The translations under genes and the position numbers were made by a program. From assembly GCF_019603315.1 (NCBI RefSeq), contig NZ_CP080649.1:62001-126000 (forward strand): 64,000 nt of DNA, given 5' to 3'. The DNA is from Ruficoccus sp. ZRK36. GTDB lineage: Bacteria > Verrucomicrobiota > Verrucomicrobiia > Opitutales > Cerasicoccaceae. Position 1 is the stretch's first letter; the number at the start of each line of letters is the position of its first letter. Shown here one piece after another: positions 1 to 64,000 of the stretch. The notes beneath the pieces are model-generated. The model was given only the letters and a program-made list of their open reading frames with translations. It had not been told where the DNA came from and ran no database searches.

Positions 1-614
1 TCAGCACCGAGGGTGTCAGCCAGCATCTTGCGGATGGCGGCGTGAACTTCCTGAGCCATTTCCGGCGTAGCGGTCTTACCCGTGCCGATCGCCCAGACGG
101 GCTCGTAGGCTACGACGATGTTGTCGGCGTGCTTCTTATCCACACCGGCGAGGCCGCCCTTGACCTGCTCTTCGATGACCTCGAGGGTCTTGCCGCCTTC
201 GCGCTGCTCGATGGTTTCACCGACGCAGAGGATGGGCTTGAGGCTGTTTTCGAGGGAGGCGATGACCTTCTGGTTGATGAAGGCGTCGGTCTCACCGAAG
301 TACTGACGACGCTCGCTGTGACCGAGGATCACGTAGCTGACGTAGAAGGTGCGCAGCATAGCGGCGGAAATCTCGCCGGTGTAGGCACCTTCGGGCTCGG
401 GGTGCATGTTCTGCGCACCGAGCTGAATGTTGTTGGCTTCGGACAGGGCCTTGGCCGCGCTCTCAAGCGCGGTGAACGGCGGGCAGATAGCCACGCCGAC
501 ATCAGTCTGGCTGCCGATCTCGGCGAGAATGCCATTGATCAGCTCCACGCCGTCAGGCGCGGTCTTGTTCATCTTCCAGTTCCCCGCGATCAGATATTTA
601 CGCTTGGTAGCCAT
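1..614 (-). CDS. tpiA: Triose-phosphate isomerase, C-terminus cut by window edge
   Basis: Interconverts dihydroxyacetone phosphate and glyceraldehyde 3-phosphate in the cytoplasm. About 204 residues are visible of the usual 250 or so; the reading frame runs off the left edge. The start ATG (complement of 612-614) gives MATKRKYLIAGNWKMN. The substrate lysine is K14 in GNWKMN, the electrophile histidine H99 in ILGHSERR, and the catalytic base E171 in AYEPVWAIGTG. It is the last visible gene of a gapA-pgk-tpiA run, 38 bases after pgk, so co-transcription is likely. Identity is certain from these motifs. Confidence 0.97.
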   Translation of the reverse strand, partial: MATKRKYLIAGNWKMNKTAPDGVELINGILAEIGSQTDVGVAICPPFTALESAAKALSEANNIQLGAQNMHPEPEGAYTGEISAAMLRTFYVSYVILGHSERRQYFGETDAFINQKVIASLENSLKPILCVGETIEQREGGKTLEVIEEQVKGGLAGVDKKHADNIVVAYEPVWAIGTGKTATPEMAQEVHAAIRKMLADTLGA

Positions 615-652
615 AGTCTTAAAATTGATAGAAATTCCGGTTGGTTGGAGGG

Positions 653-1855
653 TTAAGCCTGCTCCAGAGCAGCCACACCCGGCAAGGTTTTTCCTTCGAG
701 GAACTCGAGGCTCGCGCCCCCACCCGTGCTGATGAAGGAGACCTTGTCGCCATAGCCACTCTTCTTGATGGCCTTGACGGAGTCACCACCACCGATGATC
801 GAGATGGCGTCGGCTTCAGCGACGGTCTCGGCCACAGCAAAGGTACCCTTGGAGCATTCCTTGATCTCGAAGATGCCCATCGGACCGTTCCAGAGGATGG
901 TCTTGGACTTGGCGGCTTCGGCCTTGTAGAGCTCGATGGTCTTGGGGCCGATGTCGACGCCCTGCCAGCCTTCGGGGATGTCCTCACCGCAGACCTTGAC
1001 TTCACCGACCGTGCCGGCGCCGAAGTCCACCTTGTCGGTGATGACGTTGTCCACGGGCAGCAGGAAGTTCACGCCCTTTTCCTTGGCCTTCGCGAGGCAA
1101 GCCTTGGCGGTCTCGATCTTGTCGGGCTCGTTGAGGCTGGAACCGACCTGGTGGTCGAGGGCCAGTGCAAAGGTGTAGGCCATGGCGCCACCGATCAGCA
1201 TGGTGTCGCACTTTTCGAGCAGGGCCTCGATGACGGTGATCTTGTCGGAGACCTTGGCACCGCCAAGGATGACGGTGAAGGGGCGCTCGGGCTTGGCGGT
1301 CTTGTCGCCGAGGAAGTCCAGTTCCTTCTCGATGAGGAAGCCGGAGACCTTCGGGCCGGAAATATACTTGGTGATGCCTTCCGTGGTGGCGTGCGCGCGG
1401 TGCGCGGTGCCGAAAGCATCGTTGACGTAAGCGTCGGCGAACTTGGCCAGGGCCTGGCAGAACTCGGGCTCGTTCTTTTCCTCACCCTTGTAGAAGCGGG
1501 CGTTCTCCAGCAGGATGACGCCGCCGTCGGCGAGATCATTGGCAGCCTTTTCGGCTTCCGGGCCGATGCAGTCGGGCACGAACAGGACGGGCTGGCCGAG
1601 GCGCTCGGAGAGGGCCTTGGCGACGGGAGCCAGAGTGAACTTCAGGTTCTTCTCGCCCTTCGGACGGCCCAGGTGGCTGGCCAGGATGACCTTGGCGCCC
1701 TGGCCGACGAGGTGCTTGATCGTGGGCAGTGCGCCCATGATGCGGGTGTCGTCGGAAATGTTACCCTGCGCGTCGAAGGGCACATTGAAGTCCACGCGCA
1801 CGAAGACACGCTTACCGGCGAGATTGACGTCCTTGATGGTTTTTACGGAAGCCAT
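653..1855 (-). CDS. pgk: Phosphoglycerate kinase
   Basis: Transfers phosphate from 1,3-bisphosphoglycerate to ADP in glycolysis. The 400 residues match the normal bacterial length. The N-terminal half carries the substrate-binding RVDFNVP and SHLGRPKG motifs. The C-terminal nucleotide domain has the WNGPMGIFE segment and the glycine-rich IGGGDS and STGGGASLE loops. It lies between gapA and tpiA in the same direction. The gap before it (1856-2046) holds hairpin repeats that could separate or tune the two messages. No purine-rich ribosome site is evident before the ATG. Confidence 0.98.
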   Translation of the reverse strand: MASVKTIKDVNLAGKRVFVRVDFNVPFDAQGNISDDTRIMGALPTIKHLVGQGAKVILASHLGRPKGEKNLKFTLAPVAKALSERLGQPVLFVPDCIGPEAEKAANDLADGGVILLENARFYKGEEKNEPEFCQALAKFADAYVNDAFGTAHRAHATTEGITKYISGPKVSGFLIEKELDFLGDKTAKPERPFTVILGGAKVSDKITVIEALLEKCDTMLIGGAMAYTFALALDHQVGSSLNEPDKIETAKACLAKAKEKGVNFLLPVDNVITDKVDFGAGTVGEVKVCGEDIPEGWQGVDIGPKTIELYKAEAAKSKTILWNGPMGIFEIKECSKGTFAVAETVAEADAISIIGGGDSVKAIKKSGYGDKVSFISTGGGASLEFLEGKTLPGVAALEQA

Positions 1856-1943
1856 AGCAAATGCAGTTATTCAGTTCTCGGTTGTGCAGTTAAACAGTAT
1901 TGGGGGCGGCTTTCAGGCAAAGCAAGAAATGCTCTCCCAAAAG

Positions 1944-1980
1944 GTGATGCGAAGCATCACGGGTGCAGGGCTTGCCCTGC
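1944..1980 (-). repeat. Hairpin-block repeat after gapA (two hairpins)
   Basis: Two adjacent perfect inverted repeats: arms GTGATGC and GCATCAC around a 3-base loop (1944-1960), then arms GCAGGGC and GCCCTGC around TT (1965-1980). The same two sequences recur at 51448-51485. A degraded third arm pair may lie at 1928-1943. The block lies in the gapA-pgk gap, on the 3' side of gapA. Confidence 0.75.
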
Positions 1981-1993
1981 TTGGGGAAAGCGA

Positions 1994-2019
1994 GGCCGCC
2001 CACATACACGTGGGCGGCC
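1994..2019 (-). other. Strong inverted repeat in the gapA-pgk gap
   Basis: Perfect 10-base arms GGCCGCCCAC and GTGGGCGGCC with a 6-base loop, 27 bases after the gapA stop codon. There is no clear run of T on either side, so it is not a textbook intrinsic terminator. It could stabilise the 3' end of gapA mRNA or attenuate read-through into pgk. Confidence 0.5.
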
Positions 2020-2046
2020 CGCCGAAAAATCCGATGGCGGATTGGT

Positions 2047-3388
<1,342 letters not shown>

Positions 3389-4099
3389 TCAAAACTCCGA
3401 CGCGAGCATGTGGCTTTTGACAAGCTCATTAACGATCTCAGCCGCCAGAGAGTCTGCCATATCATCGCGACTGGAATCCGCCCTGCCCTCGGTCGTCGCA
3501 TCCGCCATCCAAATCCTATCGCCCGTGCCAACATCCATTACCGCGATGCGGTAGTCTGCTACCGGGCTTACGACGGTACCACCACCAGTCTGAGTGGTCG
3601 TGAGATTGACATAAGCGGGTCTCCCCCCACCGGGGCGGAAACAATCCTCCGGCGGCGTGGAGGAGATGTCGTCAACGAGAGCAACGTCCTCTTCCGTGCT
3701 GACAATCCCCCTTGTGTGGTAAGTGGGCGGGAAGTAGGTACCCACGGTACGAAACTCGCTCAACTCGACCAACAAAACCGCCTCCGCTCCACTCTCGCGC
3801 AGAGCCTGCGTGATCGACTCCGGGTCGTACTCACGGGTCGGAGGTAAAATATCAACACCCCGGATCGCATCGATCCCGCGTTCGCTCAACAGCCGTGCCA
3901 GCTCTGACTCCAGATAGCCCTGAGCACTGACACGGGGAAGCCCCGCTACAATAACGAAAGACGAGTAACTGGTCTGAGCGTAGGCAGGGTCACGGTAGGA
4001 AGAGATCGAGGTGGAAGTACAGCCGGTAAGCAAACCGACCGTACACACGATGAACGCGCAAAATACACGTAAGCCAACAGCGGCTTCCCTTTCCATCAC
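3389..4099 (-). CDS. Predicted lipoprotein, unknown function
   Basis: 236 residues. A signal sequence ends in the lipobox LLTGC, with C26 as the likely lipidated cysteine, so the protein should be anchored in a membrane and face the periplasm. The body contains a repeated alternation of hydrophobic strands and an AVLLVELSEF segment, then DYRIAVMDVGTGDRIWMADATTEG. This pattern resembles small periplasmic lipoproteins of the DUF4136 or GNA1162 type, where a polypeptide describes how a value is formed from a stem. That resemblance is weak and is only a guess. It lies between gapA and a GH13 gene on the same strand. The start could be either of two adjacent ATGs. Confidence 0.8.
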   Translation of the reverse strand: MMEREAAVGLRVFCAFIVCTVGLLTGCTSTSISSYRDPAYAQTSYSSFVIVAGLPRVSAQGYLESELARLLSERGIDAIRGVDILPPTREYDPESITQALRESGAEAVLLVELSEFRTVGTYFPPTYHTRGIVSTEEDVALVDDISSTPPEDCFRPGGGRPAYVNLTTTQTGGGTVVSPVADYRIAVMDVGTGDRIWMADATTEGRADSSRDDMADSLAAEIVNELVKSHMLASEF

Positions 4100-4144
4100 G
4101 TCGCCAGATTGCCAAGTACGCCATGACTGGTCAAGCCCGCTGCC

Positions 4145-6574
4145 CTACTTCTTCACCCAGAGGGCGCAGCTAAGCGGGGGCAGGTGCAGGTAGCCATCCT
4201 CCCAGCGGACGAGGCCGGTGGTGAGGCCGTGCGTCTCGAAGCGCTCGTGGTCGGCGAGCTGGCGGAAGTGCTTCGGCTCCACATCCACCGGCAGCGCGTA
4301 GCCGTCGAAGTGCGGGTTGATGGCGAAAAGGATCTGCTCGTGGCCATTGGTAAGGTCGGCATTATAAAGCACCGCGATGGCTGAGGTGTCGCCGTCCTCG
4401 AAAAACTTTAAATAGCCGTCGCTCTGGCGGCCGTTGAGGCGGAAGAGCCGCCCGGCCTGCGAGCGGCGGAAGGCCGTCCAGCTGCGGAAGTAGTCGGCGG
4501 TCGTCGGGTACTGACGGCGGCGCGAGTAGTCGAGAGCGTTGAGGTCGCCGCGCTGGTAGGAGTTGTTGACTCCCTGCTTGGAGTGCAGCAGGTCCTGCCC
4601 CTCGGCCAGCATGGGGATGCCGAGCGAGGCCATGAGCAGGGCGCACATCAGGTGCGTGCGGCGGCGGTCGTTGGCGCTGGGCCAGGAGCCGTTGTTGTCG
4701 GCGTTCTCGGTGATCTTGTCCAGCCAGCACATGTCGTCGTGCGAGGCAGCGTAGTTGACCGTCTGCGCCGGGAACATGGCAAAGTAGTGCGGCGAGCCGG
4801 ATACGAAATAGCGGAACTGGTCGCGGTTGGCCTCGCCGCGCACGTAGCGGCCGATGAAGTCCCGGTAGCCGTCGTTCCAGGAGGCGATCCCGGTATGGCG
4901 GAGGGCCTGGGCAATATGCCCGCGGAAGCTCCACGGCTCGGCGATGATGATGATCGAAGGCTTCACGGCCTTGAGGGCCTTTTCCACATCACGCAGCACA
5001 TCCACCCCGATCAGCTCGGCCAGGTCGAATCGGAAGCCATCCACGTCGTAGGTTTTCACGAGGTGGACGAGGCTGTCGATCATGAGGCGGCGTCCCATCG
5101 GCGTATGCGCGCTGAAGTCGTTCCCGCAGCCGCTCCAGTTCATGAGGTTGCCCTTATGGTCCGTCTCGAAGTAGTAGAGCTTGTCGATAAAGAGCAGGTG
5201 CGCAGGCTCGCCCACGTGGTTATAAACCACGTCGAGGATGACGGCCATATCCTGCTCGTGAAAGGCGTCCACCATGTCCTTGAACTCGTGGATCTGTGAA
5301 GCCTTCTCCGGCTCGGTCCCGTAGGAGCTCTCCGGGGAGAAAAAGTTACACGTCATGTAGCCCCAGTGATACTCGTCGCGGCTGCGGGCGTCGTTCTCCT
5401 GCACCGGCTGGAGCTCGACCGCGTTGATGCCCGAGTCCTTGAGGTAGCAGTTGTCCGAGCGCAGCCACTTGGCCAGCCCGGCAAAGCCCTCGCGCTCGTC
5501 GGCGGAGAGATCAGCCTCGGCATGCGCCAGCAGGTCGCGCACATGCGTCTCCATGATGACAAGGTCGTGCCAGGCCGGAGGCGTATGGCGCCGATGCGGG
5601 CGGGGGAGCTTGTCAGGGTCGTAGACAATACCTGGCCCCACATGGCTAACGGTGGCCAGGGCGTAGGGGTCGAGGATTTTAAAGTCTGGGTCGAAGTGGC
5701 TGAACTCGCTCTCGTTGTCCCCATCCACGCTGTAGTGGTAGTACCAGCCGTGGAGGTTACCGGGATGGACACGCTCCCAGATGTTATCGTTCACGCGGAC
5801 CAGGTCGTGGCTCTGCGCACCGGAGCCGTCGAGGTTCCGGTACACGGTCACGGTCACGCGCGTCGCACGTGGAGCGAAGAGCCGGAAGATGGTCTTACCG
5901 GCGGCCATGAGGACGCCGAGCTGAGCATCCGTCCCCAGCGCGAGCAACAGGTGCCCGTAGGCGATGGGGCACTCCTGGCGGTTGGCCTTATCCTTCCACA
6001 GGAGCTTCTCATGCCCGAGGATGTGGTGCTCGTGCGGAGGCTCGAAATAGAACACGTGGCGCCCGGTACGACCGGGGTCGAGCAGAAAGGGGTGTGTGCC
6101 GTCGCCCTCGACTTCACGGTTCGGGGCATCCAGCGGCGTCATCTGCCACTCACCCTCGCCGGAGACGAACTTGAAGCGCACCGCATCCCCCGACGCACAG
6201 ACCTTGCTGGCCGGTACGCTGAGGCTGAAACACAGGCGCCCCTGATAGCGGTCGGGCGTCATCTGCCAGCGGGCCTTACCGATCGCCTTATCCCAGCCGT
6301 TAAATTCACCGGCCACGTAGAACGAGTTCTCCTTCCAGTCGAGATTCGGGAAGTGCTCAGGCCAGAGGAAGAAAATGATCCGTTTACCCTCGGCGTAGTA
6401 GCCTGAGAGCTTGGCGTACTCCTGCGGCGAGGCCGGCTCGATCTTTTTGAGCGCCTGCTTACCGGGATTGAGAAAAAGGGGCGGCAGGCCGGGGTCCAAC
6501 CAGTCCTCGTTCAGGAACACAATCCCGCGCTGGTGGTTGATCCATTTGGCTTCAAAAAAAACGTCGGCGCACAT
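4145..6574 (-). CDS. GH13 alpha-glucan debranching enzyme, pullulanase-like
   Basis: 809 residues without a signal peptide, so probably cytoplasmic and acting on alpha-1,6 branches of glycogen or maltodextrins. Early beta-sandwich regions (about 60-180 and 225-290, the second with the AAGKTIFRLFAPRA signature of CBM48-type domains) precede the catalytic barrel. Catalytic motifs are VVYNH (449-453), nucleophile D517 in DGFRFDLAEL, acid/base E546 in IAEPWS, and the D613-D614 pair in ASHDD. The YHWGY motif near 402 matches the YNWGY signature of type I pullulanase. A glycogen debranching role (GlgX-like) is the alternative. The linkage should be regarded as inferred. Confidence 0.85.
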   Translation of the reverse strand: MCADVFFEAKWINHQRGIVFLNEDWLDPGLPPLFLNPGKQALKKIEPASPQEYAKLSGYYAEGKRIIFFLWPEHFPNLDWKENSFYVAGEFNGWDKAIGKARWQMTPDRYQGRLCFSLSVPASKVCASGDAVRFKFVSGEGEWQMTPLDAPNREVEGDGTHPFLLDPGRTGRHVFYFEPPHEHHILGHEKLLWKDKANRQECPIAYGHLLLALGTDAQLGVLMAAGKTIFRLFAPRATRVTVTVYRNLDGSGAQSHDLVRVNDNIWERVHPGNLHGWYYHYSVDGDNESEFSHFDPDFKILDPYALATVSHVGPGIVYDPDKLPRPHRRHTPPAWHDLVIMETHVRDLLAHAEADLSADEREGFAGLAKWLRSDNCYLKDSGINAVELQPVQENDARSRDEYHWGYMTCNFFSPESSYGTEPEKASQIHEFKDMVDAFHEQDMAVILDVVYNHVGEPAHLLFIDKLYYFETDHKGNLMNWSGCGNDFSAHTPMGRRLMIDSLVHLVKTYDVDGFRFDLAELIGVDVLRDVEKALKAVKPSIIIIAEPWSFRGHIAQALRHTGIASWNDGYRDFIGRYVRGEANRDQFRYFVSGSPHYFAMFPAQTVNYAASHDDMCWLDKITENADNNGSWPSANDRRRTHLMCALLMASLGIPMLAEGQDLLHSKQGVNNSYQRGDLNALDYSRRRQYPTTADYFRSWTAFRRSQAGRLFRLNGRQSDGYLKFFEDGDTSAIAVLYNADLTNGHEQILFAINPHFDGYALPVDVEPKHFRQLADHERFETHGLTTGLVRWEDGYLHLPPLSCALWVKK

Positions 6575-6717
6575 AAGTTAAGCTTAACATAGCTTGGGTG
6601 ATGCCGGTTTACACGCAAAATCTCGGAAAAGCACCGGGTGATCGAAGATTGTAACGTGCCCGAGCGGAACGCGTGAAATGAGTTGAAGCGAGCGGATCGA
6701 GGGTGTTGACTGGCCGG

Positions 6718-7797
6718 ATGGCGAAAATCCTGGTAGCCCTCTCGGGTGGCGTTGACAGCGCGGTAGCGGCGCTCCTGCTCAAGCAGCAGGGGCACGAGGT
6801 GGCTGCCGCCTACATGCGCACCTGGATGAACGAAGAAGGCAGCGCCATCCTCGCCGATTGCCCGTGGGAGGAGGACATCCGCCAGGCCAAAGCCGTGGCC
6901 GCGCATCTGGACATCCCCTTTGAGGTGGTCAACCTGATCGAGGAGTACCGCCAGCATGTCGTGGATTATCTGATACGGGGTTATCGCAGCGGCGTCACCC
7001 CCAACCCGGACATGATGTGCAACCGCGAGATGAAGTTCGGGGTCTTCGCCAAATACGCCCGTGAGCAGGGCTTCGACGAGGTAGCCACCGGCCACTACTG
7101 CCGCATGGGCGAGCAGCCGGACGGCTCACGCCATGTGCTGCGCGGCGTCGACCGTAACAAGGACCAATCGTACTTCCTCGCTCTGGTGCGGCAGGAGCAG
7201 CTCAAGATGGCACGCTTCCCCATCGGCGAGCTGGCCAAGCCCCGCGTGCGCGAGCTGGCCCGTGAGCACAATCTGCCCAACGCAGCCCGCAAGGACAGCC
7301 AGGGCATCTGCTTCCTCGGCAAGGTGGACATCAACGCCTTTCTGGCCGCCTACATCCCGGACCGCCCGGGCCAGATCGTGCGCGCCGCCGACGGCACCGT
7401 GCTCGGCGACCACGCCGGACTGCACCACTTTACGCTCGGCCAGCGCAAGGGCCTCGGCATCCCGAGCAATACCGACTTCAAGAACTACGTCGTCACCGGC
7501 AAGGACTTTGAAAACAACCGGCTGCTGGTCGCCTTTGACGAGCCGGACGCCCCCGGCCTGTATGGCAGCGATTTCACCCTGCGCGACATCAGCTGGGCCA
7601 GCAGCCCCGTGACCGAGGCCCGCGTGATCGACATCATGCCCCGCTACCGCGACCCGCAGGTGAAAACCGACTTCACACCCCAGCCCGACGGCAGCGCAAA
7701 GATCCGTTTCCACGAATCACAGCGTGCCCTCGCCCCCGGCCAGATCGCAGCGCTTTATGACGGCGAGACCCTCCTCGGGGGCGGATTTTACGCGTGA
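6718..7797 (+). CDS. mnmA: tRNA-specific 2-thiouridylase
   Basis: Adds sulfur to uridine 34 of tRNAs for Lys, Glu and Gln using ATP. The PP-loop [10 protein letters not shown] starts at residue 9. The two catalytic cysteines are C101 in MCNREMKFG and C198 in DSQGICFLG. The [10 protein letters not shown] segment of the central domain is present. I chose the ATG at 6718 because it gives the standard [11 protein letters not shown] start; a GTG at 6703 would add five residues. The 359-residue length is normal. It is divergent from the GH13 gene. Confidence 0.97.
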
Positions 7798-7938
7798 TTT
7801 ACATCCCCCCGCCTCTGAGTACTATCCGGGGGCAATAATCAGGTCAAAAAGGCGAAAAAACGCTAGATTTTACGCAGGTGTGACTCTAGCCTACGGCTCA
7901 CTGCGGCACCGAAGCCGCCGCTTCACTACCCTCTTGGC

Positions 7939-8727
7939 ATGACCCTTAACGAGCTACAGCGCTGGATTCTTAACCACAATCAGGAAGACACCTGGTGGGT
8001 CGCCATAGACGGCGAAGTCCTCGACAACCTCATGGCGCTGCCCGATGTCGGCAAAGTCAAGGATCAGAATCCCGACAACGAGATATCCGTCCTGCACGCC
8101 ACCAAGGCTGAAGACGAAGACGCCGAGTGGATCATTTTTGAAAAAGAGACCGCGCAGAAATTCCGTGTTATCTCGGAGAAAAAGATAGCCAGCGGTTTCA
8201 AGATGCCGACTCACGCCCCCTTCAAGCATGAAGAGGTAGAGGAGAAAGCTGAAGAACCGGTAGAAGAAGCCAAGGCAGAGGAAAAGCCCGCAGCCAAGAA
8301 AGAGCCCAAGCCTGAAAAAGCCCCGGAGCCCGAGCCTGCTCCTAAAGCAGAACCGGCACCGACACCCGAGCCCAAAGCGACCGAGTCCCTCGCAGGAGTC
8401 CCCTCCCCCGAGGCCAACAACGAGCAGGTCGCTATGCTCAAGGCCGAGCTGGATTCCCTCAAGCTGGCCTTCGCCAAGCTGAGCGAGGAAGTGACCGAGC
8501 TGCGCAGCCTCGCTGACGAGGTCAAGCAGCCGCTCTCAGAGGCCAAGGCGATCCTCGAAGAGCGCGAACAGTTTCTGGAAATGAGCGAGAACTCGCTCTT
8601 TGAAAAAGCCCAGACCCAGGAGGTCATGCAGAACGAGCTCGAGCAGATGCGCGAGGAACTGCAGACCAAGGAGCGCAATATCAAGGCCCGCGAACAGGCT
8701 CTCGCCGAAAAAGAAGCCGGCGCCTGA
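7939..8727 (+). CDS. Coiled-coil protein with acidic/proline-rich linker
   Basis: 262 residues, function not recognised. A folded N-terminal part (1-95) contains tryptophan-rich strands and a WIIFEKE segment. Residues about 96-155 are a low-complexity linker of Glu, Lys, Ala and Pro. Residues about 160-260 form a long heptad-rich coiled coil ending in KEAGA. There is no signal peptide or membrane segment. It lies upstream of, and convergent with, the GspE/PilB cluster. A structural or scaffold role is plausible from the architecture, but no family was identified. Confidence 0.8.
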   Translation: MTLNELQRWILNHNQEDTWWVAIDGEVLDNLMALPDVGKVKDQNPDNEISVLHATKAEDEDAEWIIFEKETAQKFRVISEKKIASGFKMPTHAPFKHEEVEEKAEEPVEEAKAEEKPAAKKEPKPEKAPEPEPAPKAEPAPTPEPKATESLAGVPSPEANNEQVAMLKAELDSLKLAFAKLSEEVTELRSLADEVKQPLSEAKAILEEREQFLEMSENSLFEKAQTQEVMQNELEQMREELQTKERNIKAREQALAEKEAGA

Positions 8728-8878
8728 TCCTGAAGGCTATCTTTTCGGGTCACGAAGATGACACGAAAAGCACAAGGGCATGTTTATCACAAAAACATCC
8801 TTTGAGGCTTCGTTTGAACCATAAACGAGTCTCGGAATAGAAGGCTCCCAAGGAGAGCAATCGAGGCATCCTCTCCGC

Positions 8879-10711
8879 CTAATCGGTCTCGCCGGGCTTG
8901 GCCAGCTGGAGCTTGCGGTCGGCTTTGGCCTTCTCCTTCAACTGGCTCTGGAGCTCGAACTCCTCGGCCATGGCCTCCAGGTCTTCGAGGTCCGGCGGTA
9001 CAGTGGCGATGGCTTCCTCCATCGTGGTGATGCCGTGACGCACCTTTTTCATACTGTCCTGGTGAAGCGTATACATCCCGGTGTACATGGCGATGCGCTT
9101 GAGCTCGGAGGTCTCGACCTCTTTGTTGATCCCCTCGATGAGGAGCTCGGAGATCTGCATCAGCTCATGGATACCGATTCGGCCTCGGTAGCCTTTACCG
9201 CCGCAGCTCGGACAGCCCGTGCGGTTTGCGCGGTAGATATTGCCGTCGCCTTCTTTCCAGCCGATAGCTCTAGAGAGAATATCCAATTCGCGCTCAACGG
9301 GCTCGTAGGACTGGCGGCAGGTCTTACAGACGCGACGCATGAGACGCTGAGCGCAGACGCAGACCAGCGAGGCTGAGAGCATAAAGGGCTCGATACCCAT
9401 ATCCGTCAGACGCGCAATCGTGCTCGGGGCGTCATTGGTGTGCAGGGTACTGAAAAGCATGTGGCCGGTGAGCGCGGCCTCAACCGCGATACTGGCCGTT
9501 TCCTTGTCTCGGATTTCCCCCACCAGAATGACATCCGGGTCCTGACGCAGAAAGGCGCGCAGGGCATTGGCGAAGGTCAGCCCGATCTTACGCTGCATCT
9601 GCATCTGGCAGAGTCCGTGCAGGGTGTACTCGATCGGGTCCTCAGCGGTGCGGATACAAATCTCAGGCGAGTTAATTTCGTTCAGCGCGGAGTACAGCGT
9701 CATCGACTTACCGGAGCCGGTCGGCCCACAGTGCAGGATCATCCCATAGGGGCGGGTGATCAGGTCACGGTAGATATCGAGGTTTTCCGGCTCAAAACCC
9801 AAGGCCGTCAACGGCAGCGTTGACTTGCTCTTGTCGAGGATACGCATGACCGCGCCCTCGCCGTGGTTGAGCGGGGCGGTCGCGACACGAAGGTCGATAT
9901 TGATCGGCTTTTTCGTAAACTGCTGGAAGACGATACGGCCGTCCTGCGGGAGACGCTTCTCGGCGATGTCGAGATTTGACATGACCTTGATACGCGCGAG
10001 AAGAGCACCGGCGACCTTGGGAGAGAGGTTCAGCTTTTCCGTCAGCACACCGTCCACACGTACACGCACGCGGCAGGATTTTTCAGCGGGCTCGATGTGG
10101 ATGTCACTGCCACCCGAGTAGTAGGCATCCTCGATGATACGGTTGGCCAGCTGGATGATGGGGGCGGACTCTTCGGCGTCGGAATCCTCGTCGATCTCGC
10201 CCTCTTCCATGGAGAACTCCATGTCGAGTGCCTCGACCACATCGCCAAAGCCTTCGGCGACGCGCACCTCGGCCTTTTCCTCAGACTGCAGGTGGTGGAG
10301 GATGTCGCGCTCAACCGCAAGCAAAGCATGGACCTTGCGCCGCGTCACCTCCTGCACTCTGTTGCGGACGGTCAGGTCAAAGGGATTGGACAGGGCGATA
10401 ACCATGTAGTTACCGACGAGCCCGATAGGGAGAACCTTGTTCTCCTTGCAGAAATCCTGGTCCAGGCGCTCAAAGGTCCGCTCATCCTTGCGAAAGTTGT
10501 GAGCATTGTAGGGGCTGAGGCCACAGGCACGGCTCTTGGCCACCAGAAGCTGAAACTCGCTGATCTCGAAGTCCTTCATCAGGAGCTTCTCAACCTCATC
10601 GCCGGAGAGCTCCTTATCGGTCTGGATGATCTGGTTGGCCTGCTCCTGTGTCAGGCGATTCAACTCCCGGAGGTTGTTGACGATAGCGGCCTGGATGCGT
10701 GCGAGTGCCAT
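8879..10711 (-). CDS. GspE/PilB-type secretion or pilus assembly ATPase
   Basis: Cytoplasmic hexameric ATPase that drives pseudopilus or type IV pilus extension. The N-terminal region (1-150) resembles MshEN/GspE-N domains. It is followed by an acidic stretch (163-182) and the ATPase core. Walker A is GPTGSGKS (329-336). The Asp box is RTAEDPIEY, Walker B ILVGEIRD, and the His box [15 protein letters not shown] and CPSC pair forms the usual zinc site. A charged C-terminal tail of about 40 residues follows. It is the last gene of a minus-strand cluster, 11 bases after a receiver protein. The 610-residue length is slightly long. PilB versus GspE cannot be decided without the rest of the machine. 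Confidence 0.92.
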
Positions 10712-10722
10712 GTTTTAAAAGG

Positions 10723-12075
10723 TCAGGACGGGGGGTTAAGGAGGTCGGGGTAGATCAGCTCCAGGTCTTCTGGCTGGCTGTCGGCGGAAGCCTGCAAAGC
10801 ATCCACACCGAGCTGCTCAAGCAGCTTGTCCAGTGGCTCACCCGAGCCGTGGAGCATGTCCCGCAGCAACAGGCTCTGCTGAGCCTTGAGGAAATCCTTG
10901 AGCGAAGGGACAGCGCCCAAATGGGCGTCGAGCCCATTGCGGGCAAAAATAGAGGCCAGCTGGCGGCCGCTCACCGGTCCATCCACAGTAAGCCCAACCA
11001 CACGCCTCAAGGCGTCGGCGAGCTCGCGGTAGTTACCCGGCCAGTCATGGCGGAACATGACAGACAAGGCATTCCCCGAGAGCTCGGCACTCTCGGGAGA
11101 GGCGGACTTCTCCGCGTAGCGCGTCAGCAGACGCTGGGCGTAGAGCGCCATATCGGCCCATCGCTCGCGTAGAGGCGGCCAGATACTGTGCTTCTCCAGC
11201 AAGAGCTCTTTTAACTCGGGGTTAATCGGTGGCGGTCCGTCCGAAAAGAGTGACTCATCCACCAGGTGGACGAAAAGGAATGACTCGGCAGCATCCCGGA
11301 AAACATCGACCCAGGCCTCCTGCCGCTCGTAGCTGGCATGCGCATAGCCGCAGACACCAACTACGCTGCTCAGCCCGTCCTCGGGCGTCATGAGTTGAGC
11401 CCGGACACCCGGAGAGACCTCGTTGGCGACATTGATCAGGATGAGGCGCTCAGCGGGCTGGGTCTGCCAATGGGAGACCTCGCGCAGCAGCAGCTCAAAC
11501 TCGGATCCGGCAGGTGCCCTTAAAAACAAGTGTGCCTGCTCGCGGGAGGATAGCCAGACCTCGTCCAGAAACATCTGCATGGACACGGACTCATCGGCCA
11601 CGTAGCGGCTGCCCGTCGGATAGCTGCGGACATAGCTGCGTCCCTCCTCATCCGGGATCGCGTCTCGCTCGGCAGATTGTAAACGCTTCTGCCGGTGAAA
11701 TTCGTCCTCGCTCAGCGGTTGGACAAAGCGCTTCACATGAGAAAGGAAGTGCTCGATATCGATGGGCTTTTCCAGCACGAGCGTGACGCTCATGTTCGCC
11801 ACCTTGACCAGCTCAGGAGTATTCATCAGGCCCGAGACAAGGATCACCGGTAGGTCCGGGTTGATCTGGCGGGCTTTCTGTAAAAAGTCTGCCCCGTCCA
11901 TGACGGGCATCTTATAGTCCGAGATAACCAGATCGTAGCCGTACTCCTGCAGCGCCCGCAGAGCGACCTCGGGCTTGGTAGCGGAATCGACGAGAAAGCT
12001 GTGCTGCTCCAAGAGGGAGTGCAGCATCTTGGCGTAATTTTCTTCGTCGTCGAGTACGAGAATCTTTTGCGGCAT
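10723..12075 (-). CDS. Receiver protein with decayed NtrC-like ATPase domain
   Basis: 450 residues. Residues 1-115 are a complete receiver domain, with acidic D9-D10, phosphoacceptor D53 in VISDYKMP, and K103 in LEKPID. The rest aligns by eye with NtrC-family sigma-54 activators: a WPPLRERWADM segment, HDWPGNYREL, and a final helix pair near 385-425. However, the Walker A position reads LRAPAGSEFELL, so the P-loop lysine is gone, and no GAFTGA loop is visible. It is therefore unlikely to hydrolyse ATP or open sigma-54 promoters. Signalling to the neighbouring pilus ATPase is an inference from position. No histidine kinase lies nearby. Confidence 0.85.
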   Translation of the reverse strand: MPQKILVLDDEENYAKMLHSLLEQHSFLVDSATKPEVALRALQEYGYDLVISDYKMPVMDGADFLQKARQINPDLPVILVSGLMNTPELVKVANMSVTLVLEKPIDIEHFLSHVKRFVQPLSEDEFHRQKRLQSAERDAIPDEEGRSYVRSYPTGSRYVADESVSMQMFLDEVWLSSREQAHLFLRAPAGSEFELLLREVSHWQTQPAERLILINVANEVSPGVRAQLMTPEDGLSSVVGVCGYAHASYERQEAWVDVFRDAAESFLFVHLVDESLFSDGPPPINPELKELLLEKHSIWPPLRERWADMALYAQRLLTRYAEKSASPESAELSGNALSVMFRHDWPGNYRELADALRRVVGLTVDGPVSGRQLASIFARNGLDAHLGAVPSLKDFLKAQQSLLLRDMLHGSGEPLDKLLEQLGVDALQASADSQPEDLELIYPDLLNPPS

Positions 12076-12147
12076 ATCGGACCGGGTGTCGCGGAGATGA
12101 AAGTCTAGATTAGTCGATTGATGGACGGAAGCAAGAGCCCAATAACC

Positions 12148-12822
12148 CTAGAACAAGAGGAAAGCCTCCCCAATGCGCAAGAGTGCCCCCCGTGCGGCGA
12201 GAGTCAGATCGGCATCGGTCAGGGCCATCAGGTAGTCGTCATTCGAGTTCGACCACGCCCACAACGAGGCATACTCAAAGTCTACCCGCATGCGGCCGCG
12301 CGGGCAGCCATGCCCCTTGAGCAGGACATCGAGCTGAAGCATCTGTCGGGTGGCCTGCATGGTGCGGTCTTTATCGACATCGGGTCGGCAGCTACACAGC
12401 TCCCACTGGCTGGTTTCAAAATCACGGATACCGGACCAGCCCACGCCAGACAGCTCGGATAGCCGATCCGCAACCTCAAGGCGCGTAACATCCAGCAGCG
12501 AGTCTGTAGCCAGGATCTGATCCCAGGGCAGCCCATCAAAGTCTTCCCATCCGGTGACACACTTCCAAGTGCGATACTCATACCGCTCGGACGCATGTGC
12601 GAACTGCATGGCCTGCCCTTGTCCAAAGGCAAAAAGCCCTTTCCAGGCGCCAGCTTCAAGCACCTCACCGGCATTCACGCACGACCGGTTGAGCGTCCCC
12701 AGCAGCAGGCCAAGCTCTTCGGTGTCGACGGAACCATCGGCTCCCTCAACGCTGAGGAAGTCCTCCTGATAGGACAAATCGCAGGTGATCTGCAGGGCAA
12801 AGGGGTCTCCGCTCATACTCAT
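12148..12822 (-). CDS. Unknown protein in the receiver/PilB cluster
   Basis: 224 residues, not recognised. There is no signal peptide or membrane segment. The start overlaps the stop of the upstream receiver gene in an ATGA, so translation is probably coupled. Composition is rich in Trp, Asp and Leu. The C-terminal 50 residues (a strand-rich FEYASLWAW segment, then DDYLMALTDADLTLAARGALLR) faintly recall the end of roadblock/LC7 regulatory domains, but this is a weak impression. Its fixed position between two related receiver proteins suggests a partner role. Confidence 0.75.
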   Translation of the reverse strand: MSMSGDPFALQITCDLSYQEDFLSVEGADGSVDTEELGLLLGTLNRSCVNAGEVLEAGAWKGLFAFGQGQAMQFAHASERYEYRTWKCVTGWEDFDGLPWDQILATDSLLDVTRLEVADRLSELSGVGWSGIRDFETSQWELCSCRPDVDKDRTMQATRQMLQLDVLLKGHGCPRGRMRVDFEYASLWAWSNSNDDYLMALTDADLTLAARGALLRIGEAFLLF

Positions 12823-14165
12823 GACTTACCCTCCTTCGCTGACGGATCCGAGGCCGGAGACACGGTGGCATCAACCATCGAAGCGTCCACACCGAGCACC
12901 TCGGCGGTCAAATCCACCTGATTGCCACTGAGCCGGTAAACGGCCTTCAGGTAGTCATCACGGCGCATCTGCAGCATGTGCTTCAAATTCCCAGCCTCTT
13001 CCGTGCGAGAGGCATTGGCGTTCGCGCAAATCTTTTCCAGGAGTTCACGGCTGATAGGATCGCCCTTGCTCTCGGCAACGGCTGCTCGCACCACGCGCTT
13101 AAACCCGAGCATACCGCTGCTCCATTCACGCTCGCGTAAAAACGAGGCGGCCGGCGCAAGCAATGAAGGCACCGAGTCAAGCTGGAGACGGGCGGCCTCG
13201 GAGGCTACCTCACGACGTGCAATCAAGGGCAGGTCGTCGCGAATCTCCCGCAAGGGAGGTACCCGCGCCTCGGAGGTGCCGAAGAACATGTAGAGGTTAT
13301 CGTCGACACGACCACTATCATAGAGCGTATCGATGTCCTCGTTGACAAAAAAGATGTACCGCACCGGCAGTGAATACGCGAGGAACGGACCTTTCTTACG
13401 GGCTGCCGCGTAAACGTTTTCGGTCTGATCATAGTCCATCTGGTCAGGGCGGCTGATCATGAGGGTCAGGCGGTTGGCACCGGCCTGCTGAGCCTCTTTG
13501 ACCGTCTCTAACAGCGTTGCTTCATTGAGCTGTGAAAGCTCAAGCGAAGCAAATGCCTCTCCGCTCTGCTCATCAAAACCTCGAATATCCTCCAGCAGAC
13601 TGGCCAGATCCGTACCATCTTCACCGATCAGCACCAGGTTGTTCTTGAACCCGCGCAGCCCGTAGAGCTTTTTCGCAAACTCCAGACTCGCGCTGGCACG
13701 ACACGGATAGGACTCGAAGGAAAAGGACAGGCCGTGCTCAAACTCGCCAGCATCGGTCTCGGTCGTCCCCTGCCCTGTGGCCTGACGCTCGGCATCGTTC
13801 TGACTGGATTCAATCAGGGCCGAGGTGCGCTTGAGCAGCGAGAAGACATTCAGGGGTTTCAGAAAAACCCCGCCTACGCCTTCGCGGATAAGATTCCGGA
13901 TGGTATCGTTGTCGAGATAGCCGGAGACCATGATCACCGGGATCTCGGGACGCAGGCGTTTAATCTCGCGAATAAACTCCTCGCCAGTCAGTCCAGGCAT
14001 TTTCTGGTCGGTGACGACCAAGTCAAATTCGTCTCCCCGAAACAGTTCGACCGCTTTCTCAGGGTCCTGCTCGGAAACGACTTCATAATCGGCCTGCGAA
14101 AAGATATCCGTCAGCAGATTATTAAAGTCTGAGTCATCATCCAGTATGAGTATCCTTTTACCCAT
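12819..14165 (-). CDS. Second receiver protein with decayed NtrC-like domain
   Basis: 448 residues and parallel in design to the protein encoded at 10723-12075. The receiver domain (1-115) has D9-D11, phosphoacceptor D53 in VVTDQKMP, and K103 in FLKPLN. Beyond it, LVLIGEDGTDLASLL sits where Walker A should be but lacks the lysine-threonine pair. VPPLREIRDDLPLIA matches the conserved sigma-54 activator segment, and the arginine-finger and GAFTGA motifs are not found. A C-terminal Fis-like helix pair (YLKAVYRLSGNQVDLTAEVLG) is recognisable. It overlaps the next gene by four bases. Both proteins appear to be pseudo-activators that keep phosphorylation input but have lost ATPase output. Confidence 0.85.
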   Translation of the reverse strand: MGKRILILDDDSDFNNLLTDIFSQADYEVVSEQDPEKAVELFRGDEFDLVVTDQKMPGLTGEEFIREIKRLRPEIPVIMVSGYLDNDTIRNLIREGVGGVFLKPLNVFSLLKRTSALIESSQNDAERQATGQGTTETDAGEFEHGLSFSFESYPCRASASLEFAKKLYGLRGFKNNLVLIGEDGTDLASLLEDIRGFDEQSGEAFASLELSQLNEATLLETVKEAQQAGANRLTLMISRPDQMDYDQTENVYAAARKKGPFLAYSLPVRYIFFVNEDIDTLYDSGRVDDNLYMFFGTSEARVPPLREIRDDLPLIARREVASEAARLQLDSVPSLLAPAASFLREREWSSGMLGFKRVVRAAVAESKGDPISRELLEKICANANASRTEEAGNLKHMLQMRRDDYLKAVYRLSGNQVDLTAEVLGVDASMVDATVSPASDPSAKEGKS

Positions 14166-14272
14166 TATTCAGGGGGTACATTATCAGCTAATGTGGCTGA
14201 TTTACAAGTAATTCCGTTTCCAGCGGTGTTATCGGTAAATGACAGTTTAACTTAAGAACACATAGCTGAGGA

Positions 14273-14779
14273 TTATCCCTCAGCAGTCTTGGCCTCGGCC
14301 TTTTCCCGGTCCGCGCGGTCGAGTGCCTCAGCGATAGAGTTGATACTGGCCACGTACCAAAGGATCTTACCGTCGAACTGCTCGATCCAGTACTGCTTGG
14401 CTGGTTCGCTCAGGTAGTAGCCGGTCGCTACCATGTAGAAATCCTCCACATGGTCAAACGGGATGGTGAAGGTCGCCCAGCACACATCCATATTGATCCG
14501 CATCTCACGGAACTTGCTGAGCTCGTAGTTCGTCAAGTCTACCAGACTGACGTCGTCGGTATCCATCAAGCTGTCGATGAGGGCCGCCTCATCGAGGGCC
14601 TTCAACTCGAAGATGAGGATGTTCAGCAGGCTGGCTCCCTTCAGGTCACCGGCCTGAACGATTTCCAGCAGTTTTTCGTTGGCGCTCTCGAGGTCCTCGT
14701 TGGTGACAAGGCCGCGATCGAGCAGGGCTGCGCCAAGAAAACGGTTGCTGCGCAGGACAAGCGGACGCTGTTCAAGCAT
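14273..14779 (-). CDS. Short protein resembling the GspE/MshE N-terminal domain
   Basis: 168 residues without a signal peptide. The segment near residues 15-40 (FLGAALLDRGLVTNEDLESA) matches the consensus of MshEN/GspE-N domains, the cyclic-di-GMP or partner-binding front end of secretion ATPases, but no ATPase part follows. The second half (about 90-150) is a separate aromatic-rich region of unknown type. It is first in the run leading to the two receiver proteins and the PilB-like ATPase. A regulator or adaptor of that ATPase is a reasonable inference. Confidence 0.7.
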   Translation of the reverse strand: MLEQRPLVLRSNRFLGAALLDRGLVTNEDLESANEKLLEIVQAGDLKGASLLNILIFELKALDEAALIDSLMDTDDVSLVDLTNYELSKFREMRINMDVCWATFTIPFDHVEDFYMVATGYYLSEPAKQYWIEQFDGKILWYVASINSIAEALDRADREKAEAKTAEG

Positions 14780-15121
14780 GGCCTCAAGTTAGAGGCCTGC
14801 CGTCTGCGCGGCGATAAAAAAACAGAATCCTCTGCACGTGCCGAAGTAGAGTGTGCTCTGTTAACCTAATCAGTTTAAGGTGGGTGCTCTCCAACGGGCT
14901 TCTGTCTTCCGGTTTACGGCCTGACATCCACCTATCGGGCTCAAGCTCCCAGTATATGAGAAAAGGATAAGAGCAGACGTTAGGTTTCGAACACAGAAGA
15001 GGATTCTGAGAAATAACATACCCGATGCCTCGGGCATTTCAAATGGAAAAACCAGACAGTGCACGCTTTCCGGGCATCAGTCCAAAGCCTGAGACCCCGA
15101 CAAGCCAGGCCAGCCAGAAGT
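14780..15121. other. Non-coding gap, 342 bases
   Basis: No supported gene. The left part presumably holds the promoter for the 14273-14779 gene. A small hairpin with arms CCCGA and TCGGG lies near 15022-15035. Short open frames here have no ribosome site or recognisable composition. Confidence 0.5.
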
Positions 15122-15595
15122 TTAGCGCAGCGGGCCGCCCAGGATGCCGCCCTTCAGAGCCCCGTACTTCTGGGCCAGGAAGGCCTCGACCTTTTGCGTC
15201 ACACCCGCTCCGTAGATAGCGGTGACATCTTCCATCATCTGGGTGCGCAGCTTATCCAGCTCGACCTCCACCTCGGCCGGGAACTTACGCCCCTGGAAGG
15301 TGCCTTCGCTCAGGTCAGTCACACGCTGCGAGATCGGGCGCACCTTGACCAGCAACTGGTTCAGGCGCTGCGGCTCGTTGTAGTTCACCGCCAGAAAGCC
15401 AATGGTATCGACCACCGGCACGCGGTACTGGACATTGAGCTCGACCTTAGGCTCCGTCCACTCGCGATCCTCATACTCCCAGCGGTCACGGTGTGCATCG
15501 ATCGGACGAGGTCCGGCGAGCAGACCGCTTACGGTCAGTGCGTTGAAGGCGAGAACAGCCCCACAGAGGGCCAAGAGCTTACGGGTGTGCACCAT
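15122..15595 (-). CDS. Small secreted protein, unknown function
   Basis: 157 residues. A typical signal peptide (about 1-28: KLLALCGAVLAFNALTVSGLLAG) predicts export. The mature part is mostly hydrophilic, with a VELNVQYRVPVVDTIGFLAVNYNEPQRL segment that looks like strands and then a helix. No family was recognised. It follows the TPR protein gene by 11 bases and is probably co-transcribed with it. With the TPR protein it may belong to the adjacent pilus/secretion cluster, but only position supports this. Confidence 0.75.
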   Translation of the reverse strand: MVHTRKLLALCGAVLAFNALTVSGLLAGPRPIDAHRDRWEYEDREWTEPKVELNVQYRVPVVDTIGFLAVNYNEPQRLNQLLVKVRPISQRVTDLSEGTFQGRKFPAEVEVELDKLRTQMMEDVTAIYGAGVTQKVEAFLAQKYGALKGGILGGPLR

Positions 15596-15606
15596 AGATT
15601 GGAAAA

Positions 15607-17040
15607 TTACTGGTTCTTCTTTTTCTTATCGTAGAAGGCGTTGATACGGTCGGAAACATCGCGGTAGCCGATGTCGTCCTGATAAATCTCCTTCAGTTCC
15701 TCGATCGAGCTTTCTTCGTCACCGTTTTCGGCGTAGGCGATGGCCAAGTCGTAAATGATCTCCTTCTTGAGGTCATTCATGCCGATGACATCACTCTTGG
15801 CAGACTTGAGCTGCTCGATGGCCATATCGCTCTTACCGGTGGCATTGAGCGCGCGGCCGAGGAAGAGAATCGCACGCGTGCGGACCTTCGGGTTGCGGCG
15901 GGCCTGCTGGAACTGCTGGATGGCCTCGTCGTTTTGACCGTCCTCGAAGAGGAGCTGCCCCAGCTCGAAGCGGGCAGCGTAATCGTTCGGGTACTTCTCC
16001 ACGGTCTCGCGAGCGTTCTTGAGACGGAAATCGTGCTCTTCGGTGCGGAGCGTTTCAAGCTGCTGCTTGATAGCGGCGTCCTCGGGGTTGGCTTCCAGCT
16101 CGGCCTCGGCAGCAGTGATGCGCTTCTTCATCGACTGAACCGTCAGGTCGGAGGCGAGACGCTCCAGCGTGGTATCCCCACGACCGGTCGGGCGCTCACG
16201 GGCCATCGTCAGGTATTCGAGGGCCTTGTCGAAATCACCCAGGTTGCGGTAACCATTGATGATCTCGCGGTAAAGATTCATGTTGTCGGGCTCTTTCTCC
16301 AGCATCTTGAGGTTCTGGGTAACCAGCTTCTGCACGGTTTCTTCGTCGTTGACGACGCGTGCGCGCTGCTCGAGCTCGACGGCTTCTTCTTCGTTGGCGA
16401 GTTTGTCGCGGAAGCCGCCTTCCTCTTCCCACTTACCGCGCTGCATGGAATCAGCGACAGAAGCACGCTTGACCAGGTCCTGCGCCTGTTCGTTACCGGG
16501 CTGGGCGGAGAGCACCTCACCGGCTACACGGACAGCGTCCTGTGCGCGACCGGCCTCAATCAGGGCATTACCGAGGGAAAGCTTGATCTCAAGGCTCTTC
16601 GGATCGGCCTTCTTGGCCTCCTCGTAGGCGAAAGCGGCGGTCTCCCACAATTCGAGAGCCTCGGCAGCCTGGCCGAGCATACGCTGGGCGCTGGCATTGG
16701 CCGGATCAGATGCGAGCATCTTCTCGGCGGTTTCCATAGCGGCCTTGGGGTCCTTTTTCAGCTGGGTGCTGGCCTTGATGGCAAAGGGGGCGTTGGTCAC
16801 GCTACCGAGCAGGCGGCTGAAGCCGCTGGTCTTGCCGGCGGAGGCGCGCTTTTGCGCGGTACGGAGGATCTTACGCACGTCCAGGCAGCCCGGCTGGCGC
16901 TGCAGGATGTTGGTGCAGATATCGATCGCGTAGCTGGCGTTGCGATTGATCGACTTTTGCGCGTTTTCGACCTGTTTGCGAAGGCGGGGGTCCAGATCCT
17001 TCAGCTCAATTTCCTGATAAGTACTTTCCGTGGTTTCCAT
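15607..17040 (-). CDS. Tetratricopeptide-repeat scaffold protein
   Basis: 477 residues, no signal peptide. Several TPR units are visible: about 105-200 (ASDPANASAQRMLGQAAEAL and following), about 245-285, and 355-440 (PNDYAARFELGQLLFEDGQ). Each carries the alternating small and aromatic residues of the helix pair. Such proteins assemble complexes. The first 50 residues are helical and basic. It starts a two-gene unit with the secreted protein and lies just upstream of the receiver/PilB cluster on the same strand. The C-terminus is lysine-rich. Which partner it binds cannot be read from sequence. Confidence 0.85.
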   Translation of the reverse strand: METTESTYQEIELKDLDPRLRKQVENAQKSINRNASYAIDICTNILQRQPGCLDVRKILRTAQKRASAGKTSGFSRLLGSVTNAPFAIKASTQLKKDPKAAMETAEKMLASDPANASAQRMLGQAAEALELWETAAFAYEEAKKADPKSLEIKLSLGNALIEAGRAQDAVRVAGEVLSAQPGNEQAQDLVKRASVADSMQRGKWEEEGGFRDKLANEEEAVELEQRARVVNDEETVQKLVTQNLKMLEKEPDNMNLYREIINGYRNLGDFDKALEYLTMARERPTGRGDTTLERLASDLTVQSMKKRITAAEAELEANPEDAAIKQQLETLRTEEHDFRLKNARETVEKYPNDYAARFELGQLLFEDGQNDEAIQQFQQARRNPKVRTRAILFLGRALNATGKSDMAIEQLKSAKSDVIGMNDLKKEIIYDLAIAYAENGDEESSIEELKEIYQDDIGYRDVSDRINAFYDKKKKNQ

Positions 17041-17113
17041 AGGAGTAGGAGTAGGCTAAGTTACTGCTTGTGGGGCGGGCGTCAATGCCCAAGGCACGTG
17101 TACTGCCATCCCG

Positions 17114-17246
17114 CACGGTTTCCGGGGGGTAAACCGTGAAACACGCAGGGCCTGTAGGCAGTGTTTGTAAAATACAGAACGAGCCCGCGAAAGTTGGTTT
17201 TGAGGCTGTTTCTTGGCTTTCGAGGCGAGACAATTGAAGAATTGTC
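17114..17246. other. Two inverted repeats between the glmM end and the TPR gene
   Basis: Arms CACGGTTT and AAACCGTG with a 9-base loop at 17114-17138, and arms GACAATT and AATTGTC with a 4-base loop at 17229-17246. Both lie in the roughly 280-base gap downstream of glmM and upstream of the TPR gene, all on the minus strand. Neither is followed by a clear T run. No gene was seen in the gap. Confidence 0.4.
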
Positions 17247-17322
17247 GAACCGAGGAAATAAAAAACGGGCCAAAATCCAACCGAGTGGGCGACATGAGTT
17301 ATTTTGCAAATACTGCCTAAGC

Positions 17323-18678
17323 CTACTCTATCACTTCGAGGTCAGTTTTCGCAGCCTCGATGAGTAATTCCAGCCCCTTCTGGCTGGACGCCTCGTCAGC
17401 GGCCTCCACCAGCAGGCGCAGCTTGGGCTCGGTGCCCGAATAGCGCACGAGCTGGCGCCCTTCCTGCCCGAACTCCTCATCCAGACGCTTCATCGCCTCA
17501 CTGAGAGCTGGACATTCCTCCAAGGGGATTTTCTCGGCCACGCGCAGGTTCTTAGTCGCCTGCGGGAAAAGCTCAACCTCCTGCCGCAGCGCGGACAGGG
17601 GCTTACCGGTACGCAGCATAACGGCAATCAGACGGACGGCAGCCAGCAGGCCGTCTCCAGCCACGGAGATATCGCGCTGGATGATGTGGCCGGAGTTTTC
17701 GCCGCCGAGATTGCACCCAAGAGCGCGCATGCGCAGCAGGACATTGCGGTCCCCTACCGCGACGCGTTCGACGCGGCCACCGGCCTTTGAGAGGGTTTTA
17801 TCCAGCCCAAAATTACTCTGCACGGTGGCGACGAGCGTATTGTGAACCAAAGTCCCCTCCCGCAAAGCAGCCAAAGCGAGAATCCCCAGTAACTGGTCCC
17901 CATCAACGACAGAGCCAGTCTCATCGCAGACCACCAGGCGGTCGCCATCGCCATCATGAGCGATCCCCAGACGGGCTTTTTCGCGGCGCACGGCCTCGGC
18001 CAGCTTATCCGGGTGCTCACTGCCGACACCGGCATTGATATTCGTACCGTCGGGGCTGTCCCCGATGGAAACGAGCTCCGCGCCAAAGTGCCGAAGCACA
18101 GCCGGACTGGTCTCGGCGGTGGCGCCATTAGCCGTATCCAGCACGATCTTCCAGTCCCGAATACAGTGCTGGTGGAGCTGGGACTTCAGGGTGTTGATGT
18201 AGACACCCTGGCCGTCGTAGGGATAGCCACAGGTAAAAATGTTCGCGTCTTCGGGCTTGGAGGTCTGCTCCGCGATAAAGCCCTCGATCTCGGCCTCAGC
18301 CTCGACGGAGAACTTCAGCCCGCGGTTATCAAAAAGCTTTATCCCATTGTCGGTCGCGGGGTTATGGGAGGCGGTAATGGCCACACCCAGGTCAGCCTGC
18401 AAGTCGCGCACAACCTGCGAAACAGCCGGCGTCGGGACCACACCCAGCAGCATGACATGGATGCCGTTGGTGCATAAACCGCCGCAAAGGCCTGCTTCAA
18501 TCTCCTCGCCCGAGGCGCGGGTATCGCGCCCGATGACGATGGTGATCGGCTTCGACGGGTTATGCTTCTGCAGAAAATGCGCCAGCGCGAAGCCACACTG
18601 ATGGACGAAAACGTCGTTGAGGACGGGGCCACCCCAGGCGCCCCGTATGCCGTCGGTTCCAAAGTAGCGTAATTTCAT
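17323..18678 (-). CDS. glmM: Phosphoglucosamine mutase
   Basis: Converts glucosamine 6-phosphate to glucosamine 1-phosphate for UDP-GlcNAc, feeding peptidoglycan and lipid A. The start at MKLRYFGTDGIRG is chosen because this is the family N-terminus and AGGAGG lies 9 bases upstream; the open frame extends further but without homologous sequence. The active serine is S104 in TASHNPATDNG. The metal loop DGDGDR, the sugar loop GGENSGH and the phosphate loop RYSGTEPKLR are all present. The 451 residues are normal. It overlaps the trpD stop by four bases. Confidence 0.95.
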   Translation of the reverse strand: MKLRYFGTDGIRGAWGGPVLNDVFVHQCGFALAHFLQKHNPSKPITIVIGRDTRASGEEIEAGLCGGLCTNGIHVMLLGVVPTPAVSQVVRDLQADLGVAITASHNPATDNGIKLFDNRGLKFSVEAEAEIEGFIAEQTSKPEDANIFTCGYPYDGQGVYINTLKSQLHQHCIRDWKIVLDTANGATAETSPAVLRHFGAELVSIGDSPDGTNINAGVGSEHPDKLAEAVRREKARLGIAHDGDGDRLVVCDETGSVVDGDQLLGILALAALREGTLVHNTLVATVQSNFGLDKTLSKAGGRVERVAVGDRNVLLRMRALGCNLGGENSGHIIQRDISVAGDGLLAAVRLIAVMLRTGKPLSALRQEVELFPQATKNLRVAEKIPLEECPALSEAMKRLDEEFGQEGRQLVRYSGTEPKLRLLVEAADEASSQKGLELLIEAAKTDLEVIE

Positions 18679-19724
18679 CCCAAGTCCTCCTTGAAGCGTA
18701 TTAACCATTGTCGGAACCCCCCTCCTGTTATTTGTGTGAATGCTCGTTGAACCCCGGCCTGCGGCGTCTCCGCCCGACCAGCGACCCAAAGCGCGACCCC
18801 TGCGTTCAGGGCGACGGTCTCCGTCAGCCCGGTAACGGTCTTGCCTTCGGCAATTTCCTCCAGGATCTCACGGTTGCGGGCGAGATCGCCCCCCTTCAGA
18901 TCCTCCATTTCGCAGGGTTTAAAATCAAAAGTCTCCGGCAGCCACTCATCACTGAGTCCGGCCAGTTCGCCTGCCCCGGCGACAATATTACGTGAGGCCG
19001 TGGACATCTCATCCAGCGCACCGCCGCTAAAGGGCTCACCGTAGACAACCAGCGCGCGCTGGACTCCCAGCTCCTTAAAGGCTCCCGCCAGCGGCTCCAC
19101 CCACTCGCGGGCATAGACGCCCATCACCTGATAAGGCGGGCGAGCCGGGTTGATCATAGGCCCGAGGATGTTAAAGACGGTGCGTTTCCCCTCGGCGGCG
19201 AGTGCCTTGCGGACCGGCACCACATGCGCAAAGGCCGGATGAAAACCCGGGGCGAAGAGGAAAGTCAGGTTATGCTTTTCCAGAAGAGCACGGAGCGTGG
19301 CATTGTCACCCTCCAGCGGAAAGCCCAGGTCGGCAAAAAGGTCCGCGCTGCCGCACTTGGACGTCACCGAGCGGTTACCATGTTTAACCACCGGTACGCC
19401 CATACTGGCCACGAGCATCGCGCTCATGCTGGAGATGTTAGCCGTCCCGGCCTTGTCACCACCTGTACCGACAATATCGACCGCCTCAGCGGCCAGGGGG
19501 CCTAACTCCGGGTCGCGGGCAAGCTCCCGAAAGGTCTTGGCAAAGGCCGCCACTTCCTGGGCAGTTTCACCTTTTTCATGCAGGGCGAGCAGGAAATCCT
19601 GCCGCTCATCGAGCGAGCCATCGCCGGCCGCCAACAGCCGAGCGGCTGATGCGGCTTGTTCCGCGTCCAGGCTTTCGCCATGGCGCAGCCCCTGCGTTAA
19701 TTCTGCGAGATAGCAGCCCCCCAT
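18675..19724 (-). CDS. trpD: Anthranilate phosphoribosyltransferase
   Basis: Transfers phosphoribose from PRPP to anthranilate in tryptophan synthesis. 349 residues. The PRPP loop is DIVGTGGDKAGTANIS, followed by VVKHGNRSVTSKCGSADL, FLFAPGFHPAF and FNILGPMINPARP, all diagnostic. Its TGA overlaps the ATG of glmM, so the two are translationally coupled. No other trp gene is near, so trpD is detached from the usual operon. The extreme N-terminus MGGCYLAEL is slightly unusual, but no better start is seen. Confidence 0.95.
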   Translation of the reverse strand: MGGCYLAELTQGLRHGESLDAEQAASAARLLAAGDGSLDERQDFLLALHEKGETAQEVAAFAKTFRELARDPELGPLAAEAVDIVGTGGDKAGTANISSMSAMLVASMGVPVVKHGNRSVTSKCGSADLFADLGFPLEGDNATLRALLEKHNLTFLFAPGFHPAFAHVVPVRKALAAEGKRTVFNILGPMINPARPPYQVMGVYAREWVEPLAGAFKELGVQRALVVYGEPFSGGALDEMSTASRNIVAGAGELAGLSDEWLPETFDFKPCEMEDLKGGDLARNREILEEIAEGKTVTGLTETVALNAGVALWVAGRAETPQAGVQRAFTQITGGGFRQWLIRFKEDLG

Positions 19725-19811
19725 AGTATCAATTCCTTATGATATACCCGTCAGTGTCCACCCCAAATTTTGGTTTGAGGCAAACCCACCCACCTGCCAT
19801 AGGCTTGGAGT

Positions 19812-20867
19812 ATGCTGAGAATCCTGCCGGTCCTCCTCCTACTCTCACTGATGCCGAGCTCTTTCCTGCGGGGCCAGGATTCAGCCCCCAACGCCGATGA
19901 AATAAAGGAAGCGCAATCCTCGACCCCGGTTCAACCCAGTCCTCAGGCCGCTAACCTCAGCTATACCGACGGGCTGATTTTGGGCGTCGTCGAGGGTGTC
20001 ACGGAATATTTACCTATTTCTTCCACCGGTCACCTGATTCTGACCAACCGCCTGCTCGGTCTCGATGCTCCGACGCCGTTGCTCGACAAAGAGGGCAACC
20101 TCATCCCCGGCAAGGAAATCGACCCGCTGACCGACCAGCCCCGACCCTTTACGCTCGAAGAAGCCGCCAACGCCTACGCCATCATCATTCAGGGCGGGGC
20201 CATCATTGCTGTCGCCCTCATCTACTGGAAACGCCTTTGGGGCATCGTGATGGGGATTTTCGGGAAAAACAAAAACGGCCTCCTGCTGCTGCGTAATCTG
20301 ATGGCAGGCTTCCTGCCAGCCGCCATCCTCGGCCTGCTTCTGGACGATTTCATCGAAAGCGTGCTCTTTGGAGTCTGGCCCGTCGTCATCGCACTGGTCG
20401 CAGGTGCCTTTCTCATGCTCGTAGTCGAACGCTGGCGTAAGGCCCGGCATGGCCCCGATGCGCCCGACTCAGGCCCCGACCTGCACGATCTCTCCATCAA
20501 GCAATGCCTGCTGGTGGGCCTGCTCCAGTGCGTGGCGATGTGGCCGGGCACGAGCCGCTCGATGATGACCATCGTCGGCGGCTACGTGGTAGGCCTGTCC
20601 CCGGCACGGGCCGCGGAGTTCAGCTTCCTGCTCGGGCTGGTCACGCTCTCGGCCGCTGCCGGATACAAGTCGCTCAGCCTCGGCCCGCAGATGCTCGCCG
20701 CCCTGGATCTGGGTCCGGTCATTTTTGGGATCGTTGTCGCCACGATCAGCGCCGCACTGGCCGTCAAGTGGCTGGTCTCCTACCTGACGCGCCACGGGCT
20801 CGGGCTCTTCGCCTGGTACCGCCTTGTGCTGGCTGCCGCCGTCGCCGCCCTTGTTCTTTGGGGGTAG
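19812..20867 (+). CDS. uppP: Undecaprenyl-diphosphatase with N-terminal extension
   Basis: Recycles undecaprenyl pyrophosphate to the monophosphate carrier for cell-wall synthesis in the inner membrane. Both BacA signatures are present: EGVTEYLPISSTGHLIL and PGTSRSMMTIVGGYVVGLS, with the catalytic Glu, Ser, His and Arg residues. At 351 residues it is about 80 longer than the common form. The excess is a signal-like N-terminus with a Ser/Pro-rich stretch (1-50) and a hydrophilic insert of about 35 residues (about 85-118) after the first motif. It is divergent from trpD. Confidence 0.93.
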   Translation: MLRILPVLLLLSLMPSSFLRGQDSAPNADEIKEAQSSTPVQPSPQAANLSYTDGLILGVVEGVTEYLPISSTGHLILTNRLLGLDAPTPLLDKEGNLIPGKEIDPLTDQPRPFTLEEAANAYAIIIQGGAIIAVALIYWKRLWGIVMGIFGKNKNGLLLLRNLMAGFLPAAILGLLLDDFIESVLFGVWPVVIALVAGAFLMLVVERWRKARHGPDAPDSGPDLHDLSIKQCLLVGLLQCVAMWPGTSRSMMTIVGGYVVGLSPARAAEFSFLLGLVTLSAAAGYKSLSLGPQMLAALDLGPVIFGIVVATISAALAVKWLVSYLTRHGLGLFAWYRLVLAAAVAALVLWG

Positions 20868-20918
20868 AGCTGCGAGGCTCAGGCGTCAGAAACAGAGACG
20901 AGACACGACTCGGTCTGC

Positions 20919-22373
20919 TTAGTCTGGATTCGCAGGGCTGTTAACCTCGTAGATCCAGTTGGGATCGTTGAGGTAGAGCCGCCCAAAGCTGGGCGAGGAG
21001 CCATTCTGAAGCCGGAAGAGTGAGTCGAGCAACAGGGGCGGGACCATTGGCTCATCAAGTTCGAAGCGCATGTAGTTCCAGCCTTTCCATACGATCGGCT
21101 CACCGGGGCAGGCGATCTTGCGGCCCGTGCTATCCATCAGAACGATGGACGGTGTCAGACCCGAGCCGTCGCCGTAGACCCACATGCCGAGGGCAACGGG
21201 CTGGGCCTCGATAATCCGGAAAGCATCCGTAAGTGGGTTAATCGCAACGGCGCCCCCACCCTGCTTAAACTGATACAGCAGCTCCATCCCGCCATCGCTG
21301 ACATTCGGCAGCCCATCGGTAGGAGCCCCACCGGTGGCGGAGAGTTCCGCTCCTGCCGCAGCGGTGACCTGAAATTGCTCGACTGGCTCACCCGGAGCCG
21401 AAGACCGAAAATCCGCCGCCGACAGAAACTGCGTGATCGGGGACTCCGCCAAAACGATGCGGCGCGAGTCCAAGCCCTCCCCCATCGTATCGAGAAGGAC
21501 GACCTGCATGGCATACGGGATCGGTTCGTCACTGGCCAGCGGGATCTGGAAGTCCATCGTGCGCTGGCCACGGCCCATGGCTACGTCAAACTTGAGAGGA
21601 TCCATCCCGGCATCGATCAAACGCAGCTCAGCCTTGGCGCGGAAAGCCTCACCCGAGGGATTGAGAAAACTGAGCACGAGCGAGCCACCCACATCCGGTG
21701 AAAGAGAGATACCAATCGGATTTGTCGCCTGCACCATGATACGCTGCTCGATACCGTTGGCACCAATCAGGACCGGGAACGGCTCAGACTGGCGCCCCAT
21801 GTCGAGCTCGCGCTGGACGATGTAGCTCTGCCCTGGCCGCAATGCCTGCATCTTTGTACCGTCTTCGAGAGAGAGCAGAAAGGGCTCATCGAGCACATTG
21901 GTAAAGGTGACGGAAAGCGGCACCGCGGTAGGTCCCTTAACCTGAATGGCAGGAGGCACACGCGTGGCCGTCACGGCCATACGCAGCAAACCATTGGGAG
22001 CATCGGGAACGATGAAGACAGGCGCGTTACGCAAGGTAACGATCACGACGTTATTAAAAGACTCGGCTGTCGCGAAGCTGTTTCCTGCGGTATCATAGAG
22101 CGTAAAGTAGCCGCGGCTGGCCGGAATCTGTACGGTGGCATCGGCACCGTCGGTCCAACCAACGACGAGGACATCCTCCCCTTTTTCAAACAAAAGCACA
22201 TGGTCAGCCTCCTGTCCCACCGCCAGACGCTTGTTAAATTTGAAGCCGGGCAAAAACTTATTAATGGCCTGGGCAACCTGAATCTCCGGGCTTTCCGCAG
22301 AACCAGCCATCTGCGCATGGGCCGGAAGCAGCGCCAACAAGAACAAGGGGAAAAGATAAAAGAGCTTAGGCAT
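20919..22373 (-). CDS. Secreted beta-rich protein, unknown function
   Basis: 484 residues with a clear signal peptide (about 1-20, ending PAHA|Q). No catalytic motif was recognised. The segment near 55-125 (HVLLFEKGEDVLVVGWTDG, then TLYDTAGN and VFIVP) resembles a small beta domain that ends many glycosidases in this phylum. The centre looks like immunoglobulin-type sandwiches, and residues about 375-470 like a jelly-roll (MRFELDEPMVPP, then a closing strand). It may bind carbohydrate or stabilise an extracellular partner. This is inferred from composition only. It is convergent with uppP. Confidence 0.8.
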   Translation of the reverse strand: MPKLFYLFPLFLLALLPAHAQMAGSAESPEIQVAQAINKFLPGFKFNKRLAVGQEADHVLLFEKGEDVLVVGWTDGADATVQIPASRGYFTLYDTAGNSFATAESFNNVVIVTLRNAPVFIVPDAPNGLLRMAVTATRVPPAIQVKGPTAVPLSVTFTNVLDEPFLLSLEDGTKMQALRPGQSYIVQRELDMGRQSEPFPVLIGANGIEQRIMVQATNPIGISLSPDVGGSLVLSFLNPSGEAFRAKAELRLIDAGMDPLKFDVAMGRGQRTMDFQIPLASDEPIPYAMQVVLLDTMGEGLDSRRIVLAESPITQFLSAADFRSSAPGEPVEQFQVTAAAGAELSATGGAPTDGLPNVSDGGMELLYQFKQGGGAVAINPLTDAFRIIEAQPVALGMWVYGDGSGLTPSIVLMDSTGRKIACPGEPIVWKGWNYMRFELDEPMVPPLLLDSLFRLQNGSSPSFGRLYLNDPNWIYEVNSPANPD

Positions 22374-22459
22374 TTGTAGAGAATATCAGAAAGGCACGTT
22401 TCTTTGCGGGTTAAACAAGTGAAACAGTCCGTTTTAGTCTAAAGCAATCCGGTCAGTGT

Positions 22460-22531
22460 GGAGGAGTTGGCAGCGTTTGTCCAGCCACGGTCCAGCCTTG
22501 TGTGTGAGCACACCCTTATCGTGGTCACTCC
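22460..22531 (+). other. Possible structured element before a phasin-like gene
   Basis: Nested inverted repeats in a 298-base non-coding gap: outer GGAG with CTCC, middle CCACG (22485) with CGTGG (22520), inner GTGTG with CACAC around TGAG. No known RNA family was recognised; signal recognition particle and 6S consensus motifs were looked for and not seen. It may be a leader structure or a chance fold. Confidence 0.2.
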
Positions 22532-22671
22532 GATTGTCTTACCTACGGCAATCCTCTGTGTCTCTACTGCGAGAAGAACTAAAAAACCTGCTGCTGAGAT
22601 TTGCGCCAATCCTCGCGGTGGTGTAAATAGCGTTGTCTTACCACCGCAAATCCGCACACAATAGCTTTGCC

Positions 22672-22974
22672 ATGATCGATCTTATCAAAAAAGGAATGCT
22701 CGCAACCGTCGGCGCTGCCGTCGTCACCAAGGAACAGGCCGAAGGCCTCTTGAATGAGTTCGTCGACAAGGGCAAAATCACCGCGGGCGAAGCCCAGGAG
22801 ATGGCCAGCAAAATCGCGGACTCGGGCAAGAAGGAATTCGAAAAGGCCAAAAAAGAAGTCAACAGCCGCATCGATGAAATGCTTCAGGGCGGCGTCCTGG
22901 TGACCCGTGCCGAGATTGAAGCGCTGGAGAAACGCGTCGCTGCGCTGGAAAAAGCGGCCAAGAAGGCTGACTAA
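22672..22974 (+). CDS. Phasin/PhaI-like small coiled-coil protein
   Basis: 100 residues. The start is set at the ATG giving MIDLIKKGMLATVGAAVVT, the usual beginning of this group. A short hydrophobic N-terminus is followed by KEQAEGLLNEFVDKGKITAGEAQEM and a lysine-rich helix, ending in the coiled coil IEALEKRVAALEKAAKK. This architecture is shared with polyhydroxyalkanoate granule regulators of the PhaF/PhaI type and with small proteins found next to UbiB-like kinases. Its gene ends 12 bases before the kinase gene, so they form an operon. A granule role is not proven. Confidence 0.8.
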   Translation: MIDLIKKGMLATVGAAVVTKEQAEGLLNEFVDKGKITAGEAQEMASKIADSGKKEFEKAKKEVNSRIDEMLQGGVLVTRAEIEALEKRVAALEKAAKKAD

Positions 22975-22986
22975 TTCTGCACGCAC

Positions 22987-24663
22987 GTGTCTCTCAATCC
23001 CCTTGATCTCTTCAGCAACGCCGTTCGGGCGAAAGAAATCGTCACTGTGCTGGTTCGGCACGGGTTTGGCGATCTGCTCGAACAGCTCGGCATGCCACGC
23101 GGCTGGATTAAGCGCCTCATCCCCGAGGACGCCCAGCACCTCAACCTGTGGCAGCGCATCCGCGTGGTGCTCGAAGACCTTGGCCCGACTTTTGTTAAAT
23201 TCGGACAGATTCTCAGCACCCGGCCGGACGTACTCCCCGAGCCCCTCATCGCCGAGCTCAAGCTCCTGCGTTCGAAGGTCAAGGCTGTGCCGTTCGAGCA
23301 GATCCGCCCCATCCTGCTGACTGAGCTCAAGGAGCCGATTGAGACGCATTTCTCGTCCTTTGACGAGGAGCCCGTCGCCTGTGGTTCGATTGGCCAGGTC
23401 TACCGCGCGACCTTAAAGAACGGCGGCGACCCCGTCGCGGTCAAGGTCCAGCGCCCCAACCTGAAAAAGCCGATCAAGGCCGACATCGAGATCATTGGCT
23501 GGCTGGCCCGACTGCTGCACGAAAAAGTCGAGGAGCTGCGCCCCTACGACCTGCCGGACATCGTGTCGGAAACCGGTAAGGGCATGATGCAGGAGCTGGA
23601 CTTCACCATCGAGTGCCGCAACGCCCAGTTTTTCACCGCCCTGAACCCGGACGAGGAGCATGTCTTCGCCCCGCGCGTCTACGATGAGTACACCACTGAG
23701 AAGCTGAGTGTATGCGAGTGGGTGGTCGGTGTTTCACCCGGCGACCCGTCTATCACCCCCGAGGAGGGTAAGGAGCTCGCCCGTATCGGGGGGCAGAGCA
23801 TTTTTCAGCAGATCGTCATCAGCGGCTTTTTCCACGCCGATCCGCACGGTGGCAACATCCTCATCACCGAAGACCGGCGCATCTGCTTTATCGACTGGGG
23901 GCTGGCTGGCCAGCTCACCCGCCCGATGCGCTATTTCCTGGCCGACCTCTTCGCAGCCATCGCCTCCTCCGACCCGGAGAAGGTCGTGCGCGTGATCAAC
24001 GTCATGGCCGTGGGCAAGGACCGGCTCGATGAGACCAAGCTGGAGAAGGAAATCAGCTTCGTCCTGCGCAAGTACCAGAACAAATTCGGCAAGAGTGAGC
24101 CGGTCGGCGAGATCGTACTGGAGCTGCTCTACGTCTTCGGGGTCAACGGCGTGACGCTCGCCCGTGACTACTCCCTGCTGGCCAAGGCCATCGTCTCCAT
24201 CGAGGAATCCGGCCTGGATCTGGACCCGAACTTCGACATCCGCATCATCGCGCGCCCCTACCTCAAGAAGCTCGCCTACGAGCGGTGGAATCCCCTCAAC
24301 CTGCTCAAGCAAAACTGGTGGGGCCTGCAGGGGCACTTTGCCCGCCTGCGCGAACTCCCCGGCGAGATCCAGCGGTTCTTCCGCAAGCTCGAGGACGGCG
24401 ACATCTACATCAAGCTCAAGCACGAGGGCTTCGAGCCACTGCTGAACTCTTTCGACTCCGGCGTCAACCGGCTGTCCTTCTCGATGATCATCGCGGCCCT
24501 GCTCATCGGGTCCTCGTACATCATTTCGGGTACGATTCAGGCCGGCACCGTCTCAGGCCGCTACCTGATCCACATCGCCACGGTCGGCTTCATCGGCGCA
24601 GGCGTGCTTGGCGCATGGCTGCTCTTCGACATCATCCGCCACGGTCGCCACAAAAAGAAGTGA
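22987..24663 (+). CDS. UbiB/ABC1-family atypical kinase
   Basis: 558 residues with a GTG start. Members of this family are atypical kinase/ATPases that support lipid or quinone metabolism at membranes. The family motifs are KFGQILSTRPD, then ACGSIGQVYRA (the alanine-rich nucleotide loop), VAVKVQRPN with the lysine, the catalytic DPHGGNI, and FIDWGLAG at the metal site. Two transmembrane helices close the chain (about 500-552). It is co-transcribed with the small phasin-like protein. No ubi or men gene is adjacent, so the quinone link is family knowledge only. Confidence 0.9.
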   Translation: MSLNPLDLFSNAVRAKEIVTVLVRHGFGDLLEQLGMPRGWIKRLIPEDAQHLNLWQRIRVVLEDLGPTFVKFGQILSTRPDVLPEPLIAELKLLRSKVKAVPFEQIRPILLTELKEPIETHFSSFDEEPVACGSIGQVYRATLKNGGDPVAVKVQRPNLKKPIKADIEIIGWLARLLHEKVEELRPYDLPDIVSETGKGMMQELDFTIECRNAQFFTALNPDEEHVFAPRVYDEYTTEKLSVCEWVVGVSPGDPSITPEEGKELARIGGQSIFQQIVISGFFHADPHGGNILITEDRRICFIDWGLAGQLTRPMRYFLADLFAAIASSDPEKVVRVINVMAVGKDRLDETKLEKEISFVLRKYQNKFGKSEPVGEIVLELLYVFGVNGVTLARDYSLLAKAIVSIEESGLDLDPNFDIRIIARPYLKKLAYERWNPLNLLKQNWWGLQGHFARLRELPGEIQRFFRKLEDGDIYIKLKHEGFEPLLNSFDSGVNRLSFSMIIAALLIGSSYIISGTIQAGTVSGRYLIHIATVGFIGAGVLGAWLLFDIIRHGRHKKK

Positions 24664-24670
24664 CCAAGAC

Positions 24671-24727
24671 GCAGTCCTGGACCTGTGATCCTAAGGATCG
24701 CTCTGGCATTCTCAGGAGAAAATGCCA
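24671..24727 (+). repeat. Three-hairpin block after the ubiB-like gene
   Basis: Begins 7 bases after the stop codon. It holds a decayed first hairpin (CAGTCCTGG), a second with arms GTGATCC and GGATCGC, and a third with arms TGGCATTCTC and GAAAATGCCA. The order and spacing match the copy after argS at 54804-54868. Confidence 0.75.
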
Positions 24728-24763
24728 TGGGCAATTCGCAGCCAGCGTCTGGTTTATCCCCAA

Positions 24764-24833
24764 AGGGTAGCCCTCAGTTTCAATGCTGCGCATCGACAGA
24801 GCAGCCTGCGGGTCTGGGCTGCATAAGCCCAGA
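24764..24833 (-). repeat. Three-hairpin block after the dUTPase gene
   Basis: Three consecutive inverted repeats: AGGG with CCCT (24764-24774), ATGC with GCAT around TGC (24783-24793), and TCTGGGC with GCCCAGA (24813-24833). It lies 22 bases beyond the dUTPase stop, in the convergent gap that also holds the ubiB-side block. It shares architecture rather than sequence with the other blocks. Confidence 0.5.
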
Positions 24834-24855
24834 AGACAACCCGTACCGCGTCTAT

Positions 24856-25227
24856 CTAAATATGGCGCGAGTCTTCCTCGTCCTTTTTGACGTAGCCGCT
24901 GTCCTGCCGGTTGTGGTTGACCTTGTTTTTCTTGGCGTAGGCGTCGTAGACATCCTGCGCGCTCATCCCGAGCACTTGCGCGAGTGAGACCAGAAAGTGA
25001 AACAGGTCCACCACCTCGACGCGGGCGTTTTGCTCGTCGAACTTCTGGTACTTGGCCCACCACTTCCACGGGACCGAGTCGATCAGCTCAGCGGTTTCCT
25101 GCTGGAGGGCACGGGTGTAGTTGAGCACCCACTCGGCCTTGCCCTTCTCGTCGAGGGCGCCGGTATCCACGCCGATGCGCTTGTTAAGTTCATCCTGAAG
25201 CTGGAAAATTTCCTCGAGTTTGTCCAT
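24856..25227 (-). CDS. All-alpha dimeric dUTPase-like NTP pyrophosphatase
   Basis: 123 residues. The start at MDKLEEIFQLQDELN is chosen because the frame upstream has no family similarity. The metal-binding helices are visible: E44 and E47 in QQETAELIDSVPWKWW, and E71 and D74 in RVEVVDLFHF. The tryptophan-rich PWKWWAK is characteristic of dimeric dUTPases (dUTPase_2), which cleave dUTP to dUMP and keep uracil out of DNA. A MazG-like house-cleaning activity on other nucleotides is possible. It is convergent with the ubiB-like gene. Confidence 0.85.
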   Translation of the reverse strand: MDKLEEIFQLQDELNKRIGVDTGALDEKGKAEWVLNYTRALQQETAELIDSVPWKWWAKYQKFDEQNARVEVVDLFHFLVSLAQVLGMSAQDVYDAYAKKNKVNHNRQDSGYVKKDEEDSRHI

Positions 25228-25466
25228 GCCCCACCCATAGCGGTTGCGCCGGTCCCGGCAAGCGCATTTCCAGTTCCTGACCTGAGGGGCCCAAAAATTG
25301 GCTTGAGCTTGAGCCGGATTTATACAGCGTCGCAATACGAGGTAACAAAGCGTCCGGCCCGTTCCGGCGTTTCCGCAGCGGCAAAACAGTTTGCCCTCCC
25401 TCACGCCCGCCCCGGCGACGAGCAATTACCTGCCCGCCGGACTATTACACGAATCCAAGCATAACC

Positions 25467-26759
25467 ATGCCTTCATACGAAACCCCTTCGAAACGGGAAA
25501 TCCCCGCTGACGAAGCCAACTACCAACCCGGAAACAGCTCCAAAAACGAGCTCACAGACGAAGAAGCCGAGCAATCCGAAGAGCGTAAGGCCATCACCTG
25601 GAGCGACTTGGCCGAAGAGAAAGAAAAAGACGTCTTGGCCCCTCTGCTCGAATCCGGGCCCCGCGCTCCCTGCCAGATCACTGCGGACGGCTCAGCCCCG
25701 CAAAGTTCTGTGCGCCGCCTGACCGGCGCCCCCACCGAAGAAACTGCTCCCATCAACCTGCGTGGTCGCGTCAAAGCGCCCAAATCCCAGGAAAAGGAAG
25801 CCGATGGTGCCCAGCCGGGTGAAGTCGATCCCAGCAGCTTCGAAGAATCCCTCAGTGGCCATGCCGCTCAGGGTTACCCGGAGCAGGCTTCCAAGCCGGC
25901 CCGTGAACGCCGTCCCAAGCCCGAAGACAAAGAGCAGGATAGCGACGACACGCCGACTCCGGCCAAAGAACGTTTTTACGCCAAGGACGAGGAAAACGAG
26001 GACGACGACGTCCCCATGAACCTCGACAACAGCGCTGACGAAGACAACTCGGATGACTCCGACGAGTCAGCCGAGCAGAGTGGCGAAGCCAAGTCTGCCA
26101 CCGAAGCTGACGGAGAAGACCAGCCGCGCAAGCGCCGCCGTCGCCGCCGTCGCTCAGGCCGCAAAAACGATGGTGAGTCCTCCGAAGACGGAGACGACTC
26201 CTCTGAAGCCCGCGAACGCTCCGGTAACCGTGAGCGCAGCGAGCGCTCCGATCGCGGTGGTCGCGGCGAGGGCAACAATCGCGGTAACCGTGGCAACCGT
26301 AACCGTGGCGAGCGCGGTGAACGCGGTGGCCGTGGTGAACGTGGCGAGCGCAACAACCGCGGTGAACGTGGTCCGCGCCGGGACGGCCAGGGCAACCGCA
26401 ATGAGCGCCCTGCCCCCAAGCCCGAGCCCGCCAAGTCCGGTGGCCTCTTCGGCAAACTCAAGTCGGCTATCGGCTCTATTTTCGGTGCCTCTGAAGCTCC
26501 CGCCAAAAGCGAACCGAGCGAGAAAAAGTCCTCCGATGACCGCCCCCAGCAGCGCCGCGGCCGCGGTGGAAATCGCCGGGGTGGCCAGGGTGGCAACCGT
26601 GGTCAGGGCGGCAATCGCCGTCAGGGCGAAGGCAACCGCAACCGCCAGCCCCGTGGGGAAGGCGAAGGTAGCGGTAACGGCCAGCGCCGTCGTCGCCGCC
26701 GCTCCGGTGGTGGTAATCGCCGCCCCGAAGGCAGCGATAACAACCGCTCCAACGATTAA
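25467..26759 (+). CDS. Disordered acidic protein with RGG-type basic tail
   Basis: 430 residues of low complexity. Residues 1-220 are acidic and rich in Glu, Asp, Ser and Pro. A run of arginines lies near 225-232. From about 255 to 310 there are many short GNRGER/GERGGR-like repeats, and from about 357 to the end many Gly-Arg-Gln-Asn repeats. A single predicted amphipathic helix, GGLFGKLKSAIGSIFG (325-340), sits between the two basic blocks. The composition is that of RNA-binding, phase-separating proteins, or of a detached RNase E-like scaffold tail. No catalytic domain is present. It lies 14 bases upstream of murA. Confidence 0.8.
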   Translation: MPSYETPSKREIPADEANYQPGNSSKNELTDEEAEQSEERKAITWSDLAEEKEKDVLAPLLESGPRAPCQITADGSAPQSSVRRLTGAPTEETAPINLRGRVKAPKSQEKEADGAQPGEVDPSSFEESLSGHAAQGYPEQASKPARERRPKPEDKEQDSDDTPTPAKERFYAKDEENEDDDVPMNLDNSADEDNSDDSDESAEQSGEAKSATEADGEDQPRKRRRRRRRSGRKNDGESSEDGDDSSEARERSGNRERSERSDRGGRGEGNNRGNRGNRNRGERGERGGRGERGERNNRGERGPRRDGQGNRNERPAPKPEPAKSGGLFGKLKSAIGSIFGASEAPAKSEPSEKKSSDDRPQQRRGRGGNRRGGQGGNRGQGGNRRQGEGNRNRQPRGEGEGSGNGQRRRRRRSGGGNRRPEGSDNNRSND

Positions 26760-26773
26760 CCGGACGCGCCCGC

Positions 26774-28075
<1,302 letters not shown>

Positions 28076-28085
28076 CGGGTTGCAC

Positions 28086-28138
28086 CCGCTGGCATTGATG
28101 GGGCTCCGCCCCATCGCTCACTGCGTTCGCTGCCCCCT
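28086..28138 (+). repeat. Duplicated element after murA (matches one after efp)
   Basis: About 53 bases nearly identical to 50394-50447, differing at two C/T positions and in the length of the final C run. It contains a perfect inverted repeat, GATGGGGC and GCCCCATC around a 3-base loop (28097-28115), then a TCACTGCGTTCGC stretch. It starts 10 bases after the murA stop. Confidence 0.8.
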
Positions 28139-28235
28139 TAAACATGCTGATCCAGCCGGACCGAGGGTGCAGCCCACGGCTGCCGCGGTATCTAGAGGAG
28201 TGAAGCCCCAGAATAAACTTGGCGGGGGTGAAGAA

Positions 28236-29291
28236 ATGGGTGAATGTTTGTGCATGTCCGAACCGGAAAAAGGCACTGATTATCTCCAGCATGTTCTGGA
28301 GGCTCCGGAAACGGCGCAGGAGAAGGCCTTGCGGCCGCTTTCCTTCGCCGACTTCAACGGCCAGGGCAAGACCATCGAGCGCCTGGAGGTGATGGTCGGC
28401 GCGGCACGCAGCCGCGGTGAGGCACTCAACCACATCCTGCTGCACGGCCCGCCCGGACTCGGTAAGACCACCCTCGCGCTCATTCTGGGCAGCGAAATGG
28501 GCGCAAACGTGCGCCAGACTTCCGGCCCCGTTGTTGAAAAGCCGGGTGACCTCGCCGGCCTTTTGACTGGTATGGACGAGGGGGACATTCTTTTTATCGA
28601 CGAGATTCACCGCATCCCCAAGACGGTCGAGGAGTACCTGTACTCGGCGATGGAGGACTTCCGGATCGACATCATGATTGATCAGGGGCCGAACGCCCGC
28701 AGCGTCCGCCTGAACATCCCGCGCTTCACGCTGGTGGGCGCGACCACCCGCACCGGTCTACTGACCGCGCCGCTGCGCAGCCGCTTCACACTGCAGACAC
28801 GCCTCTCCTACTACCCGGCCGAGACGATGGAGAAAATCGTCAAGCGTACCTGCAAGCTGCTCGGCGTGGAGACTGACAAGGGCGGCATCTCCGAGGTTGC
28901 CCGCCGCGCCCGTGGCACCCCGCGTATCGCGAACAATTTAGTCAACTTTGTGCGAGACTACGCCCAGCAGCGTTCGGATGGCAAGATCACCAAAGCGGTG
29001 GCCGAAAAAGCACTTGAGCTGCTGGAGATCGACATGCACGGGCTCGACGAGATGGACAAGCGTATCCTGCGCCTGATGGCCGAGAACTACAAGGGCGGTC
29101 CCGTCGGACTAGGAACCATCGCCGTGGCGGTGGGCGAGGAAGAGCACACCCTGGAGGAAGTTCACGAGCCCTATCTCATTCAGGAGGGCTATCTGGCGCG
29201 CACCCCGCAGGGCCGCGTGCTGACTGCCAAGGCCTGGCGGACGATCGGTCTTGAGCACCTGCGCGAAGACAACCAGCAGAAGCTGCTGTAG
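28236..29291 (+). CDS. ruvB: Holliday junction branch-migration helicase RuvB
   Basis: AAA+ motor that moves Holliday junctions with RuvA. Walker A is GPPGLGKTT (71-79), Walker B FIDEIHR (120-126), and the sensor-1/arginine-finger region is GATTRTGLLTAPLRSRF. The winged-helix end carries GGPVGLGTIAVAVGEE and RTPQGRVLT. I chose ATG 28236 because a GGGGG-TGAAG stretch lies just upstream; an ATG at 28254 (MSEPEKG) is an equally plausible start. The frame continues open upstream into the repeat and murA, but that part is unrelated. 351 residues is usual. Confidence 0.96.
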   Translation: MGECLCMSEPEKGTDYLQHVLEAPETAQEKALRPLSFADFNGQGKTIERLEVMVGAARSRGEALNHILLHGPPGLGKTTLALILGSEMGANVRQTSGPVVEKPGDLAGLLTGMDEGDILFIDEIHRIPKTVEEYLYSAMEDFRIDIMIDQGPNARSVRLNIPRFTLVGATTRTGLLTAPLRSRFTLQTRLSYYPAETMEKIVKRTCKLLGVETDKGGISEVARRARGTPRIANNLVNFVRDYAQQRSDGKITKAVAEKALELLEIDMHGLDEMDKRILRLMAENYKGGPVGLGTIAVAVGEEEHTLEEVHEPYLIQEGYLARTPQGRVLTAKAWRTIGLEHLREDNQQKLL

Positions 29292-29438
29292 CTAGCACTT
29301 CGCATCCCTCTCTCCCTCGGGTGATCTGTGTGAACGGATACAGAAAGCGGCAGCTTGCTCAGCCTTGGCTGATCTGGTCAAATATCGACGTTGCTTATTT
29401 TGACCGGGGCACACAACGCTCCCCAGCTTATTTTCCCC

Positions 29439-30896
29439 ATGCTGTTCACGAACCATTTCTTCCGTAGCGCCCCGATTGCGGGACGTCTCCTGACCACCGC
29501 CCTGCTGGGGCTCCTGGCACTGAGTGCCGCCCATGCGGACACGTCGGCCCCAAGAGCCTCAGTCTTTAAGGACGGGGACCGCTACGCCATCGTCGGCGAC
29601 AGCATCACCCAGAGCGGGACCTACCATACCTGGGTCGCGCTGTACTACACCACGCGCTTCCCCCAGCTGGATCTGGCTCTGACGAATTGCGGCATCTCCG
29701 GCGACTCCACCGGCGGCACCCTCCGCCGCTACGGCTGGGACATCGCGCCGTTTCAGCCGACGGTCGCCACCGTCATGCTCGGCATGAACGACATTGGCCG
29801 CGACAAGTACGGTCAGCCGAATCCCCCGCAGGACGTCCTCGACTACCAAATGCGCAAGATCGAGGCCTACAAGGAGAACATGACAAAGCTCGTCAAACAG
29901 CTGCAGGATGACGGCGCCCGTGTGGTCCTCGTCACCCCCAGCCCCTACGACGACACGGCCGATCTCCCCAGCGAGTCCTACGTCGGCGCAAATGCCGCCC
30001 TCGGCGAGTGCGCGGACTTCCTCACCCAGATGGCTGCCGACAGCAACGGCGAGATCGAGCTGATCGACCTGCACGGCCCCCTCACAGCCCTGAACCTTGA
30101 GCAGCAAAAGACAGATCCGTCCTTTACCATCACCGGCCCGGACCGCGTCCACCCCCAGAGCCCCGGTCATCTTGCCATGGCCTACTTTTTCCTGAAAGCC
30201 CAGGGTGCTCCCGCCGAAGTCTCCGCCGTGGGAATCGACGCCTCCAAGCAGTCCGTTACCGTTGCCCGTAACGCCAAGGTCAGCGACGTGACCTACGATG
30301 CAGCTAAGGCGACGCTGAGCTTCACGAGTTTGGAGGGGGCCATCCCCTTTAGCGTGAGTGAGTACTCTTCACCAGCTCTTGAGTACATCGACTTTAACGA
30401 AGACCTGAACCGCGAAATGCTCACCGTCGCCAATCTGCCGGCTGGAAGCTACACGATCAGCATCGACGGTCAGCCCGTCGGCGAAGCTTGCAGCTGGAGC
30501 GCCGAGGAACTGGCCAGCGGGATCAATCTGTCCACCCTCGACGACACGCCCCAGGCACGTCAGGCCGCCAAGGTTCGCGACATCGTCGTCGGCTGGTGGT
30601 CGCTGATGCTCAGAGGCGACCGCACCATCGCCAACGTCGAGCACTGGCACCTGCGCGACATACCCCACCCGATCGCCTTCGAAGACGTCCAGGCAGGTCT
30701 GGAGGAAAAACTCGCCCGACTTGAGGCCAGTGACAAGCGTCTGGACAAGCTCAACGCCAAGTACATCAAGCGCTACCTGGAGATGAAGCCCAAGCAGGAG
30801 GAGATCGAAAAAGAGCTGCCCCAGATGATCGAGCAGGCGCGCGCGGCTGCCCAGCCCGTCCCCCACACCTACGTCATTTCGCCCGCTCAATCCTAG
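29439..30896 (+). CDS. Secreted SGNH/GDSL esterase
   Basis: 485 residues. A signal peptide (about 1-33, ending SAAHA|D) predicts export; the internal ATG at 29439 is preferred because it starts this signal. Block I is AIVGDSITQSG with nucleophile S55, block III MLGMNDIG, and block V DRVHPQSPGHLAM with the catalytic His. A second region (about 250-360) is beta-rich and a helical C-terminus (about 375-470) follows. Likely removes acetyl or other acyl groups from polysaccharides. It is the first gene of the carbohydrate island and lies 41 bases before the fucosidase gene. Confidence 0.88.
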   Translation: MLFTNHFFRSAPIAGRLLTTALLGLLALSAAHADTSAPRASVFKDGDRYAIVGDSITQSGTYHTWVALYYTTRFPQLDLALTNCGISGDSTGGTLRRYGWDIAPFQPTVATVMLGMNDIGRDKYGQPNPPQDVLDYQMRKIEAYKENMTKLVKQLQDDGARVVLVTPSPYDDTADLPSESYVGANAALGECADFLTQMAADSNGEIELIDLHGPLTALNLEQQKTDPSFTITGPDRVHPQSPGHLAMAYFFLKAQGAPAEVSAVGIDASKQSVTVARNAKVSDVTYDAAKATLSFTSLEGAIPFSVSEYSSPALEYIDFNEDLNREMLTVANLPAGSYTISIDGQPVGEACSWSAEELASGINLSTLDDTPQARQAAKVRDIVVGWWSLMLRGDRTIANVEHWHLRDIPHPIAFEDVQAGLEEKLARLEASDKRLDKLNAKYIKRYLEMKPKQEEIEKELPQMIEQARAAAQPVPHTYVISPAQS

Positions 30897-30937
30897 CGTT
30901 AAGCCCTTTCCTTAAAAACAACCGCGTTATTACCCAT

Positions 30938-32341
30938 ATGCCCACCACCGCCCTCGCTCCCTACGGTCCGCTCCCCAGTGCTCCTCAGCTAAGCTGGCAG
31001 CGCCTCGGCATGAACCTGTTTGTGCACTTCGGCATGAACACCTTTACCGGCCGCGAATGGGGCGAGGGTGAAGACGACCCGAAGAACTTCAACCCCACCG
31101 CCGTGGACTGCAAACAGTGGGCCCGCACAGCCCGCGAGGCGGGGTTCCAGATCGGAATCCTGACCGCCAAGCATCACGACGGCTTCTGCCTGTGGCCCAC
31201 CTCCACCACGGACTACTCCGTCAAATCCTCCCCGTGGCGCGACGGGCAGGGCGATCTCGTGCGCGAGTTTGTGGATGCCTTTCGGGCCGAAGGCCTCAAG
31301 GTCGGCCTCTACCTCTCACCGTGGGACCGCCATGAGCCCTGCTACGGCGACTCCCCGCGCTATAACGACCTTTACTGCACGCAACTCACCGAGCTGCTCA
31401 CCCAGTACGGAGAGCTGCACGAGGTGTGGTTCGACGGGGCCTGCGTCATCGGCCCCAACGGGCAAAAACAGGAGTACGACTGGCAACGCTATTTCTCGAT
31501 CGTCAAAGAGCTCCAGCCGCAGGCTGTGACCTTCGGCGACGGCGGCACGGACGTGCGCTGGGTGGGTAACGAACGCGGCTACGCCGGTGAGACCTGCTGG
31601 GCGTGCGTCGACCCCAAGCGCGTAAAATTCCCCGGTGACTCGGGCATCGACACTGGCGTTGATGCCGCCGCCAAAGGCGAGTTCAAGCGCCTGCTGCAGG
31701 AGGGCGACGACCCTGCCCAGACCCCGGACGGAGTCTGGCGCGCCGCCGAGTGCGATGTCTCCATCCGCCCCGGCTGGTTTTACCACGCCGCCGAGGACGA
31801 CCAGGTCCGCTCGGTCGAGAACCTCGTCGAGCTGTACTTCAAAAGCGCAGGCCGCAACAGCCTGCTGCTGCTTAACATCCCCCCCACCCCCACCGGACTT
31901 TTCCACGAGAACGACATCGCCGCCGTACTCGGACTGCGTAAGGAGCTGGACCGCATCTTCGCGCAAAACGTCGCCACCGGGAGCACGGTAAAAGCCTCGG
32001 CTGAACTGCCCGAGTATCCGGCGAAAAACCTCCTCGACGGCGATCTGGACACCTTCTGGGCTGCGCCGGACAGTGCGCCCGCCACGCTGGAGATCGAGCT
32101 CGCCCAGCCGCAGAGCATCACCGTCGCCGACCTGCGCGAGCCCGTACAGCACGGGCAGCGTATCGCTGCCTGGCGCCTCGAAGCTCTCAACGAGTCGGGC
32201 CAATGGATCACGCTCAGTACCGGCACAACGATCGGCCATCGCCGGCTGCTAAAGTTCGAGCCGGTCACCACAACAAACATCCGTCTGCACCTCGACAAGT
32301 CCTACGCGCCTGCCGCCCTCACCTCCATCGGACTGTATTAA
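30938..32341 (+). CDS. GH29 alpha-L-fucosidase with C-terminal F5/8-type domain
   Basis: 467 residues. The catalytic barrel (1-345) has FVHFGMNTF, TAKHHDGFCLWPT and the nucleophile D166 in EVWFDGACV, which are GH29 hallmarks. Residues about 355-467 form an F5/8-type C (discoidin) domain, seen in AKNLLDGDLDTFWAA and NIRLHLDKS. No signal peptide is visible, so unlike the neighbouring esterase it is probably cytoplasmic and acts on imported oligosaccharides. The acid/base residue cannot be assigned by eye. Followed by a terminator. Confidence 0.9.
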   Translation: MPTTALAPYGPLPSAPQLSWQRLGMNLFVHFGMNTFTGREWGEGEDDPKNFNPTAVDCKQWARTAREAGFQIGILTAKHHDGFCLWPTSTTDYSVKSSPWRDGQGDLVREFVDAFRAEGLKVGLYLSPWDRHEPCYGDSPRYNDLYCTQLTELLTQYGELHEVWFDGACVIGPNGQKQEYDWQRYFSIVKELQPQAVTFGDGGTDVRWVGNERGYAGETCWACVDPKRVKFPGDSGIDTGVDAAAKGEFKRLLQEGDDPAQTPDGVWRAAECDVSIRPGWFYHAAEDDQVRSVENLVELYFKSAGRNSLLLLNIPPTPTGLFHENDIAAVLGLRKELDRIFAQNVATGSTVKASAELPEYPAKNLLDGDLDTFWAAPDSAPATLEIELAQPQSITVADLREPVQHGQRIAAWRLEALNESGQWITLSTGTTIGHRRLLKFEPVTTTNIRLHLDKSYAPAALTSIGLY

Positions 32342-32382
32342 GGATCTGCTACGGACACGAGCGATCATATAAGTTTCAGCAG

Positions 32383-32415
32383 AGCACAGGTCATAGCGGC
32401 CTGTGCTTTTTATTT
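32383..32415 (+). terminator. Intrinsic terminator after the fucosidase gene
   Basis: Perfect 8-base arms AGCACAGG and CCTGTGCT with a 9-base loop, followed by a T-rich run. It lies 41 bases past the fucosidase stop and separates it from the next operon. Confidence 0.85.
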
Positions 32416-32433
32416 TCAGCACGGCCCTATTTT

Positions 32434-32445
32434 ATTGTATACAAT
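32434..32445. promoter_or_regulatory. Palindromic operator, probably for the GntR regulator
   Basis: ATTGTATACAAT is a perfect 12-base palindrome in an AT-rich stretch, 31 bases before the ATG of the SGNH-GntR-SBF operon. Regulators of the FCD branch of GntR commonly bind palindromes with a GTATAC core. The regulator gene is second in this operon, so autoregulation is the simplest reading. Confidence 0.55.
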
Positions 32446-32476
32446 ATACATAAAACCTCTAATCTATCTCTATATC

Positions 32477-33187
32477 ATGAGCACACCTCTATCTTTACGA
32501 CTGGAACAGCTGGCGGGAGCCGGGCGCGTACGCATACTGGCCTTCGGCTCCTCCAATACCGAACGATTCCTCCCGGGCATTCACTGGCTGGACTGCGTAC
32601 AGTTCGGCTTCGGCGCGAAATTCGGCCCCGTCGGACACTTTATCAATACCGGCATAGGCGGAAACACCTCGGCGGACCTGCTGGAGCGCTTCGAGACCGA
32701 CGCGGCGGTTTTCCGGCCGCATGTGACCTTTCTCACGGTCGCCGGTAACGACTGCAACGCCGACAAGAATGTCAGCGCCGAAGATTTCGAAGCGAACCTG
32801 CGCGAGCTTCACCGGCGCTTTGAGAAGCTGGGCACACACGTGATTTTCCAGACCTACTACGCGCCGGACTCGGACGGCACAGAGTATTTCCAGAACTTCT
32901 ACCGGTACAGCGACATCGTGCGGGCGGTTGCCGCAGATACCGGCTCCTCGCTCATCGACAACCTCGCCCGCTGGATGCCCCTGCGTGAAAAATACCCCGA
33001 CCTGTACGCTCCGCTGATGCGGGACGGCATGCACCTGAATGAGCGCGGCAACAAGGTTTACGGGTTCGACATCGCCCACAGCCTCGGCTGCCCCGTCGTG
33101 ACCGAGAACAACGAAGCCTACTGGGCCGAGCCGGTGCGCCTGCATGCGCTGATGGACGAGCTGGCGAGCGTTCAAACAGATCGTTAA
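32477..33187 (+). CDS. Cytoplasmic SGNH hydrolase
   Basis: 236 residues, without a signal peptide. Block I is ILAFGSSNTERF, where a serine replaces the usual aspartate and S26 is the likely nucleophile. Block III is TVAGNDCN with the oxyanion Asn. Block V is DGMHLNERGNK with the catalytic Asp and His. The substrate is probably an acylated sugar taken up by the cell. It is first in an operon with a GntR regulator and a transporter. The next gene begins 45 bases after its stop. Confidence 0.85.
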   Translation: MSTPLSLRLEQLAGAGRVRILAFGSSNTERFLPGIHWLDCVQFGFGAKFGPVGHFINTGIGGNTSADLLERFETDAAVFRPHVTFLTVAGNDCNADKNVSAEDFEANLRELHRRFEKLGTHVIFQTYYAPDSDGTEYFQNFYRYSDIVRAVAADTGSSLIDNLARWMPLREKYPDLYAPLMRDGMHLNERGNKVYGFDIAHSLGCPVVTENNEAYWAEPVRLHALMDELASVQTDR

Positions 33188-33232
33188 CAACACAGTTGCC
33201 TGAACCCGCTACGACGCCCAAACTTGCCCGCC

Positions 33233-33895
33233 ATGAAGCCTGCATACCGTTCCCTGCCCGAGCATGTTTACCAGCATCTGCTGGAGGAGATCGTGCGTGG
33301 CGTGAGACCGGCAGGCTCCAAGCTGACGGAGGAGAGCATCTGCGCGGAGATGGGCGTCAGCCGTACACCGGCCCGCGAAGCTCTGCTCCGGCTGCACCGC
33401 GACGGCGTCGTCGAGCGCTTGCCGAGACGGGGCTGCTTCATAAAGGGTTTCGAACCGGCGGAGCTGGCCGAGCTGTTCGAGTGCCGCGGCTGGATTGAGT
33501 GCCTGGCCCTTGAGCAGGCGTTTGACCATTTACCGGACAAGGAGCTGGCAAAGCTGGAAAAGACACTCTCCGGCTCGCTGACCGAGGAGGGCTCCCTCAA
33601 GGCTGACGATGAGCTGCACCTGCTCATCGCCAAGTCCTGCCCCAACGCCGAGCTGACCCGCATCACCCGGCAGCTTCTCACCCGCAGCTACCCGGTACGG
33701 TTTTGGCGCACCTACACGCAGGCTCCGCTCAAGCGCGTCTCCGGGGAGCGGCTAAAGATCGTCCAGGCCATGCGTCAGGGCGACAAGCCAACCGCGCTTC
33801 GCCTGCTGCGCGAGCACATCGAGCAGGGGCGCGAGCTACTCCTCCAGATGGCCGAGAAGCAGGCAAGCGAGGCCAGGGACCATGCACCTGCATGA
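33233..33895 (+). CDS. GntR-family regulator, FCD subfamily
   Basis: 220 residues from the ATG at 33233 (a TTG at 33224 is the alternative). The N-terminal winged helix is about 5-70, with VYQHLLEEIVRGVRPAGSKLTEESICAEMGVSRTPAREAL split across the wing and recognition helix. The helical ligand domain follows (AELAELFECRGWIECLALEQAF onward) and is shorter than usual. Its TGA overlaps the ATG of the transporter gene. It probably responds to a sugar acid or related metabolite and represses its own operon through the palindrome at 32434. Confidence 0.9.
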   Translation: MKPAYRSLPEHVYQHLLEEIVRGVRPAGSKLTEESICAEMGVSRTPAREALLRLHRDGVVERLPRRGCFIKGFEPAELAELFECRGWIECLALEQAFDHLPDKELAKLEKTLSGSLTEEGSLKADDELHLLIAKSCPNAELTRITRQLLTRSYPVRFWRTYTQAPLKRVSGERLKIVQAMRQGDKPTALRLLREHIEQGRELLLQMAEKQASEARDHAPA

Positions 33896-34866
33896 GCGTT
33901 AAGAAGGCGTTTCTCCCGGCGGGGCTGTTGCTGGCTATCATCGTCGCCCTGTTGCTTCCGGGACCCGGTATAGCCATGCAGCGGGCACACATGATCGCTG
34001 CGTTTGTGATCGTCATCTTTCTGGTCAACGGCTGGGAGTTCAAAATCTCGGACACGCGCCTGAACCGCAGCTTCCTGCTCAGCTTCGGAGCCGTCAGTAT
34101 AATCTCGCTCCTGCTGGGCCCCTGGATCGGCCTCGGTATCTCGCGACTTTTTGGAACAGAGCCGGGCTTGGCCATGGGGCTCATCATCATGTCTGCCGTC
34201 CCCGTGACGCTGTCCTCGGCGATCGTGATGAGCGAGATCAGCGGCGGTAACCGCGCCTGGGCCTTGCTGATGACCATCGGGCTGAACCTGCTGGGCATCT
34301 TCACCGTGCCCTACATGCTGGAGTTTACGCTGCAGGCCAGCGGCGATATAAATTTCTCCCCCACTGCCCTGCTGACCAAGCTGGTCGGCCTCGTGCTGCT
34401 GCCGTTCCTCGCTGGATTCGGGCTACGGCGGCTGATAGGTAGCCGCGTAGGGCGCATCCCCATGCTGGGTTATCTTCCATCAACCTGCGTGATTCTGACG
34501 GTCTATGCGGCCTTCGCCGTCTCGCGCGACATGTTGGGCGGCATCCCAGCCGCCAGTTATCCGTTGATAGGAGGTGCCGCACTCAGCATTCATCTGGCGC
34601 TGATGGCGGTGGCGCTGGGGGCTGCCTGGCTGCTAAAGCTGGCCCGGGCTGAACGCCACACCGTACTCTTTGTCACCTCCCAGAAGACCCTGCCCGTGGC
34701 GGTGAGTGTGATCGCCCTGATCGCCGCCGACAGTGCCGTGGCCATGGTCCCCTGCCTGCTGTTTCACTTTATCCAGCTGTTCTTCGACTCCTTCGTCGCC
34801 TCGCATCTGGCGCCGGCATCTGCTTCCCCGAAAGACGCAAAAGCGAGCTGCAACTGCGGCCAGTAG
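33892..34866 (+). CDS. SBF-like (bile acid:sodium symporter superfamily) transporter
   Basis: 324 residues starting at the ATG that overlaps the GntR stop; the frame is open further upstream but that part is not homologous. About ten transmembrane helices are visible, without a separate signal peptide. The segment VPVTLSSAIVMSEISGGNRAWAL matches the conserved crossover of SBF-like proteins (PF13593). The end is short, polar and cysteine-containing (ASCNCGQ). It probably imports an organic anion related to the GntR regulator's ligand. The substrate is not known. Confidence 0.85.
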   Translation: MSVKKAFLPAGLLLAIIVALLLPGPGIAMQRAHMIAAFVIVIFLVNGWEFKISDTRLNRSFLLSFGAVSIISLLLGPWIGLGISRLFGTEPGLAMGLIIMSAVPVTLSSAIVMSEISGGNRAWALLMTIGLNLLGIFTVPYMLEFTLQASGDINFSPTALLTKLVGLVLLPFLAGFGLRRLIGSRVGRIPMLGYLPSTCVILTVYAAFAVSRDMLGGIPAASYPLIGGAALSIHLALMAVALGAAWLLKLARAERHTVLFVTSQKTLPVAVSVIALIAADSAVAMVPCLLFHFIQLFFDSFVASHLAPASASPKDAKASCNCGQ

Positions 34867-34899
34867 CTGAGACGCACCGAGGCTAAAAACTCCCCCCGC

Positions 34900-35616
34900 T
34901 CAGGCGAAGTCGAAAAGCAGTGCTTCGGCGGGCGCGTCAGCCGTCATCGTAAACAGGCCCGCATCCTCGGAGCTGACGCCATCGCCGACGGCCAGGGGCG
35001 TGCCATTGACGCGGATCGATCCGGCAGCCACTTGCAGCCACAGTCCGTGACCGGCCGGGAGCTGATGAGACGCGCTTTGACCCTCACCCAGACGCAGACG
35101 ATAGATATCCACATCCTGGTGAATCGTTGCGGAGCCCTCATGTCCGTCCGGAGAGATGATCAAAACCTTCGGCGACTCAGTGTGCTCGGGGCTCGGGTGC
35201 CACTCCGTGTAGGAGGGAGACAGGCCGCGCTCGCGAGGATGAATCCAGACCTGCAAAAAGTGAGTCGGCTCGTCCGAGCTGGGGTTAAACTCGCTGTGCC
35301 GCACACCACTTCCGGCGCTCATGAGCTGGACTTGACCGGGGCTGAGGGTCCTGCCGTTACCGAGGCTGTCCTCATGCTGCAGCTGTCCCTCCAGCATGTA
35401 GCTGAAGATCTCCATATCGCGGTGCGGGTGCAGCCCGAAGCCCCTGCCCGCAGCGACACGGTCATCGTTGATCACGCGCAGGGTACGGAAGCCCATCTGC
35501 GCGGGATCATGGTAGTCGGCAAAAGAAAAGGTATGCCGCGAATCAAGCCAACCGTGATCAGCGTGACCACGTTCTCCTGCCAGGCGAATGCTCAATGCCG
35601 GTGTGCTGGTCTTCAT
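34900..35616 (-). CDS. Pirin-family cupin protein (YhhW type)
   Basis: 238 residues from the internal ATG giving MKTSTPALSIRLAGERG; the longer frame has no homologous start. The bicupin metal site is seen in GFGLHPHRDMEIFSYMLEGQLQHEDS and SGVRHSEFNPSS (His, His, His, Glu). YhhW-like members oxidise quercetin in vitro. It is the last gene downstream of GH1 on the minus strand. The 94-base gap suggests it may be separately transcribed. It is convergent with the SBF transporter. Confidence 0.92.
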   Translation of the reverse strand: MKTSTPALSIRLAGERGHADHGWLDSRHTFSFADYHDPAQMGFRTLRVINDDRVAAGRGFGLHPHRDMEIFSYMLEGQLQHEDSLGNGRTLSPGQVQLMSAGSGVRHSEFNPSSDEPTHFLQVWIHPRERGLSPSYTEWHPSPEHTESPKVLIISPDGHEGSATIHQDVDIYRLRLGEGQSASHQLPAGHGLWLQVAAGSIRVNGTPLAVGDGVSSEDAGLFTMTADAPAEALLFDFA

Positions 35617-35710
35617 CCAGCACCCTAGCACATCCCGCCTGTTTATCAAGCGGGTGGCACAGGGCATAAGCAGCCACTCCCGCTGTCTTCACGGCGTGTA
35701 CAATGCCCGT

Positions 35711-37081
35711 TTAGTACAGACTGTTGCGGGCAAGCACCTCGGCGTACCAGCGGGCGCTGAGCTTGGGGGTGCGCTTCAGGGTCTCGTAGTCGGTATGGAC
35801 GACACCAAAGCGGATCGAGTAACCCTCGCCCCACTCGAAGTTATCCATAAACGACCACAGGAAGTAGCCCTTGACGTTCACGCCGTCAGCCATGGCCCGG
35901 TGCAGTTCCTTCAGGTAGCTGCGCACCAGATCGCGACGGTGCAGGTCCAGACACTCGCCGTTGACAAGCGGCTCCTGGTGGTAGCCGCAGCCGTTCTCGG
36001 CGATGTAGATCTCGTCCTGGCCATAGATATCACGCACATGGCGCGGCCCCCAGTAGAGCGACTCGGGGGTGATCTTCAGCCATTCCACGGAAGCCTGCGG
36101 GAAGTCCGGCGGCATGGGCAGGCGCTCGGCCTTGCCATCCTGACCGGCGCGCACGTAGTAGCCCCAGTAGATATTCAGACCCAGAAAATCCGCGGGCGTC
36201 GTGATCAGGTCGAAGTCGCCGTCCTCCACCTCCGGCACAGCGTCTTCACCAAAGGCCTTGCGGTACACCTCGCCATAAGCCCCGGTATAGAGCGGATCGA
36301 GCACGCGTACGCTATCCTCGATAAAGCAGGATCGCGCCGCCTCGATGTCCGCCTCTGAGTCACTGAGCGGGATGGGCACCCACGGGTTATCCACCAGGCC
36401 AACCACGCTGCCAGGCTGCCCAAACTCGCGGACAGCGCGCACAGCGTGGCCGTGGCAGAGCAGCGCATGGTGGTAGGTCTGGTTGACGGTCGGCGTGTCG
36501 AGCTTCAGGCCGGGTGCATTCCGGCCGATGCCGTAGCTATTACGGGTAAAGGCTATGATCTCGTTGAGGGAAAACCAGTGCTTCACGCGCGGGCCAAACT
36601 CCTTCACCACCGTCTGTGCGTAGCGGGCAAAAGCCTCCACGGTCTTGCGCGAACGCCAGCCCCCGAAACGCTCCTCCAGCGACTGCGGCAGGTCCCAGTG
36701 AAAGATCGTCACCCACGGGGTGATGCCGTTGGCCTCCAGGGCGTCGAAAAGCCGATGGTAGAAGTCGATCCCCTTCTGGTTGAGCTCACCATCACCCTCC
36801 GGGTAAATGCGTGGCCAGGCCAGCGAGAGACGGTAGTGCTTCACCCCAAGCTCGCGCATGAGCTTAAAGTCTTCCTCGAAGCGGTGGTAGTGGTCGCAGG
36901 CTACGAGCAGGTTATCGCCGTTGCGGATCTTCCCGGGCTGCGTGGCATAGTGATCCCAGACGGACGGGCCTTTGCCGTCTTCCTCACCGGCACCTTCGAT
37001 CTGCGGAGCGGCGGTAGCCACGCCCCAGATGAAATCATCAGGAAAAGTATAACGATCGTGAAAAGACATAGGGTCGGACAT
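35711..37081 (-). CDS. GH1 beta-glucosidase/glycosidase
   Basis: 456 residues, no signal peptide. The N-terminal signature FIWGVATAAPQIEGA is clear. The acid/base residue is E174 in SLNEIIAF (the usual proline after NE is replaced by isoleucine) and the nucleophile is E362 in IYIAENGCGY. SLLWSFMDNFEWGEGY-like text near the end (seen as YFLWSFMDNFEWGEG) confirms GH1. It acts on intracellular beta-linked di- or oligosaccharides. It lies 42 bases after the FAD oxidoreductase gene, so the two are one unit. Confidence 0.94.
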   Translation of the reverse strand: MSDPMSFHDRYTFPDDFIWGVATAAPQIEGAGEEDGKGPSVWDHYATQPGKIRNGDNLLVACDHYHRFEEDFKLMRELGVKHYRLSLAWPRIYPEGDGELNQKGIDFYHRLFDALEANGITPWVTIFHWDLPQSLEERFGGWRSRKTVEAFARYAQTVVKEFGPRVKHWFSLNEIIAFTRNSYGIGRNAPGLKLDTPTVNQTYHHALLCHGHAVRAVREFGQPGSVVGLVDNPWVPIPLSDSEADIEAARSCFIEDSVRVLDPLYTGAYGEVYRKAFGEDAVPEVEDGDFDLITTPADFLGLNIYWGYYVRAGQDGKAERLPMPPDFPQASVEWLKITPESLYWGPRHVRDIYGQDEIYIAENGCGYHQEPLVNGECLDLHRRDLVRSYLKELHRAMADGVNVKGYFLWSFMDNFEWGEGYSIRFGVVHTDYETLKRTPKLSARWYAEVLARNSLY

Positions 37082-37123
37082 AACAAGAGAGGCTCAGCGC
37101 CAACGATAACCGAGGCGCGTTTC

Positions 37124-38542
37124 TCAGGACAAGGATGTAGACGCCTCGACCAAACTCGTCGGCAGCAGTGCCCCACCCTCCAGGAGAAGCTCACGCACAC
37201 GCCCGTAGGGCACCTCACTGGCCGGAACACCCTTCTCAAGAGCGACTGCCGCCATCACACCGGCAGCCTGCCCGATGGCCATCGCAATCGGGCTGACCCG
37301 GAAGGCCGCCATCGCCTCGTGCGTGGCGCTGATGCAGCGTCCCGCGACGATGAGGTTGTCCGGGCTGTTGAGCAGCAGACAGCGCATGGGGATCTGGTAG
37401 CGCACCCGTCCGTCCAGCGCGCGGGTGTTCGTCTCGGCCTTATCCGGCGAGTGGATGTCGATCGGGTAGCCACCGAGCGCGATGGGATCCTCAAAGGCGT
37501 GCTCATCAAGCACGTCCTCTGCGGTCAAAGTGTAAAGCCCCTCGATGCGGCGAGTTTCGCGCACACCGATCTGGGAGGCACCCCCCAGGTGGATCGCCTT
37601 CTCGAAGCCCGCGCAGTGCTTTTTCAGGAATGCGAAAATCTGGAGGTTCTGACGACGGCCAATCACCTCTGCGCGGCTGAGCTGGTAGGGGTCGGTCCCG
37701 TCCAGCCCCTGAATGCGGGAAGTGTTTACGATGACCACGCCGGGCGTAGCGGTTTCAAAGAAGAGCACAAACTCGCGCGGCACATCGACCTCGCCGCGTT
37801 CCTTGGCAGCGCGCCATGTTTTCACGTAGGCCTTCAGGCTGACGCGCGGGGTGTCCCGCAAGCGGCGCAGGCCCTCCTCGGGGCCGAGGTCGAACTCGAA
37901 ATTATCCGGGTTGGCAAAGACATCCCGCCGCACGGCGTCCATGTCCACATTGCCAATCTTGAGGTTCATCGTCATGGGCTGCATGGCGTTGTCCTCAGGG
38001 CGGCCCTTGGCGAACTTTACACCGAGCGCCGCGCAGATGTCGCCATCACCCGTCGCATCGACAAATACACCTGCCTCATAGCGGGTCAGTCCAGCCTTGT
38101 TGCACAGGGTGATCGACTTCACGCGCCCGTCCTCAGAGGTTTCCGCACCGGCGAAATGGGTGTGGTAGAGCAGCTCGCCCCCAGCCTCTATAAACATCCC
38201 CTCCAGCTCGACCTTGAGGGCCTCACTGTCAAAGGGAGTCACGGTCTTGCAGTAAGTGACGCTATCCTCGATGTGGCCGGGGCTGGCCCCTGCACGTACC
38301 AAGCGCTGTACCAGCTCCTCGGCCTGCCCACCGACGACCTGGTCCCCGGCGGCATTGTGAAAGCTCATCATCGGGCCTACGCCCATCGCTGTCAGCGAAC
38401 CACCCAGAAAGCCATGCTTCTCGACCAGCAGCACGCGCTGTCCGGCACGGGCAGCGGCAATGGCTGCATGCGCCCCGGAGGGGCCGCCACCGATGACAAT
38501 CACGTCATAGCTATAGGTCGTACGAGGTTCGCCTAATTCCAT
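37124..38542 (-). CDS. FAD-dependent oxidoreductase (PF12831 type)
   Basis: 472 residues. The dinucleotide motif VIVIGGGPSGAHAAIAAARAG lies near residues 11-31, followed by the long LVEKHGFLGGSLTAMG region that marks the FAD_oxidored group. The second FAD motif is VFVDATGDGDICAALG. C-terminal elements (LIVAGRCISATHEAM) are also present. In this group the substrate is often a sugar or sugar acid; here it is unknown. Transcription is likely controlled by the LacI-type operator 42 bases upstream. No signal peptide. It leads the GH1 gene. Confidence 0.88.
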   Translation of the reverse strand: MELGEPRTTYSYDVIVIGGGPSGAHAAIAAARAGQRVLLVEKHGFLGGSLTAMGVGPMMSFHNAAGDQVVGGQAEELVQRLVRAGASPGHIEDSVTYCKTVTPFDSEALKVELEGMFIEAGGELLYHTHFAGAETSEDGRVKSITLCNKAGLTRYEAGVFVDATGDGDICAALGVKFAKGRPEDNAMQPMTMNLKIGNVDMDAVRRDVFANPDNFEFDLGPEEGLRRLRDTPRVSLKAYVKTWRAAKERGEVDVPREFVLFFETATPGVVIVNTSRIQGLDGTDPYQLSRAEVIGRRQNLQIFAFLKKHCAGFEKAIHLGGASQIGVRETRRIEGLYTLTAEDVLDEHAFEDPIALGGYPIDIHSPDKAETNTRALDGRVRYQIPMRCLLLNSPDNLIVAGRCISATHEAMAAFRVSPIAMAIGQAAGVMAAVALEKGVPASEVPYGRVRELLLEGGALLPTSLVEASTSLS

Positions 38543-38583
38543 ACGTGAACATTGCTACGACATGGGCTTATCCGCAATGGAAG

Positions 38584-38603
38584 CAAATCTGAATCGTTCA
38601 GAT
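38584..38603. promoter_or_regulatory. LacI-type operator before the FAD oxidoreductase gene
   Basis: The 18 bases CAAATCTGAATCGTTCAG are identical to 46334-46351 beside the lacI gene. The local inverted repeat is ATCTGAA, TCG, TTCAGAT (7-base arms). Its centre is about 53 bases before the ATG of the oxidoreductase gene. The TGAA-CG-TTCA character is typical of LacI-family operators. Confidence 0.75.
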
Positions 38604-38649
38604 CCTACAACGTACATTTCCCACCTTACCTGAAGGCTCAGCAACGCTC

Positions 38650-40410
38650 CTACTCTTCGACGGGCAGGCTCTTTTCGCTGCGGGCCTTAATGCGCAGACC
38701 ACCGGCCCAGAGCAGGGCACCCGTCGTAAGCACCGAGCCAGACACGGCGAGGATGCAGAGGCGGTTGAAGAGATCGTTCGGGAAAAGCAGGATAAGCAGC
38801 ACCAGCAGCCCGACCACGATAACCGCCCGGGCGATGATAAAGTACTGCTCGTGGTCGACCGAGTCCCCGCCCACTTCGTCGTCGTAGCTGATCGGCTTGT
38901 GCATGACCTTATAGAACTCCTTCACATCCTCCCGCTCCTTCTGGCTGGTGAAACGCGAGAACAGCGTGCAGACCACACAGGCGACGATCCCGAAAATCAT
39001 GATCCACATGGCCCGGCCCTGGATCGTCCAGACACCGCCATAGTATTTCTCGTCGATAAAGGACCAGACCGAGGGCACCAGACTGGCCAGGAAGATTGGA
39101 AAGAATGACCACTTGGGCAGCTTCTTGAGCCACAGTCCAAAAAACATCGGAAAGGACATGGGCACACCGATAACGGATGCGATGAGCAACCCGATGTCAA
39201 AGAGAGCCACATCCTTCTGCCTGACCAGCAGCAGCGCGTAGAACATGATCAATGCGCCAAGGACGACCGTCGCGACGTGGCAGATGCGCATCTCGGTCTT
39301 TGTCGAGAGCGGCTCCTTGTAGCCGAGCGCACCCCGGGCACGGGGGATGATATTGCGGGCGATAACGCCCACCTGCCCATTCAGCCCCGTATCCATACTG
39401 CTCATCGTAGCCGCAAACATAGCCGCGATCATCATGCCGAGCATGCCGTTGGGCAGGAGCTTCATGGCGATAAAGGCATAGGCGCTGTCAGCGGGGTTCT
39501 CGATCCCGGAGTCCATGATCTCGGCCCCGTAGAGGAAGCGCGCCACCATCGGAGGGATGAACCACACCGCACTGCCGACCGCCATCAGGATAAAGCCCAT
39601 CCAGGCCGAGCGGGAGGCCTCGCGCCCGTCGCGGGCCGCGATATAGCGCCCGGCCGCCGAAAGGCTGACCTGCGCGTTGATCTGCATGAGAAAGACCACA
39701 ATCGCCCACTTGATCGTGTAGCGGTCCCCCGGGAAGGCGCCCGCCTCCTTGAAGAACTGAAAGTCATCCTTGAAGCGTGGGTCGCTGAAGTAGCCGATAA
39801 ACCCTGAGATGCCCCCTACGGCCCGCAGCGACAGGAAGCACACCAGCACGGTGATGGAGAGCATCACCATGCCCTGCACAAAGTCCGTGGCCATGACCGC
39901 CCATTTCCCCCCTGTGGTGGAGTAAAAGGTAACGATCACCGCGATGACGATAAGGATCGGTATCAGCGGCAAGCCCAGTACCGTGCTTGCAAAAAGCGAG
40001 AGCGCGTAGAGCTGGATAGCCGCGGAAATCGGCCCGAGCAGCACACCAAAGCAGGCCCCGAACTGCTCAACGGGCACCCCGAAGCGCACGCGCACGACGT
40101 CCGCCGTCGTATAGGCTCGGGTCTGTCGCAGCCAGCGGCCCACAAAAAGACCGCCCATGGCGAAGCCTGCACAGTTGGCCATGTAAATGACCAGCAGGGA
40201 TGGCCCGCCCTCGAAGGCCGCAGAAGCGTTACCGGTGAAGGTAAAGGCGCTGATCCCCGACATGAGAATACTCATGCCGATGAGCCACCAGCTGCCCTGG
40301 CCGCCCCCGCGCACAAAGTCGCTCAGATTCCTGTTAAACTTTTTAAAGTAAGCTCCCAGAGCCAGAAGAACCGCCAGGTAAATGGCCAGGGTAACATATT
40401 CAAGAATCAT
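38650..40410 (-). CDS. Sodium:solute symporter (SSS family)
   Basis: 586 residues with about 13-14 transmembrane helices, beginning VTLAIYLAVLLALGAYFKK and continuing DFVRGGGQGSWWLIGMSILMSGISAFTFTGNA, the SSF signature region. The later ANAYAFIAMKLLPNGMLGMMIAAMFAATMSS-like segment (positions about 305-345) is typical of the family and includes the sodium-binding helix. It probably imports a sugar or uronate released by the secreted enzymes. It lies 32 bases after the pyruvyl transferase-like gene and ends before the operator at 38584. Confidence 0.92.
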   Translation of the reverse strand: MILEYVTLAIYLAVLLALGAYFKKFNRNLSDFVRGGGQGSWWLIGMSILMSGISAFTFTGNASAAFEGGPSLLVIYMANCAGFAMGGLFVGRWLRQTRAYTTADVVRVRFGVPVEQFGACFGVLLGPISAAIQLYALSLFASTVLGLPLIPILIVIAVIVTFYSTTGGKWAVMATDFVQGMVMLSITVLVCFLSLRAVGGISGFIGYFSDPRFKDDFQFFKEAGAFPGDRYTIKWAIVVFLMQINAQVSLSAAGRYIAARDGREASRSAWMGFILMAVGSAVWFIPPMVARFLYGAEIMDSGIENPADSAYAFIAMKLLPNGMLGMMIAAMFAATMSSMDTGLNGQVGVIARNIIPRARGALGYKEPLSTKTEMRICHVATVVLGALIMFYALLLVRQKDVALFDIGLLIASVIGVPMSFPMFFGLWLKKLPKWSFFPIFLASLVPSVWSFIDEKYYGGVWTIQGRAMWIMIFGIVACVVCTLFSRFTSQKEREDVKEFYKVMHKPISYDDEVGGDSVDHEQYFIIARAVIVVGLLVLLILLFPNDLFNRLCILAVSGSVLTTGALLWAGGLRIKARSEKSLPVEE

Positions 40411-40442
40411 GGCATACTTTGCACGCGGAGCATCATCAGAGA

Positions 40443-41936
40443 CTATTCAGTCGCCCGCTTCGCGTATTGTTCATTCAGGATACGCTTAACTTCCGCCATG
40501 GATGCCTCCTGGCGCTCGTGAACGATATCCATCTCGTTTTTCATTTTCGTCTGAGTTTCCTCAGTGTTGTTGTAAATCTCCAGTACGGTCTCAGACAGCT
40601 CATCCCCGTCCGTCTCCTCGATGTCAAACATCCAGTCACCCACACCGACGTCGTTCCACATCTGCTTTTTGTGGGTCTCGGTGGGAGCCGTCACGTAGAT
40701 CGAGGGCACACCGGCAGCGGCGGCGATGATCGGCGAGTGGCACTCCATGCTCACCAGTGCAATCGCGTGCTGATAGAGCGCAGCGGCCTGGTCGGGCATC
40801 CAGTAGAAGTCCACCCAGACGACGTTCTTGCGGATGTCGTCAGGCAGCTTGTCGTAAATCTCTTCCTTAGACAGCTCGACCTCGAAGGTCATCTCCGGGC
40901 ACAGCACCACTTTCTTACCGGTCTCGTTGACCCAGTTGGTGATGAGCGTACGCAGCTTGGCCATGTCGGAGTCGACGTACTTGTTGTTGTAGGCTTCCTT
41001 TTTCAGATCGAGCGGCTTGGGGTCGTTTGCCCGGATCTTATAGTAGGGAGCGAAACGGGTACGCGCGATCACGCAGATGAACTCATCATCCTTGAGGTTG
41101 TTCTCTTTCATCCAGGCGTCGGCCCACTCGTTATCATACTGGTCGACACCGAACACCGCATCGGGAGCAAAGGCCTGGATCGGCGAGGAAATCTGCTCCT
41201 CCTCAGCCTCCTGGAGTGAGCGAGTCTCGCGGAAGTAAACGAAGTCAGCATCGTGGAGCACGCTGCGCGTCAACGCCGGCATCTTGTCGCGACCGACAAA
41301 CTTCGCGAAAGACGAAGAGTAGTCCATGGTGACACCGTAGTAGCCGTAGGGCTTACCGGTCAGACGGCGCCAGGCATCAAACTTATCTTGAGCATGCACA
41401 CCGGGGCCGGAACCGTGCATAAAAATATCAGCATCCTCAAAGGCCTGAGCAACTTCCTCACTCTCGGGGCGACCGTCCAGGCCAATCTGACCATAAACAA
41501 CCTCAACATCGGGGAAGTAGGCCTCCAGCCACTCCTGAACACCATTACTCAAGTCTCCACCCCAGAGAATGATCTTCGCTTCGGGGATGTGCTTCTTGAT
41601 CAGCGTAATCGTACCGGGTGTATGGGCGATGTCACCGATGTTCACGGTCTGCCAGCCAGAAAGCAGGAGAATGGTCGGAGCGTCCTGATCGTCAGCCTTG
41701 GCCTGTGCCATTGTGGACTTTTTCGAGACGGGAGCAGCCTTAACGCTGCTCTGTGCGACATAGTAACTCGCTTCCGAGGCTAAGGTGCGGGCAGCAGGCG
41801 TAGCGGCTTGAATGGCCGGAGCTTCCGCAGAGCCAGTCGTCGGAGAACCCTGGGCACTGAGCGTCGCGGCAATAAATAGGCCGGTTACAACGCAGGGGCG
41901 GGTAGCGGCGGCGAGGAGTTTTCTATAAGTGGGCAT
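40443..41936 (-). CDS. Polysaccharide pyruvyl transferase-like protein with signal peptide
   Basis: 497 residues. The ATG at 41936 begins a signal-like N-terminus (MPTYRKLLAAATRP then CVVTGLFIAATLSAQGS), followed by an Ala/Ser-rich linker to about residue 95. The rest resembles the PS_pyruv_trans domain: NIGDIAHTPGTITLIKKHIPEAKIILW, GPGV, a YFRETRS segment, and VSMECHSPIIAAAAGVPSIYV, where the His sits in the conserved GxRxHxx-like loop. Members transfer pyruvate ketals onto polysaccharides, normally in the cytoplasm, so an export signal is odd. It lies 29 bases after the lyase gene. Confidence 0.8.
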   Translation of the reverse strand: MPTYRKLLAAATRPCVVTGLFIAATLSAQGSPTTGSAEAPAIQAATPAARTLASEASYYVAQSSVKAAPVSKKSTMAQAKADDQDAPTILLLSGWQTVNIGDIAHTPGTITLIKKHIPEAKIILWGGDLSNGVQEWLEAYFPDVEVVYGQIGLDGRPESEEVAQAFEDADIFMHGSGPGVHAQDKFDAWRRLTGKPYGYYGVTMDYSSSFAKFVGRDKMPALTRSVLHDADFVYFRETRSLQEAEEEQISSPIQAFAPDAVFGVDQYDNEWADAWMKENNLKDDEFICVIARTRFAPYYKIRANDPKPLDLKKEAYNNKYVDSDMAKLRTLITNWVNETGKKVVLCPEMTFEVELSKEEIYDKLPDDIRKNVVWVDFYWMPDQAAALYQHAIALVSMECHSPIIAAAAGVPSIYVTAPTETHKKQMWNDVGVGDWMFDIEETDGDELSETVLEIYNNTEETQTKMKNEMDIVHERQEASMAEVKRILNEQYAKRATE

Positions 41937-41965
41937 TGGATATCTTGGCAAACGTAGAACGTTGG

Positions 41966-44572
41966 TTATGAACCAAAAAGCCATTGCCAGAAGGAGCGTT
42001 CTTTCGGCTCTTCTTCCGGCGAAGCCGTCGGTTCCGGATGGTCTATATGCGGCTGCATACGGACTGTCCAGTTTGCCTCATGCCCACTTGGACCGTCGAG
42101 AAAAAAGGCCGTATGCGTCGCCGGAGGCTGCCCCGGAGCCTGCCCGACATAGAGCGTGAATGGCCCTGAACCCTTGAACTCTACGTCCAGAACCAAGCCA
42201 CCATCGTACGCAACGGGTACACTAACAAAATCCTCAAATGTAGCGGCCTTGACATCCTTCCAATACTTAAAGGGCACCGGGCGGCCCTCGGTGAAGACTT
42301 CTTGCGGTACCGCCTTAAAGTCGTCGCTCAGCTCGGGCTCCCCGAGCAGATGCAGGGCCAGCCCCAAGGGGACGGCCTCTCCCTCTGTCACCTTGACCGA
42401 GACTTCGTCGATCAGTGTGTCACCCTCGATGCGGAGCTTGCGCCGGGCCGTAGCATTCGGGCGGTACTGGGTCTGCTCCGCCTCGACCATCCCCTCCTCG
42501 GCGTCGAAGGCCAAGAGCTTACCCGGGTGCCACGGAGCCTGTCCGTTACCATCGACGAGAGGGACATTCTGGGCCAAGCCCTGGCGATAGTACTCGCTGG
42601 AGGCCGGCGAACCGTAGGCCACCGTGCCAAAGTCACGGGTGATCATCACATCACCGTAGGAGGCCGCCCAGTTCAGGGCCTCGGCCTGCGAGTGGGAGCG
42701 GTTCAGCTGCCCATAGTGAAAGAAAACCTGCCAAGGCCCCTCTTTGAGGACGGCAAAACGGGTCGACTCCATGTTACGGGAGACGACTTCGGGCAAGTCC
42801 TCCGCACGATGGCCGGTGAGATCAGCGATCTGCTCCGGCGGGTCGACCAGGGTATCCCAGTTTCTCACCGTCGTCGCCCGGACCAGACCGATCCAGGTCG
42901 GCAGGATACGGTAGACCTGAGCCAGCCCGGTCACCGATGCGCGCGGCACGCCGGTGTTATCAGCCGGGTTCGGGATCGTACCATCGGGGAAGCGTATGCT
43001 CAGCGGGGCGAGCATGAGGTTCTCGGCAATCTCTGCCTCGCGGCGGACGGCGTCCCCCTCACCAATCAGAGCTGCGGTGGTAAAGAGCGACTCGGTCGCC
43101 ATGATGATAAAGCCGTTGTAGCCCATCGACTGCTCGTACCAGACGTATTCGCCCGTCACCCCTCGCTCGAACTGCTGCCGCAGGCCGCGGCCACCGTCCA
43201 TCGACTCCTTTAGCAGCTCCTTATCGCCGTACAGCAGGGCAATCTTAACCTGTGTGGCGCGCTGCCAGGTAGCGATGTTGTGGATGTTCTGAAAGGTTTT
43301 CCCGAGTAATATAGCCTCGGGCTTGAAGAGGTTTTCGTACCAGTTCTGACGGCGATCTTTACCGGCGTAGTCGAAGACCAGCCGCGCGGCATCAGCCTGA
43401 CGGGAGATGATGACCGCATCATCGAGGCTCTGATAGCCGAGCCAGGAGTTGGCGCGCTTGGCCACTCCCTTTTCCCATGCCATGTAGTTATCCGCGTAAA
43501 AGTCGAGCTGTGCGGCTACCCACTCAGCGTACTTCTCGTCCTGAGTCAGGCGGTAGAGCATACCGGCCTCGATCATCATGGAGGCGTGGTTCTTACGGAA
43601 AGCGCCTACCCAGGAGCGAAAAAGCTTTGGGGTGATCTCGACGCGATCCCCGGTCTTGCTCATGAAGTGATCAACCTCTTCACCGGGCACACGATCCGTC
43701 CAGACGAGAAAGGCGTTGTCGTGAGGGCTGATAAACTCGTGGTTCCAGCCCGCCTCCCACTCGGCGCGGTCTTTGTTGTGAGCCATCCAGGCATCGACTT
43801 CCTTTTTCTTGGCCGCGTACCACTGCGCCCATTCGGGGTCGTCCTTCACCTTCTGGCGAGCCTGCTCCCAGTCCTCCTTAGGCTGGCGAAAGGCCGAGCC
43901 GTCAGGCTGGTAGACCTTCATCTCCGGAAAGGCGGCAGCAGGGTCCTTTTTCTCAAAGGACGGCAAATCCTCCGAGCGCCCCGTCCAGGCTGGCTGGGCA
44001 GCCGCGCTTTTACTGGCCGCACTCTGCGAAGAGGGATGCTCTTTCACCGCAGAGGCAGGCACCTCCTGCACGGAGAAATCATCCAGAGCAGCGGTCACGG
44101 TGTTCCCGGAAAACGAGTGCACCCAGACTGCCACCGTGGCGGTGCCCTCAGGAGCGGTTCCTGCCACGGAGTACTCCTTCCAGCCATCGAGCTGGGGCGG
44201 GATGACCCGCAGCACCTGGGTACGATCCTTCGAGCTGGTGAGCGCCTTGCCCTTGGCATCGTAAAACTCCAGGTAAACGGCGATGCCGCCCCCGCCAATG
44301 ATCTTGGCGGAGAAGTCCACCTGGTAGCTCTTGCCCGGCTCCACCGGCAGACGCGCGGAACGCACGCTGCTGCCCTTGGCGCCGCTCTGATCCTCCACGA
44401 GTAGCCCGTACTCACCGCTCCGGGCGGCCTTATCCGAGACCGAGCTCATCCCGGCATCCCCGAAGCTCCATCCATCGGTGCTATTTTCAAACCCCGGGTT
44501 GACCAACGGCAACGCGGCGGCAAAACCCAAGGCGGGCAGGCTGAAAAGGAGTGGTAGGGTAAGCTTATTCAT
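41966..44572 (-). CDS. Secreted heparinase/alginate-lyase-like polysaccharide lyase with CBM
   Basis: 868 residues from the ATG giving MNKLTLPLLFSLPALGFAAA, a signal peptide. Residues about 20-165 form a carbohydrate-binding jelly-roll (LVNPGFENSTDGWSFG, then AALDDFSVQE). A Ser/Ala linker follows. A helical toroid (about 200-560) has the NIHNIATWQ and VWYEQSMGYNGF segments, like the Asn/His and Tyr catalytic motifs of PL15/PL17 enzymes. A beta-sheet domain (about 590-850) carries QLNRSHSQAEALNW, as in heparinase II/III. Predicted to cleave uronate-containing polysaccharide outside the cytoplasm. Exact substrate is unknown. Confidence 0.85.
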   Translation of the reverse strand: MNKLTLPLLFSLPALGFAAALPLVNPGFENSTDGWSFGDAGMSSVSDKAARSGEYGLLVEDQSGAKGSSVRSARLPVEPGKSYQVDFSAKIIGGGGIAVYLEFYDAKGKALTSSKDRTQVLRVIPPQLDGWKEYSVAGTAPEGTATVAVWVHSFSGNTVTAALDDFSVQEVPASAVKEHPSSQSAASKSAAAQPAWTGRSEDLPSFEKKDPAAAFPEMKVYQPDGSAFRQPKEDWEQARQKVKDDPEWAQWYAAKKKEVDAWMAHNKDRAEWEAGWNHEFISPHDNAFLVWTDRVPGEEVDHFMSKTGDRVEITPKLFRSWVGAFRKNHASMMIEAGMLYRLTQDEKYAEWVAAQLDFYADNYMAWEKGVAKRANSWLGYQSLDDAVIISRQADAARLVFDYAGKDRRQNWYENLFKPEAILLGKTFQNIHNIATWQRATQVKIALLYGDKELLKESMDGGRGLRQQFERGVTGEYVWYEQSMGYNGFIIMATESLFTTAALIGEGDAVRREAEIAENLMLAPLSIRFPDGTIPNPADNTGVPRASVTGLAQVYRILPTWIGLVRATTVRNWDTLVDPPEQIADLTGHRAEDLPEVVSRNMESTRFAVLKEGPWQVFFHYGQLNRSHSQAEALNWAASYGDVMITRDFGTVAYGSPASSEYYRQGLAQNVPLVDGNGQAPWHPGKLLAFDAEEGMVEAEQTQYRPNATARRKLRIEGDTLIDEVSVKVTEGEAVPLGLALHLLGEPELSDDFKAVPQEVFTEGRPVPFKYWKDVKAATFEDFVSVPVAYDGGLVLDVEFKGSGPFTLYVGQAPGQPPATHTAFFLDGPSGHEANWTVRMQPHIDHPEPTASPEEEPKERSFWQWLFGS

Positions 44573-44708
44573 GAGCGATAAAGGCGGGTATTGAGACACA
44601 AAAATTCCATCCGCAGGCGGCGTCCAAGCCGCCTGCGTGCAAACATACAATTAATCCAACGGGTGTGGCAAGGTGCGGGCACATCGCCGGCCCCTGCCTG
44701 AGCGGTCG

Positions 44709-45476
44709 CTACTTACGGCGACGGCGCATGAAAAACAGGCCGATCAGCGCAGCAACACCGAGGATCATCGAGGAGCCACTGGCTTCCGGGATCGCGGATC
44801 CGTTGAAGGTAACGGTATCCAGGCGGATGCTCTGGTACTGGCTCGGGTCTGAAGTTTCGACCCACACGTAGACGCGGAAGTTCACCTCGGAGCTGATGTT
44901 CGCGAAGCTGCTGTCCAGGGTCACATTGAAGGGTTCGGCATCGTAGGTAACGCCATTCTGATTCGTGGTCGCAGGAGCGTCAAAGGTCGTGCTGCCAAGC
45001 TCATTCCCCCACCCGGTCACATCGGATTGCAGGGAGTAGTGAATCGTATAGGCGGCCTGGCTCAGTCCTCCGTTGTTACTGATGGTCTGTGCAAAAACCT
45101 CGGCGGAAAAGCTCGTGATGGAGAAGGCTTGCCCCGAATCCGGCGTCATCGTGAACTCAAAGTAAGTATTGTTCGTCGTGGCGTAGGTGTCTGTAGAGCC
45201 AAGAACGGTTGCGGCGGGTGAGGCCAGGGTCTCGACGCGGGAGAAGAGGCTGCCTTCGTTGGCACTGGAGCGGCCGTAGTTGCCAGTTTGCGTGATCCCG
45301 CCAAAGCTGCCCCAGCTCGCGCTGTCAGCGCTCATACCGATAGCGGTCTGAGAAGGAGCCAGCACATACGTGTCGGAGAAATCCCATTCGGCGAGGACTT
45401 CGGCCTGGAGAGCCGGTGTGGCGATAGCAAGGGCACCCAGCAGGGCGGTTGCAAGAATCGGGGTCTTAATAGTCAT
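44709..45476 (-). CDS. PEP-CTERM sorting-signal protein
   Basis: 255 residues. A signal peptide (about 1-26, ending LQA|E) is followed by a beta-rich body (WDFSDTYVLAPS through FRVYVWVETSDPSQYQSIRLDTVTFNGS). The C-terminus has the tripartite sorting signal: PEASGSS, a hydrophobic helix ILGVAALIGLFF, then MRRRRK. Such proteins are processed by an exosortase and displayed with exopolysaccharide. The exosortase is not in this window. It lies 137 bases upstream of the lyase gene on the same strand. Confidence 0.9.
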   Translation of the reverse strand: MTIKTPILATALLGALAIATPALQAEVLAEWDFSDTYVLAPSQTAIGMSADSASWGSFGGITQTGNYGRSSANEGSLFSRVETLASPAATVLGSTDTYATTNNTYFEFTMTPDSGQAFSITSFSAEVFAQTISNNGGLSQAAYTIHYSLQSDVTGWGNELGSTTFDAPATTNQNGVTYDAEPFNVTLDSSFANISSEVNFRVYVWVETSDPSQYQSIRLDTVTFNGSAIPEASGSSMILGVAALIGLFFMRRRRK

Positions 45477-45521
45477 GATTCGTTGTTGGTTGGTCGGATT
45501 TTTGTGTTTTGGATGGAAAAG

Positions 45522-46295
45522 TTATTTCTTCTGATACTCAGGATCGGGCCACAGGTACGCTCCGTCGGCGGAGAACGGAACGAGCTTATCGAACTCGACC
45601 CAGCGCACCGAGCCGTCCGGGAAGGCGGCACTCATGCCCTCAAGCTCCCTCAGATTCGAGCGTCCCTCCATCTGGCCAAAGCTGCGGCCACCGGTGACAT
45701 AGGTCAGCGTGCCCCACATGGCATGATTGGCGGGTGAGTCTATGATACGCTTAAAAAGCAGGCTATTCTCGGCGGTGGGGCGGCCGGTATTGTCTCCGGA
45801 GGCATCAGCGTTGAAATACTGAAACGTGACGAAGTCGTTTGGATCAGCAGCCGCACGCTGCACATCCGGGTCGTAGTTGCCCTCCGGGTCTTCGCTCAGA
45901 GGACCGGGTGCGTAAAGAGCCTCGAAGCGGTCGCCGACGTATTCACGCAGCGTGATGTCGTAGGCTTCGACCATGTAATAGTGCGGCGCGTGATTGTAGC
46001 TGAGCGTCCCGTCCCGGTACACTCTGGGCGCAGGGGCCAGGCCGCTATTGTCGGCGGCGTAAAGGTTTGTCCCAAGCACGAGGTGGTGCAGCTTGGCGGC
46101 CGTCTTGGATTTATTCGCGCTCTGGCGTAAGTAGCCAACAGCCGGGATGCTGATCGCCGTCAGAATGGCGATAACCACGATGCATACCAGCAGCTCGACC
46201 AGCGAAAAGCCAGCACGCGAGAAACGCTTGTGATGCAGTTGTCGGTATGAATTCACGGGGGTCGGGGTATGGGGGACTAAAGCAGAGGTATGCAT
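45522..46295 (-). CDS. Prepilin-type pseudopilin-like protein
   Basis: 257 residues. The type III signal RAGFSLVELLVCIVVIAILTAISIPAVGYL lies at about 26-55, after a basic leader, and is cleaved before the Phe by prepilin peptidase. The mature part has a long first helix (KSKTAAKLHHLVLGTNLY) and a C-terminal FPDGSVRWVEFDKL motif seen in many verrucomicrobial/planctomycetal secreted pseudopilins. These may decorate or secrete carbohydrate-active proteins. It starts 39 bases from the LacI-type operator and is divergent from lacI. Confidence 0.9.
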   Translation of the reverse strand: MHTSALVPHTPTPVNSYRQLHHKRFSRAGFSLVELLVCIVVIAILTAISIPAVGYLRQSANKSKTAAKLHHLVLGTNLYAADNSGLAPAPRVYRDGTLSYNHAPHYYMVEAYDITLREYVGDRFEALYAPGPLSEDPEGNYDPDVQRAAADPNDFVTFQYFNADASGDNTGRPTAENSLLFKRIIDSPANHAMWGTLTYVTGGRSFGQMEGRSNLRELEGMSAAFPDGSVRWVEFDKLVPFSADGAYLWPDPEYQKK

Positions 46296-46333
46296 CGACT
46301 ATTTCCTATTTATCGGCATTGAGGCAATTTTCT

Positions 46334-46351
46334 CAAATCTGAATCGTTCAG
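46334..46351. promoter_or_regulatory. LacI-type operator between lacI and the pseudopilin gene
   Basis: CAAATCTGAATCGTTCAG, identical to the sequence at 38584-38601. It is almost centred in the 93-base divergent gap, about 38 bases from each start codon, so it could control both directions. Confidence 0.75.
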
Positions 46352-46388
46352 GTTGACTCTTTAATTCGATGCCCCAAAATCCCCTCAA

Positions 46389-47432
46389 ATGGCCCAAATG
46401 CCCCAACGCATCAGCTTGAGCGACATCGCCCGCGAGTCGGGTTACTCCCGTGCAGCGGTCTCCTACGCCCTGCGCAACGACTCGAACATCTCCAAGAAGG
46501 CTCGCGAGCACATCCAGGCCGTAGCCAAGCGGATGGGCTACCGCCCGGACCCGGCGATCGCCAAGCTCATGCTGCGTCTCAACGGCGAGCGCAAGCAGTC
46601 GCCCGGCAGCCGGATCGCATTCCTGAATGTCGGCAACCGCGCGGACTTCATCGCTGAGACCCCCACCCTGCGCGATTTTTTCCAGAGTGCCCGCACACGC
46701 GCGCGCGAGCATGGCTACGACTGCGAAGAGTTCTGGCTCCACGAGCCGGGACGCTCCCCTGCCCGACTGGCTAACATCCTTGAGGCCCGAGGCATCCAGG
46801 GGATTCTCCTCGGCTCGAGCGGCCAACCGGACACCCATTTGAACTTCCCGCTGGAGGCGTTCTCGGTCGTCACAGTCGGCTACTCGATCACGAGCCCGCG
46901 CCTGCACCGTGTCGTCACTCACCACTACGAAAACGCGCTGCTGGCGATCCGCAAGGTGCGGGAAGCCGGTTACCGCCGTATTGGGCTCATCGCCGACCCT
47001 CAGATGGAGCCGACCATGCACAACCTTCACCTGGCTGCCATGCTCGCCATCCAGCACGAGTGGCCCCGCAAGGAGTGCGTGCCGCCCTGCTTCGGTCTCG
47101 ACAAGCTCGCTACCTGGCAGGACAAACAGGCCCCGGATGTCGTCCTCAACGGCACAGTCCGCCCCACCTCAGAGCTCCATACGGCCGGCCTGCCGGAAAG
47201 CATCCCGGTGGTTTCACTGGTCCCCGGTGAAGGCGAGCCCGCTCAAGCTGGCATCCATGTCGGCTACGATAAGCTCGGCCCCATCGCGATGAATCTGCTG
47301 GCCGATAATATCCTGCACGACCAGTTCGGTGTCCCCGAGGACAGCCAGATCATCATGGTCAACGGCACCTGGTACGATCATGGCGCTCTGCAATCTCCAG
47401 CCTCTCAGGCCATAGAAAAGACTGCTCCTTAG
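46389..47432 (+). CDS. LacI-family transcription regulator
   Basis: 347 residues. The N-terminal helix-turn-helix ISLSDIARESGYSRAAVSYAL with the following hinge RMGYRPDPAIAKLM (residues 7-60) is classic for the family. The periplasmic-binding-like sensor domain follows (RGIQGILLGSSGQP, RRIGLIADPQM), ending with PDVVLNGTVR-type segments and NLLADNILH. It probably senses an oligosaccharide from the lyase pathway and represses lacI, the pseudopilin gene and the FAD oxidoreductase-GH1 genes through the shared operators. Confidence 0.94.
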   Translation: MAQMPQRISLSDIARESGYSRAAVSYALRNDSNISKKAREHIQAVAKRMGYRPDPAIAKLMLRLNGERKQSPGSRIAFLNVGNRADFIAETPTLRDFFQSARTRAREHGYDCEEFWLHEPGRSPARLANILEARGIQGILLGSSGQPDTHLNFPLEAFSVVTVGYSITSPRLHRVVTHHYENALLAIRKVREAGYRRIGLIADPQMEPTMHNLHLAAMLAIQHEWPRKECVPPCFGLDKLATWQDKQAPDVVLNGTVRPTSELHTAGLPESIPVVSLVPGEGEPAQAGIHVGYDKLGPIAMNLLADNILHDQFGVPEDSQIIMVNGTWYDHGALQSPASQAIEKTAP

Positions 47433-47467
47433 CAGGTAATTCAAGTCACCGGCCAACGCCGCTTCCC

Positions 47468-47530
47468 ATGGTTTTGCCTTAGCAAAACCATCCCGGTGCG
47501 TAGCACCGAGGGTCCAGAGCATGCTCTTGG
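47468..47530 (-). repeat. Three-hairpin block after lpxA
   Basis: Immediately after the lpxA stop. Three inverted repeats: ATGGTTTTGC with GCAAAACCAT around CTTA (47468-47491), CGGTGC with GCACCG around GTA (47494-47508), and AGAGC with GCTCT around AT (47516-47527). The layout equals that of the 51421 copy but the arm sequences differ while staying fully paired. Confidence 0.7.
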
Positions 47531-48322
47531 TTAGCTGAAACCGCGGTCACTGCGGGCGGTAAACTCCAGCATGGCCGCCACGAGCGGATCCGTCACCTTT
47601 TCATGGGCCCGGAGCTGTTCCAGTGCTTGAGAGCGATTCAGCCCCTGACGGTAAAAGAGGCGGTACATGCCACGGATCAACTCGATCTGATCAGCGGTGA
47701 AGCCACGACGCTCGAGCCCAACCTTATTGATCGTGCGCACTTCCCCGGGGTTACCATCGACAATCATGTACGGGGGGACGTCCTGGACCACCTTTGAGCA
47801 GGCGCCCACCATGACGTGTGCCCCGAGACGGCAGAACTGGTGCACGCCCACGCCCCAGCCGACGACGACATGGTCGCCCACCACAACATGCCCGCCGAGG
47901 GCAGAGTGGCTGCTCATCACCAGACGGTCGCCGATGATGCAATCGTGCGCGATGTGGCTGTAGGCGAGGATGACGTTGTCGTTACCGACTACGGTGAACT
48001 CCTCGTCGTTCGTAGCGAGGTGGACATTCGTGTACTCGCGAAAGACATTACGGTCCCCGATTTTCAGGCCGGGATTGCCGCCCTTGAACTTCAGGTCGTG
48101 CGTTTTGGCCCCGATGTAGGCGTAGGGAAAGACCTGATTATCGCGGCCCATCTGGGTATAGCCTTCGATGGTCGCGTGATGAGCGATAACGGTCCCTGCC
48201 CCCAGCTTAACCTCCGCGCCGATATAGGCGTAGGCGCCAACGCTGACGCCCTCGGCCAGTTGGGCGCCCTCTTCGATAATAGCGGTAGGATGGATATGGG
48301 GTTCAGCCGTTGTCTTGCTCAT
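47531..48322 (-). CDS. lpxA: UDP-N-acetylglucosamine acyltransferase
   Basis: First step of lipid A synthesis, adding a 3-hydroxyacyl chain from acyl carrier protein to UDP-GlcNAc. 263 residues. Left-handed beta-helix hexapeptide repeats run from about 10 to 190, including [27 protein letters not shown]. The catalytic His lies in the [13 protein letters not shown] segment, and the helical tail begins near residue 200. It follows lpxC-fabZ with a 29-base gap, forming a lipid A operon. Confidence 0.97.
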
Positions 48323-48351
48323 AGCGGGACGGGCAAAAGAGAGGAAAAGAG

Positions 48352-49680
48352 TTACATATCACCACCGGCTTCGGCAATGGTGAACATCAGCTCGGCGGAG
48401 GAAACAACCTTGCCGTTGACCTTGCAGATGCCCTCGGCCACGCCGATGCGGTTACCGCGGTTCTTGGTCAGGCGCATCTCGATCACCATCTGGTCACCCG
48501 GCACGACGGCACGGCGGAACTTGACCTTGTCGCAGCTCATGAAGAACGCGATCTTGTTCTCCGAGCTGATCCGGCGAAGCATAAGGATGCCTGCGGCCTG
48601 AGCCATGGCCTCGACCTGGAGAACGCCCGGCATGACGGGCTGGCCCGGGAAGTGACCGAGGAAGTAAGGCTCATTGTAGGTCACGTTTTTCATCGCCACG
48701 AGGCGGTCACCGTTATCGGTGATCTCCAGTACGCGGTCGATCATGACAAAGGGATAGCGGTGCGGAAGCGTGTCCAGGATGCGGCGGATATCCAGCTCGC
48801 TCTCACTGGGAAGCACCTGCTGCGGGCCACGCTCGGGGCCTTTGGACTTGGGCTTTTGCTGGCTCTTAACGATGGCCTGGCAGAGTTTGGCATTGAGGGC
48901 ATGACCGGTGCGCACGGCGATGATGTGTGCCTTGAGAGGCTTACCCAGCAGAGTGATGTCCCCGACCACATCGAGGATCTTGTGCCGGGCGAACTCGTCC
49001 TTGAAGCGCAGGGGCTCCTTGGAGAGGATTTTATCGCCCTTGATCACGATGGCCGAGTCGAGGCTGCCGCCCTGGATCTTGCCCAGCTTGAGCAGCTCCT
49101 CGATGTCCTCGTAAATGGTAAAGGTCCGGGCCGGGGCGATCTGCGCCACATAGCTGTCCGGGTCGATCTCCATCGAGACATGCTGGGTGTGGATACCGCG
49201 GTCGTCGGCACTGGTGCAGGTGATCTTCAGGCCGTCGTAGGGCAGCGCAATCAGCGAGCTGCTGCCGTTGGTGACGGAGACCGGCTCAGTCAGCTCCAGG
49301 TATTCACGCTCGGCATCCAGCTCGACCGGCTCGGCCTCCTGGATCAGGTTGACAAAGTGCTTGGCGGAGCCGTCAAGGATCGGGGGCTCGCTGGCATCCA
49401 TCTCGATCAGGACATTATCCACGGCCATCCCGTTAAGCGCACTCAGGACGTGCTCAATCGTGTGGATCTTTGTGTGGCCGGTGGAAATCGTCGTATTACG
49501 GACCAACTCGCTTACGAGCGAGACGTCGGGCTTGATCTCCGGCTTGCCGTAGAGGTCAACGCGGCGGAAAACGATCCCGTGGTTGGCGGGGGCGGGCTTG
49601 AGGGTGAGGTTAACTTCCTCGCCGGTGTGCAGGGCTTTGCCTTTGATACTGGCGTCTCGGAGGATGCTGCGTTGCTTCAT
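48352..49680 (-). CDS. LpxC-FabZ bifunctional fusion protein
   Basis: 442 residues. Residues 1-290 are UDP-3-O-acyl-GlcNAc deacetylase: zinc ligands are H77 in [10 protein letters not shown] and the His and Asp in HKILDVVGD, and the GHALN histidine is the general acid. Residues about 300-442 are 3-hydroxyacyl-ACP dehydratase FabZ with [13 protein letters not shown] and [19 protein letters not shown]. Fusion ties the second lipid A step with the source of hydroxyacyl-ACP. Such fusions are known in Bacteroidota. It is followed by lpxA. Confidence 0.96.
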
Positions 49681-49824
49681 ACGGGCTGGAAAATGCGTAA
49701 AAGATCAAGACCTTAGGGCCTTCACAGCATTTGTAAAGAACGTGTTGCGCCCGCATGGCCATGAAACCGGCGTTGACACGGGGGCTGTTTTTGCCATTGA
49801 TCCGATTTTTTCCTGATAAACCCT

Positions 49825-50382
49825 ATGGCATCACCGACTGAAATCCGCAAAGGACGCGTCCTGACCTACCAGGATGTACCGCACCTCGTACTGGACATGC
49901 AGCACCGCACGCAAGGCCGCCAGGCTGGCTTCGTGCAGGTCACCCTGCGCAACCTGAACACCGGCTCGTCCACCAACGTGAAATTCCGCTCGACCGACAG
50001 CGTCGAGTTCTGCCACACCTCGACGGCCAAGCTCGAGTACTCGTACATCGACGACATGGGCTACCACTTCCTGGACCCTGAAAGCTTTGAAGACTCCGTC
50101 CTGCCCTCAGAAATCTGTGAGTCGATCGCCAAGTTCCTGATTGAGAACAAGGTGTATGACATCCTGCTCGTCGATGACAAGCCGGTCGAGGTCAACCTCC
50201 CCGCCGCCGTCGAGATCAAGGTCATCGACGCCCCCGAAGGCATCAAGGGCGACACCGCCAGCAACGTGCAAAAGCCCGTCACCACCGAAACCGGTCTGGT
50301 CGTGCAGGTCCCGCTCTTTATCAAGCAGGGCGAAATCATCCGCGTCAGCACCGAGTCCGGCGACTATCTCGGTCGCGCCTAG
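49825..50382 (+). CDS. efp: Elongation factor P
   Basis: Relieves ribosome stalling at polyproline runs. 185 residues with three barrel domains, ending with the KGDTASN and VPLFIKQGEIIRVSTESGDYLGR signatures. The loop that holds the modified residue reads RTQGRQAG, so Arg32 stands where E. coli has Lys34. This favours arginine rhamnosylation (EarP-type) or no modification over beta-lysylation. Neither earP nor epmA is seen here. It starts divergent from lpxC-fabZ and is followed by a repeat and a terminator. Confidence 0.95.
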   Translation: MASPTEIRKGRVLTYQDVPHLVLDMQHRTQGRQAGFVQVTLRNLNTGSSTNVKFRSTDSVEFCHTSTAKLEYSYIDDMGYHFLDPESFEDSVLPSEICESIAKFLIENKVYDILLVDDKPVEVNLPAAVEIKVIDAPEGIKGDTASNVQKPVTTETGLVVQVPLFIKQGEIIRVSTESGDYLGRA

Positions 50383-50393
50383 GCAGAGTGCCT

Positions 50394-50447
50394 CCGCTGG
50401 CATTGATGGGGCTCTGCCCCATCGCTCACTGTGTTCGCTGCCCCCCT
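50394..50447 (+). repeat. Duplicated element after efp (matches one after murA)
   Basis: Nearly identical to 28086-28138, with inner arms GATGGGGC and GCCCCATC. It starts 12 bases after the efp stop codon, the same relation as the copy after murA. Confidence 0.8.
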
Positions 50448-50515
50448 AGCCGCACATGAGAATAAGGGCCCTGCCCTACGCCAGCATCACGCAGGAACGG
50501 AAGCTCCTTTAAAAG

Positions 50516-50545
50516 AAAACCCCGCTCGGTCTGAGCGGGGTTTTT
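50516..50545. terminator. Bidirectional intrinsic terminator
   Basis: Arms AACCCCGCTC and GAGCGGGGTT with a 5-base loop, flanked by A on the left and T on the right. It lies between convergent efp and the SGNH hydrolase gene and can serve both. Confidence 0.92.
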
Positions 50546-50565
50546 CTGTGCAAAGTGGTGGACCC

Positions 50566-51231
50566 TCAGCGGGCGATCAGATGCTGGCGAATGCAGTCCG
50601 CCACGACCTGCCCCTGATAGCGTTTTCCCTCGTCGTTGTAGTGCACCCCGTCCGGATTGACATACTCGGGGTGGTTGATCATCGCCGCGTACAGGTCGTT
50701 GACGGGCAGCCCCAGCTCCTGCGCCAGAGACGTCACCGTTTCATTGCGCTGGATGACACGCGCATTGCGCGGAAGCAGCTCGGGAGCGGGAAACTCGCTC
50801 ACATCTGCACTGTCGGCAGCAGGGGTCTTGGCCCGGACCGGCGTACTGGTCACGAGCACCCACGGCAGGCCGGGCGTCATCTCCCGGAGCGCCTTGACGG
50901 TGCTGCGGTACAGTTTGTCGTAGACCGCCTCATCGTAGTCGAAGCCATGCAGCCCGTTATTAAAGTGGATAGCGTCAAAGGTATCGTACCGGAACATCAG
51001 CTCTAGCTGGTCCATAAAGGCCGGGTCCGCCGGAAAACGCGATGTCCCCAGCCAGGCCACGGAGGCCTCACCCTTGAGCAGCTCAGCCGCCTCCGGCCCG
51101 TAGCCCATGGTAATGGAATCGCCGATCAGCAGCACACGCGGTATGCTCAGCTCGGCCTGGTCACAATCAGGCACCCAAGTGCGGCACCATTCGATTTTTT
51201 CACGGATAACAGGGTAAGAATCGTCACTCAT
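50566..51231 (-). CDS. SGNH/GDSL hydrolase
   Basis: 221 residues without a signal peptide. Block I is VLLIGDSITMGYG, block III FNNGLHG, a form in which the usual GxND reads NNGLHG, and block V DGVHYNDEGKR with catalytic Asp and His. This variant is common among carbohydrate esterases of the verrucomicrobial SGNH group. The fold is compact. It is flanked by terminators on both sides, so it is probably a single-gene unit. Substrate is unknown. Confidence 0.87.
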   Translation of the reverse strand: MSDDSYPVIREKIEWCRTWVPDCDQAELSIPRVLLIGDSITMGYGPEAAELLKGEASVAWLGTSRFPADPAFMDQLELMFRYDTFDAIHFNNGLHGFDYDEAVYDKLYRSTVKALREMTPGLPWVLVTSTPVRAKTPAADSADVSEFPAPELLPRNARVIQRNETVTSLAQELGLPVNDLYAAMINHPEYVNPDGVHYNDEGKRYQGQVVADCIRQHLIAR

Positions 51232-51364
51232 AACTGCTGGTGTGAGCGCTGCGGGAAACCCCGCACGCTATTGCCCCATATCCTACATCCTGCACCCGCC
51301 TACGCACGCCAGAAATACGAAGATGCAATAGATTGCATGAATCAGACCCAACAACCCCGCCCAC

Positions 51365-51395
51365 GAAAAAACCCCGCCACACGGGCGGGGTTTCG
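51365..51395. terminator. Bidirectional intrinsic terminator
   Basis: Arms CCCCGCC and GGCGGGG with a 5-base loop, preceded by six A and followed by three T. It lies between pdp (ends 51495) and the SGNH gene start, both minus, and stops pdp transcription. Confidence 0.85.
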
Positions 51396-51420
51396 TAAAA
51401 GAAGTCTGGTCGCTTGCACT

Positions 51421-51485
51421 CTGGCATTTTTCCAGAAAATGCCAGCGGTGATGCGAAGCATCACGGGTGCAGGGCAATGCCCTGC
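51421..51485 (-). repeat. Three-hairpin block after pdp
   Basis: Starts 9 bases beyond the pdp stop codon. In order away from the gene: GCAGGGC with GCCCTGC around AAT (51469-51485), GTGATGC with GCATCAC around GAA (51448-51464), and CTGGCATTTT with AAAATGCCAG around a 5-base loop (51421-51445). The best preserved complete copy together with 54804-54868. Confidence 0.85.
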
Positions 51486-51494
51486 CCTGCCTGT

Positions 51495-52838
51495 TTAGGC
51501 GACGCGCTCGACGATGAGTTCCGGCGGATTCGGGCGCTTGGGAGCGAGGCGGTAGGCGCTGCGCAGGTACTCCAGAGCACTCTCCAGCTTGGACTCATCG
51601 TTGTAGTGGATCATCATGAGCGGCTCACCCTGCTTGACCTGGGTGCCGACCTTCTTGATCTCGGAAACACCGACAGCCGGGTCCATCTTCGCGCCCTTCT
51701 TGCTCGAAGAGGCGAGGATCTGCACACCGCGGGCGATCATGCCAGCGTTGATGGTGTGCACGTAGCCGCGCTTGGGAGCGGGCAGCTTGCGGATGTACTT
51801 GGCGGTCGGGAATTTATCCGGATCGTCGATGACGGAGGTGTCGCCACCCTGAGCGGCGAGCATTTCCTTAAACTTTTCTAGAGCCGAGCCATCCTTGAGG
51901 TGCTTCTGCACGGTCTGCTTGGCCGAGAGTGTCGAACCGGCAACACCGGCGAGGCGGACGATTTCCATCCCGAGCTTGAGCACGAGTTCCTTCAGGTCCT
52001 CGGGGCCTTCACCCTTGAGCAGTTCGATGGCCTCACGCAGTTCCAGAGCGGTACCGACCGTGTCGCCCAGCGGCTGGTTCATATCGGTAACGAGTGCCAC
52101 GCAGCGGCGCTTCATACTGCGGCCCACACGGGTGATGCTGCGGGCGAGCTGCTTGGCCTGCTCCAGATCCTTGACGAAGGAACCGTTGCCCCACTTCACG
52201 TCAACGACGAGACCTTCCGCTCCTTCCGCCAGCTTTTTGCTGAGGATGCTGCCGGTGATGAGCGGCAGGCTCTGGATGGTCGCCGTGTTCTGGCGCAGTT
52301 CATAGAGGATGCCGTCCACCGGAGCGATTTCCGGGTGCTGCTGCACGATGGCGCAGTTAACGGTCTTGAGCTGCTTGACAAAATCCTTGAGCTCGATGCC
52401 GGCCTTAAATTTCGGGACAGCCGAGAGCTTGTCGAGGGTGCTGATGACGAAGTTTTCGTCCACGCCGTTCATGGCGGGCATGACAACGCCGCAGGCAGCC
52501 GCCAAAGGCGTCAGCACGAGCGAGGTCTTGTCGCCGACGCCACCGGTGGAGTACTTGGCGATCTTCGGCTTGGTGATCTTGGACAGGTCGATGACCTCAC
52601 CGGAAAGCATCATCTCCTCGGCAAAAGTGGCCGTCTCCTGAGCGGACATGTTTTGGAAGTAGATAGCCATGGCCAATGCGGCCATTTGGAACTCGGGCAT
52701 CTCCTTATCCAGAATAGAATCGACAATGAAGCGGATCTCATCCTCGTTGAACTCTCCTCCATCCCGTTTTTTCTCGATCAGATACGAAAAAGAGGGCTTG
52801 ATGAACTTCCGCGACGCAAGTAAGGTTTTCTCTGCCAT
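51495..52838 (-). CDS. Divergent pyrimidine-nucleoside/thymidine phosphorylase
   Basis: 447 residues. Family motifs are KYSTGGVGDKTSLVLTPLAAACG (phosphate site), the LITGSILSKKLAEG helix, VVDVKWGNGSFV, ALVTDMNQPLGDTVG and an Arg in ELRQNTATIQS. However, the usual GRGLGHTGGTLDKLE reads NGVDENFVISTLDKLS (124-139), so the conserved His and Gly-Gly are missing. This may change the substrate or reduce activity. It has an imperfect palindrome just upstream of its start. Without the expected motif I leave the gene symbol empty. Confidence 0.85.
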   Translation of the reverse strand: MAEKTLLASRKFIKPSFSYLIEKKRDGGEFNEDEIRFIVDSILDKEMPEFQMAALAMAIYFQNMSAQETATFAEEMMLSGEVIDLSKITKPKIAKYSTGGVGDKTSLVLTPLAAACGVVMPAMNGVDENFVISTLDKLSAVPKFKAGIELKDFVKQLKTVNCAIVQQHPEIAPVDGILYELRQNTATIQSLPLITGSILSKKLAEGAEGLVVDVKWGNGSFVKDLEQAKQLARSITRVGRSMKRRCVALVTDMNQPLGDTVGTALELREAIELLKGEGPEDLKELVLKLGMEIVRLAGVAGSTLSAKQTVQKHLKDGSALEKFKEMLAAQGGDTSVIDDPDKFPTAKYIRKLPAPKRGYVHTINAGMIARGVQILASSSKKGAKMDPAVGVSEIKKVGTQVKQGEPLMMIHYNDESKLESALEYLRSAYRLAPKRPNPPELIVERVA

Positions 52839-52852
52839 GAACTTAGGTATTG

Positions 52853-52870
52853 GTCAGCGTATACGTTGAC
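52853..52870. promoter_or_regulatory. Imperfect palindrome upstream of the phosphorylase gene
   Basis: GTCAGCGTATACGTTGAC has one mismatched base pair. It sits 15 bases before the ATG, on the far side of a TATCAT that could be a -10 element, so it is placed like an operator. No regulator gene is adjacent. Confidence 0.4.
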
Positions 52871-53025
52871 TGTATGATAAACCGCTAATCCTAGACAGAA
52901 AAGGGGTCTTTTGTCGAGTTTTTTTTGTATACCGACGGTTTTAGCCCCCATCAGAGACGCGAATAGACGGCACATCCATTCCTCGCTTGACCCCGCGCCC
53001 GCGCGTGCCTTGATCCCTTAAAGAC

Positions 53026-54801
53026 ATGGATATTGCCTTTGATACGGCCCGCGAGCTGGCCCGCCTCGTTGCTGAGGCTGCGGCTGCCTGCGCAGACTTT
53101 GACGAAAACTTCGAGCCGAGCGTACGCACGGCTGAGCCCCGCTTCGGCGACTACCAGGCCAACGGCGTGCTGCCCTTTGCCAAGCGCAAGAAGACCAACC
53201 CCCGCGCCCTCGCCCAACAGCTCGTGGACGAGCTCAGCAAGGCCCCGCTCTTCGCAGAGGGCATGGCCAGCCTCGAAATCGCTGGCCCCGGCTTCATTAA
53301 CATCACGCTCACGCCCGCCTACAAGTTTGCCTGGATCAAGAAGTTCCGCGACGAGTCGAACTTCGCCGACGGGGCCGGAAGCCTCCTCGCGGGCAAGACC
53401 GTGGTGGTGGACTATCCCTCCCCCAACACCGCCAAGCAGATGCACATCGGCCACCTGCGCCCGATGGTGATCGGTGAGGCCGTGGCCCGCCTGATCGACT
53501 TCTGCGGCGCCAAGACCATCCGCGACAACCACATCGGCGACTGGGGCACGAACTTCGGCACCCTTATCATGGCTATCAAGCGTGAGGGCTACGACCTCGA
53601 CGCCGCCGGGGATGACGCCCTCGCCCAGATCGAACGCCTCTATAAAGAAGGCACCTCACTGGAAAAAGCCGACGAGACCGGTGCCATCCGCGATCAATCC
53701 CGCGCCGAGCTGGTCAAGCTCCAGGAGGGCGACACCGAGAACACCGCGCTATGGGAAAAAATCGTCGCCACCAGTAACAAGGCCTTTGAGCGCATCTACG
53801 CCATGCTCGGCGTGCACCCCGACGTCACTCTTGGCGAGAGCTTTTACCGCGACAAGGTGCAGCGCATCTACGACGAGCTGAGCGAGTGCGGCCTGGCCGA
53901 GGAGAGCGACGGCGCACTAGTGGTCTTCCACCCCGAGCACCCGCGCTTCAATGAGCAGCCCTTTATCGTCCGTAAAAAAGACGGCGCCAGCAACTACGCC
54001 GGGACCGACCTGGCCACCCTGCTCTACCGCCGCGAGCACTTCGGCGCGGACGAGGTCGTTTACCTGACCGACGGCCGCCAGCGCGACCACTTCGAGCAGC
54101 TCTTCCTCACCGCCAGTAAGTGGTTCGAGAAAAAGGGCTACGAGCTGCCCAAGCTCTCCCACGTCTGGTGGGGCGCCATCCTCGGCAACGACGGCAAGGC
54201 CATCAAAACCCGCTCCGGCGAGCCAATCTACCTGGAGGCTCTCCTCAACGAGGCCACCGAGCGCGCCCGCGCCATCGTCGACGAAAAGAGCCCCGACCTC
54301 TCCGACGAGGAAAAGCAGACCATCGCCCGCGCCGTCGGCCTCGGAGCCGTCCGCTATGCCGACCTTTCGCAGAACCGCACGCAGGACTACGTCTTTGCGT
54401 GGGACAAGCTGCTGGCCTTCGAGGGTAACTCCGCCCCCTACCTGCTCATGGCCGTGGCCCGCGTGCACTCGATCTTCCGCAAGGCTGGGGCCGCCCCCGG
54501 CGACCCGGCCACTGAGGCTGAGGCCTCCTGCCTGGAAACCGAGGAAGAGCTCGCCCTCTCCCGCAAGCTGATGGGCTTCCCGGAGGCGATCACGCTGGCC
54601 GTCTCCGACCTGCGCCCGCACCACCTGTGCACGTACCTGTACGAGCTGGCCGGGGACTTCAGCACGTTCTTCAACGCCAACCGCGTCGTTGTCGATGAAG
54701 CCGATGTGCGCGCCCGCCGTCTCATGCTCTGCGCCCGCACCGTGAGCACCCTGGAGACCGGCCTGCGCCTCCTCGGCATCACCCCGCTGGAGCGCATGTG
54801 A
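53026..54801 (+). CDS. argS: Arginyl-tRNA synthetase
   Basis: Class I aminoacyl-tRNA synthetase, 591 residues. The N-terminal Add-1 domain comes first. The signature PSPNTAKQMHIGHLRPMVIGEAVAR carries HIGH. The second signature region reads AIKTRSGEPIYL, lacking the canonical KMSK, which is common for ArgRS. The helical anticodon-binding domain ends in the usual LLGITPLERM. Cytoplasmic. A three-hairpin block follows its stop codon. It is divergent from the phosphorylase gene. Confidence 0.97.
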   Translation: MDIAFDTARELARLVAEAAAACADFDENFEPSVRTAEPRFGDYQANGVLPFAKRKKTNPRALAQQLVDELSKAPLFAEGMASLEIAGPGFINITLTPAYKFAWIKKFRDESNFADGAGSLLAGKTVVVDYPSPNTAKQMHIGHLRPMVIGEAVARLIDFCGAKTIRDNHIGDWGTNFGTLIMAIKREGYDLDAAGDDALAQIERLYKEGTSLEKADETGAIRDQSRAELVKLQEGDTENTALWEKIVATSNKAFERIYAMLGVHPDVTLGESFYRDKVQRIYDELSECGLAEESDGALVVFHPEHPRFNEQPFIVRKKDGASNYAGTDLATLLYRREHFGADEVVYLTDGRQRDHFEQLFLTASKWFEKKGYELPKLSHVWWGAILGNDGKAIKTRSGEPIYLEALLNEATERARAIVDEKSPDLSDEEKQTIARAVGLGAVRYADLSQNRTQDYVFAWDKLLAFEGNSAPYLLMAVARVHSIFRKAGAAPGDPATEAEASCLETEEELALSRKLMGFPEAITLAVSDLRPHHLCTYLYELAGDFSTFFNANRVVVDEADVRARRLMLCARTVSTLETGLRLLGITPLERM

Positions 54802-54803
54802 TA

Positions 54804-54868
54804 GGCAGGACAGAGTCCTGCACCTGTGATCCTCCGGATCACCCTGGCATTTTCAGGAGAAAATGCCA
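54804..54868 (+). repeat. Three-hairpin block after argS
   Basis: Starts 3 bases after the argS stop. Arms in order: GCAGGAC with GTCCTGC (54805-54821), GTGATCC with GGATCAC (54826-54842), and TGGCATTTTC with GAAAATGCCA (54845-54868). All three are perfect, with 3- or 4-base loops. Confidence 0.88.
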
Positions 54869-54947
54869 TGACGCAGTTTTGGCGCCCTACGCATCATAGA
54901 TTACAATACACTTTACCCAGATCAGGTGAGAGCGCATACTCGTGCCC

Positions 54948-55598
54948 ATGCCTGTCTTCGAGTTGAAAGACCCCGCCGCCACTCCGCTCCCCGAGGACCC
55001 CTTTGAGCGTGATGCCCGCCTGCTCTGCGAAGGAAAGCTGATCAAAGACCTCCGCAAACGGAAGTACACCGAGCCGCTTATCTATGCAACCTATGCAGCG
55101 GTCGCTCAAGCCGTAGCCGATATCGAAAACGCATCTACTCCACACCTACCCGCTCATACGGCCACCTGGCGAAAGACCTACGCCGGAAAAAGCAGTAATA
55201 TCTCCACGCTGGTCAGCCTATTCTCTCCGTTGGGCCTCCTCTTGGCAGCCAGTAAAAATGAAACGTACGAGTGTGAAACCATACACCATTTAGATCCACG
55301 ACACAGTCATAACTACTGGCTCAGACGCCTGTGCACTCAGGCGGGTGCACTTATATTTGGGACTTCAACTATCCTATCAATAATCTTTGCCTTAATCGTA
55401 CTTTTATCCATGGGCATTGAAGAGCAGATGAGCAGATACTCCGCTTCGGATGTCATTAGCTTGCTACTACTCAGCATATTAAGCGCCGTGGCTTATTATA
55501 AAATTCGCATACTGGCCCCACCCTCTCCTCTGCGTATGTACGCAGGAGGCACCTTCGAGTTGGTTAAGCTGAAGCGTGTGAAGGTGCCACAGGAGTAA
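54948..55598 (+). CDS. Predicted membrane protein, unknown function
   Basis: 216 residues. The N-terminal 115 residues are mostly soluble and charged, with a helix-rich region. Two transmembrane helices lie near 127-150 and 165-185, followed by a cytoplasmic basic tail (LVKLKRVKV). No family was recognised. The ATG at 54948 is preferred over a GTG at 54942. Its codon use is more AT-rich than neighbouring housekeeping genes, which might mark recent acquisition. It lies 36 bases before another membrane protein gene, likely co-transcribed. Confidence 0.7.
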   Translation: MPVFELKDPAATPLPEDPFERDARLLCEGKLIKDLRKRKYTEPLIYATYAAVAQAVADIENASTPHLPAHTATWRKTYAGKSSNISTLVSLFSPLGLLLAASKNETYECETIHHLDPRHSHNYWLRRLCTQAGALIFGTSTILSIIFALIVLLSMGIEEQMSRYSASDVISLLLLSILSAVAYYKIRILAPPSPLRMYAGGTFELVKLKRVKVPQE

Positions 55599-55633
55599 AC
55601 TGCCATCAGGCTCTAACCATCGCGCGCAAAAAC

Positions 55634-56068
55634 ATGAGAGCTCTAGGCAACCTCGTAAAGTTTATCTGGGGCGTCCTGTTGCCGTTTATCTTAGCCTACT
55701 TTATCTGGCTAAGCGGATTTTTCGTGACCGCATTCCTCACAGATTGGGTGCCCATGCGCGTACCTCCGGGCGCTCAGGGGATCAACTTCGGTTTCGTCTT
55801 TTACGTTCTGTTCGCTGCGGTCGCACTCCTATTGATTACCAGACTCACCATGAGCTGGATAACCCGCTACGCCACGGCATTCATCCTTGCCCTGCATATC
55901 TTTGCCTTGCCCTGGTTGGGCAGTGCAAATCCCGACTCGCTTGGGTATGCTGGTCTCACACATTCCGAACTCTACTGCTCGATGGCGACTACCTTTGCCG
56001 TCGTGCTGGGTCTTTTTCTGCTCGTTCTAAACCTGCCTTGCTGGCTTAAGCGTAACCCCACGAACTAA
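55634..56068 (+). CDS. Small four-helix membrane protein, unknown function
   Basis: 144 residues. Four transmembrane helices are visible (about 8-32, 48-70, 74-95, 115-135). Nothing in the loops marks a known family. It is probably translated with the upstream membrane protein gene. The C-terminus is short and basic (KRNPTN). Confidence 0.7.
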   Translation: MRALGNLVKFIWGVLLPFILAYFIWLSGFFVTAFLTDWVPMRVPPGAQGINFGFVFYVLFAAVALLLITRLTMSWITRYATAFILALHIFALPWLGSANPDSLGYAGLTHSELYCSMATTFAVVLGLFLLVLNLPCWLKRNPTN

Positions 56069-56078
56069 CTCTTCACCC

Positions 56079-56885
56079 TCACGCACGACTGGGGCGGGCG
56101 TAGGCCTGGCGGTACTCGGAGGCGGACTTGCCGAAGAACTTGCGGAAGGCGCGGCAGAAGTTTTCCGTGTTCAGATAGCCCACATCGGAAGCGATAGCCT
56201 TGATCGGGTCATCCGTCGTGACCAGCGTGTGCCCGGCCACGCGCATGCGTTTCTGGATCAGGTACTGGTGCGGAGTTTCGTCCAGGTGCTGCCGAAAAAG
56301 CATGTGCAGGTGCGAGACGCTCACCCCCGCCGCCTCGGCCACCTCCTCGATTCCGATGGGGTCGGCGTAGCGGGCGTTCATAAAGTCCGTGGCTGCGCTC
56401 AACTGCGGGTTAAGCCCGTGCCCGCGCTCATGCATCCGGTATTGCTCCAACTCGAAGCACAAACGGCTCCACACGAGATTACCGATCACACGTGAGTCCA
56501 TCCCGGCGTAGTGAAAGGAGTGGATCATCTCATCGGTAAACTGGTGCATGGCCTTGCGGTCACGCCACTGAAAGCACCGCGGCCAGTCCATGACATCGGC
56601 GCCGCTGCTCATCTGAAAGCGCGGCACCACGCAGTGGTAGTAGCTGTTTTGCGGGCTCCTGAAAATGGTTGAGTGCCCGGCCCGGTGACAGAAAACCGTA
56701 GCCTCTCCGTATAGCTGCTGCGACTCGTCAGGCCCGTAAACAGAGCCCTCGGTGATGATCTCAAAGTAGATCATACCCGGCAGGATTTGAGCCGGTTCGC
56801 GACAGCCGCCGAGTCCACTTTTAAACGTACCTATGCCGACCATCGCAGGGGGCAGTTTTTGCTCACACTTCATAGGTTTAGTCAA
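56079..56885 (-). CDS. AraC-family transcription regulator
   Basis: 268 residues. The N-terminal cupin-like ligand domain (about 1-155) contains a GSVYGPDESQQL segment and several His residues. The C-terminal DNA-binding part has two helix-turn-helix units: PIGIEEVAEAAGVSVSHLHMLFRQHL and DPIKAIASDVGYLNTENFCRAFRKFFG, the second being the family signature. It is divergent from a sugar-phosphate isomerase-like gene with an 86-base gap, so it probably controls that gene in response to a sugar. Two starts, 56885 and 56873, are possible. Confidence 0.92.
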   Translation of the reverse strand: MTKPMKCEQKLPPAMVGIGTFKSGLGGCREPAQILPGMIYFEIITEGSVYGPDESQQLYGEATVFCHRAGHSTIFRSPQNSYYHCVVPRFQMSSGADVMDWPRCFQWRDRKAMHQFTDEMIHSFHYAGMDSRVIGNLVWSRLCFELEQYRMHERGHGLNPQLSAATDFMNARYADPIGIEEVAEAAGVSVSHLHMLFRQHLDETPHQYLIQKRMRVAGHTLVTTDDPIKAIASDVGYLNTENFCRAFRKFFGKSASEYRQAYARPSRA

Positions 56886-56971
56886 TATACACCGAGGCCA
56901 ACTGCATGTATACTAGCACATTCTTAGTTTTAGAAAAGTTTTTATCAAAACAAAGCTAACCCATCCCACCT

Positions 56972-57787
56972 ATGAAACCTCAGATCACTGTCCAACTCTT
57001 TAGCGTCCGCGAGAACGCCGAAAAGGATTACGAAGGCACTATCCGCGCCATCGCTGACATGGGCTTCGGCTGTGTCGAACCGGCAGGCTACCCCGGCTCC
57101 AGCCCCGAAAAGGCCGCCAAGCTCTTCGCCGAGCTCGGCCTGCAGGCCCCGACCGCACATATCGCCCTGCCCATCGGCGAAAACAAGAACGCGATCATCG
57201 AGCAGGCGCTCCTGATGGGGCACAAGTACCTCATCACCGGCTGCCCTCCCGGGTTCAAGGAAAACTACACCTCCATGGACAAGGTCAAGGCCATGACCGA
57301 GCTGTACTGTGAAGCTGCTGCCAACGCTGCTCCCCATGGCCTCCAGGTCGGTTATCATAACCATGACTGGGACCTCGCCGTGATCGATGGCGAAAGCGCC
57401 TACAAGTACTTCCTGGCCAACACCCCCGAGAGCGTTCTGTGGGAAGCCGACCTGTTCTGGGTTGCCAAGGCTGGCCTCAACCCCGCCGAGTTCGTCGAGG
57501 AAATCGGCCCGCGCGGCCTCGCCCTGCACTTCAAGGACGGCGTCGTCTCCGACAAGGACACCTTCCGCGAAGCCAAGACCGAGAGCGGCAACGTCATGCT
57601 CGGTGACACCGCCCCCTTCCGCCCCGCCGGTGCCGGCGATGTCGATCTGCTCAGCGCCGCCAAGGTCTACAAGTACACCCAGTACGTCGCAGTCGAGCTC
57701 GACCGTTACGACGGCGACATGATGCAGGCCGTCAAGGAAAGCTACGACTACCTCACCGGCCAGGGCATCGCCCAGGGCAAGAAGTAG
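56972..57787 (+). CDS. Sugar phosphate isomerase/epimerase (AP endonuclease 2-like TIM barrel)
   Basis: 271 residues. The barrel begins ITVQLFSVRENAEKDYEGTIRAIADMGFGCVEPAG. Likely metal ligands are seen in LQVGYHNHDWD, ESVLWEADLFW, LALHFKDGV and YVAVELDRYDGD, as in xylose-isomerase-like TIM barrel proteins (PF01261). The reaction is an isomerisation or epimerisation of a keto sugar or inositol derivative, not determined. No signal peptide. It is paired with the divergent AraC regulator and followed by a strong terminator. Confidence 0.88.
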   Translation: MKPQITVQLFSVRENAEKDYEGTIRAIADMGFGCVEPAGYPGSSPEKAAKLFAELGLQAPTAHIALPIGENKNAIIEQALLMGHKYLITGCPPGFKENYTSMDKVKAMTELYCEAAANAAPHGLQVGYHNHDWDLAVIDGESAYKYFLANTPESVLWEADLFWVAKAGLNPAEFVEEIGPRGLALHFKDGVVSDKDTFREAKTESGNVMLGDTAPFRPAGAGDVDLLSAAKVYKYTQYVAVELDRYDGDMMQAVKESYDYLTGQGIAQGKK

Positions 57788-57817
57788 TCCGCGCTTCAGG
57801 CACGTTTTTATGCACCA

Positions 57818-57847
57818 GCGTCCGCCCTTACCGGCGGACGCTTTTTT
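57818..57847 (+). terminator. Intrinsic terminator after the isomerase gene
   Basis: Perfect 9-base arms GCGTCCGCC and GGCGGACGC with a 6-base loop and a run of six T. It lies 30 bases past the stop codon. Confidence 0.93.
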
Positions 57848-57865
57848 GTCTTTTGATAAGGCACA

Positions 57866-57931
57866 TTGGGGCTTCTCGCCCCAAGCCCCAGCTCAAGGCA
57901 TAGCCTTGAGGATCCTCGATGCTGCGCATCG
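57866..57931 (+). repeat. Three-hairpin block after the isomerase terminator
   Basis: TTGGGGC with GCCCCAA (57866-57884), CTCAAGGC with GCCTTGAG around ATA (57892-57910), and CGATGC with GCATCG around TGC (57917-57931). It shares the three-hairpin plan and the 3-base loops, but not the arm sequences, of the argS and pdp copies. Confidence 0.6.
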
Positions 57932-57984
57932 TGTCAGCGATTTAACATTGCTAGCACGTTCGTTGGCCAAGAAAACCGCGTTCA

Positions 57985-58048
57985 TGGCATTTTCCCCTGA
58001 ATACACCAAGGTGATCCGCAGGATCACGGGGGCAGGACTTAGGCCCGC
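57985..58048 (-). repeat. Three-hairpin block after gmhB
   Basis: The middle hairpin GTGATCC with GGATCAC around GCA (58011-58027) is perfect. The outer two (GCAGGACTT... and ATGGCATTTTCC...) are partly decayed. It abuts the gmhB stop codon, in the same order as the argS and pdp copies. Confidence 0.7.
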
Positions 58049-58582
58049 CTATGCCAGCGTGGCCACGAAGGCGGCCAGATCAGCGAAGACGGCGACACCG
58101 TTTTCGTCGATATAGGTACGAGCCTTTTCGTCGAAGTCCTTCCCCGTGCGCACAGCGACGGGGTGGATACCGGCGTTGACGCCCGCTCCCCAGTCGCTCG
58201 TGCGATCACCCACCATGTAGCATTGCTCCGGGTCGAGCGCGTGCGCCGTGGTCATCTCGTGGATGAAGCGCGGGGACGGCTTACGGTACGCGCTGTCCTC
58301 CTCGGGATGCTCAGGCGCGATGCAAATATCGGTAAACAGGTCCTCCCCCAGCCCGAGCTGCTCCAGCATGTAGGCATTGCAGATATGCACGTCCTCCAGC
58401 GTGTAAATACCGCGCCCCACCCCGCTCTGGTTGGTAAAGAGAAAGAGCAGGTAGCCCAGCTCGCGCGCCTGCTTCAGCGCGTCCACCGCGTTGGGCAGCA
58501 GGTGGACATCCTCCGGCTTGTGCGGATAGTGGGTATCCTCAATGATCGTCCCGTCCCGGTCCAGAAAGAGTGCTTTGTTCAT
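58049..58582 (-). CDS. GmhB-like HAD-IIIA phosphatase
   Basis: 177 residues. HAD motifs are ALFLDRDGTIIEDTHY (nucleophile Asp and acid Asp), LFLFTNQSGVGRG, and YMVGDRTSDWGAG. This matches D-glycero-D-manno-heptose 1,7-bisphosphate 7-phosphatase for LPS heptose synthesis. In E. coli GmhB four residues form a zinc loop (Cys, His, Cys, Cys). Here only CIAPEHPEEDSAYRKPSP is seen, so two of these cysteines are missing. HisB-N histidinol phosphatase is the alternative. Confidence 0.85.
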   Translation of the reverse strand: MNKALFLDRDGTIIEDTHYPHKPEDVHLLPNAVDALKQARELGYLLFLFTNQSGVGRGIYTLEDVHICNAYMLEQLGLGEDLFTDICIAPEHPEEDSAYRKPSPRFIHEMTTAHALDPEQCYMVGDRTSDWGAGVNAGIHPVAVRTGKDFDEKARTYIDENGVAVFADLAAFVATLA

Positions 58583-58662
58583 GTCAGGGGCTTATCCAAC
58601 GCCTTTTCCAGAGGGTCGCAAGCATAGCCAATGAAAAACAACTCCGGCTGGAGCAGCCTAAG

Positions 58663-58704
58663 CCATCCGCAGGATCACAAGTGCAAGGAGTTAGTCCTGC
58701 CCTG
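58663..58704 (-). repeat. Partial hairpin block after pepP
   Basis: Adjacent to the pepP stop. A decayed GCAAGGA and TCCTGC pair (58683-58700) and the ATCC/GGAT pair with GCA loop (58665-58676). The third hairpin is absent. Order agrees with the other blocks. Confidence 0.55.
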
Positions 58705-59838
58705 CTAAGCGATTTCCCACTCGTAGGGAGCCTCGGAGAGCAGGTCGTAGCCGTCATCCAGCACCTGGACGACGTCCTCGATGCGGCAGCCACCCAGCCC
58801 CGGATAGTACAGGCCAGGCTCGACCGTGACGACGACGCCCTTTTTCAGCCGGTCGCCCACCGGGCTCATGCGCGGAGACTCGTGGATCTCCAGCCCGAGA
58901 CCGTGCCCGGTACTGTGGATAAAGCCTTCCCAGACACCACGCGATTGGCCGGTGACGTAGCCCGTCTGCTTAAAGATCCGGTCCACTTCGGCATGGATCG
59001 TCTTGCCGTTGACGCCAGCCTTGATTCCCGCGAGCGCCGCCCGTTGTGCCTTGTGCACGGTATCGACGAGCTTCTTCTGCTCGGGCGAAGCCTTGCCCTT
59101 AAGAAAGGTGCGGGTCATGTCACCATGATAACCGCTGTGCATGATGCGCGGAAAGACATCCACGATGATCAACTCGTTGGCCTTGAGTGGGCCCTCGCCC
59201 ACCGCATGCGGATCGCATGCCTGGTCTCCACCGGCCGCGATCACGTGGTTGGCCAGGCCGCCTTCCTCCATACACGCCAGCTGGATCAGCGTGCGCAGAC
59301 GCTCCGAGGTGAGGCGCTTGCCCTTCAGCCACAGCTCGTCTCCGCGAATCTCCGCAGCTTCCAGCGCCTTGCGGACCGCGTCGATACCGACGGCGGCCAC
59401 GCGGTTTCCCTCGCGGATCGCCTCAGCTTCGGCCTCGGTCTTGGTCTCGCGTTGCGGGAAAAACGCGCCCTCGATCGGCTGAATATCGAGCCCGGCCTTC
59501 ATGAGCTTGAGTGCGAGCCCGGCCGGAAAATTCTCCGGCACGTGAAAGCTCTTCAAGCCACGGTCCTCCGCCAGCAAGCGGATGATCTCTGCCGGTCCCG
59601 GGCGGGTCGACTTGTAGATCTTCTTGGCGCGGGCCATCAGATCCTCATAGGGCAGGAGCGCATCCAGCGCAGATTGCTTTTCGGCACGGCCGAACTCCAG
59701 CCGGGAAAAGACGCCCAAACGTGTGCGCCCGACCTGCATAAGGATCACCGGATCGGGAACGAAGAACCCCGCGAAGTAAAGCGCATCGGCGCTTTCCTCG
59801 GTCGAGGCGTACAAGAGCTTTGCATTCGTCGCAGTCAT
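58705..59838 (-). CDS. M24-family Xaa-Pro aminopeptidase-like metallopeptidase
   Basis: 377 residues from the ATG giving MTATNAKLLYAST. The N-terminal creatinase-like domain (1-135) is shortened. The pita-bread catalytic domain has the two-metal ligands: Asp in IIVDVFPR, Asp in GDMTRTF, His in HSTGHGLGLEIHE, Glu in TVEPGLYY, and Glu in RIEDVV. The domain is complete. Removes N-terminal residues before proline in the cytoplasm, or acts as a dipeptidase. No specific gene name is safe. Confidence 0.9.
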   Translation of the reverse strand: MTATNAKLLYASTEESADALYFAGFFVPDPVILMQVGRTRLGVFSRLEFGRAEKQSALDALLPYEDLMARAKKIYKSTRPGPAEIIRLLAEDRGLKSFHVPENFPAGLALKLMKAGLDIQPIEGAFFPQRETKTEAEAEAIREGNRVAAVGIDAVRKALEAAEIRGDELWLKGKRLTSERLRTLIQLACMEEGGLANHVIAAGGDQACDPHAVGEGPLKANELIIVDVFPRIMHSGYHGDMTRTFLKGKASPEQKKLVDTVHKAQRAALAGIKAGVNGKTIHAEVDRIFKQTGYVTGQSRGVWEGFIHSTGHGLGLEIHESPRMSPVGDRLKKGVVVTVEPGLYYPGLGGCRIEDVVQVLDDGYDLLSEAPYEWEIA

Positions 59839-60130
59839 ATCTTCAGCTTGGCGGTGATTGCGGGAATCCCTCAATCATCGCCTGCCTCCTGTATCGCACG
59901 CCCGAGGCAAAACGCCAAGGCTAGAACGTGCGGATTTGTGCAAATGCAAGGTTAGCATAGCCCATACCCGAGGCACAGACAGGACGCTGGAAAACAGTCC
60001 GCGCACCAACTATAAGAGCAGGGCATTTCACGCATCGCTGTCTGTGATAGATAGGTGAGACCGGATACCTCGGGCGCTGGCATCAGCAGCATCTACCGAT
60101 GCGACTCCGCACTTGCCGCCAGCGAGGCAC

Positions 60131-60670
60131 ATGGCCAGAGTCGTGTGCGTGAAAAACCTGCTTCCGATCCTGCTCATCGTGCTGGCCGCTCTCACCCTGG
60201 GGGCCTGCCAGGAGGACACAACCCAGCCCTCCGCAAACCTTTCCCAGCCCTCGCCGGTCTCGACGTGGTATCCGCTCACCCTTGACGACCAGATCATCCA
60301 GGCACAGTTCGCCGTCGATCGCCGCGAGCAGTCACACGGCCTGATGGACCGCGACAGCCTCGGCCAGAACAACGGGATGCTCTTTGTCTTTCCGGAAACT
60401 CAGCGCATGTCATTCTGGATGCGGCGCACGCGCATCCCACTCGACATCGGCTACTTCACCCCGGACGGCGTGCTGCGCGAGGTCTACCAGATGCAGCCGT
60501 ACGATGAGACCGCCGTCCCCTCCATCCGCAGCGACCTGCAGTTCGCCCTGGAGATGAATCAGGGGTGGTTCGCGGCGCATGGCGTCAAGCCCGGCGACAA
60601 GCTCGATATGAACCAGGTCAAGGAAGCCCTCCGCGACCGTGGCTACACCCCGGCCAAGCTCGGCCTGTAG
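60131..60670 (+). CDS. DUF192-domain lipoprotein
   Basis: 179 residues. The signal ends in lipobox LTLGAC, so it is a predicted lipoprotein. The DUF192 body has the AQFAVDRREQSHGLMDRDSL, MLFVFPETQRMSFWMRRTRIPLDIGYFTPDG and QFALEMNQGWFAAHGVKPGD segments that define the family. Function of the family is not established. The ATG at 60131 has GAGG five bases upstream; a TTG at 60113 is possible. It is convergent with the long PilX-like gene. Confidence 0.9.
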   Translation: MARVVCVKNLLPILLIVLAALTLGACQEDTTQPSANLSQPSPVSTWYPLTLDDQIIQAQFAVDRREQSHGLMDRDSLGQNNGMLFVFPETQRMSFWMRRTRIPLDIGYFTPDGVLREVYQMQPYDETAVPSIRSDLQFALEMNQGWFAAHGVKPGDKLDMNQVKEALRDRGYTPAKLGL

Positions 60671-60678
60671 CGGCTCCG

Positions 60679-63600
60679 CTACATACTGAGCGGGACGTCC
60701 TCGTCCTCCAGCTCAGAGGGATCGAGCCAGCGGAAAGACACCACCTCGAACGCGCGCCCAAAGCCGCCCGGCACCGTCGGCTCCATCGGGTCGGTCCCGT
60801 CCATCTGCTGCGGCAGACGACGCACTGTGGCCTCACACCAGGCCCGCGTGACGGCCCCTCCCAGCACCGATCCAGCCTCACCGTAGGCACGCACGACAAA
60901 GGTGTCCGAGCGCACGGTGAGCATAGGAGCAAGGGCCTCCATCACATCCCCCTGGGTGAGGTACAGGTTTGAGCCTTCGGGGACACCTTCGTTGATCGCA
61001 GGCAGGTCCGTACCGCGTATCACCCCGACCTCGTCAATCGCCTCCTGCAGGAGCCCGGTGTTCACAAACTCAGCCACAGTGCCGAAGGGGCCGTGCGCCT
61101 TAACCTTGTCCACCACTGCCTGCACGACACAGTCCAGCTGAGCCTCGGCAACATCCGGGTCGAGTACGCGGCCACCGCAGGAGAAGGCACTCTCCAGGCT
61201 CGCTGCGTCTTCAGCGGTCCCCAAGGGGGTATCTGCCCACGCCCCGTAAAAGGGCAAGCGGAACCAGGCCGGAGGCGTTTCGGGTGCGCCACCGGCAACT
61301 CCCCACCCTCCATCCGGCTCTTCTGCGACTGCCGGCACCAGCCGCGAAGCTCCCAGCACCGAGCGCCACGCTTCGGTGGAGGTCGAGTTGAGGTTAAAGG
61401 CACCAGCCAGGCAAAGCTGCGCGGCATCATCCTGCTGCGGCAAGCCCCCAGAGGCAGTCAGGCGACGACTCCACTCACCCGTGCGCACGGGCTCCAGCCA
61501 GGGGTTCATCAATCGGCGAGAGGAACCCATCACAGAGGACAGCGGGCTCATGTAGTAATAATCGAATACACCATTGTAAGCTGCCGCACGCGGCGTACCG
61601 ATGGCAAGCGCGGGCAGCCCGGGCACCTGTGCGAAGCGCAGCACCCCGACTGAAACCGGCTCTGCCACCGGCAAGTCAAACATTACGACCTGCCGCAGAT
61701 CTTCATCTTCGTGTGAGCGCGCTTTCGGATCGTGAAACAGCTCATCATCATCAAAGGCGTTCAGGTGGTCGTCCGGATCGGTGCGGGTAAAAACCTCGTA
61801 GTCGACCAGGTCTTTGACTTTGCGCTTCTTTCCCTCTCTGTCGGTGTACGTCCCATCGCAGTCCAGCACGGGCGCACGCGGATCAAGCGCAGCTAGTAAG
61901 TCAGCCATCTCGTCCCCATCAGCCTTCAGTCGGTAGTGGTAGGCGATCGTGTACAGGCCGATGTTATAGTAGTCCATATTGTCATATGGATTCGAGAAAG
62001 GCAGGATTCCTTTACCGAGCGTCTTCTCAAACTCATCGAGTTCATAGCTGACCTCCTTGCCCTTCGTGGTCTTGCCGGGATTCGATTTTGAGCGGAAGTA
62101 CTGCTTGTATTTAAAGTCGCCGAAATCCAGATCCTTGATTTCAAAAAACGGCGCTACCTCGCGGTAATCCGTATCTGCGCCACTGAAGGGAACGAACGAA
62201 ATACTCACCCCTTTGGAGGGTGCGTCGGCCTTGACCTGGATCTTCGTGTTGTAGTCCGGGCGCGCCCCCCGCGAGTCGGACCAGCGCAGCCCATCACTTT
62301 GCCCCTGCAGAGACACTCCAGTCTGAAAACAAAACCGGCGGGCCACACCCCGCGGCTGTGAGCCAGGGTTTGGGGCCATCGCACGGTAGACCTCACCCGG
62401 TAGTAACACAGGGATATTCCCATCCTTACTCGGGGGGCTGATATCCAGCCAGCCGTTGATGTATCTTGCGTTGGTGTCTTCAGCCGCCCCTTTAAAGTTA
62501 TCCAGATCATCCTCCAGATCGGGCACCTTGGAATCCCCGATCGCCTTGACCTCGATCTCGGGCATATTCTGGAAGACCACGACAATCGAGCGGTTCTTGT
62601 TGCCCTCCTCATCCCCGGCATCAGCCGGGAACGTGATCGGCACCGGATACGGGTTCCAGAACTCGACCTCGACGTGGTAGCGGATGCGCACGATCCCGTC
62701 CGACCATCCGTGAAAGAGCCCCATATACAGTACCACTTCGGTCGGGACGGGATAGAGGGCGTGGACGGGCTCGCCGGTCTTGATCTTATGCGCGGAGAGG
62801 TCGGCGGCGGGTCCGCTCGCGGCTGATATCGGGGTCAGGAACTGCTGGAGGGCATCGTTGACAAATCCGTCCCGGTAGGCGTCGTCGGAGAGGTTGATTT
62901 TGAGGCCACCGGTGGTGGGATTTTCCAGCACCGCGTAGGCACACGGCGTATAATCGTGAAAGGCCGCACGCGCGCGATGCGGCGCCACGCCCGCGCCGGA
63001 AGCGTTACTCAGCAGAGGGATTTCCCCGCGCGTGACAAGCTTGGTCAGATCCCCTTTCAAGGCATCGTCTACCAGGACATCTGCGCCGAACAGCTCCCTC
63101 AAATCAACCCCGGCAGGGGTCTGATTCTGCAGGGTAAGGGTTTCAAGATCCGAGAGCCCCGCCGCGCGTTTACGGCCCGCCGAGAGCGAGGCTTTTACGC
63201 CCTCATCGCCGACCCACCAGGCAAACGCGTGGGAGCTTCCGTCATCCTGCTGGAAGTGGACTTTTTCCACCCTCACAGCGGGAGCGCCCGCATCAGCATA
63301 GGCGGGCACGAGTACGACCGTATCGGCCGCTATCGTGGAGGCATTCGGTGCCTGCCCGGAGACGAGCCAGACCGGTGCCTGAGTGGGCATCGCAGCATCC
63401 CATACGCCGGTCCAGTAGCGATTCGACGCCGCTGTCGTACTCCCCAAGATCTCGGCCCTGGCCGTGAGGCGGCGATCGGGCCCCGCCGTCCGCTGGAGCG
63501 TCGCCAGCGCCTGCATCAGCCCCAGGCGCGCATTTTCGCGGGCGATCAACTGCCTTTTCGGCGTTGAAACCGCCGCGAGCTCGACTTGGCTCAGCGACGA

Positions 63601-63723
63601 TAACGCGAGGCCCAGCGTCAGAATGAAACTCAGGAGCAACAGCGCTACCACCAGGGCAAAACCCTGCGCCCCGGCAGACACACCCTGCCGGTGAGCACCG
63701 TTTTCGCCAGTTGCGCGTAACAT
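60679..63723 (-). CDS. Very long PilX/Verru_Chthon-like exported protein
   Basis: 1014 residues. A prepilin-like N-terminus lies after a polar leader: QGFALVVALLLLSFILTLGLALSSLSQVELA (about 20-50), followed by RENARLGLMQALATLQ, which is characteristic of large verrucomicrobial proteins related to PilX and to the Verru_Chthon cassette protein A family. The rest is a mosaic of beta-rich and loop regions with no catalytic motif. It may be a minor pilin-like component of a type IV pilus or secretion system. Its partner genes are not in this window. Family name is by resemblance. Confidence 0.85.
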   Translation of the reverse strand: MLRATGENGAHRQGVSAGAQGFALVVALLLLSFILTLGLALSSLSQVELAAVSTPKRQLIARENARLGLMQALATLQRTAGPDRRLTARAEILGSTTAASNRYWTGVWDAAMPTQAPVWLVSGQAPNASTIAADTVVLVPAYADAGAPAVRVEKVHFQQDDGSSHAFAWWVGDEGVKASLSAGRKRAAGLSDLETLTLQNQTPAGVDLRELFGADVLVDDALKGDLTKLVTRGEIPLLSNASGAGVAPHRARAAFHDYTPCAYAVLENPTTGGLKINLSDDAYRDGFVNDALQQFLTPISAASGPAADLSAHKIKTGEPVHALYPVPTEVVLYMGLFHGWSDGIVRIRYHVEVEFWNPYPVPITFPADAGDEEGNKNRSIVVVFQNMPEIEVKAIGDSKVPDLEDDLDNFKGAAEDTNARYINGWLDISPPSKDGNIPVLLPGEVYRAMAPNPGSQPRGVARRFCFQTGVSLQGQSDGLRWSDSRGARPDYNTKIQVKADAPSKGVSISFVPFSGADTDYREVAPFFEIKDLDFGDFKYKQYFRSKSNPGKTTKGKEVSYELDEFEKTLGKGILPFSNPYDNMDYYNIGLYTIAYHYRLKADGDEMADLLAALDPRAPVLDCDGTYTDREGKKRKVKDLVDYEVFTRTDPDDHLNAFDDDELFHDPKARSHEDEDLRQVVMFDLPVAEPVSVGVLRFAQVPGLPALAIGTPRAAAYNGVFDYYYMSPLSSVMGSSRRLMNPWLEPVRTGEWSRRLTASGGLPQQDDAAQLCLAGAFNLNSTSTEAWRSVLGASRLVPAVAEEPDGGWGVAGGAPETPPAWFRLPFYGAWADTPLGTAEDAASLESAFSCGGRVLDPDVAEAQLDCVVQAVVDKVKAHGPFGTVAEFVNTGLLQEAIDEVGVIRGTDLPAINEGVPEGSNLYLTQGDVMEALAPMLTVRSDTFVVRAYGEAGSVLGGAVTRAWCEATVRRLPQQMDGTDPMEPTVPGGFGRAFEVVSFRWLDPSELEDEDVPLSM

Positions 63724-63860
63724 GATCCCCCCCGTTGTATTCGACGGCAGAGCCTAGGCTGTTAACCTCAGTTCCGTCGAGCGGGAAAGCCAGTCACTGG
63801 AAAATTTACATTATTTGAGACATAAAATCTCCCAAATACCGACAGTGACCGCCCTCAGCA

Positions 63861-64000
63861 TCACTTCGCAGACGCCGGTTGCACACAGAGGCGCAGACGC
63901 TTCTGCGGGTCAAAGGTACGGCTGGCGAAGTCCGTCAGCTCATCCGCAGAAATCGCACGGATACGCTCGGCGTAATCACGCCAGCTGTTGACCGGCTGAC
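63861..64000 (-). CDS. Probable M16-family zinc peptidase, C-terminal end only
   Basis: Only the last 45 residues before a TGA are visible; the frame runs off the right edge. They read WRDYAERIRAISADELTDFA then SRTFDPQKRLRLCVQPASAK. The pattern of ISADxL followed by a FDPxKR(L)xxxVxP end is typical of the C-termini of insulinase-type (M16) peptidases. Catalytic residues would be to the right of the window, so the family call is tentative. Confidence 0.6.
   Translation of the reverse strand, partial: QPVNSWRDYAERIRAISADELTDFASRTFDPQKRLRLCVQPASAK

Follow-up and report, generated by a model that had tools for sequence, protein, structure and literature searches.

In E. coli, an earlier study proposed that 260 of 496 REPs act from close to the stop codon and can stall ribosomes, and REPs within 15 nt of the stop affect translation termination (PMC12306157). 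Palindromic repeats are known in the Verrucomicrobiota as well: GTAG repeats inside genes are most numerous in Opitutus terrae (PMC3733652). Perfect stems can be created and maintained by template switching between the arms of a hairpin, as has been documented (PMC8794818). Here we analyze blocks of consecutive hairpins found in a window of 64,000 nucleotides from Ruficoccus sp. ZRK36 (NZ_CP080649.1, positions 62,001 to 126,000). The block behind argS belongs to a palindromic repeat family that is dispersed and mosaic, and represents its left module. We consider it probable, with moderate rather than high confidence, that such blocks are modules of genus-specific, short, non-coding, mosaic palindromic repeats working like REP/BIME/REPIN elements.

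The argS block and its copies in the window

The argS block (window 54805-54868) comprises three adjacent perfect hairpins with stems of 7, 7 and 10 bp and loops of 3, 3 and 4 nt: hp1 (GCAGGAC-AGA-GTCCTGC, 54805..54821, + strand), which starts 3 nt past the argS stop codon (TGA, 54799-54801), an ACCT linker, hp2 (GTGATCC-TCC-GGATCAC, 54826..54842, +), a CC linker, and hp3 (TGGCATTTTC-AGGA-GAAAATGCCA, 54845..54868, +). The original prediction of three-hairpin blocks at gene ends was correct at argS and at further copies in the window, and the gene names it used (argS, pdp, ubiB-like, lpxA, gmhB, a PepQ/PepP-like peptidase and gapA) have NCBIfam support; the tiny 3-base loops it described are found in the first two hairpins, the third loop having 4 bases.

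Strong left-module copies were identified with a covariance model at argS itself (54804-54871, +), flush with the stop codon of a ubiB-like gene (gene 22987-24663; copy 24663..24730, +), 8 nt past the stop of pdp (gene 51495-52838, -; copy 51419..51486, -) and overlapping the stop codon of a gmhB-like gene (gene 58049-58582, -; copy 57982..58049, -). The strong list also includes a somewhat weaker copy (58633..58701, -), 3 nt past the stop of a PepQ/PepP-like gene (58705-59838, -), and a two-hairpin copy (hp2, hp1; 1927..1981, -), which lies between gapA and pgk at a distance of about 65 nt from the gapA stop and has an identical 29-mer in common with the pdp copy. The divergent copy behind lpxA (gene 47531-48322, -; copy 47468..47530, -), which is outside the strong covariance-model list, reproduces the architecture of the argS block with every arm different and the pairing intact, just as had been noticed at the outset. 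Remnants of further modules are also present: behind the ubiB-like gene, a spacer and a degenerate right module (24731..24833, +), with CAGTTTCAATG, truncated hp4/hp5 and hp7 (TCTGGGCTGCATAAGCCCAGA, 24813-24833), take up most of the convergent gap, and the gap shared with the gmhB-like copy, also convergent, contains a truncated right module with hp7/hp6/hp5-type hairpins (57866..57931, -).

The intergenic regions of the window contain 29 hairpins versus about 3.7 in shuffled sequences, and the convergent gaps 9 versus 0.5, an excess that is more than chance; the density is 4.7 hairpins per kb between genes versus 1.1 per kb within them.

Modular architecture and placement behind stop codons

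The family is dispersed over the genome (G000). BLAST searches with the 65-nt argS block found 42 matches, and a covariance model of the block (R1) at least about 105 matches at E<0.01; left modules in the genome number roughly 100. A second model (R2), built for hp4-hp5 of the right module, found about 50 strong copies in this genome and many in the other three genomes of the genus. Of 177 genomes of the order, only the four members of the genus gave matches, apart from a single weak match in a sister genus. An exact scan of 84,980 species, from which the own genome was possibly left out, detected the hp5 core only in MAGs of the Verrucomicrobiota/Verrucomicrobiia. The family is confined almost entirely to the genus. 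The intergenic enrichment of hairpins is absent or weak in other genera (G004, G013), so this enrichment is not a general trait of the order. Draft contigs of one congener, G001 (L130, L132, L133, L136, L143), often end near hp4 copies, perhaps due to assembly breaks at perfect palindromes or to recent identical copies.

In a composite element, the left module is followed by a spacer, the motif GGTGGCGACCCAGTTTTGATG, hp4, ACA, hp5 (CGATGCGCAGCATCG), AAAGTG, hp6 and hp7, the right module thus comprising an 18-22-bp hairpin (hp4), whose outer arms (CAGCG..) are more conserved than its interior, and hp5-hp7. The left position is taken by hp1-hp2-hp3 or by any of several other hairpin modules, e.g. 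GATGGGGCTCCGCCCCATCGCTCACTGCGTTCGCTGCCCC, and left modules, spacer and right module occur in several combinations, forming mosaic clusters. The three different stems in fixed order that had been proposed as the signature of the blocks do characterize argS-type copies, but the set is not obligatory, as hp3 is often exchanged for unrelated hairpins. A second dispersed module (GATGGGGCTCYGCCCCATCGCTCACTGYGTTCGCTGCCCC), present in the window behind murA and efp (28081-28140 and 50389-50448, 92% identical), doubles as an alternative left module of composites. The spacer is 39-49 nt long in 13 of 18 joined copies and variable in sequence; in composites of the own genome (e.g. C1:22300-22502 and C1:2628701-2628909) it is length-constrained and variable with a conserved 3' end (GGTGGCGACCCAG), a stretch for which none of the proposed explanations accounts.

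The gene context was analyzed in 522 kb around the matches with a home-made dicodon gene caller, and hence gene starts are less certain than stops. Only 6 of 90 left modules overlap called genes, mostly at the gene 3' end; the other 84 are distributed over convergent (38), tandem (45) and divergent (1) gaps, and 83 of them border a stop codon. Compared with the intergenic bases of the window, divergent gaps are depleted (p ~1e-10) and convergent gaps enriched (p ~6e-9). Copies within genes or at random positions, which the original prediction had named as the mark of a chance association, are therefore not what was found.

The placement is not only nearly exclusive to stop codons but also flush at the hp1 end. 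Where hp1 faces a stop codon (n=64), it starts at most 4 nt from it in 33 copies, and in 8 further copies the stop codon lies inside hp1 (CAGGGCATAGCCCTG), so the description of the blocks as locked to stop codons is borne out. Uniform placement would give 5.0 flush copies, with a maximum of 12 in 20000 simulations; when, conservatively, the 150 nt downstream were counted as element in the simulation, the excess is weaker (25 expected vs 33 observed, p = 0.0005). The opposite end of the left module is flush in only 4 of 57 cases, and the right-module end mostly stays 40-67 nt short of the stop that it faces, which is just room for hp6-hp7. TAG is the stop codon in 27 of the 41 near-flush or overlapping cases (p = 0.0003). 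In the relatives, hp1 lies at most 4 nt from the stop or contains it in 11 of 17 copies (offsets -12, -11, -2, -2, -1, 0, 1, 2, 2, 2 and 4). The link to gene ends is strong, whereas the orientation to transcription is not fixed: the hairpin order coincides with the direction of transcription in the window copies, as originally reported, but in tandem gaps genome-wide hp1 points towards the stop in 26 cases and away from it in 19, i.e. the orientation there is free.

The position between convergent genes and the stable hairpins on both strands could be taken to suggest that recombination has spread intrinsic or bidirectional terminators of transcription. However, T-runs were found on the relevant side in only 2/64 and 1/57 left-module sites (3/121 ends) and in none of the 78 right-module ends, and canonical terminators are separate from the elements, being as rare near them (8/171) as elsewhere (14/194). 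As the hairpins lack a following U-tract, we rejected the identification of the copies as intrinsic terminators and regard this explanation as highly improbable. Searches of Rfam 15 with 10 loci revealed nothing relevant, even at E values of up to 1; in the window, they identified only a 6S RNA gene elsewhere (14825-15005, -), above the Rfam gathering score.

Arm covariation: DNA copying or RNA selection

The arms covary, as predicted. In the seed alignment, 29 cells show two-sided changes and no cell a one-sided change, and at sites beside orthologous genes of two species in the same orientation, 50 of 50 changed pairs are two-sided; 5 further site pairs beside orthologous genes are in flipped orientation. 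The stems of the family remain perfectly complementary while their sequence drifts: among 119 unique hp4 copies with 98 distinct arms, 94 are perfectly complementary, and the arms diverge between copies by 32% per site. The 2468 hp4 pairs include 13 G-T, 3 A-C and 23 other departures. RNA stems normally retain an appreciable fraction of wobbles, and their near-absence from hp4 (0.5% of pairs) is indicative of a process at the level of DNA or of simultaneous selection on the two strands. The shorter stems of the left module do exhibit single-sided departures, with a G-T:A-C ratio of 73:58 overall and 16:16 at sense-tandem sites, where transcription should be limited to the sense strand and RNA selection would predict an excess of G-T. 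Since the hairpin finder favoured G-T over A-C in its scoring, this test was biased towards RNA, yet no clear G-T excess was seen. Selection for structure, which the original prediction regarded as implied by the paired arms, is thus not a necessary reading.

The possibility that the hairpins are 3'-UTR RNA structures under selection, which shield the 3' ends of mRNAs or impede the ribosome at termination, has to be weighed here. The RNA fold of the argS block consists of exactly the three hairpins (z = -5.0 versus dinucleotide shuffles; about -5 on either strand), and the strong folding of the sense strand, the flush position, the restriction to 3' ends and the E. coli precedent (PMC12306157) agree with a role in RNA. 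The copy behind pdp is located between the stop codon and a canonical intrinsic terminator (51369-51393), i.e. the latter is farther downstream, and this copy is thus probably transcribed. The few wobbles of hp4 are G-T more often than A-C (13:3), a hint of some tolerance at the level of RNA and the main point against a DNA-level reading. On the other hand, the 26:19 orientation in tandem gaps leaves no fixed relation to transcription, G-T and A-C are about equally frequent in left modules including the sense-tandem sites, and the scarcity of hp4 wobbles is coupled with 0/50 one-sided changes. Altogether, we find selected 3'-UTR structures rather unlikely as the main explanation.

The covariation fits DNA-level copying of arms at least as well as RNA selection, and the pattern of wobbles and two-sided changes favours maintenance of the palindromes at the level of DNA. 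Arm identity may be maintained at the DNA level by inter-arm template switching during replication, in which one arm would be repaired or rewritten from the other; such a step, which we infer, would explain two-sided changes without intermediates. Or perhaps only perfect palindromes get mobilised? Our tentative and rather doubtful further suggestion is that of a family without RAYT placed precisely behind stop codons, in which arm-onto-arm DNA copying would produce two-sided changes in one step, with neither wobble intermediates nor RNA selection, and in which an as yet unknown enzyme would recognize the hp1 end and the stop-codon context. Covariation normally counts as proof of RNA structure; here about 120 copies provide 98 different, nearly perfect long stems with almost no wobbles, and the family may therefore serve to tell RNA under selection apart from template-switch copying of DNA arms.

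Turnover, mobilisation and likeness to known systems

The modules turn over between the species of the genus, both in content and in orientation. At one convergent pair of genes, a single left module spans the own gap of 63 bp exactly, from one stop codon to the other, and the 128-bp gap of the relative is without a left module. One gene has a composite at its 3' end in one of two species, the other species having a left module in reverse orientation there (L083/L180); one gap has two copies in G002 and none in the own genome, and a composite common to two species has a species-specific hp4 (L106/L142). The subfamilies of hp4 differ by species, and six copies in G002 (loci L153-L156 and others) exhibit an identical hp4 arm, which suggests a recent burst. 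That the module behind an orthologous gene differs, flips or is missing between congeners also speaks against selected 3'-UTR structures. The reading of L115/L134, the best candidate for an empty site, as a clean one was given up, as in a global alignment the pair also fits an orthologous, rearranged copy; the 9-bp direct repeat at L115 (CTTGGCAAG) is, given the ambiguous alignment, only a candidate target-site duplication. A different intergenic repeat, roughly CACAAAGGCACAAAGACACAAAG, fills some of the gaps between genes in congeners (L125, L144, L160).

Short palindromes, mosaic clusters and the extragenic 3' location, as well as compensatory spacer changes like those of REPINs (PMC3116915), would be expected of classical REP/REPIN elements mobilised by a RAYT, with the transposase lost from the genome, and the congener G001 indeed possesses at least three Y1_Tnp genes. 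However, no RAYT-type Y1_Tnp gene (PF01797) was found in G000, where such genes had been suggested, or in G002 and G003, i.e. in three of the four genomes of the genus, all with many copies, and neither left nor right modules are present near the Y1 genes of G001 (loci up to ~1.5 kb on each side). A GTAG tag does not recur at the foot of the left module: among 41 flush copies it is seen only where a G happens to precede a TAG stop codon. The link to RAYT was rejected on the distribution of the Y1_Tnp genes and modules, and we deem this explanation quite unlikely. Searches for reverse transcriptase (PF00078) and IS110 (PF01548) gave no match, and one DDE_Tnp_1 gene was found.

The placement, the mosaic nature and the turnover between species are consistent with REP/BIME/REPIN-like palindromic elements that do not move autonomously, and this is the explanation we prefer. 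The modules would be non-autonomous DNA elements spread by an enzyme or by recombination between copies, and their positions would result from the purging of insertions in genes and promoters together with a preference of the hp1 end for the base directly behind the stop codon. Once in place, the copies may have secondary effects on the termination of translation or on mRNA 3' ends; the former effect is plausible by analogy, because E. coli REPs close to the stop act in this way. What counts against our explanation is that no mobilising enzyme and no clean target-site duplication were identified, that the hp4 wobbles lean to G-T, and that the flush excess shrinks in the conservative simulation.

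The way in which the family works thus fits REP/BIME/REPIN elements, and the REP/BIME-like character proposed originally is supported. As in the REP/BIME elements of E. coli, high-copy short palindromes are extragenic, located at gene 3' ends and arranged in mosaic motif clusters, but here several different stems follow a modular order, hp4 is 18-22 bp long and the hp1 end is flush within 4 nt. A recurrent GTAG/CGTC tag at the foot of the left module and the REP-flanked RAYT gene of the GTAG type were not found. Because neither this genome nor two of its congeners have the defining RAYT gene, and the tag does not recur in left modules, we do not assign these repeats to the REP family. The REPINs of Pseudomonas fluorescens SBW25 are also built of a palindromic unit whose hairpin-forming spacer is constrained in length, and compensatory changes are common in them (PMC3116915), whereas the present family has several hairpins per unit, a strict association with stop codons and no RAYT. 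The GTAG/CGTC-tagged REP superfamilies, including GTAG-17/19/20 of Opitutus terrae, resemble it in their 6-9-bp stems, short loops and abundance in a member of the Verrucomicrobiota (PMC3733652), and differ in that here no tag recurs at the foot of hairpin 1 and very few copies are inside genes. The mitochondrial double and triple hairpin-forming elements are likewise multi-hairpin intergenic units with a scattered distribution and no known adaptive function, but belong to organelle genomes, and no stop-codon lock is seen in the part of their description consulted (PMC2800124). With this family, the range of stop-codon-adjacent REPs, which are known from E. coli, extends to a genus of the Verrucomicrobiota that keeps them without the usual RAYT.
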